From a virus: 23,533 nt of DNA. The notes beneath the pieces are model-generated. The model was not told where the DNA came from. It ran no database searches and was given only the letters and a program-made list of their open reading frames with translations. The stretch is from positions 1 to 23,533 of IMG/VR virus record IMGVR_UViG_3300042507_003783; one strand, written 5' to 3'. Shown here piece by piece: positions 1 to 23,533 of the stretch. Within the stretch, counting starts at the first letter, position 1, and each line of letters begins with the position of its first letter. The position numbers and the translations under genes were made by a program.

Positions 1-1268
1 TCTGCTCTTGGGAGAAGTAACTTCAAACGTTGCGCAACCGCGTCACCGACACCATTTGCGTCAACACCAACCGCCAATACATCGTAGTTCTCTAAGAAGT
101 TAACAATCTGGTAGTACTGCTCTTCCCAATCGTCTCCTTGCATCTCTAACCAGTTAAGGACACGATGGTCAAAGTAACCGAACTCATCAGGCCTATCCCA
201 ATCAACCCAAACAACTGTTACAACAGTACTATCCGTTTTACGAGCAGGGTCAATGCCAACAACAACGGGAGTCTTGTGCCAAGACTTCACTAACTCTTGT
301 GAAGTGTCTCCAAGTTCATCCATGATTGTTGATGTAACAAACATTCCTCGTTCAAGAAGCCATTTGCAGTTATACGACATTTGAAATTCATCTGAGTCTT
401 CACCAATACGAAGCATTTCTTTTCTAATGAACTTTTCGTAGTTAGCATTGAACTTTGCTACATCTTTCCAGTCCCATTGAAAATGGTTTTGTCTAGAACT
501 TCTTCCAGTCTGTCGTCTGCGGTTCATTTGAATAGCACGATAAAAGTTGTTCTTACTTGTTGTTGGAGTTCCAGTTTTTACCATTGTTCCTGCGTAGTAC
601 GCCAACATAGGAGAGATAGACTTAGAGACAACAAAGTCATCTGCTTCTTGACACTCATCAATGATGATAAGGTGAAAGGACTTTGATTCAATCTTTGCTC
701 GTGGGTTTGCTGTCATCATTGTGATAGTGGAGCCTGATTTCTTTAGACGAATTTGACGAGTCACTCCTCCCACGCGTGCGGCAGTGTCGTCAATCTCTGG
801 GTCTCCCATAATCTCTAAAGCCCGTTCTGAACTCAAACGTGTAACTGTTCTACCAAATAAAGTTTCAGCCTGTGATTCTGTAGGAGCAAACAAACCAACC
901 CAAATTCCATCTTTAAACTTTCCTAATAAATCTGGATAAAGTTTTGCAAGACGTGGAAGTAAAATCATCATTGTTGCAACAGTGTCTGCAACCGTCTCTG
1001 ACTTTCCTGACTGACGAGAAGCAAGGGCAGTGATTTCTTCACCGTCATTAATAATTACAGATTCCATAATGCGACGAGCAAGTGGTTTTTGATAAGGATG
1101 CAAGTCATGGCCCACAAGTACTACAAGGAACTCAAGCATCTTGTCAATAAGTTTGTTTACAAACTGTTGCGACAGTTCATCAAGAGGCTCGTCAATTCCC
1201 TCTTCAATGGGTGCTTCATCCTGTAAATAAAACTCAGGATTAATTTCTTCAAACTTATCTTGTTCCAT
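1..1268 (-). CDS. terL: Terminase large subunit, N-terminal 422 residues (partial, runs off left edge)
   Basis: DNA-packaging motor ATPase/nuclease of tailed phages, acting at the procapsid portal. Reading the minus strand from the ATG at 1268 gives an open frame of 422 residues to the window edge. Visible motifs: a Walker A-like ASRQSGKS (about residues 83-90), Walker B LIIIDE (200-205) followed by the coupling-motif-like TGTP (232-235), then the start of the RuvC/RNase H-like nuclease domain with VVGIDPARKTDSTVV (acidic D340) and VGVDANGVGDA (D403). This order is the standard TerL order. The C-terminal end of the nuclease domain, with its last acidic residue, is missing because of the window edge. 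A GTG two codons upstream (1274) is a possible alternative start; the ATG lacks a strong Shine-Dalgarno. It is the most downstream gene seen in the leftward series. Confidence 0.95.
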   Translation of the reverse strand, partial: MEQDKFEEINPEFYLQDEAPIEEGIDEPLDELSQQFVNKLIDKMLEFLVVLVGHDLHPYQKPLARRIMESVIINDGEEITALASRQSGKSETVADTVATMMILLPRLAKLYPDLLGKFKDGIWVGLFAPTESQAETLFGRTVTRLSSERALEIMGDPEIDDTAARVGGVTRQIRLKKSGSTITMMTANPRAKIESKSFHLIIIDECQEADDFVVSKSISPMLAYYAGTMVKTGTPTTSKNNFYRAIQMNRRRQTGRSSRQNHFQWDWKDVAKFNANYEKFIRKEMLRIGEDSDEFQMSYNCKWLLERGMFVTSTIMDELGDTSQELVKSWHKTPVVVGIDPARKTDSTVVTVVWVDWDRPDEFGYFDHRVLNWLEMQGDDWEEQYYQIVNFLENYDVLAVGVDANGVGDAVAQRLKLLLPRA

Positions 1269-1288
1269 ATGCACCCATTAAACAGCGA

Positions 1289-1309
1289 GACCCACCTTTT
1301 GGGTGGGTC
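1289..1309 (-). other. Perfect 8-bp hairpin just upstream of the terminase gene
   Basis: GACCCACC (1289-1296) pairs with GGTGGGTC (1302-1309) around a 5-base loop. It lies in the 80-base gap between the small gene ending at 1349 and the terminase start at 1268. On the minus-strand transcript the stem is followed by TCGCTGTTT, not a clean U tract, so it may be a weak or partial terminator or an RNA processing/stability element that sets terminase expression apart from the genes upstream. Confidence 0.4.
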
Positions 1310-1348
1310 AACGCCAGACCTGTAGAGAGGCAACGCATAATAATCATA

Positions 1349-1480
1349 TCAGGAGACGTGTCTTTTCTTCAATTCTTTTGCAATGGCATGGAACGCTTCT
1401 GCGCCCATGAGAACCTCATCTAAGTCAGCAGAACTATTTTGTTTTTGGTAAATCGTCACGTGTTTGCCAATCAGGTACAT
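1349..1480 (-). CDS. Small conserved-looking protein, 43 aa, between terminase and the 130-aa gene
   Basis: Not recognised. The product starts MYLIGKHVTIY and ends in a helical, basic stretch (AFHAIAKELKKRHVS). I chose the ATG at 1480 because GGAG sits six bases upstream of it; a longer frame opens upstream to 1585 with ATGs at 1585 and 1492, but those have poorer ribosome binding sites and overlap the next gene more. Even from 1480 it overlaps the 3' end of the gene at 1434-1826 by 47 bases in another frame. Its place directly before the terminase raises the thought of a small packaging accessory protein, but nothing in the sequence shows this. Confidence 0.6.
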   Translation of the reverse strand: MYLIGKHVTIYQKQNSSADLDEVLMGAEAFHAIAKELKKRHVS

Positions 1481-1826
1481 CGAGTGCTCCATCCAAGATA
1501 TCAAATCTGGGGTGGAAATCGTCGACACTCTCTTCTCTATCCGAGTCTGGGGCTGGTGTCCATCCCGCTTTTTCCGTAAAATCATCGTAAGTTAAATCCC
1601 GCCTTTCTAGCGCTGAGTTTAGCGCGTCTTCCTCATCTTTCGCACCAGTCCAACGTCCAATGACTAAAGCACGATAGTTAGGTAGTTTAAATATTAGGGG
1701 TTCAGAAGTTCTAAAGGGTTCCTCAATCTCTTGAGTCCAACCACGAACAAGCAGTTTTCCATCCCATTCATAGGGGAATTTAGTCACTTGTACAAATAGT
1801 GGTCCAATATTGTGTGCCTTTGGCAT
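1434..1826 (-). CDS. Unknown 130-aa phage protein upstream of terminase
   Basis: Function not recognised. The N-terminal half looks like a compact beta-rich domain (FVQVTKFPYEW, LIFKLPNYRALVIGRWTG), followed by a helix rich in charged residues (AKDEEDALNSALERR) and an acidic, proline- and tryptophan-containing tail. The start ATG at 1826 directly abuts the stop of the gene at 1827-2663, so it is very likely co-translated with it. No membrane segment, signal peptide or zinc motif is seen. Position between virion-type genes and terminase suggests a late gene. Confidence 0.8.
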   Translation of the reverse strand: MPKAHNIGPLFVQVTKFPYEWDGKLLVRGWTQEIEEPFRTSEPLIFKLPNYRALVIGRWTGAKDEEDALNSALERRDLTYDDFTEKAGWTPAPDSDREESVDDFHPRFDILDGALDVPDWQTRDDLPKTK

Positions 1827-2663
1827 TTATCTCTTTCTTGGTTTATTTGCCTTTGGTGCTTTAGGGGTGTTCTTTTTAGCCATACGGTCATACTGCTTAC
1901 GTTCGTTAGTCAACTGTATAGCACGAGTGACCTTGTACAAGGCAGTACGTGCGTACGCAGGAAGAGATGAGACGCTTGCAGGTCCACGAGGTTTAAAGTC
2001 TAAGTACTTGTAAATAAACTGTCCTTTAGAAACGCGTCGTTTAAAGTCTTGCCACTCTGTGGTGCTTACTTCATAATAGTTATAATAAGTACCATCACGA
2101 AACACAACTGTAAGAACTGAGCGTTGACGGTCATAGCCTGCCGCTACTGTACGTGGACGGTCAGGGTTAGTTGTAGAGGTAGGAACAAGCGACAGGGGTG
2201 CAGGCGCATCTGATTCCTCAAATTGAGGTCCCTTTTCACCAGGTATAACTGTTTCACCAGTGTCTAAGTCTTCATCGTAGTACTTGCGTCCAGCAGAGCG
2301 GTCTACAAAGTTTCCTTGAGCATCAACGTAGTAGACGTCTTCTCCAAATTTTGGAAAGACTGCTTCTCCTGCTTGGTTTCTTTTTGCAACCTCATCAGGT
2401 GTCTGAGGGTTGTAGTAACGCATAGTGTCATCTGCGTCTAATAAAGAAATAGTTTCAAAAAATTCGCCAGAAGAGGCTGCTGTAGGTAACGCAGAAAATG
2501 GGCTTTGAAATCCGCCCTCTTGAGAGAGAAGGTTTGTCATTCCTCTAGTTTGTCTTGGGCCAAAGCCATAAGGCTTTCCCATTGCTCCTAAAAGTTCTTG
2601 AGAAGAGGGGAGGGCAGCAGGGCGTGGACCCTGGGCTGCTCCTCCTCCTCTAACTCTTGGCAT
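1827..2663 (-). CDS. KTSC-domain protein, 278 aa
   Basis: Residues about 171-222 look like a KTSC domain: a beta strand pair with the pattern AAGYDRQRSVLTVVFRDG, then YYNYYEVSTTEWQDFKR and a closing SKGQFIYKYLD. KTSC domains are small folds named after lysyl-tRNA synthetase C-terminal-like proteins and are common in phage and bacterial proteins of unknown function; some may bind nucleic acid. The first 150 residues are glycine/proline-rich and probably disordered, and the last 20 are very basic (KKNTPKAPKANKPRKR), compatible with binding DNA or RNA. The start at 2663 lies 8 bases after the stop of the gene at 2672-3337. A virion or packaging-associated role is plausible but not shown. Confidence 0.82.
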   Translation of the reverse strand: MPRVRGGGAAQGPRPAALPSSQELLGAMGKPYGFGPRQTRGMTNLLSQEGGFQSPFSALPTAASSGEFFETISLLDADDTMRYYNPQTPDEVAKRNQAGEAVFPKFGEDVYYVDAQGNFVDRSAGRKYYDEDLDTGETVIPGEKGPQFEESDAPAPLSLVPTSTTNPDRPRTVAAGYDRQRSVLTVVFRDGTYYNYYEVSTTEWQDFKRRVSKGQFIYKYLDFKPRGPASVSSLPAYARTALYKVTRAIQLTNERKQYDRMAKKNTPKAPKANKPRKR

Positions 2664-2671
2664 CTTTTATA

Positions 2672-3337
2672 TTAAGAGGCTGCTGCGAATGGTGTAATTG
2701 TTACTGCTGCACCTGGTGCAGTGTTGTTTGCACCTGCGGCAACTGATTGAGTCTTGATTGTTCCAGCAACACCTGTAAGACCAGCAACAGTAAGTGAACC
2801 TGTTGAAAGTGCTCCTGAAGTTGTTGTTGTGTAAGAAACAGAGTTTGTTCCAGTTGCTGTAACTGTGTATGTACCATTAAGTACATCATCTGGTGCTACA
2901 AGAGACGCAACAGTAATCTTTGTACCTACTGGGTACTTAGCACCAGCACCTGAAGAGGTGAGTGTTGCTGTTGTACCTGTGCGTGAAACTGCTGTGATTG
3001 TTGATGCAGCGTTTGTTGCTGCTGTTGCAGTTGTAGGAACGAGTGATGCGTCCTTCATTGCGTCAGTTGCAAGGGCTGTTGTAAGTCCAAGTACGTTAGG
3101 AACGAGTACGTAGTCAGTTGCTCCCACTACATCTTCACCAGCAGAGTTTGCTGTGAATTGTGGGTATCCGCCCCATCCTGAAAGAGCGATGATGTGGTTA
3201 TCAAGTGCTGGGTCTAGACGTCCTGCAGTTGTGTCTGGACGAGCATCGTTTGGTTGCATAGGGAAGTTACCCCATACGAAATCAATTGCTACGTTACCTG
3301 CGTCATCGAGCAGGTTTCCATTGTTATTTGTTGCCAT
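2672..3337 (-). CDS. Putative structural/decoration protein with PASTA-like and Ig-like segments, 221 aa
   Basis: Residues about 79-103 (VPNVLGLTTALATDAMKDAS) match the PASTA pattern, vPxvxGlxxxxAxxxlxxaxL, normally found in cell-wall-binding extracellular proteins. The region from about 108 to 175 is rich in Thr, Ser, Val and Gly with alternating hydrophobic residues (TGTTATLTSSG, LNGTYTVTATGTNSVSYTTT), like an Ig-like beta sandwich of phage capsid or tail decoration proteins. The N-terminus (about 1-60, with IDFVWGNFPMQPND) looks like a separate conserved domain. No signal peptide. The start codon shares one base with the upstream stop (TAATG). I infer a virion surface protein that may contact the host wall; a non-structural role cannot be excluded. 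Confidence 0.8.
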   Translation of the reverse strand: MATNNNGNLLDDAGNVAIDFVWGNFPMQPNDARPDTTAGRLDPALDNHIIALSGWGGYPQFTANSAGEDVVGATDYVLVPNVLGLTTALATDAMKDASLVPTTATAATNAASTITAVSRTGTTATLTSSGAGAKYPVGTKITVASLVAPDDVLNGTYTVTATGTNSVSYTTTTSGALSTGSLTVAGLTGVAGTIKTQSVAAGANNTAPGAAVTITPFAAAS

Positions 3338-3573
3338 TAGTTTTCTTCCTCACATGTGTGGTTGTTTAGTTCAGTTTCAAAGAGGACTTCTTCGCATTCG
3401 CGGCATTTGAAGAAACGAACCTCGTCTAGTGCTGGGTGTAAGGAATCCGAATGGTCATCGCCGTAAGCCATCTGAGGTCCTGCTAGGACTTCAGGAGGAA
3501 ACGGTCCTCTTGGACTGTGTGAGGACGATGGTACAGCATGTCCTTGCACTGCGAACTTGCGAATGACCTTCAT
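3337..3573 (-). CDS. Small protein with C-terminal zinc-ribbon-like motif, 78 aa
   Basis: Function unknown. The C-terminal third has CREC followed by a HTC end (FFKCRECEEVLFETELNNHTC), giving the cysteine/histidine spacing of a small zinc ribbon. The N-terminal half is Pro/Ser/His-rich (VPSSSHSPRGPFPPEV) and probably flexible. ATG at 3573 overlaps the upstream stop by four bases (ATGA), and its own stop shares a base with the next start, so it sits in a translationally coupled chain. Confidence 0.75.
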   Translation of the reverse strand: MKVIRKFAVQGHAVPSSSHSPRGPFPPEVLAGPQMAYGDDHSDSLHPALDEVRFFKCRECEEVLFETELNNHTCEEEN

Positions 3574-3809
3574 TCTTCACTCGGTTCTTCAGCCACCTTT
3601 TTCTTGCGCTTTGGTTTAGGCTCTTGAGGAGCAACTGCTTCCTGGACCTCTGCTTTTGCTGCAGACCATTCGTCTGTAGTTTTTAGCAGTTCGGCTTTTT
3701 TACGCTCTGTCAAAAACTTAGGCAGGTGCTTACCGCAATAGAAAATTTCATACGTCTTTGTTATTTGGTAGACAAAGAAGGCATCTAAATCGCAGTTAGC
3801 GCACTTCAT
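3570..3809 (-). CDS. Small zinc-binding protein with basic/acidic tail, 79 aa
   Basis: Starts MKCANCDLDAFFVY and continues to IFYCGKHLPKFL, giving CxxC...CxxH ligands for one zinc within the first 30 residues. The rest is charged helix followed by a Lys/Pro/Glu tail (PKPKRKKKVAEEPSEE). The layout is like the DUF7455-type protein at 8705-8914 (CxxC...CxxH), but the two are too diverged to call paralogs by eye. Start and stop both overlap neighbours (TAATG before, ATGA after). Confidence 0.75.
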   Translation of the reverse strand: MKCANCDLDAFFVYQITKTYEIFYCGKHLPKFLTERKKAELLKTTDEWSAAKAEVQEAVAPQEPKPKRKKKVAEEPSEE

Positions 3810-3985
3810 TACTTAGCCTTCTTTACAGCCTTCTTTGCTGCTGGCTTCTTTGCAGCGGCTTTCTTTACTGGAGCCTTTTTCTTCTTCTTTGCAGATTCAA
3901 CTGCATCCAGTTCCTTCAATAGGCTTTCAATAATTGCTTTTGGGTCTTTCTTCAGACCAAGTTTAATAAGTAGTTGTGTAAACAT
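3809..3985 (-). CDS. Lysine/alanine-rich histone H1-like tail protein, 58 aa
   Basis: Open frame from ATG 3985 to TAA at 3809-3811. The N-terminal 30 residues form a plausible amphipathic helix (MFTQLLIKLGLKKD...LLKELDAVE); the C-terminal half is a repetitive basic tail (KKAAAKKPAAKKAVKKAK) like the C-terminal tails of bacterial histone H1-like or HU-like proteins. Such tails bind DNA non-specifically, so a DNA-condensing or virion-internal role is possible. It directly abuts the upstream gene (stop and start adjacent) and shares one base with the downstream start. Confidence 0.75.
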   Translation of the reverse strand: MFTQLLIKLGLKKDPKAIIESLLKELDAVESAKKKKKAPVKKAAAKKPAAKKAVKKAK

Positions 3986-4264
3986 TTAGCAGTCCCATGC
4001 TCGTAGTGATTTGTTAATCCGACTGTTAGGGTCTCTAGCAGTCTTTGAAGAGGTGTTCTTACTCTTCATGCCTTCCATCCTAGCGCAGAATGATTTGCGA
4101 CGTGCTGCTGACTTCTTAGACTTTGCAGCCTGTTCTTTTTTTACTGGCGGCTTTAGGTCAGAGCCAGGGTTTGCACGTTCGTAGGACTTGCGTCCCTTTT
4201 CGTTAAGGCCGCCTTTAGCATTCTTACCTTCTTTGCGTTGCCATGCTTCAGACTTTTTTGCCAT
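3986..4264 (-). CDS. DUF6321-like basic phage protein, 92 aa
   Basis: I recognise the pattern of a widespread phage family, as far as I recall DUF6321: N-terminal AWQRKEGKNAKGGLNEKGR, then SYERANPGSDLKPP, RRKSFCARMEGMK and a C-terminal NSRINKSLRAWDC. The biochemical role of the family is unknown. The protein is strongly basic. I start it at the ATG at 4264, which shares its A with the upstream stop (TAATG), rather than at a TTG two codons earlier (4270). Confidence 0.85.
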   Translation of the reverse strand: MAKKSEAWQRKEGKNAKGGLNEKGRKSYERANPGSDLKPPVKKEQAAKSKKSAARRKSFCARMEGMKSKNTSSKTARDPNSRINKSLRAWDC

Positions 4265-4599
4265 TACCAATCCAATCCGTGTGAAAATTGTTTGCTATCC
4301 ATAATAGGTGCTCCACCAGTCATCGGTCCTGGAGTAGACATGAGATTAGACAATCTGCTTCGTGATTGTTTGCCAAGTTGTGGATGGTCTTTTATTGTTT
4401 CTAATCTTCTGTAGTAATCAACTGAATGCATACCAAATTTAGAACGAATAGCAGAGTCTCTTTGAGAGAGGTCTGAAAAAGAACGATTAGAAAATCTAAC
4501 CATCTTCTTTTCTGTAGGAGTAAGCGGAGCGTGTCTGTCTTCATACCCAGACCGAAAGTTCTTATAAGAGTCGTCGTCTCCTGTTAGTGTTGCAGGCAT
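4264..4599 (-). CDS. DUF3263-like helix-turn-helix-type protein, 111 aa
   Basis: The central segment, about residues 41-72, has RDSAIRSKFGMHSVDYYRRL followed by a D-H-P turn. This resembles the actinobacterial DUF3263 pattern (RDxxIRxxFGMSxxxYYxRLxxLxDxP), a predicted helix-turn-helix. The C-terminal part is rich in Met, Gly and Ser. In a phage it may be a DNA-binding regulator or a virion protein with this fold; genes on both sides look late or structural. TAATG coupling with the next gene, and its own start shares a base with the upstream stop at 4599. Confidence 0.75.
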   Translation of the reverse strand: MPATLTGDDDSYKNFRSGYEDRHAPLTPTEKKMVRFSNRSFSDLSQRDSAIRSKFGMHSVDYYRRLETIKDHPQLGKQSRSRLSNLMSTPGPMTGGAPIMDSKQFSHGLDW

Positions 4600-4997
4600 T
4601 ACTCAGGCGCTCTCATCATGCGACCAGTCTTTGGGTCACGCACAGGTAGAGGACGCGGAGTCTTTGTAGGTGCTGCTTTTGTTCTAGGAGTTGGTTTTGG
4701 TTTCTTTGTAAACTGAGTGCTTACATCACCAATGCTTAAGTGAATTGGTGTCTCATGCTTTGCATGACGAAGTACGGAACTAAAGAACTCCATGTTACGA
4801 CCGTGCTGTGCTTGTGCAGCCTCTTCTGCTAGACCAGCCTTATGGCTTTCTAGTTCCATGCCGTATTGATGCGATGCATATTGTGCTTTGTGCATTTCCA
4901 TCGCACGCGATTGCGCCTCGTTTGGACTCACTGTTCCTGGAAGCATGCGGACTAAACCAAGGACGGGATTCCAATTGCGGTCGCCTATTTGAGTCAT
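4599..4997 (-). CDS. Unknown 132-aa protein, helical with basic proline-rich tail
   Basis: Not recognised. Residues about 25-75 are predicted helical and rich in Met, His, Gln and Ala (AQSRAMEMHKAQYASHQYGM); the C-terminal 40 residues are basic and Pro/Thr-rich (KKPKPTPRTKAAPTKTPRP), probably disordered. No Cys ligands, signal peptide or TM. AGGAG lies about 12 bases upstream of the ATG at 4997, which is farther than usual. It may be a minor virion protein by position only. Confidence 0.75.
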   Translation of the reverse strand: MTQIGDRNWNPVLGLVRMLPGTVSPNEAQSRAMEMHKAQYASHQYGMELESHKAGLAEEAAQAQHGRNMEFFSSVLRHAKHETPIHLSIGDVSTQFTKKPKPTPRTKAAPTKTPRPLPVRDPKTGRMMRAPE

Positions 4998-5011
4998 AGG
5001 CTAATAATCTC

Positions 5012-5389
5012 CTAGTCTTTAGGATTTTGGACTGCTAAAGAGTCCTCAATATTTATTAAACGCTCGCCCATCTCCACGAAGGCCTCCAACATTACGTCAA
5101 CCTTCTCTTCCATCTTTTCTTGCTTGTATAGCATTTTATTGACTACATCTTTTGTGGACTTCCCACCATTTTGACTTAATTCGCCATCTAACTTGTTAAG
5201 ACGTTCCATAACTCCAGGAATACGGTCTCGACCTGGAGCCCCGTCTTCGCCAACCCAGTCTCTTTTGAAATGGTCAAACCAGTCACCAAGTTCTTTTACT
5301 CTCTTATAGCCTGGACGAAAGATGACGCCCAAGGAAATAAAGACTGATGCGACCAAAATAATTGCACCAGCAATTGCCTCAAGCGTCAT
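5012..5389 (-). CDS. Membrane-anchored coiled-coil protein, 125 aa (holin/DUF2746-like layout)
   Basis: One N-terminal transmembrane segment (about residues 4-25, AIAGAIILVASVFISLGVIF) followed by a charged region and a coiled coil (about 58-118, VMERLNKLDGEL, KQEKMEEKVDVMLEAFVEMGERL). Small actinophage membrane proteins with one TM, an NGG-type turn and a coiled coil are often placed near lysis genes. Here it is followed on the transcript by unknown virion-type genes and preceded by two more short membrane proteins, so it could be part of a membrane or lysis group. It has no catalytic motif. Confidence 0.78.
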   Translation of the reverse strand: MTLEAIAGAIILVASVFISLGVIFRPGYKRVKELGDWFDHFKRDWVGEDGAPGRDRIPGVMERLNKLDGELSQNGGKSTKDVVNKMLYKQEKMEEKVDVMLEAFVEMGERLINIEDSLAVQNPKD

Positions 5390-5404
5390 CTTCCTACTCC
5401 CGTG

Positions 5405-5596
5405 CTACTTCTTGCCGAACCCGTATGACGGGTCTTTTGGATTGAGTGCTTTAGCCAATGGTCCGAGAAGACCTGCAATAAATGCATTCAGCAAAGTCTT
5501 CGGGTCCGAAATACCGCTCATGTACAGAGCAGCAACTGCTGCGGCCGCAGCGCGTACGTATGTACCCACTGCTGCTTCTAGTGCTTTCTTATCCAT
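5405..5596 (-). CDS. Small alanine-rich membrane protein, 63 aa, holin candidate
   Basis: Starts at ATG 5596 because AGGAG lies four to five bases upstream; a longer frame to 5632 lacks such a site. The product has a hydrophobic Ala/Val segment (YVRAAAAAVAALYMSG, about residues 12-27), a second moderately hydrophobic stretch (LLNAFIAGLLGPLAKAL), and a C-terminus with NPKDPSYGFGKK. One or two membrane segments in a short phage protein fit a holin or antiholin, but position away from the endolysin at 9087 makes this uncertain. Confidence 0.75.
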   Translation of the reverse strand: MDKKALEAAVGTYVRAAAAAVAALYMSGISDPKTLLNAFIAGLLGPLAKALNPKDPSYGFGKK

Positions 5597-5638
5597 ATAT
5601 CTCCTAAATGAGATGCCCTTCTCAAAGTACATAATCTC

Positions 5639-5806
5639 TTAATCTTCGCGGTTGCGCAAGGGATACGTCACCATCCATGCAAACAAAGTTGCAATAGTGG
5701 CTACTCCTACTACGTCTTTTGCGCTGCCATCAAGCACAATCCAAGCGATAAACATACCCAGCAATGTCCATAGTTGGTCGAGCATATCTTTCAGGAATTT
5801 AATCAT
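5639..5806 (-). CDS. Very small two-TM membrane protein, 55 aa
   Basis: Open frame from ATG 5806 (overlapping the upstream stop by ATGA) to TAA at 5639-5641. Two hydrophobic segments ([14 protein letters not shown], about residues 12-25, and [15 protein letters not shown], about 32-46) are separated by a short DGSAKD turn; the ends are charged (MIKFLKDML and PLRNRED). This hairpin topology is common among small phage holins. It is coupled to the large secreted protein upstream. Confidence 0.75.
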
Positions 5807-8091
5807 TTACGTCGTCTCCTAACGGCCTTACTATCTCCAGTTGGCGCACCGCCACCTGAACTGCTGCCTCCAGTTGACCCTCCAGTCGTTGTTGCAGCGG
5901 CTGCTGCGGCTGCTGCTGCGGCATTAATAGCAGCACCTGCAGCGACTACAGTTGCTACAACCATTTGTGTTGCTTCTTCGCGTTCTTCTGGTGACATGTC
6001 TGCACCAATACTTCCCAGTGCAAGAAGAACTTGACCTGGGTCATCAAATATTTCGCCAATTAATTCTGAAGGGTTTTCAAGGAGGGTGAGGGCTGCTGCA
6101 ACTTCTGCAGTAATGATAACTGGATTACCCTCTTCATCGGTTCTAACATCAACAGGTGTTTCAGGAGGCAAGTCACTGTAAGTAATTCCAGCCTCTTGTA
6201 AAGTCTCGCTAGATACGGCTTCCCCTGGTTGTAGGTTTTCCACAATCGCTGTGACAACAGCAGTTACCTCTGCGGCTGTTAACTTGCCATCAGCAAGTGC
6301 GTCAGAGATGACGGTTTCTGGTGTAGGCTGTGGGGATGATTCTTCAGACTGATTTTCTTGCTCTTGGTTGTCTTGTTCTTGCTCTTCTGATTCTTCAGAA
6401 GGGGGTGCGTCCACAGGGTCCTCGGTTCCGTCAGTTTCTTCGGGGGATGTGGGTTGTGACTCTTCTTCTGTGGGGGTCTGCTCTTGCTCTGTATCTGAAT
6501 CAGTAGGTTCCTCAGATGAGTCTGGTTGTTGATTATCGTCATCTACAGGAGCATCTTCAGGATTCTCTTCATCGGTTGGGGTGTCTGACGGAGTGTCATC
6601 TTCTGGAGCATCCGTTGGCTCCTCTTCCTGATTTTGTGTTTCCTCTTCGGAAGGTTCTTCTGGATTCTCTTCAGGAGATTCAGGTTCTGCAGTCACTGGT
6701 GACTCCACAGGATTCTCTGGTTGAGGCTGAGGCTCTGGTTGAGGTTCTGGAGCCGTGGGTTCAGAAGGAGGAGTAGGTGAAGAAGGTTCTGGTTGTGGTG
6801 TTGGCTCTGGCTGCGGCGTTGGTGTTGGCTCTGGTTGTGGTGCGGGAGTTGGCACAGGTTCTGGAAGAGGCTGAGGAGTAGGTGATGGAGTTGGTTCTGG
6901 TGTTGGTTCCACTACTGGTGGGACTACTGGTGTGGGTGTTGGTTCGATGGGAACAGGAGTAGGCGTTGGAGTTGGTTCTGGGGTTGGTGTTGGGGTTGGT
7001 GTTGGCTCTGGGGTTGGTGTTGGGGTTGGTGTTGGTTCTGGTGTGGGCGTGGGAGTCGGAGTGGGCTCAGGTGTTGGCGCGACAGGAGTCGGAGCAAGTT
7101 CAACAGGTTGAGTAACTTGGGTAATACCTGCTTGCTCTAGCGGAACTACTGTTCCGTTTTGTAATCTAGCACCCGTGCGTTCGCCTCCATACAGCGGACC
7201 ATCTACTGTGTATGTATAAGCAACAGTTCCATCAGTTTGAACCTGTCCTGTAATAACAATTTGTGTTACTTCACCAGTCATAGTTCCAAATCGTCGATAA
7301 GCACCGTCTACTTGAAAACCACCATCACTTGTCCTAATAATGAAGTGTGTATCTGGCATTTGATTAGGCAGTGCCCACCAGTCACGAGATTCAATTGAGA
7401 TAGATGGAGTATTTGGGTAGGTCCAGTAAGTCCCATCAGGCTGACCAAAGGTAATCACGGAATTTGTAGTAGCATACACGTCCGTATATGTAACGCCGTT
7501 AAACACAACTGATGTTGTTAACGGAATTCTGTAGGAAGTGTCGTCTCCACCAGCAGTAACTGTTTCTGTTACAACAGGTGGCGGAGTAAGTTGAGAGGTA
7601 ACTAATGGGTCAGATGGTGTGGTTTCTGTTTGGTTTGGGGTTGGGGTTGGCTCTGGACTGGGTGTTGGTGAAGGTGATGTTGAAGTCTCTGAAGGAGAGG
7701 GTGAAGGCTCTGGAGTCGGTGATTGAGTTGGACTCGGCTCAGAAGATGGAGCGGGTGTTGGCTCTAGAGTCGAGGTTGCGGTTGGAGTCGGAGAAGGTTC
7801 AGGAGTTGGTGATGGAGTTGAAGTTTGCTCAGGCGAAGGTGATGGCTCTGGAGTTGGACTTGGAGAGGGTTCGGTCGAAGACTCTGTGGAAGGAGTAGGT
7901 GTTGTCTCTGGACTTTGTGTGGGTTCTGGGGTTGGCGCTGTTGTTTCTTGTGGCGCAGGTGGCGCAGAGGTTGTTTCCTCTGCATGCGCAGGAAGAATCG
8001 ACAGAAGCAGATAAATAAATGCTGCCCCTAGTAAAAAGTTTAAACGACTAAAGAAACCAGATTGTGCTGCGGATGAACGCAGTAAGTTCAA
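5803..8091 (-). CDS. Very large secreted or membrane-anchored Pro/Thr/Glu-repeat protein (about 762 aa)
   Basis: N-terminal hydrophobic signal or anchor (about residues 17-37, [19 protein letters not shown], with AHA as a signal peptidase-like site), then about 140 residues of Pro/Ser/Thr/Glu repeats, a beta-rich globular domain of about 150 residues ([20 protein letters not shown], reminiscent of nidogen-like domains), a second PTPTPEPTP repeat tract, a very acidic Glu/Pro/Asp tract, a C-terminal alpha-helical region with an EF-hand-like ADGKLTAAE, a run of alanines and an RRRRK end. There is no ATG: TTG at 8091 has GAGGGG four bases upstream; another TTG at 8127 lacks a binding site. The design resembles a wall-spanning surface protein and is unusual for a phage. 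Possible roles are host-surface modification, superinfection exclusion or a virion fibre; none is shown. Confidence 0.85.
6971..7060 (-). repeat. 30-bp tandem repeat encoding the [10 protein letters not shown] units
   Basis: Units 6971-7000 and 7001-7030 differ by a single base; 7031-7060 is a third, diverged unit. Each encodes ten residues of Pro-Thr-rich linker. The near identity suggests recent expansion by slippage or recombination, so linker length probably varies between relatives. Confidence 0.85.
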
Positions 8092-8135
8092 GAAACCCCT
8101 CGGAATCTTTTGGTTTGTGCCCCTCAAAGACTAGT

Positions 8136-8366
8136 TTACACTGGTTTCCAGTTTCTTCGCACGATTAATTTAGACGCAGGATTTTGTGAGTTAACAGACT
8201 CGCCTTGTACGCCTTTACCACGATTACTCCACGACACAACGCTAGGTTCTGCTTTTGATTTATATCCTAAATTAACGTTGTAACCAAAATGTTGTTTAAT
8301 TCCACGACGTTGATTAACTCGTAACGTTTGTCGTTGCATTTTTGGTGAACCAAATACTTCATCCAT
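8136..8366 (-). CDS. Unknown basic 76-aa protein
   Basis: No family recognised. The protein is basic and rich in Asn, Ser and Arg (QTLRVNQRRGIKQHFGYNVN, then VVSWSNRGKGVQGES), with no cysteines, TM segment or obvious coiled coil. The ATG at 8366 follows one base after the stop of the upstream gene at 8368. Its stop lies 44 bases before the chosen start of the large repeat protein. Confidence 0.7.
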   Translation of the reverse strand: MDEVFGSPKMQRQTLRVNQRRGIKQHFGYNVNLGYKSKAEPSVVSWSNRGKGVQGESVNSQNPASKLIVRRNWKPV

Positions 8367-8367
8367 T

Positions 8368-8724
8368 TTAACTTACTCCTGCCGCACCATTAAATGTTGT
8401 TCCACCAATTCCCATAGTGTCAGCAGTATTTGCTGTCTTTTTTGATTTGCTCATTTTTTTAGGGGGATTTGGAATTTCGTTAGTTACTGCACCAGAGCCC
8501 ATTGCTCCAATCATATTTGGATAATTGCTATACCAATATCCAGCACCTGTATAACCTGATTCTTTTTTACGACCAAAACGACGCATCTGTTGTTCTTCTA
8601 CGTTTGGGCTTTTATTAAATTGAGGTGCAAGTCCATTTACTCGTGGTCCGATGCTATAGCGTCCGTACGTGCCCGTACGACCGCCCATCATTCCAACGCC
8701 AACTCTATAGAGATTGCTTGCCAT
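8368..8724 (-). CDS. Unknown glycine/methionine-rich protein, 118 aa
   Basis: Not recognised. Starts MASNLYRVGVGMMGGRTG; the middle has aromatic glycine-rich sequence (GYTGAGYWYSNYPNMIG) and the C-terminus has a Lys/Pro patch (NPPKKMSKSKKTAN). I start it at ATG 8724, which overlaps the upstream gene by 20 bases; GAGG is about 12 bases upstream. Frames extending to 8748 or 8757 lack any binding site. The low-complexity composition suggests a virion-associated or disordered protein. Confidence 0.7.
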   Translation of the reverse strand: MASNLYRVGVGMMGGRTGTYGRYSIGPRVNGLAPQFNKSPNVEEQQMRRFGRKKESGYTGAGYWYSNYPNMIGAMGSGAVTNEIPNPPKKMSKSKKTANTADTMGIGGTTFNGAAGVS

Positions 8725-8914
8725 AATTAAACACCGCCTCTGGGTCATATACTTCAATTGCTTGTGAGACTAATTCTCTTGCTATCTGTCGTCCATGATG
8801 ACCGCAAAAGTAAAGAGGTCCAGACATAAGTGTTGCTCGAACCATTGCTTGAGAACCACACTTATCGCAGCGGTCAAAGGTTGTTAGTGGGGCCTTGGTC
8901 TCTGTAAGAGTCAC
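8705..8914 (-). CDS. DUF7455-type zinc-ribbon protein, 69 aa
   Basis: Matches a small actinobacterial family I know as DUF7455: RCDKCGSQAMVRATL, then GPLYFCGHHGR, giving CxxC and CxHH ligands for one zinc, followed by a helical tail. In actinobacterial chromosomes such genes are conserved and of unclear function. A copy in a phage suggests acquisition from an actinobacterial host or long association with one. The start is a GTG at 8914 with AGAGGAG directly upstream (very short spacing), since no other in-frame start precedes the zinc ligands. Confidence 0.83.
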   Translation of the reverse strand: MTLTETKAPLTTFDRCDKCGSQAMVRATLMSGPLYFCGHHGRQIARELVSQAIEVYDPEAVFNYGKQSL

Positions 8915-8927
8915 TCCTCTATTTTGC

Positions 8928-8955
8928 CCTATAAAAGAGGTTGTGTTAGGGTCAA
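8928..8955 (-). promoter_or_regulatory. Candidate sigma-70-type promoter for the leftward genes from 8914
   Basis: On the minus strand, TTGACC (plus positions 8950-8955) and TATAGG (8928-8933) are separated by 16 bases. The expected transcription start would be near 8921, leaving a very short leader with the AGAGGAG site in front of the GTG at 8914. It lies in one of the few inter-gene spaces on this strand. Confidence 0.4.
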
Positions 8956-8958
8956 GTC

Positions 8959-9090
8959 ATGATTAGACAACTTATACGACAAGTCATTTGTAGACACAAG
9001 ACTTCTGAAGGTATTTCTTGTCCTTTTACAGGGGTTACTTACACAATGTGCGTTTCTTGTGGGAAACGATTAGCAGCAACTAACCCTTAA
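8959..9090 (+). CDS. Small plus-strand zinc-finger-like protein, 43 aa
   Basis: Open frame from ATG 8959 to TAA 9088-9090. The product has CRHK near residue 11, a C-P-F turn, then CVSCGKR near residue 33, the spacing of a small phage zinc-binding protein (C/H pair followed by CxxCG). It is the only convincing gene on the plus strand left of 20.8 kb. Its 3' end overlaps the endolysin 3' end by four bases; the palindrome TTAA supplies both stop codons. There is no strong Shine-Dalgarno (only AGGGT about 8 bases upstream). Confidence 0.55.
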   Translation: MIRQLIRQVICRHKTSEGISCPFTGVTYTMCVSCGKRLAATNP

Positions 9091-9662
9091 AGAGGACGTT
9101 TACATTCACTACAGACTTTTGTTTCTGCAGATTGTGATGAAGAAGGTTTTGCTGCTCCAGCACCTTTAAACTTTGGACGACCAAAGCCAACAATAGAAAT
9201 CATTACATTCTTTTTGTTTTTCTTGTAGGCACGAAGTTGCTTGCAAACTTCTCCACCGTTTCTTTGACTTCCCTTTTTGTTGCTTGAAGTATTTCCCTCA
9301 ATACACCAAACAGTGCCATCACCGTTGTCTTCAATCACGATTCCTACGTGAGAAATTCTATCGACACCGTCTGATGGGAAATCAAAATAGGCAATATCTC
9401 CTGGCTCTGGGTCTGCAACATCTCCATCAATCCAGGCTCCAGCCTTCTTAAAAGATGCAGCACCGTTTGGAGTGTAAACAGTGTTAGGAATTTTTACGGA
9501 CGCCTCGTTCCCGCACCACATAACGAAACTTCCGCACCATGGTTGGAAGTTAGCCTTAGTAAAGGCACCATACTTTGTTTCGTTATCTTTAGGTCCTTCA
9601 ATAACGCCAATCTCTGCTTTAGCAACCTCAATAAGGCGTGCTGCTGTTCCTTGCTCTGCCAT
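9087..9662 (-). CDS. CHAP-domain endolysin (peptidoglycan amidase/endopeptidase), 191 aa
   Basis: Cleaves host peptidoglycan at the end of infection. The CHAP cysteine-histidine dyad is visible: QPWCGSFVMWC with Cys43 and DRISHVGIV with His105, then CIEGNTS with Glu122 as likely third residue. The PGDIAYFDF strand between them is typical. The tail after about 165 is Ser/Ala-rich with a final CSECKRPL, half of a zinc ribbon, perhaps a wall-binding remnant. Start ATG 9662 shares a base with the stop of the holin-like gene upstream (TAATG); a TTG five codons earlier is less likely. No signal peptide, so export should depend on a holin, which fits the neighbour. Confidence 0.92.
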   Translation of the reverse strand: MAEQGTAARLIEVAKAEIGVIEGPKDNETKYGAFTKANFQPWCGSFVMWCGNEASVKIPNTVYTPNGAASFKKAGAWIDGDVADPEPGDIAYFDFPSDGVDRISHVGIVIEDNGDGTVWCIEGNTSSNKKGSQRNGGEVCKQLRAYKKNKKNVMISIVGFGRPKFKGAGAAKPSSSQSAETKVCSECKRPL

Positions 9663-10105
9663 TAGTCTTTGTCCCAATCTGTATCAACTGGTTGTTCTTC
9701 TGGCATTGCGCCATCAGGCTTCTTGGCAAGACGTGCTCTTACCTCGTCAAGTTCTGCATCGAGTTTATCTTCTGCCATTTTGATTTCAGATTCTAACTTT
9801 TTGTCTGCTTGAGTATTCCTAGCATCAATGTCTTTATTTGCCATCTGTGCTGCCATTACATCCTTTGCACCACTCTGACCAATCAATAGACCAGCAAGAG
9901 TTCCTGTGATAAAGGTTGCAACACTTCCTAGAACGTTAAAGAACATCTTGTCGTTCTCAGACTGTGCTCCGATTGGTTGAGTAACAAACAGAAGGCCGTA
10001 GAGTATTCCTACAGCAGTGAGGAACAGGATAGACCCTAGCGTAATTCCTAAAATAAACTTCAGGCGAGCATCAAGGTCTTGTGGTGTAAGTCTTTCTTTA
10101 GCCAT
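9662..10105 (-). CDS. Two-TM holin-like protein with coiled-coil tail, 147 aa
   Basis: Two hydrophobic segments (about residues 18-42, ILGITLGSILFLTAVGILYG, and 58-77, VLGSVATFITGTLAGLLIG) followed by a long charged coiled coil (about 84-125, with ADKKLESEIKMAEDKLDAEL) and an acidic end. It lies directly upstream of, and overlaps, the endolysin gene, which is the classic holin-endolysin order. The long cytoplasmic coiled coil is bigger than in most holins, so a structural membrane protein remains possible. Confidence 0.75.
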   Translation of the reverse strand: MAKERLTPQDLDARLKFILGITLGSILFLTAVGILYGLLFVTQPIGAQSENDKMFFNVLGSVATFITGTLAGLLIGQSGAKDVMAAQMANKDIDARNTQADKKLESEIKMAEDKLDAELDEVRARLAKKPDGAMPEEQPVDTDWDKD

Positions 10106-10304
10106 TTGTTGTTCCTTCTGTTTCTACTGTGACGTTAGTGTTTAGGTCTTTCGGACAAGTATTGTTCACTTCACAAACTGGTGGCTTGCACTCTGCCATC
10201 TCCCAGTTTGTTGGGTCTTGGCAAGGATAGCGGTAGAACCCTTGGTAACCACAACCCGACAGTACGGCCGCTAGGACCGATGCAAGAAGAATTCGTTTGA
10301 ACAC
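10098..10304 (-). CDS. Small secreted lipoprotein, 68 aa
   Basis: N-terminal lipoprotein signal: MFKRILLASVLAAVLSGC with lipobox LSGC and Cys18 as the lipidated residue. The mature part has several more cysteines (YPCQDPTNWEMAEC, PPVCEVNNTCPKDL) that could form disulfides. I know similar small phage lipoproteins next to lysis genes; in phages of Gram-negative hosts such proteins may be spanins. Start is a GTG at 10304 with no clear Shine-Dalgarno. It overlaps the holin-like gene by 8 bases. Confidence 0.8.
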   Translation of the reverse strand: MFKRILLASVLAAVLSGCGYQGFYRYPCQDPTNWEMAECKPPVCEVNNTCPKDLNTNVTVETEGTTNG

Positions 10305-10324
10305 AGGACAATTATCAGTCCTGT
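10303..10324. repeat. 7-bp inverted repeat over the lipoprotein start
   Basis: ACAGGAC (10303-10309) and GTCCTGT (10318-10324) flank an 8-base spacer. In the minus-strand mRNA the stem includes the lipoprotein GTG start region and the loop holds the stop codon of the gene at 10315-10578. A ribosome finishing the upstream gene would open the stem, which would couple translation of the two genes. Confidence 0.4.
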
Positions 10325-10578
10325 TGGATTCCCATACGTTCTAAATACAGTTCTTTTTCGCTCATTAGGTACTCCTCAATGCGTTTGTGCTGCTCTTGAG
10401 CCTTCTCTTCTGTGGCTTTTACTTGGTCTTCCGTTAATTCACCCATGGCATCCTTGATGGTCTCTATTGCTAGGTCTAACTCTGTTTTAGCAAGGGCAGC
10501 CTTTAACTGGGCTTGCTTCCACAAAAACTCTGCGTGTTCTATTTTTCTTTGCTTTCTCTTATCTTGTGTTTTAGACAT
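10315..10578 (-). CDS. Charged coiled-coil protein, 87 aa
   Basis: Function unknown. Almost entirely predicted helix with heptad-like spacing and high charge (KRKQRKIEHAEFLWKQAQLK, then AKTELDLAIETIKDAM). No cysteines, signal or TM. ATG 10578 has GAGG six bases upstream and overlaps the 3' end of the nuclease-like gene by 8 bases. Such proteins in phages may be scaffold-like or regulatory; nothing here decides this. Confidence 0.75.
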   Translation of the reverse strand: MSKTQDKRKQRKIEHAEFLWKQAQLKAALAKTELDLAIETIKDAMGELTEDQVKATEEKAQEQHKRIEEYLMSEKELYLERMGIQQD

Positions 10579-11077
10579 GTGTCACCTCTGGTATGGAATC
10601 GTTGAACTCCGTTAATGGGATTCTCCATGAGCCTTCAGGCACATATCGCCATTCGTCTCTCTGTACGTCTTCCATTCGTATCCATCCATAAACTTCTACT
10701 TCTGAGTAGTAGTCTCGGTCAAGTACGCGGGCGCCTACGAGAAGTCGTCCAGGCTTAACATCTTTAGGAAATACTGGAATCTCATCTCGTGTTCTAACGC
10801 TCTTAACTTCAATGTTAGGACTAACATCAGGGATGTGTTGTCTAAATGGATGCTCTTCGTTTGTATAGAACGGGAATGTCAAAGGCAGCCTGTAAAGTTT
10901 TGCTACGGCATATTCAGCAACGATAGTTCTTACATTTGCTGAAATCTCTGGTTCTAGTTTGGCTTTGTTATCTCCTGCGTAATTGGGGCGGTCAGTAGAG
11001 CCCCACTTCATCATCCAACGATTAAGTGCAATGTCTGCACAGGCTCTTACTTCTTCTTTGCTTAGGCTAACAATCAT
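10571..11077 (-). CDS. Putative PD-(D/E)XK-fold nuclease, 168 aa
   Basis: Contains the core signature of the restriction-endonuclease-like fold: a helix with AEYAVAK (Glu55), then IPDVSPNIEVKSVRTRDEI with Asp84 and the ExK pair Glu90/Lys92, in a predicted strand followed by helix or strand elements (RLLVGARVLD, VEVYGWIRMEDV). Proteins of this kind occur in many actinophages without known function; they could act in DNA processing, in degradation of host DNA or in recombination. Length fits a stand-alone domain. ATG 11077 has a weak GTAGG-like site. There are 81 bases to the Hsp20 gene upstream. Confidence 0.7.
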   Translation of the reverse strand: MIVSLSKEEVRACADIALNRWMMKWGSTDRPNYAGDNKAKLEPEISANVRTIVAEYAVAKLYRLPLTFPFYTNEEHPFRQHIPDVSPNIEVKSVRTRDEIPVFPKDVKPGRLLVGARVLDRDYYSEVEVYGWIRMEDVQRDEWRYVPEGSWRIPLTEFNDSIPEVTHV

Positions 11078-11158
11078 GCGATGAGCCTACCAGATGTAAA
11101 TGGGCAGTTTTTGCGTGCTCATACCCAGGAGCCTCTTATTAAGTTGTGTTTACGAAGA

Positions 11159-11659
11159 TTACTGGATGTCTATGGTTCTTGGCTTCTTATGCTCAGGGAT
11201 TTCTCGCTCTAAGCGAATCGACAGGATTCCGTCTGTCATTGAGGCCTTTACTACCTTTACATCGTCTCCCAAAACAAAGTTCTTCTCAAAGGTTCTGGCT
11301 GCAATTCCCTTGTGTAGGTAATCTGCATCATCTCCTTCTTTAGAGCCTTTAACCAGCAGTTGATTCTCTGTAGAAGTGATTTCAATCTCTTCTTTTGAAA
11401 ATCCAGCAGCAGCAATCTCAATGATGTAATTCTCATCATCATCTACCCTGACAATGTTGTACGGAGGATATGTCTGCTTTGGGGTATTGCGAAGCCCTTC
11501 AATAAGACCAAATTGGCGTTCAAGGCCAATAGTCATAGAGTTTAGAATTGGATTTATTAAATCAAATGGGTTTACAGGTTTTAACTCTGTTTTGTGTTCG
11601 TATTGTTTATAGTCGGGATATCTATCCCAGGTTTTTTTCTTCATAGGTTCCATCTGCAT
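11159..11659 (-). CDS. Small heat shock protein, Hsp20/alpha-crystallin family, 166 aa
   Basis: ATP-independent chaperone that holds unfolding proteins. The alpha-crystallin domain spans about residues 65-155: PPYNIVRVDDDENYIIEIAA, the typical FSKEEIEI, LLVKGSKE, then RTFEKNFVLGDDV and the end signature MTDGILSIRLEREIPE, with a short C-terminal extension ending IDIQ that gives an I-x-I-like motif. The N-terminal region with NPFDLINPILNSMTIGLERQF resembles IbpA-type proteins. ATG 11659 has AGGAG six bases upstream. A CRP/GlxR-type operator lies about 69 bases before the start. Phage-carried hsp20 genes are known in several marine and freshwater phages and may help capsid or tail assembly. Confidence 0.93.
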   Translation of the reverse strand: MQMEPMKKKTWDRYPDYKQYEHKTELKPVNPFDLINPILNSMTIGLERQFGLIEGLRNTPKQTYPPYNIVRVDDDENYIIEIAAAGFSKEEIEITSTENQLLVKGSKEGDDADYLHKGIAARTFEKNFVLGDDVKVVKASMTDGILSIRLEREIPEHKKPRTIDIQ

Positions 11660-11727
11660 AATCTCTCCTTAGACGAGACTAGGTTATGGCTCCCAAATGG
11701 CGAGCCGTAGATGTAACTGTACAGGAG

Positions 11728-11743
11728 TGTGATTTATTTCACA
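11728..11743. promoter_or_regulatory. CRP/GlxR-type operator TGTGA-N6-TCACA
   Basis: A perfect 5+5 inverted repeat, TGTGATTTATTTCACA, in the 88-base gap between the protease gene and hsp20. It equals the core consensus of the CRP/FNR regulator family, including GlxR and Crp of actinobacteria. It could place hsp20 and downstream late genes under a host cAMP-responsive regulator. No convincing -10/-35 pair was found next to it. Confidence 0.5.
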
Positions 11744-11747
11744 AAAG

Positions 11748-12299
11748 TTACTTCTTGTGTTGGGTTTCCTTTTGAAACGGCCCAGAAGTATTGACATCTA
11801 TCTTCTCAGCAACAACCATAGCCTTTTCTGGCTTCACGCCCGCGTACAGGGCTCCAAGAGCATAGGGAGACCCAGAACCTACTCCGTAGAAGCCAGCATC
11901 AGACATGCATACAGACATGTCATCAGCAATATCGAATATCTGTCCATTAGCGGCAACAAGAAGGTTAAATCTGCTTTCACCTGACTTGCCATCAGCCTTA
12001 CCCTCATTGAAGTCGTAACCATTGTCTTCAAGACATTTGCGGAGAGAAGGCATTAGTTTGGCAATAACAAAGTGATAAGTGTCTTTACGGTCCTTTGCGG
12101 ACATAGTAGGAGGTACCCATAGGTGCTGAGCAATGTCGCATGGAGCAACTTCGCCAGAACCTGCAACAAGGTACTCTCCTACCTTGCTAATTTTTTTCAT
12201 CTCAGGGTGTTTGTAACGTCGTCCACCATCAAGTGTCACTTGATTGTCTGCCATAAATAGGCAGTAGTCCTCGTACTGAACTCCAATGATTGTTGTCAT
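11748..12299 (-). CDS. HslV/proteasome beta-like N-terminal-threonine protease, 183 aa
   Basis: Starts MTTIIGVQYEDYCLFMADNQ: removal of Met1 would expose Thr2 as the catalytic Thr1 of the Ntn-hydrolase fold, as in HslV (TTIVxV...AxDGQ). Asp18 sits at the Asp17 position, the MKKI lysine pair (35/36) fits Lys33 with a small insertion, and VAGSGE corresponds to the FAG(G) turn. Near the C-terminus GVGSGSPYALGAL matches the proteasome/HslV G-x-GSG-xYAlaA segment. Length is close to HslV. No HslU-type unfoldase is in the window, so it may work with a host ATPase or alone. ATG 12299 has GGGGAG about five bases upstream. Confidence 0.88.
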   Translation of the reverse strand: MTTIIGVQYEDYCLFMADNQVTLDGGRRYKHPEMKKISKVGEYLVAGSGEVAPCDIAQHLWVPPTMSAKDRKDTYHFVIAKLMPSLRKCLEDNGYDFNEGKADGKSGESRFNLLVAANGQIFDIADDMSVCMSDAGFYGVGSGSPYALGALYAGVKPEKAMVVAEKIDVNTSGPFQKETQHKK

Positions 12300-12409
12300 G
12301 GTCTCCCCTTCGCCTCCAAGACTTAGGATACCAAAGGGGTCAATCAGGGGTTGAGCCTAAAAGGATGTCCATATTGTCCAATTTTGGGTACATTTGAGGC
12401 AAATTAGGC

Positions 12410-13141
12410 TTAAGAGTAACTCTTAGGCTTCCAAAAGAACCTCTTGTATTTATCGTAAATGGCTGACCTCAAGTATGTGTGGGTGTTGTCGCTAAGATGT
12501 TTTTCATCGGTTATCTTCATTTCCCATGAATCTCGTTTAAACGGTATGACTTGAGCAATCGGAGTTCCCGCTAACACTTTTCCTTCAAAATTTGGGTCTT
12601 TAAAAGTAAGTGGAAAAAACACAGCAGCATGGTACGTGTCAGTGTCCACAATTCCAGGAATAATTTGGAAAGGAGTTTCTCCGCTAAAAGGAGATACAAA
12701 AAGGCAAGAGTACCCCTTGGGAGTTTGTATAGCGTATGGGTTGTTAAACTTCAAAACGGCTGGGTCTTGAGGCCTATTAACTGGATATTGTTGAAGTTGT
12801 AACTTTGGATGAAACGCAAAGAAGTCTCCTGACCATGCATAGTCTTTTAGCCCATCAGGTCTATTTGTTACATACAAGTCGCTATCGGTGTACATGATGT
12901 AGCCCGTGGTTAAAGAGTCAAACACAGGCATACACCGTTTAATCGTAGCCCTAGTCTCACCGACATTTGGTCCAAGATTTGCTGGCTCTTTTTTTCCTCC
13001 AACGTAAGAGTCGGAAAGCCTGTACCAATCTGGAATGTTTTTATCAGCAGGTTTTGGAGCAAATATTTCTGGAGAAACACGTTCTTGAAAGAAAGTTATG
13101 GTTTCTGCAGATTTAGGCAATCTTCTTTTACGAGTAAACAT
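12410..13141 (-). CDS. DUF6065-like phage protein, 243 aa
   Basis: The sequence pattern fits a family I recall as DUF6065: IPDWYR near the N-terminus, TIKRCMPVFDSLTTGYIMY, a central NPYAIQTPKGYSCLF, GIVDTDTYHAAVFFP and a C-terminal GTPIAQVIPFKRDSW. The regular beta strands suggest a jelly-roll or double-psi barrel. It is widespread in phages infecting aquatic bacteria; its function is unknown to me. It is followed by a 110-base gap before the protease gene on the transcript and preceded by the thioredoxin gene after 18 bases. Confidence 0.75.
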   Translation of the reverse strand: MFTRKRRLPKSAETITFFQERVSPEIFAPKPADKNIPDWYRLSDSYVGGKKEPANLGPNVGETRATIKRCMPVFDSLTTGYIMYTDSDLYVTNRPDGLKDYAWSGDFFAFHPKLQLQQYPVNRPQDPAVLKFNNPYAIQTPKGYSCLFVSPFSGETPFQIIPGIVDTDTYHAAVFFPLTFKDPNFEGKVLAGTPIAQVIPFKRDSWEMKITDEKHLSDNTHTYLRSAIYDKYKRFFWKPKSYS

Positions 13142-13159
13142 TTGGTTACTAAGTTCTTC

Positions 13160-13513
13160 CTAGTCATCTAGGGGTTCTGTAGATTTATTAGTTATGAACT
13201 TACCCTCTAGCAAATGTCTGGTTAATCTGAACGGAGAAATAGTTCCAGCAAATGCATATCTTTGAATACCCTTTACAAAAACTTGAATCATAGGAGAACC
13301 TATAATTGTATATTTACTAACTATTTCTGGATTACTCTCTAAGTTAATCGTAACTACAGTAATTTGGTCAGAAAAATATAGGGACATGTCTTCTAATACT
13401 GGGAAGTAATGATGGCATTCGTCACAGGACGAGGACCAAAAATAAACAAGAACAGGGAGTGGGTTCTGTGCGAGGTTTTCTTCAAATGTTTTTGCGTCTA
13501 GGTTATGTAGCAT
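13160..13513 (-). CDS. Thioredoxin-fold protein with CDEC active site, 117 aa
   Basis: Thiol-disulfide oxidoreductase-like fold: VLVYFWSSSCDECHHYFPVL has the redox pair Cys30/Cys33 in the normal position after the strand, and GSPMIQVFVKG supplies the cis-proline (Pro74). Length fits a single thioredoxin domain with a short tail. The active site is C-D-E-C rather than C-G-P-C, which should shift the redox potential and partner choice, and the Trp before the Cys is replaced by Ser. No signal peptide, so it acts in the cytoplasm. It may reduce phage or host proteins (for example ribonucleotide reductase) or aid folding. Confidence 0.87.
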   Translation of the reverse strand: MLHNLDAKTFEENLAQNPLPVLVYFWSSSCDECHHYFPVLEDMSLYFSDQITVVTINLESNPEIVSKYTIIGSPMIQVFVKGIQRYAFAGTISPFRLTRHLLEGKFITNKSTEPLDD

Positions 13514-13525
13514 AAGCGCACCCTA

Positions 13526-13651
13526 TCACAAAGATTTCTTGTGTTTCTTCTTCCTTGTATAGACTTTTTTAGAGGGAACAGGGGTAGCAGCATTAGAGCG
13601 CCTCAATTCCTGGACCTTCTTTACCCTGGCAGGGTTAGGGGCCTTCTTCAT
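13526..13651 (-). CDS. Very basic 41-aa protein
   Basis: Open frame from ATG 13651 (ATGA overlap with the upstream stop) to TGA 13526-13528. Product starts MKKAPNPARVKKVQELRRSN and ends YTRKKKHKKSL, with about one third Lys/Arg. It could bind nucleic acid. It is the last gene of the coupled accessory chain before the thioredoxin gene. Its tight overlap supports it being real despite its size. Confidence 0.6.
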   Translation of the reverse strand: MKKAPNPARVKKVQELRRSNAATPVPSKKVYTRKKKHKKSL

Positions 13652-13971
13652 CGCTCTTTGTGCTCTCCCAAGACCATAAAGCCATGAGGAGATGAGAAGA
13701 ACTTCTCATGCTCAACATTTCCTGATTCTACTTTTACATTGTCACTAACTGGTGCAACTCTATAGACCTTTACTGGATGACGCTCACGTCCTAGAGGAAG
13801 TTTAGTCTCACCAAAGAAGCGTGCTTGACCAGGGTCACTGGTAGCCCACGCACGTGCGACAGGTCCTTCACCTTCAGTTACCGCAGGTAGGATGAATCCA
13901 CCACTTACATCTGCACGAGTTCCGTGGTACATAGGGCCAAACTGTTGCTCAGAGAGATTGCGACGAATCAT
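13648..13971 (-). CDS. ADP-ribosyltransferase-like protein (Arr type) with N-terminal LSEQQF motif, 107 aa
   Basis: The fold signature of rifampin-ADP-ribosyltransferase-like (Arr) proteins is visible: MYHGTRADVSGG (H16-G-T), then ARAWATSDPGQARFFG and VKVYRVAP. Arr enzymes transfer ADP-ribose from NAD to a small molecule or protein. Length is shorter than Arr by some 30 residues, and the distal catalytic Asp/Glu cannot be placed with certainty, so activity is not assured. The N-terminus MIRRNLSEQQF carries the motif shared across this block. I chose ATG 13971, which overlaps the upstream stop (ATGA), over ATG 13983. Confidence 0.75.
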   Translation of the reverse strand: MIRRNLSEQQFGPMYHGTRADVSGGFILPAVTEGEGPVARAWATSDPGQARFFGETKLPLGRERHPVKVYRVAPVSDNVKVESGNVEHEKFFSSPHGFMVLGEHKER

Positions 13972-14129
13972 ATGCTCCACCATCCATTAGGAGAGCCGTT
14001 TGGGTTTTCTTCTTTCCACTTAGTGTGGGCATCGTTAACTGTACGCCAATTAATCTCATGAGTAGGTTTGCCACATAATGGGCATGGGTCAACGCCAGTT
14101 AACTTATAGACGTGCTCGCATGTGTTCAT
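13968..14129 (-). CDS. Zinc-ribbon mini protein, 53 aa
   Basis: Open frame from ATG 14129 to TGA 13968-13970. Residues CEHVYKLTGVDPCPLCGKPTH show a C-x-H pair and CPLCGKxTH, ligands for one zinc, followed by INWRTVNDAHTKWKEENPN and a C-terminal GWWSI. I know similar short phage proteins with C-P-L-C-G and a tryptophan-rich end; role unknown. The start shares a base with the preceding stop (TAATG) and the stop overlaps the next start, so it is in the coupled chain. Confidence 0.72.
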   Translation of the reverse strand: MNTCEHVYKLTGVDPCPLCGKPTHEINWRTVNDAHTKWKEENPNGSPNGWWSI

Positions 14130-14515
14130 TAGATACCTCTAAAGTAAGCGCTGTTTGTAATTGGGTCTCTACCTGCTCGTGCCTCAATATACGGGTTTAA
14201 TACTGATGCCACATGTTTTTTTACAATAAAACCTATATTACTAGAACGTGCTCCAGGAAAGTCTTTACTTGATGCATCAGAGTGTAAGTTAGGGGCAAGT
14301 GGTTCTACTTCGTAAATATTTCCGTGATGTGGATGCTTACCCACAGAGTCAAACCCTAATCCGCTGCTAATGCGGTCTTGAGCGTGTTTCTCTGCATCTG
14401 CCAAACTAGGTGTTGCCCAGGCAGCAGCACCGCTATGGCGAGGCTTTACAAGGTCACCTGGCTTTAGTGTTTCGATAGTACCGTGAAATAACGAATCAGA
14501 TAAAGGAGCGCTCAT
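14129..14515 (-). CDS. ADP-ribosyltransferase-like protein (Arr type), 128 aa
   Basis: Starts MSAPLSDSLFHGTIETLKPG: an LSDSLF variant of the block motif runs directly into the HGT that begins the Arr-type fold. GDLVKPR follows as in Arr (G-D-x-I/V), then AAAWATPSLADAEKHAQ and GNIYEVEPL, the strand with a Tyr-x-Val-x-Pro pattern. These match the Arr-type NAD-binding core. It may modify a host protein or small molecule such as rifampin; target is unknown. Coupled by ATGA to the ParB-like gene upstream and by TAATG to the zinc protein downstream. Confidence 0.78.
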   Translation of the reverse strand: MSAPLSDSLFHGTIETLKPGDLVKPRHSGAAAWATPSLADAEKHAQDRISSGLGFDSVGKHPHHGNIYEVEPLAPNLHSDASSKDFPGARSSNIGFIVKKHVASVLNPYIEARAGRDPITNSAYFRGI

Positions 14516-14838
14516 CGGTTGCTCCTGTAAGGATTATTTGGGTCTTGGAACTTAATTGGTTGTCCACTCTTCATGGCAGCAATGACCCTGTGATGTCCGT
14601 CTGTCACTCGTTGAGACATACGGTCTACGGATATAGGTTCTTTTATTCCTTCGCTCTTAACGCTCTCTTCAAGCAAGGCTTGTCGTTCAGCACCAGCACG
14701 ACCAAATAGTCTGTGCCCTGGTACTTCTTCCCAGTTGTTTCCGTACTCACTTGGTTTGTACAGTTTGGTAAAGGTTTCTACAGGCCATTCTAAGTGCGAA
14801 TTAAACTGCTCACTTGAAAGGTTATCTTGGGCGCTCAT
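14512..14838 (-). CDS. ParB/sulfiredoxin-fold-like protein with N-terminal LSSEQF, 108 aa
   Basis: Starts MSAQDNLSSEQF. The C-terminal half carries ESVKSEGIKEPISV and VTDGHHRVIAAMKSGQ, the fold core of ParB-N/sulfiredoxin-like proteins, where a G-H-x-R-type loop binds a nucleotide phosphate. Only this core is present; there is no ParB helix-turn-helix or C-terminal domain. YKPSEYGNNWEEV matches the corresponding stretch of the gene at 18875-19165 (YQPSEYGATWSEV), so the two are close paralogs. ATG 14838 has AGGAG about six bases upstream. Confidence 0.8.
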   Translation of the reverse strand: MSAQDNLSSEQFNSHLEWPVETFTKLYKPSEYGNNWEEVPGHRLFGRAGAERQALLEESVKSEGIKEPISVDRMSQRVTDGHHRVIAAMKSGQPIKFQDPNNPYRSNR

Positions 14839-15107
14839 TTTATACTCCTACGGATTTGGTCCATCTTGTATTTAGAGCCTGGGTCTTTTTGAATTTTGCC
14901 CCAGTTCTTACGCATCATCTTTACTTGACCCTTATCTGCTGCAGGCCATTTAAAAGATTCGCCATTTTCAGGAGTAACTATAGATATGCGTCCTGGTGCA
15001 TCTGGGATTGTCTTGCCATCACGGGTAGACATGCCTGCAGGTGTTTGAACAATTCTAAAAGCAGTACCGTGATGCTTACCAAATTGAATGTAGGAGTTAT
15101 TACTCAT
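14835..15107 (-). CDS. Unknown basic protein, 90 aa
   Basis: Not recognised. Starts MSNNSYIQFGKHHGTAF; the S-Y-I-Q-F piece may be a decayed form of the LSxxQF motif, and the HGT recalls the ART genes, but no ART core follows. The rest is a small alpha/beta sequence (GRISIVTPENGESFKWP) with a basic C-terminal helix (KMMRKNWGKIQKDPGSK). ATGA overlaps on both sides. Confidence 0.7.
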   Translation of the reverse strand: MSNNSYIQFGKHHGTAFRIVQTPAGMSTRDGKTIPDAPGRISIVTPENGESFKWPAADKGQVKMMRKNWGKIQKDPGSKYKMDQIRRSIK

Positions 15108-15550
15108 GCCTTCTTCTCCCTAGGTGGGTTAAAGGTGCGCTTGCGAGACTTAACTGCCTCTCCTGATTTGCGTAAGTTAGTCACTCCAGTAATTTTAACA
15201 GGAGCGCCTTCTCTTACCATGACTTCTTTTTCTTCATGAGGGTCTTGGCTACTAAAGTTTGCAAAACCACCTTGTCGCATTGTTTCCGTGTTTGTCTCTA
15301 CAGAAGACATAGGAACTTGTGCATGCACCACGTGTGCGTAGTCAGTACGCCAGTGTGGTGTGAGAGCACGGCTGTTAGGGCTATTGGCAAACTCCTTAGC
15401 CACCTGTGAGTCTGCACTCCAGTGAGTACCTAGGTTGTTCATATCCAATTTGTATTGTGACGACTTGCTACCTTTAGGATAATGAGGGTACGAGGTATTA
15501 ATGCCACGATGTGCTTCAAAAAATAACTCATTAGATAATGTAGAGGTCAT
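15104..15550 (-). CDS. ADP-ribosyltransferase-like protein (R-S-E type), 148 aa, copy 1
   Basis: Motif order resembles arginine-type ADP-ribosyltransferases: FEAHRG (Arg15), GTHWSADSQVAKEFA (Ser45, in place of the S-T-S strand) and HEEKEVMVREGAPVKITGV, an ExE-like EKE at 107-109 with the following strand as in toxin-type ARTs. In those enzymes R, S and E hold NAD and catalyse transfer. It begins MTSTLSNELF, a variant of the block motif. It is a clear paralog of the next gene (identical VPMSSVET segment). Fold call is by eye; an inactive fold relative is possible. Coupled by ATGA on both sides. Confidence 0.68.
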   Translation of the reverse strand: MTSTLSNELFFEAHRGINTSYPHYPKGSKSSQYKLDMNNLGTHWSADSQVAKEFANSPNSRALTPHWRTDYAHVVHAQVPMSSVETNTETMRQGGFANFSSQDPHEEKEVMVREGAPVKITGVTNLRKSGEAVKSRKRTFNPPREKKA

Positions 15551-16023
15551 GCTGTCATCAACCTTGGCTGCTTGTACCTGCGAGTACGTGGCTTTGTTTG
15601 TACTTCTTTTGAAAATCCAGGTATTGCGTAAGTTTCTTGACTTGGGCGCTCTATTTTTCGGTATTTTGTAATACCAGTCACCATCACAGGTGCGCCAGGT
15701 CGTACTGATACTTCCTTTTCACCCTCAGCCATACCACGAAATTGTGGGTTGGAAGAGTTGCGGTCAAATACACCGTGCTGACTCATAACTTTTCTATCAG
15801 TCTCTACAGAACTCATGGGCACCTGCGCATGGATAACTGTGTGAGGCTGTCGCTGGTCTGACCGATACCATTCATTTGGATTGTGCGTTTTGCCTCCACC
15901 TGAAAATTGTCGTGCCACACCTTCATCTGTAGACCAGTGCATACCTAGGCCAGTATCTTTTCTAGGAGATTGTTTTAAACCTCTATGTGCTTCAAAGAAT
16001 AACTCATTAGATAAGTTGCTCAT
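15547..16023 (-). CDS. ADP-ribosyltransferase-like protein (R-S-E type), 158 aa, copy 2
   Basis: Paralog of the previous gene with the same motif positions: FEAHRG (Arg14), MHWSTDEGVARQFS (Ser31/Thr32), HAQVPMSSVETD, and AEGEKEVSVRPGAPVMVTG with EKE at 102-104. The HWST here is closer to the S-T-S of R-S-E ADP-ribosyltransferases than in copy 1. Starts MSNLSNELFF. The C-terminal 35 residues are basic (KPRTRRYKQPR) and unlike copy 1. The two genes differ in inserted loops, so the duplication is old. Confidence 0.68.
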   Translation of the reverse strand: MSNLSNELFFEAHRGLKQSPRKDTGLGMHWSTDEGVARQFSGGGKTHNPNEWYRSDQRQPHTVIHAQVPMSSVETDRKVMSQHGVFDRNSSNPQFRGMAEGEKEVSVRPGAPVMVTGITKYRKIERPSQETYAIPGFSKEVQTKPRTRRYKQPRLMTA

Positions 16024-16364
16024 TTGTGCTCCACAGGAACTAGCATCTTAGGGTCAATTGCCATAGCAGAGGCAATACGATGATGACCATCTATAACTTT
16101 GATTCCAGGTCCATATGCTGGACCAATTTCTACAGGCTTTTGAACACCATGTTCTTTAATAGAGTCGTAAAGACCTTTTCGCTTTGCTTGACGTACTTTA
16201 CGAGCCATAACAACTTTGGCAACTCTTTGATAGTTGCCACCTCCACCACGATTCCAAATCTCTGCTTGCACATCTGTTAAAGGCATTCCACGAAGTTCTT
16301 TGGCAGGCTTGAACATATCTAGTTGTTCAAACTGTCCTTTGCTGAGGTTGTCTTGAGCGCTCAT
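16020..16364 (-). CDS. ParB/sulfiredoxin-fold-like protein with N-terminal LSKGQF, 114 aa
   Basis: Starts MSAQDNLSKGQFEQLDMF, then PAKELRGMPLTD. The core is SIKEHGVQKPVEIG, then IKVIDGHHRIASAMAIDP and a C-terminal MLVPVEHK shared with the next two genes. The DGHHR loop is the phosphate-binding signature of ParB-N-like folds. A basic helix-rich region (VVMARKVRQAKRKG) precedes the core. TAATG coupling with the gene upstream and ATGA coupling downstream. Confidence 0.8.
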   Translation of the reverse strand: MSAQDNLSKGQFEQLDMFKPAKELRGMPLTDVQAEIWNRGGGGNYQRVAKVVMARKVRQAKRKGLYDSIKEHGVQKPVEIGPAYGPGIKVIDGHHRIASAMAIDPKMLVPVEHK

Positions 16365-16738
16365 TATTTTTGGTGCTCCACAGGGATTAACATGTTGGGG
16401 TTGATATCGTAAGCAGCAGCAATACGGTGATGTCCATCGCTTACTACCCCTCGTTTATACACGCCCCAATGACCTTGACCTAATTTTACAGGTTCCTCAA
16501 CTCCTCTATCTTTGATGCGGTTATACATTCCGTTTTTTTTGGTTTCATCAAGTTTTTGAGCCATAACGTATCCTTTAACATCCATGTCATGGTCTTCACG
16601 TTCTATGCCTTCTTGAAGTTTAAGTCGGGAATGTTCAGCCTCTACGTCATTAAGTTCATGGCCGTATAACTCTTTAGCGGTCTTAAACATTTCTGTTTGA
16701 TGCCACTGTGCTTTAGATAGATTGTCTTGGGCGCTCAC
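16364..16738 (-). CDS. ParB/sulfiredoxin-fold-like protein with N-terminal LSKAQW, 124 aa
   Basis: GTG start at 16738 gives MSAQDNLSKAQWHQTEMF, matching its neighbour residue for residue in the first nine positions; a GTG three codons earlier (16747) is less likely. The core has RIKDRGVEEPVKLG, VVSDGHHRIAAAYDINPN and MLIPVEHQK. The middle is an insertion rich in acidic residues (LQEGIEREDHDMD). The start overlaps the upstream stop (GTGA). Tandem paralog of the genes on both sides. Confidence 0.8.
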   Translation of the reverse strand: MSAQDNLSKAQWHQTEMFKTAKELYGHELNDVEAEHSRLKLQEGIEREDHDMDVKGYVMAQKLDETKKNGMYNRIKDRGVEEPVKLGQGHWGVYKRGVVSDGHHRIAAAYDINPNMLIPVEHQK

Positions 16739-17073
16739 CAGTCCCACCCTTTTTCGTGTGGCTCCTTGTGCTCGACAGGAATTAGCATATTGGGATTAAC
16801 ATCCATAGCAGATGCGATGCGATGGTGTCCTTCTCCTAGCATCGGCCCTTTAGCGCCGTGAATAATCTCGACAGGATTTTGTACACCAATCTTTTTAATA
16901 GATTCGTACATACCTTTTGAATCTTCCCACTTGTCCTCTTTGGCCGACTTGAGTTTGCGTGCGAGCACCTCTTCATTGGACTCGCCCCTGTGCGCGTCCG
17001 TCATGGGCATCTTCGCTATTTCCCGCGCAGGCAAAAACATAGCCAACTGATTACTTGACACACTTCGACTCAT
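16735..17073 (-). CDS. ParB/sulfiredoxin-fold-like protein with degenerate LS motif, 112 aa
   Basis: Start at ATG 17073 (ATGA with the upstream stop) gives MSRSVSSNQLAMFLPAREI, where VSSNQL replaces LSxxQF. Core: SIKKIGVQNPVEII, GEGHHRIASAMDVNPN and MLIPVEHKEPHEKGWDW. The usual Asp before GHHR is Glu here. A TTG start at 17088 is possible but lacks a binding site. It is third in the tandem of three similar genes. Confidence 0.8.
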   Translation of the reverse strand: MSRSVSSNQLAMFLPAREIAKMPMTDAHRGESNEEVLARKLKSAKEDKWEDSKGMYESIKKIGVQNPVEIIHGAKGPMLGEGHHRIASAMDVNPNMLIPVEHKEPHEKGWDW

Positions 17074-17627
17074 TGCATGTGCTCCCAACGAGTATCTCTG
17101 AATTCTTCTTGTGATAGGTGCCGCCCGCCCTCTAATTTTGGAACATCACCGCCGACCTTCTTTGCCCATGCATCGCCTTCTTCTGTTCTCACTGCAGAGT
17201 GCTCTGGCTTTGGGAAACCTGGCATTGTTTCGTGAAGGTGCTGTGCTACTTCCCATAGAGAAGTTGCAACGCCCTGACGACGATGCTTAGGACTAGTTTC
17301 TACAACAGATACTTCTCCAGTATCGGCCAATACCATGCGACCACGAGATTCATTACCTTCTCCTACATGAAGAAGGAGATGTGGTTGATGTCTATGCATA
17401 TTTGGCCAATAGTCAACAAATGCTGGATTGCCTTCTTTATCTTTAAACTTCATACGAGCAGCATGTGGTTGGTCTGGATGACGGTCTTGAATATGATTTA
17501 TTTGACCTTCAGTTTTAAAGAAAGAGGCAGGGCAATGTGGGCACCCCATACCAGGGTGATTGATTACTGTTCGACCGTTCTCTGCCTTGGTTACAGGCAA
17601 ATCACCGCCATGCTCATCTGTTCTCAT
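17070..17627 (-). CDS. Zinc finger-GNAT acetyltransferase-like fusion, 185 aa
   Basis: Residues 29-50 form a C2H2-type finger (CPHCPASFFKTEGQINHIQD, ligands Cys29, Cys32, His45, His50). From about 85 to 160 a GNAT-like core follows: GEVSVVETSPKHRRQGVATS contains the acetyl-CoA pyrophosphate loop RRQGVA (116-121) after a beta strand, followed by the expected helix and a later AVRTEEGDAWAKKVGG. GNAT enzymes transfer acetyl from acetyl-CoA to amines, including toxins that act on aminoacyl-tRNA. The C-terminus has HLSQEEFRDTRW, a possible C-terminal version of the block motif. Finger plus GNAT is an unusual combination. Coupled to both neighbours. Confidence 0.72.
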   Translation of the reverse strand: MRTDEHGGDLPVTKAENGRTVINHPGMGCPHCPASFFKTEGQINHIQDRHPDQPHAARMKFKDKEGNPAFVDYWPNMHRHQPHLLLHVGEGNESRGRMVLADTGEVSVVETSPKHRRQGVATSLWEVAQHLHETMPGFPKPEHSAVRTEEGDAWAKKVGGDVPKLEGGRHLSQEEFRDTRWEHMQ

Positions 17628-18034
17628 TATTGGTGGAAGTGCTCTCCATCAAGAGTGATGTGTGGATAATCTTCGTGAAACTTTCTGTGGTCATGCTCAT
17701 GTGCTGCAATTAACTCACGATGAGTCATGAGGTCTGCATCGCCTTCAGCATTTTCATCTTTTGGTCGTACACCAGGGATATGGTCATCGTAGCCATCGTG
17801 ATGTGAACGATACTCTGCATAGTCAATGCCATGACCGTTATATGACTTCATATGGTCAAGCAGGTCAGCGTAGTCATGAATTTTCACAGTACGAGTGCGT
17901 TCGATGTCTGCACCCATGGCAGATAACTTTCCTGCCTCATGCATCTGCCTGTACGCATTGACATCTTCTTCACTTAAGTGAATGTGGTCTTGTGGTTCAT
18001 TACACCACTCGCTACCGCAATGTTGATTTGCCAT
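17627..18034 (-). CDS. Histidine/aspartate-rich protein, 135 aa
   Basis: Function not recognised. The N-terminus HCGSEWCNEPQDHIHLSEEDV could bind metal (Cys6, Cys11 and nearby His), and the LSEEDV there may be a diverged block motif. The rest is very rich in His, Asp, Tyr and Glu (EYRSHHDGYDDHIPG, HEHDHRKFHEDYPHI). A metal-binding or metal-dependent hydrolase-like role is possible but no family signature was found. ATG 18034 has GGGAGAG about seven bases upstream. Confidence 0.7.
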   Translation of the reverse strand: MANQHCGSEWCNEPQDHIHLSEEDVNAYRQMHEAGKLSAMGADIERTRTVKIHDYADLLDHMKSYNGHGIDYAEYRSHHDGYDDHIPGVRPKDENAEGDADLMTHRELIAAHEHDHRKFHEDYPHITLDGEHFHQ

Positions 18035-18045
18035 TGATTCTCTCC

Positions 18046-18171
18046 CTATGCCTTTGTGCTACTTGCAGTGTTGGATGCTTTACTGGGCGGCATTATCTGC
18101 ATAGCCACATTGACGTATTGGTCTTTGGGCATTACGAATTGATTTGCAGACAGGCTACTCATAGCACCCAT
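18046..18171 (-). CDS. 41-aa peptide consisting almost only of the LSANQF motif and a short tail
   Basis: Open frame from ATG 18171 (or ATG 18162) to TAG 18046-18048. The product begins MGAMSSLSANQFVMPKDQ and continues to a Ser/Ala/Lys end, with no room for a domain. The N-terminus matches that of the ParB-like gene at 18875 (PSLSASQF). Binding site is weak. It follows the gap after the zinc peptide and precedes the His-rich gene by 11 bases. Its existence suggests the motif may work on its own. Confidence 0.5.
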   Translation of the reverse strand: MGAMSSLSANQFVMPKDQYVNVAMQIMPPSKASNTASSTKA

Positions 18172-18226
18172 TATGAGGCTACTGCCTTACTTTTACTGGA
18201 GAAAAAAATATTTCTTAGGGGAGGTA

Positions 18227-18328
18227 CTACTCTTCATTGAAGTGTTGTTCTTCACAATCTCGTGCCAAACCAGGAACAACATACCTTTTGCCACATAGTT
18301 GACAAGTCCATCTGGCGTATTGGTCCAT
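18227..18328 (-). CDS. 33-aa zinc-finger-like peptide
   Basis: Open frame from ATG 18328 to TAG 18227-18229. Product WTCQLCGKRYVVPGLARDCE, then a histidine in EQHF, gives CxxC...C...H ligands typical of a single small zinc finger. No strong ribosome binding site is visible, so it may be non-coding or read with a neighbour. Kept because the ligand spacing is convincing and it fills the gap between 18171 and 18344. Confidence 0.42.
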   Translation of the reverse strand: MDQYARWTCQLCGKRYVVPGLARDCEEQHFNEE

Positions 18329-18343
18329 AAAGATTATTTTATG

Positions 18344-18544
18344 CTACTTATCGTGACCAAATGGCTTTATCTTCCATAGGCGAAGATTGAAAAAGACGTG
18401 ACCCCAAACAACAAACTCCAATTCTAGGTACCCAGGAGCCTCTCTAAGGCCATTTGGGTAGCAGTAGAGCCTTCTGATGCCACTTCTGCGATTGTGCTTG
18501 CGTACGACGGCTTCTAGCCACTTATCTTCATCGTCCACACTCAT
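18344..18544 (-). CDS. Unknown 66-aa protein
   Basis: Not recognised. Begins MSVDDEDKWLEAVVRKHNRR and continues with strands rich in aromatic residues (LELEFVVWGHVFFNLRLW). No zinc ligands beyond one Cys, no TM of full length. No clear Shine-Dalgarno at ATG 18544. It may be a small alpha/beta protein. Confidence 0.5.
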   Translation of the reverse strand: MSVDDEDKWLEAVVRKHNRRSGIRRLYCYPNGLREAPGYLELEFVVWGHVFFNLRLWKIKPFGHDK

Positions 18545-18562
18545 ACAGTAGAGCCTATCCCA

Positions 18563-18652
18563 CTACTCTTGCGGCTTTTTATCCTCTTGACAAGGGCACT
18601 TTGTACTGCAGCAAGGCTCAGAAGCCATAGATAGGGGTTTTAATTCACTCAT
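18563..18652 (-). CDS. 29-aa cysteine-rich micropeptide
   Basis: Open frame from ATG 18652 to TAG 18563-18565. The start overlaps the upstream stop (ATGA) and GGAGG lies six bases upstream, which is the best ribosome binding site in this part. The product contains CCSTKCPCQ, four cysteines in eight residues, suited to binding zinc or another metal, with a charged end EDKKPQE. Function unknown. Confidence 0.65.
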   Translation of the reverse strand: MSELKPLSMASEPCCSTKCPCQEDKKPQE

Positions 18653-18870
18653 GTGGTACCTCCGTGGTGTTGTTCAGCAATATACTTAGCATCTTGTATT
18701 GTATTAGTGCGCTCATCTGGCGAGTATTGTCCAGGCCAAATGACATTCCAACCACCTAGAGCACTTTTCTCTATAGACATGCCGCAGCAAGACTTGTAAT
18801 AGCCAGGTTGCTCTCTAGTTACGCCAAATTTGTGCTCTGTGCCGTGGCTGAACTCTTCGTTTCTGCTCAT
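18649..18870 (-). CDS. Unknown 73-aa protein with FSHGTEHKF start
   Basis: Begins MSRNEEFSHGTEHKFGVT; the EEF-SHGT stretch resembles the start of the ART proteins (motif followed by HGT), but the remaining 50 residues (YYKSCCGMSIEK, GGWNVIWPGQYSPDERTN, then DAKYIAEQHHGG) do not form a recognisable ART core. It could be a relic or a different small fold. ATG 18870 lies 4 bases after the stop of the gene at 18875. Confidence 0.65.
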   Translation of the reverse strand: MSRNEEFSHGTEHKFGVTREQPGYYKSCCGMSIEKSALGGWNVIWPGQYSPDERTNTIQDAKYIAEQHHGGTT

Positions 18871-18874
18871 GTGG

Positions 18875-19165
18875 TTACTTTACCTGACCTTCATATAACT
18901 CTGAGGGGGAATGTTCAAATGGAATATGCTTATCTGCATCCATAGCAGCAAGGGCTCTGTGGTGTCCATCAACGACTTTACCTCCATAAACCATTACTGG
19001 AGTATGAACACCCCGTTCTTTGACATCCTTGACCATCTCATCATGGCTCATAGTGCCCTCTATAGGGCGATTAAACTCTTCGCTGCCCCGTACCTCTGAC
19101 CATGTGGCCCCGTATTCGGAGGGCTGGTAGGTCTTGGCAAACTGGCTGGCTGATAGCGATGGCAT
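18875..19165 (-). CDS. ParB/sulfiredoxin-fold-like protein with N-terminal LSASQF, 96 aa
   Basis: First gene of the leftward series. Begins MPSLSASQFAKTYQPSEYG; core DVKERGVHTPVMVYGG and KVVDGHHRALAAMDADKH, then IPFEHSPSELYEG. It has the same layout as the gene at 14512-14838, with a shared W-x-E-V stretch. The DGHHR loop is intact. It is the shortest of the five family members, close to a minimal domain. Upstream lies the long non-coding region, so its promoter is probably between 19166 and 19300. Confidence 0.8.
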   Translation of the reverse strand: MPSLSASQFAKTYQPSEYGATWSEVRGSEEFNRPIEGTMSHDEMVKDVKERGVHTPVMVYGGKVVDGHHRALAAMDADKHIPFEHSPSELYEGQVK

Positions 19166-19288
19166 AACCGTAGTTTATGGCTACTGCCTAGCCGCCACAT
19201 CGTCAACCATGTCTCTCACCTGGCTGTTCATTTCGTGATTTGCGTTTAATGGTGGGGGGTCATTTGTTAGTGACAAACAATTAACATC

Positions 19289-19313
19289 ACCACCTGACTA
19301 CTAATCAGGTGGT
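19289..19313. terminator. Strong 9-bp hairpin, terminator-like
   Basis: ACCACCTGA (19289-19297) pairs perfectly with TCAGGTGGT (19305-19313) around a 7-base loop. On the plus strand it is followed by TGTTGTTC; on the minus strand by GATGTTAATTGTTT. It may stop transcription from either side or be part of the repeat-rich control region. Confidence 0.45.
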
Positions 19314-19330
19314 TGTTGTTCAACTCATGC

Positions 19331-19460
19331 GTTGTTATCAGGTGTAACAAATAACTTGGTGACAACTTTGGTGACAACACTTCGGCTACTGTGCAATTAG
19401 CAACATGGTCTGTGCGACACCAACCAAGCCAACAGACCACTTGGCTAGTTGTTATCAGGT
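19331..19460 (+). repeat. Direct repeat GTTGTTATCAGGT, two copies
   Basis: Identical 13-base copies at 19331-19343 and 19448-19460. Between them TTGGTGACAAC also occurs twice in tandem (about 19356-19377). The ATCAGGT core recurs in the hairpin at 19289-19313. Confidence 0.6.
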
Positions 19461-19467
19461 AATCACA

Positions 19468-19493
19468 CACCGCGTTAATAACGCACCGCGTTA
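19468..19493 (+). repeat. Direct repeat CACCGCGTTA with internal palindrome
   Basis: CACCGCGTTA at 19468-19477 and 19484-19493. Overlapping it, GCGTTA-A-TAACGC (19472-19484) is a perfect inverted repeat. Directly followed by the CTAT microsatellite. Confidence 0.6.
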
Positions 19494-19518
19494 CTATCTA
19501 TCTATCTATCTATCTATC
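19494..19518 (+). repeat. CTAT tetranucleotide microsatellite, six units
   Basis: Six CTAT units plus one base. Further interrupted CTAT/TCTA runs lie around 19825-19860. Such tracts can change length by slippage and might alter spacing between control elements. Confidence 0.85.
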
Positions 19519-19982
19519 GAGTTAGTTATGTTGTTATGTGTTCTGCCCACATGACTTACTGTGCGACTCACATAGTTACTATGACTAACTCAGTTGTTCC
19601 CTAGTAGTTAAGTGGAGTTACTTAGTCACACTAGACATCTTGGTAAGTAACTTCTGAAGTAGTCGTGGAGTTAGTTATCTATCCACAGGCTAAGTGAGTT
19701 ACTTCTGGTTCTGCTGTGGCGAGTTACTTCTATTCTGGTTATTTATCACTATTACAAACTTTGTATTGTTTTTATTTGATTACTGACTAACTGAGTGTAG
19801 TTACCGAGTTAGTTATGTGGGTATCTCTATTCTCTCTATCTAACTTCTATCTATCTATTACATTCTTTGTATTAGTCATTACTGAAAAGAAAAACTCTTG
19901 GCGCGAATAGTTATGTGGGGGCGCACGCTCAAACACGAACTAACTTCGTGACAGGGGGTGGAGATACCGAGTGAGTTACTTT
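19519..19982 (+). repeat. Family of GAGTTA(G/C)TT boxes, iteron-like
   Basis: Plus-strand copies at about 19519, 19615, 19668, 19696, 19721, 19806 and 19973, plus inverted ACTAACTC at 19584-19591. Two sub-types are seen: GAGTTAGTTAT (19519, 19668, 19806) and GAGTTACTT (19615, 19696, 19721, 19973). A related ATAGTTATGTGGGG is at 19907. Spacing is irregular. Clustered short direct repeats are typical of replication initiator or repressor binding. Confidence 0.55.
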
Positions 19983-20063
19983 CGATTTACGGGTCATACA
20001 GGGCTTACAGGCACACAGGGGCGCATAGGGCTAGATAGTTGAACTTTCAACTAAGTCACCTAC

Positions 20064-20094
20064 GCCTGAGCGTGGGAAACGCCTGTAATCAGGC
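20064..20094. other. Nested stem-loop
   Basis: GCCTGA (20064-20069) pairs with TCAGGC (20089-20094) and encloses GCGT-GGGAA-ACGC (20070-20082). It could belong to a structured RNA or origin element. Confidence 0.35.
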
Positions 20095-20346
20095 TGGCGA
20101 ACTGAGTCGGTCAGTTATGGCATAATTGGCTCAGCGCACGCGACCAACGCGGTTCGGAAAAGTAGCACCTGTCGAGTGATTCCGAATCGTTAGTAATCAG
20201 AGTGGTAAAAGGCTAAACGCAATTACAAACTGCGGTGTATCTGTTTATAGAACTTCGGTTCGCGGTTGATAACCAAAACAGAGTGACGAAAGAGTTTAGG
20301 TGCGTAAATTAAATAGTGACTAAGCAGAACGCGATTACTAATTGTG

Positions 20347-20412
20347 TTCGTGTTAATTAACATGACGATTTACCAATAATGAATCTACTTATTGCTAACG
20401 GATTAACACGAA
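20347..20412. other. Extended inverted repeat, 11-bp outer stem with inner 6-bp stem
   Basis: TTCGTGTTAAT (20347-20357) is the exact reverse complement of ATTAACACGAA (20402-20412). Inside, CAATAA and TTATTG form a second stem. A small AT-rich hairpin (AATAAA-AAC-TTTATT) follows shortly downstream. This may be an origin-type cruciform or a non-coding RNA. Confidence 0.4.
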
Positions 20413-20747
20413 TCTTTTACATTACGAAAGTTGGGAATAAAAACTTTATTGCCACGACTTATTACACGCCATGACTAACTCACTTACTCAATGAGTAATT
20501 AGTTACGAGCGATTAAATGTAATAACGAGCGACAAAGTAATAAACGACAACAACGAAACGAATACGAAAGTATTTGTGCATAGCGTTTGGCTTAGACGGA
20601 TTGCGGAAAGTAATTAACTCAATGAATCAGTTGCTCATGGATTGCTAACTCTAAGTTAGTGCCGACAGTAACCAATCTGCTCAATAGAACAATGAAGGCA
20701 ACTGACTACATGAGTTATTCATACTTAGTAATTCGCTTATGTGTTTT

Positions 20748-20765
20748 TAAGAACTCATGTTCTTA
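20748..20765. promoter_or_regulatory. Operator-like palindrome TAAGAAC-TCAT-GTTCTTA
   Basis: Perfect 7-bp arms with a 4-base centre, about 80 bases upstream of the first rightward gene. The size and symmetry fit a dimeric repressor site. Confidence 0.45.
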
Positions 20766-20769
20766 CTGT

Positions 20770-20822
20770 GATTGTTACCGATACCGATTCTGCGAATGAG
20801 ATTCGGTAACAATCGCGGTATC
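20770..20822. promoter_or_regulatory. 12-bp inverted repeat with overlapping alternative stem, upstream of the rightward operon
   Basis: GATTGTTACCGA (20770-20781) is the exact reverse complement of TCGGTAACAATC (20803-20814). A second pair, GATACCG (20780-20786) and CGGTATC (20816-20822), overlaps it, so the two stems exclude each other. This could be a repressor site or, if transcribed, a switching leader. The first gene starts at 20843. Confidence 0.5.
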
Positions 20823-20842
20823 TACATAAGAAAGGCAACACA

Positions 20843-21019
20843 ATGCAAACAAACAACACATACAAAGTAGGTGACCTATTCACTTCTACTCGGTCAGGCG
20901 TAACAGGAACAATCGAAGAGATTGTTGTTGTTCGTTCTGACTTAGTGAAAGTGCGGATAGATGTAGAAGGCAAATCGCGCTGGACTACATGGACTCCACA
21001 GAACGGCATAACTAAATAA
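20843..21019 (+). CDS. SH3-like mini protein, 58 aa
   Basis: Open frame from ATG 20843 to TAA 21017-21019 with AAAGG about 8 bases upstream. The sequence YKVGDLFTSTRSGVTGTIEE, then VKVRIDVEGKSRWTTW, has the short-strand pattern of an SH3/KOW-like barrel: V-G-D, a T-G-x-I turn and a final W-T. Such small barrels are common in phages and may bind nucleic acid or protein; role unknown. First gene of the rightward operon, directly after the operator-like repeats. Confidence 0.75.
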   Translation: MQTNNTYKVGDLFTSTRSGVTGTIEEIVVVRSDLVKVRIDVEGKSRWTTWTPQNGITK

Positions 21020-21043
21020 CCACTACAAGAAAAGGAGAAACAA

Positions 21044-21331
21044 ATGAATCCTATGTATGACTTCACTAAGAATGAGATAGGACTTATTCACATGGGGCTT
21101 TTTGCTATCGCCCAATCAACAAAAGAGGCTATGGAAGAGTCAGAACTAGAACCACCTGACGGCTTCGTTGAAACTCTTGAATCTGTAATAAACAAGATAA
21201 ATGAGGTAATCGAAGCGCGTATTGCTAATCAAGACCAATTCGAGTCACTCATTACTTCCCTTACTGATGTAGAGAACAAATCTCAATCAGTAATTAGCAA
21301 CCCTGAAACACCAATCAACGAATACAACTAA
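21044..21331 (+). CDS. Unknown acidic helical protein, 95 aa
   Basis: ATG 21044 has AAAAGGAG about six bases upstream. The product is acidic and mainly helical (KNEIGLIHMGLFAIAQSTKE, then VETLESVINKINEVIEARIA). No zinc ligands or membrane segments. Not recognised. It sits between the SH3-like gene and the AAA+ ATPase, probably co-transcribed. Confidence 0.78.
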   Translation: MNPMYDFTKNEIGLIHMGLFAIAQSTKEAMEESELEPPDGFVETLESVINKINEVIEARIANQDQFESLITSLTDVENKSQSVISNPETPINEYN

Positions 21332-21359
21332 CAAACAAACACCTAGAGAGAGAAAACAA

Positions 21360-22754
21360 ATGACAACAAACTACGGAACACTAATCGTTTCACAACCTGC
21401 TGATGTATCAGTTACTCGTCAGGTATTTATCGCAAACTTCAACGGCGTTGTTGTAACTCGCTGGAGATTAACAAATGGAAAGCAAGGTAAGCAGAACGCA
21501 TGGCAAAGAGGTGCGTTTCAATTCGATAGTGGTGAGCAACTACTTGGAGAGCCTGTTGCGATTCCTGTTTCAACTGGTGATGTTGAAGATTACGAAGCAG
21601 AAGGATTCCCACGAGTTCTGATTCAGAAACTAATTCGTAAGCACTCACTATCAGACCAAGAACTCGGTGATGAAGCGATTGTTGTTGCTGATTCACTTGC
21701 CGATACTGTTAAGAACAATCCTTCTGCTCTTGCTCAGTATTACACCGACAATCGTGGGCAACGCTCTACAAAGTCTGATTCACCTATTCGCATTGAGTAT
21801 GCAGAACAAACTGTTTCTGTATCTCAATCAAAACTCGTTGAAGAGCGTTCTCTATTCATTCCAAAGTTAGATGAGTTCTCTCACTACATTCAGCGCACCT
21901 TTGCTGGTGGCGTTGATGAACTAACTGTTTATCACTTTGCATTGAAGAACAAACTAAATGTTCTTCTGTACGGAGATGCTGGTACAGGTAAGACTTCATC
22001 TTCAATGTGGATTGCTTCATTACTTGGCGTTCCATACTTTGCGATTCCTTCTAATAGCGCACTTGATTACACACAGATTGTTGGCGGTTATGTTCCAAAC
22101 GCGAATGGTTCTTTATCGTGGGTTGATGGCGCAGTAACGCGGTTAGTTCGTGCTGGTGGAGTTCTTCTTATCGGTGAAGTAAATACACTTGCTAAGAATG
22201 TTCAACAATTCCTAATGCCACTACTGGACTATCGCCGTTCAATTACAATCATGGAGAATGGCAACGAAGTAATTAAGGCGAACGACAATCTCTTAATTAT
22301 CGCTGACATGAATCCAAACTATCGCGGAACTTCTTTAATGAATGAAGCATGGAAAGACCGCTTTGAGATAAAACTCAATTACGGATACGACAAGAGTATT
22401 GAGAAGAAGATTCTGAAATCAGAATCTCTTATTGACCTTGCGTATGGAATGAGGTCGCGTTCTCGTGGTGCTGATGAGATTGCTACAACTGATAGCAACA
22501 CAATCTTTGATACACCTGTTTCAACTCGTATCTTGAAGACCTTTGAGAAGTTAGCAACAGGTCTTAACTTTGATTTCGCTTGCGAAGTCTTTGTAAATAA
22601 CTTCGACCAAAACGAACGCCCTGCGGTTCGTATGTTGTTAGAAGCAAATGCCTACAATCTAAAAGAAGATTTAGGTATTAACGATTCAGAATCGTCTGTC
22701 ACTTCTACTCGTGACAGGATTGTTGAAGAACACTTAACTGGTCTTGATTCCTAG
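21360..22754 (+). CDS. MoxR/CobS-like AAA+ ATPase, 464 aa
   Basis: AAA+ motor with Walker A GDAGTGKT (205-212), Walker B VLLIGEV (268-274), sensor-1-like ADMNPNYRG (315-323) and arginine finger in AWKDRFEI (Arg334). The insert YTQIVGGYVPNANGSLSWVDG is typical of MoxR/CobS/NorQ-type ATPases. In those systems the ATPase works with a VWA-domain partner as a chaperone or metal insertase; the next gene fits. The usual Asp of Walker B is Gly, leaving only the catalytic Glu. The first 170 residues are a phage-specific N-terminal region. GAGAGAG lies upstream of ATG 21360. Confidence 0.9.
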   Translation: MTTNYGTLIVSQPADVSVTRQVFIANFNGVVVTRWRLTNGKQGKQNAWQRGAFQFDSGEQLLGEPVAIPVSTGDVEDYEAEGFPRVLIQKLIRKHSLSDQELGDEAIVVADSLADTVKNNPSALAQYYTDNRGQRSTKSDSPIRIEYAEQTVSVSQSKLVEERSLFIPKLDEFSHYIQRTFAGGVDELTVYHFALKNKLNVLLYGDAGTGKTSSSMWIASLLGVPYFAIPSNSALDYTQIVGGYVPNANGSLSWVDGAVTRLVRAGGVLLIGEVNTLAKNVQQFLMPLLDYRRSITIMENGNEVIKANDNLLIIADMNPNYRGTSLMNEAWKDRFEIKLNYGYDKSIEKKILKSESLIDLAYGMRSRSRGADEIATTDSNTIFDTPVSTRILKTFEKLATGLNFDFACEVFVNNFDQNERPAVRMLLEANAYNLKEDLGINDSESSVTSTRDRIVEEHLTGLDS

Positions 22755-22765
22755 AAGGGGAAATC

Positions 22766-23533
22766 ATGAAGTCACTTTCATTCATTGAAGAGTTTGCTAA
22801 TAGAGCGAAAGAGATACAAGAACAAGAAGATGAGAAGAATCGCCAACGCGTTGAGCGACTAACTCGTTACTTTGCTCGTGTTAATTCCGCACTTACTTTC
22901 AGACCCATTACTGTAAAAGTAGAACACGCTTCACTTGGCGCACCTGCTTGGTCAGGTGCTAGTGACATTGTTCTTAACTCTCGACTCATTAACGACCTCA
23001 ACAACGGCGTTACTGTGGCGAATCTTCGTGGTCTTAACTTCCACGAGTTATCACACATTCTCTACACGCCACGACAAGGCTCAGAGATTGTTACTTGGGT
23101 TAAGGAGAATGATTACTTTAAGTCATTCAACGCGTTAGAAGACCAACGCATTGAAACCTTATTCACTTCACGATTCCCTTCTACTGTTGATTGGTTTGTT
23201 GTAACTATTGCGACTTACTTTGTTAATGATGAAAGTTCTTTTAAGAACTCTTATCCATTACTGCGTGGTCGCAAATACTTACCACTAGAGATTCGAGAAG
23301 AATCGCTACGACTATTTCCTCACCAAGAGTTTGTTCCTGTGTTGTGTGAAATCGTTGATGAATACAGAACACTTATTTATCCACGAGATACAGAACGCGG
23401 TAAAGAACTCATTGAACGCTTTAACAATCTCTTTCCAAAGTTAGGACATGACAACGGAGAAGGTGAAAGTGGTGAAGGTGAAAGTGACGAACAACAGGTT
23501 CGTGACTACAACGACCTTGCTGAGTGGGAGAAA
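22766..23533 (+). CDS. HExxH metallopeptidase/CobT-like partner of the AAA+ protein (partial, runs off right edge)
   Basis: ATG 22766 with AGAAGGGG upstream; 256 residues to the window end. LNFHELSHILYTPR contains HELSH (93-97), a zinc-protease HExxH, and FNALEDQRIETLF (about 121-133) is the acidic helix that usually follows in VWA/CobT-like and DUF2201-type proteins, supplying a third ligand. The last part is a Gly/Glu/Ser-rich acidic linker (GEGESGEGESDEQ), after which a C-terminal VWA domain would be expected beyond the edge. Gene order AAA+ then HExxH/VWA matches MoxR-VWA and CobS-CobT pairs. Substrate unknown. Confidence 0.82.
   Translation, partial: MKSLSFIEEFANRAKEIQEQEDEKNRQRVERLTRYFARVNSALTFRPITVKVEHASLGAPAWSGASDIVLNSRLINDLNNGVTVANLRGLNFHELSHILYTPRQGSEIVTWVKENDYFKSFNALEDQRIETLFTSRFPSTVDWFVVTIATYFVNDESSFKNSYPLLRGRKYLPLEIREESLRLFPHQEFVPVLCEIVDEYRTLIYPRDTERGKELIERFNNLFPKLGHDNGEGESGEGESDEQQVRDYNDLAEWEK

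Follow-up and report, generated by a model that had tools for sequence, protein, structure and literature searches.

A predicted long structured RNA and short DNA boxes in a divergent non-coding region of an actinophage-like virus

The main finding of this work, and the strongest feature of the region studied, is a structured RNA predicted at the right-hand end of a divergent non-coding region, which the first-pass annotation of the same DNA had missed. The window (the whole stretch of 23,533 nucleotides that was analysed, from IMG/VR virus record IMGVR_UViG_3300042507_003783) gave a fold z of -5.1 on the + strand at 20090-20845. When RNAalifold was applied lineage by lineage and compared with column-shuffled alignments, z ranged from -7.7 to -20.5 on the + strand in four lineages and was less on the - strand, where the signal is also large, the helices forming on both strands. 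Lineage-wise alignments were needed, as RNAalifold on the raw all-lineage MAFFT alignments failed for the left block of the region and recovered only P3 in the right one. The same P1, P2 and P3 helices and the long hairpin P5 (Table 1) were obtained from four lineages analysed separately, together with more helices upstream, and in each of the four P5 comprised 16-26 bp, with 5-13 pairs changed on both sides. In the three-way-junction core, 16 of 18 pairs were changed on both sides among 21 sequences, a level reached by none of 500 shuffles, and the covariation score was 0.685 vs 0.257 after shuffling, a control that kinship among the sequences can inflate; pairing was kept in 89.7% of cells and fell to 22-44% when the partner was slid, a comparison biased in favour of the core, whose structure was drawn from the same 21 sequences. 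The held-out contigs L045, L093, L008, L010 and L128 were found by the RNA model at the same place, and the model, R1, occurs as one copy each in nine contigs of 49-97 kb. The predicted fold is, as far as sequence analysis goes, the only well supported part of the region. Tandem units of the ACGAGCGA..AATGTAATA type were also seen inside the predicted RNA, at 20505-20553.

The region that ends with this RNA consists of three parts: a near-gapless left block, a variable middle, and a promoter-like site with about 710 nt of foldable + strand after it (Table 1). All mechanically called ORFs lying wholly inside it are of 67 aa or less, and the counterpart gaps in three relatives of 87-97 kb are the largest of their genomes by far (1.5-2.1 kb vs 0.5 kb or less elsewhere). 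To its right, the operon that starts at 20843 encodes in order a 58-aa ORF, a 95-aa ORF, an AAA_5 ATPase and a VWA protein. The host of the virus is likely to be actinobacterial, since the closest match of the terminase is in Streptomyces phage BRock (53.5%) and those of the ATPase are in Gordonia and Brevibacterium phages (37-39%).

Table 1. Coordinates of the features of the divergent region and its flanking genes, as positions in the window.
Feature	Position	Strand	Remarks
First leftward gene	18875..19165	-	weak ParB-like match
Divergent non-coding control region, whole	19166..20842	.	~1.68 kb
Conserved left block	19176..19463	.	~280 bp near-gapless alignment of 35 sequences; motif spacing fixed
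Inverted repeat ACCACCTGA-CTACTAA-TCAGGTGGT	19289..19313	.	
TNATCAGRT box 1	19302..19310	+	position-conserved
TNATCAGRT box 2	19335..19343	+	position-conserved
Two TTGGTGACA repeats, 12 bp apart	19356..19376	+	TTGRTGAC pairs in relatives
TNATCAGRT box 3	19452..19460	+	position-conserved
CTAT microsatellite	19494..19518	+	length lineage-specific: 24 bp in the window, <=16 bp in relatives
GAGTTAGTT box	19519..19527	+	
GAGTTACTT box	19615..19623	+	
AGTTACTT core, inverted copy	19645..19652	-	
GAGTTAGTT box	19668..19676	+	
GAGTTACTT box	19696..19704	+	
GAGTTACTT box	19721..19729	+	
GAGTTAGTT box	19806..19814	+	GAGTTACTT in L002 and L004
Conserved (TCTA)n + GTATTAGTCATTACTGAAAAGAAAAAC + GCGCGAATAG block	19846..19928	.	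near-invariant in close group; 27-mer exact in 7 contigs
AGTTAGTT core, inverted copy	19938..19945	-	
GAGTTACTT box	19973..19981	+	
Extended -10-like site TGGCATAAT	20118..20126	+	predicted RNA start ~20133
Predicted long structured leader RNA	20133..20842	+	~710 nt
Three-way-junction core	20625..20709	+	P1 20625-20634/20698-20707, P2 20645-20649/20655-20659, P3 20664-20668/20677-20682
Long hairpin P5	20737..20829	+	closing TTATGT/ACATAA; just 5' of ribosome-binding site
Ribosome-binding site AAAGG	20831..20835	+	
First gene of rightward operon, 58-aa ORF	20843..21019	+	aligned in relatives
AAA_5 ATPase, then VWA/CobT-like gene	21360..22754	+	

Rfam, searched at gathering and at relaxed thresholds, returned only tRNAs and chance matches, with no GOLLD or ROOL match, and no description of this RNA was found in the open-access literature, a coverage outside which most subscription papers and bioRxiv preprints fall. 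We give even chances to the idea that it represents a new class of large phage RNA (500-750 nt), absent from Rfam and present once per genome in a broad uncultured actinophage-like group, with a promoter wired to fast-evolving DNA boxes and with analogues in cultured Gordonia phages, that possibly serves as a riboswitch-like leader, as an RNA-based origin or as an RNA assembly. Few large structured RNAs are known from phages, and what the best studied of them, GOLLD and ROOL, do is still poorly understood (PMC12286853). Like these, the RNA of the region is large, elaborately folded, phage-encoded, single copy and sometimes near tRNA genes (PMC12286853), but it has no Rfam sequence-structure match to them, lies directly upstream of a protein operon and is preceded by DNA box arrays. 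A free-standing RNA of the GOLLD/ROOL type, instead of an operon leader, would account for a length of 500-750 nt, many covarying helices, a single copy in phages and the tRNA genes adjoining it in some of them; nonetheless we hold this to be a minority possibility, given the missing Rfam match, the lack of a detected terminator after the RNA and the position of the last hairpin, which ends at 20829, 1 nt before the AAAGG at 20831 that precedes the ATG at 20843. Since the scan, which cannot settle the point, found no terminator between the RNA and the first ORF, we prefer the term leader to free RNA, although without proof. As for its other end, the start near 20133 is one that we infer, because a plain sigma-70 consensus scan of the window found nothing; the candidate promoter matches the consensus only weakly, and many relatives have a TGn-(-10)-like site in a comparable position.

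Relatives were gathered from IMG/VR through the ATPase, a 27-mer, an RNA motif and two left-block patterns, and were grouped by sequence into lineages A-E, the window belonging to D. The left block is held by 38 non-redundant contigs, and the right-hand RNA core was present in every left-block contig long enough to include it, with unchanged order and orientation; L128, which was found later through its RNA core only, likewise carries the left block. Part of the RNA-motif pattern also matched contigs judged unrelated by their context (L041-L043, L046, L049 and L052-L057). The left-block pattern had no match in GTDB genomes, and four GTDB genomes with the RNA-core pattern were discarded as chance, the two Shewanella loci among them scoring no more than 14.7 bits and the remaining two falling short of E 10. 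A tRNA-Gly gene adjoins the left block in lineage A (L048, L105, L112), and four tRNA genes lie near it in L010 (2622-3082).

The left block is read as acting at the DNA level, because the evidence for an RNA fold is weak there. Its TNATCAGRT boxes, also missed by the first reading of the sequence, keep fixed positions and occur at 1.83/kb in the element vs 0.11/kb outside, a 17-fold enrichment. In the alignment of the block there are also an inverted repeat, CACCTGA..TCAGGTG, a pair of GGCTACTG motifs and two TTGRTGAC repeats 11-12 bp apart, and a related site, TNATCAGG, is found at 20086-20093, immediately upstream of the promoter-like site.

Between the left block and the promoter-like site, the first-pass annotation had described a GAGTTA(G/C)TT family of boxes beside a CTAT microsatellite, in non-coding DNA between divergent gene blocks, and in this it was largely right. 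Seven exact direct GAGTTASTT 9-mers occur at 19519-19981, where it had counted at least seven, in the two sub-types proposed (GAGTTAGTT three times and GAGTTACTT four times), all inside the 19166-20842 gap and next to CTAT repeated 6.2 times at 19494-19518. The inverted copies that it mentioned exist for the 8-mer core AGTTASTT (two) but not for the exact 9-mer, which has none in the 23.5 kb; likewise, there are no exact direct copies elsewhere in the window. Counting both strands, AGTTASTT occurs 9 times, while in 200 dinucleotide-shuffled versions of the stretch it averaged 0.17 copies and never exceeded 2, and its density is 14.2/kb in the stretch vs 0.14/kb in the rest of the window.

The middle that carries these boxes spans about 19463-20090 in the window and varies from about 0.3 to 1.4 kb among relatives. 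Comparison with the latter, which had been put forward as the way to challenge the boxes, showed that the sequence family is kept but that position and number mostly are not. The number of AGTTASTT copies is 2-8 in lineage A, 5-9 in D, 1-3 in B (a slight enrichment) and 0-1 in C, and lineage E is not enriched; in A and D, which are distant, the enriched boxes lie at the same place, at 6-16/kb vs 0-0.8/kb. Among the aligned relatives, the 8-mer core of the box at 19806 is intact in L001, L002 and L004, that of the box at 19973 is unchanged in L001 and L004 but differs by one base in L002 and L006, and the box at 19519 is absent from all of them. The leading G is not fixed either, two boxes reading AAGTT.. 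in L001, which is 99.4% identical across the shared 4 kb. Since lineages C and E nearly lack the AGTTASTT boxes, the element as such cannot depend on them. The boxes would fit DNA sites of fast turnover, and neither an RNA helix nor a regular iteron array.

An RNA helix would be expected if the box array were itself RNA, with GAGTTA and TAACTC as the two sides of long helices in a single 1.6-kb RNA running through the whole region. The window middle folds with z -3.55 on + vs -1.45 on -, inverted AGTTAGTT..AACTAACT pairs occur in lineage A, and the left domain is always accompanied by the right one, in the same order, all of which would suit such an RNA. It is nevertheless very improbable in our judgement, as the folding of the middle has no consistent strand preference (L002, L007 and L097 fold better on -), the boxes move within a middle of such variable length, and in L058 (7007-7381) and L104 (3205-3576) the middle contains, on the opposite strand, an ORF that sequence motifs indicate to be endonuclease VII/HNH-like. 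A multi-site DNA-binding array, on the other hand, is plausible for the AGTTASTT boxes, because two distant lineages share their enrichment at this place and folding there lacks a consistent strand preference. The multi-site operator that had been suggested earlier would be such an array beside promoters, which in this region are predictions. The stoperators of cluster A mycobacteriophages, a short site bound by a single phage protein, are present in many copies scattered through the genome. The boxes described here are alike in being a short site in multiple copies, but they are gathered in one region instead of genome-wide.

Two further proposals made for the boxes, a replication origin and a partition-type site, found little favour in the data. 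For the origin, the boxes would be iteron-type initiator sites, the pyrimidine/AT-rich stretch an unwinding element and the RNA a primer or an RNA-based origin. This agrees with the fact that the gap is the largest of the genome, divergent, with repeated boxes, a conserved pyrimidine tract and an adjoining structured RNA, and that in cultured relatives the same gap parts a helicase/primase block from the AAA/VWA operon. There is also a precedent for an RNA-based origin in the prophages of non-RepA mycobacteriophages (PMC7157519), since the replication of cluster A prophages depends on a non-coding RNA adjacent to parABS (PMC7157519). Both cases involve an actinophage and an intergenic region, for maintenance or control, with a non-coding RNA in it; however, the cluster A origins are of 400-500 bp, lie next to parABS and were shown by deletion (PMC7157519), whereas the present RNA is predicted from sequence, with no ParA among the flanking proteins scanned. 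Against an origin, the spacings between successive direct boxes are irregular (96, 53, 28, 25, 85 and 167 bp), without regular helical-turn spacing, DnaA boxes occur at 0.26/kb inside vs 0.37/kb outside, and the helicase and polymerase genes of G002, a 96-kb relative and the one checked, are about 30-37 kb away. The GC-skew switch that had been recommended as a check was uninformative, as skew follows gene strand. On balance an origin is unlikely, although the mycobacteriophage precedent leaves origin models, above all an RNA-based one, a real share of the probability. Neither an iteron array of the classic kind nor an origin with DnaA boxes is supported: direct repeats are present, but their spacing is irregular, and DnaA boxes show no enrichment. 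No Rep-like initiator match was found for ten proteins encoded in or near the window, the nearest leftward gene having a weak ParB-like match only. A partition-type site is not supported either: the flanking proteins scanned include no ParA, and only weak ParB-like matches occur in small leftward proteins.

We therefore return to the leader RNA and the DNA boxes, and hypothesize, with somewhat better than even confidence, that the region serves an actinophage-like virus as a composite divergent control region, in which protein-bound DNA boxes lie upstream of the promoter for a long structured leader RNA. A putative phage-encoded DNA-binding protein would occupy the TNATCAGRT boxes at their fixed positions and the related site upstream of the promoter and, in the lineage of the window and one other, the same protein would also occupy the AGTTASTT boxes of the variable middle. 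Transcription in the two divergent directions might then be set by box occupancy. From the rightward promoter, at about 20118, would come the leader of about 710 nt, with its hairpins, its three-way junction and the long hairpin that ends at the ribosome-binding site. This leader could either control the AAA/VWA operon or be processed away from it. The AGTTASTT and TNATCAGRT sites are concentrated in the divergent gap, while the promoters are only inferred. The earlier description of a master control region is partly supported, by the largest gap in three relatives and by a unit kept in 38 contigs.

Among cultured phages, blastn of the region found no match. A divergent non-coding gap does precede small ORFs and the AAA/VWA pair in Gordonia phages GMA6, Gray and ScarletRaider and in Brevibacterium phage Cantare; as RNA model R1 matches none of the four, these gaps are analogues in place and not shown homologues. 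In GMA6 the gap contains boxes of the GTAAGTACTT type, a stretch of TATCTATC and TTGACA-N17-CATAAT, and the predicted transcript is foldable (z -2.3). The Gray gap also has a promoter-like site and a foldable RNA, and the Gray group folds slightly better on + (z -2.5 vs -0.1), which is weak support. A further RNA family that keeps one genomic location, is linked to a single operon and lies beside DNA boxes that can be dissected may offer a handle on the role of such RNAs, and with a similar gap before the same operon in cultured Gordonia phages the question becomes testable in laboratory strains.

Other observations concern genes outside the region. In G002, a serine-type integrase match in the rightward block (L027:15558-16832) suggests that this relative may be temperate, and a queuine tRNA-ribosyltransferase-like gene lies at L028:425-1927. 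In the window, 13648-17088 encodes runs of paralogous small proteins that start MS..NLS.., along with a recurring DGHHR motif, and several of these proteins match ParB-like proteins weakly; 5803-8127 holds a 774-aa ORF with long Pro/Thr/Glu repeats.
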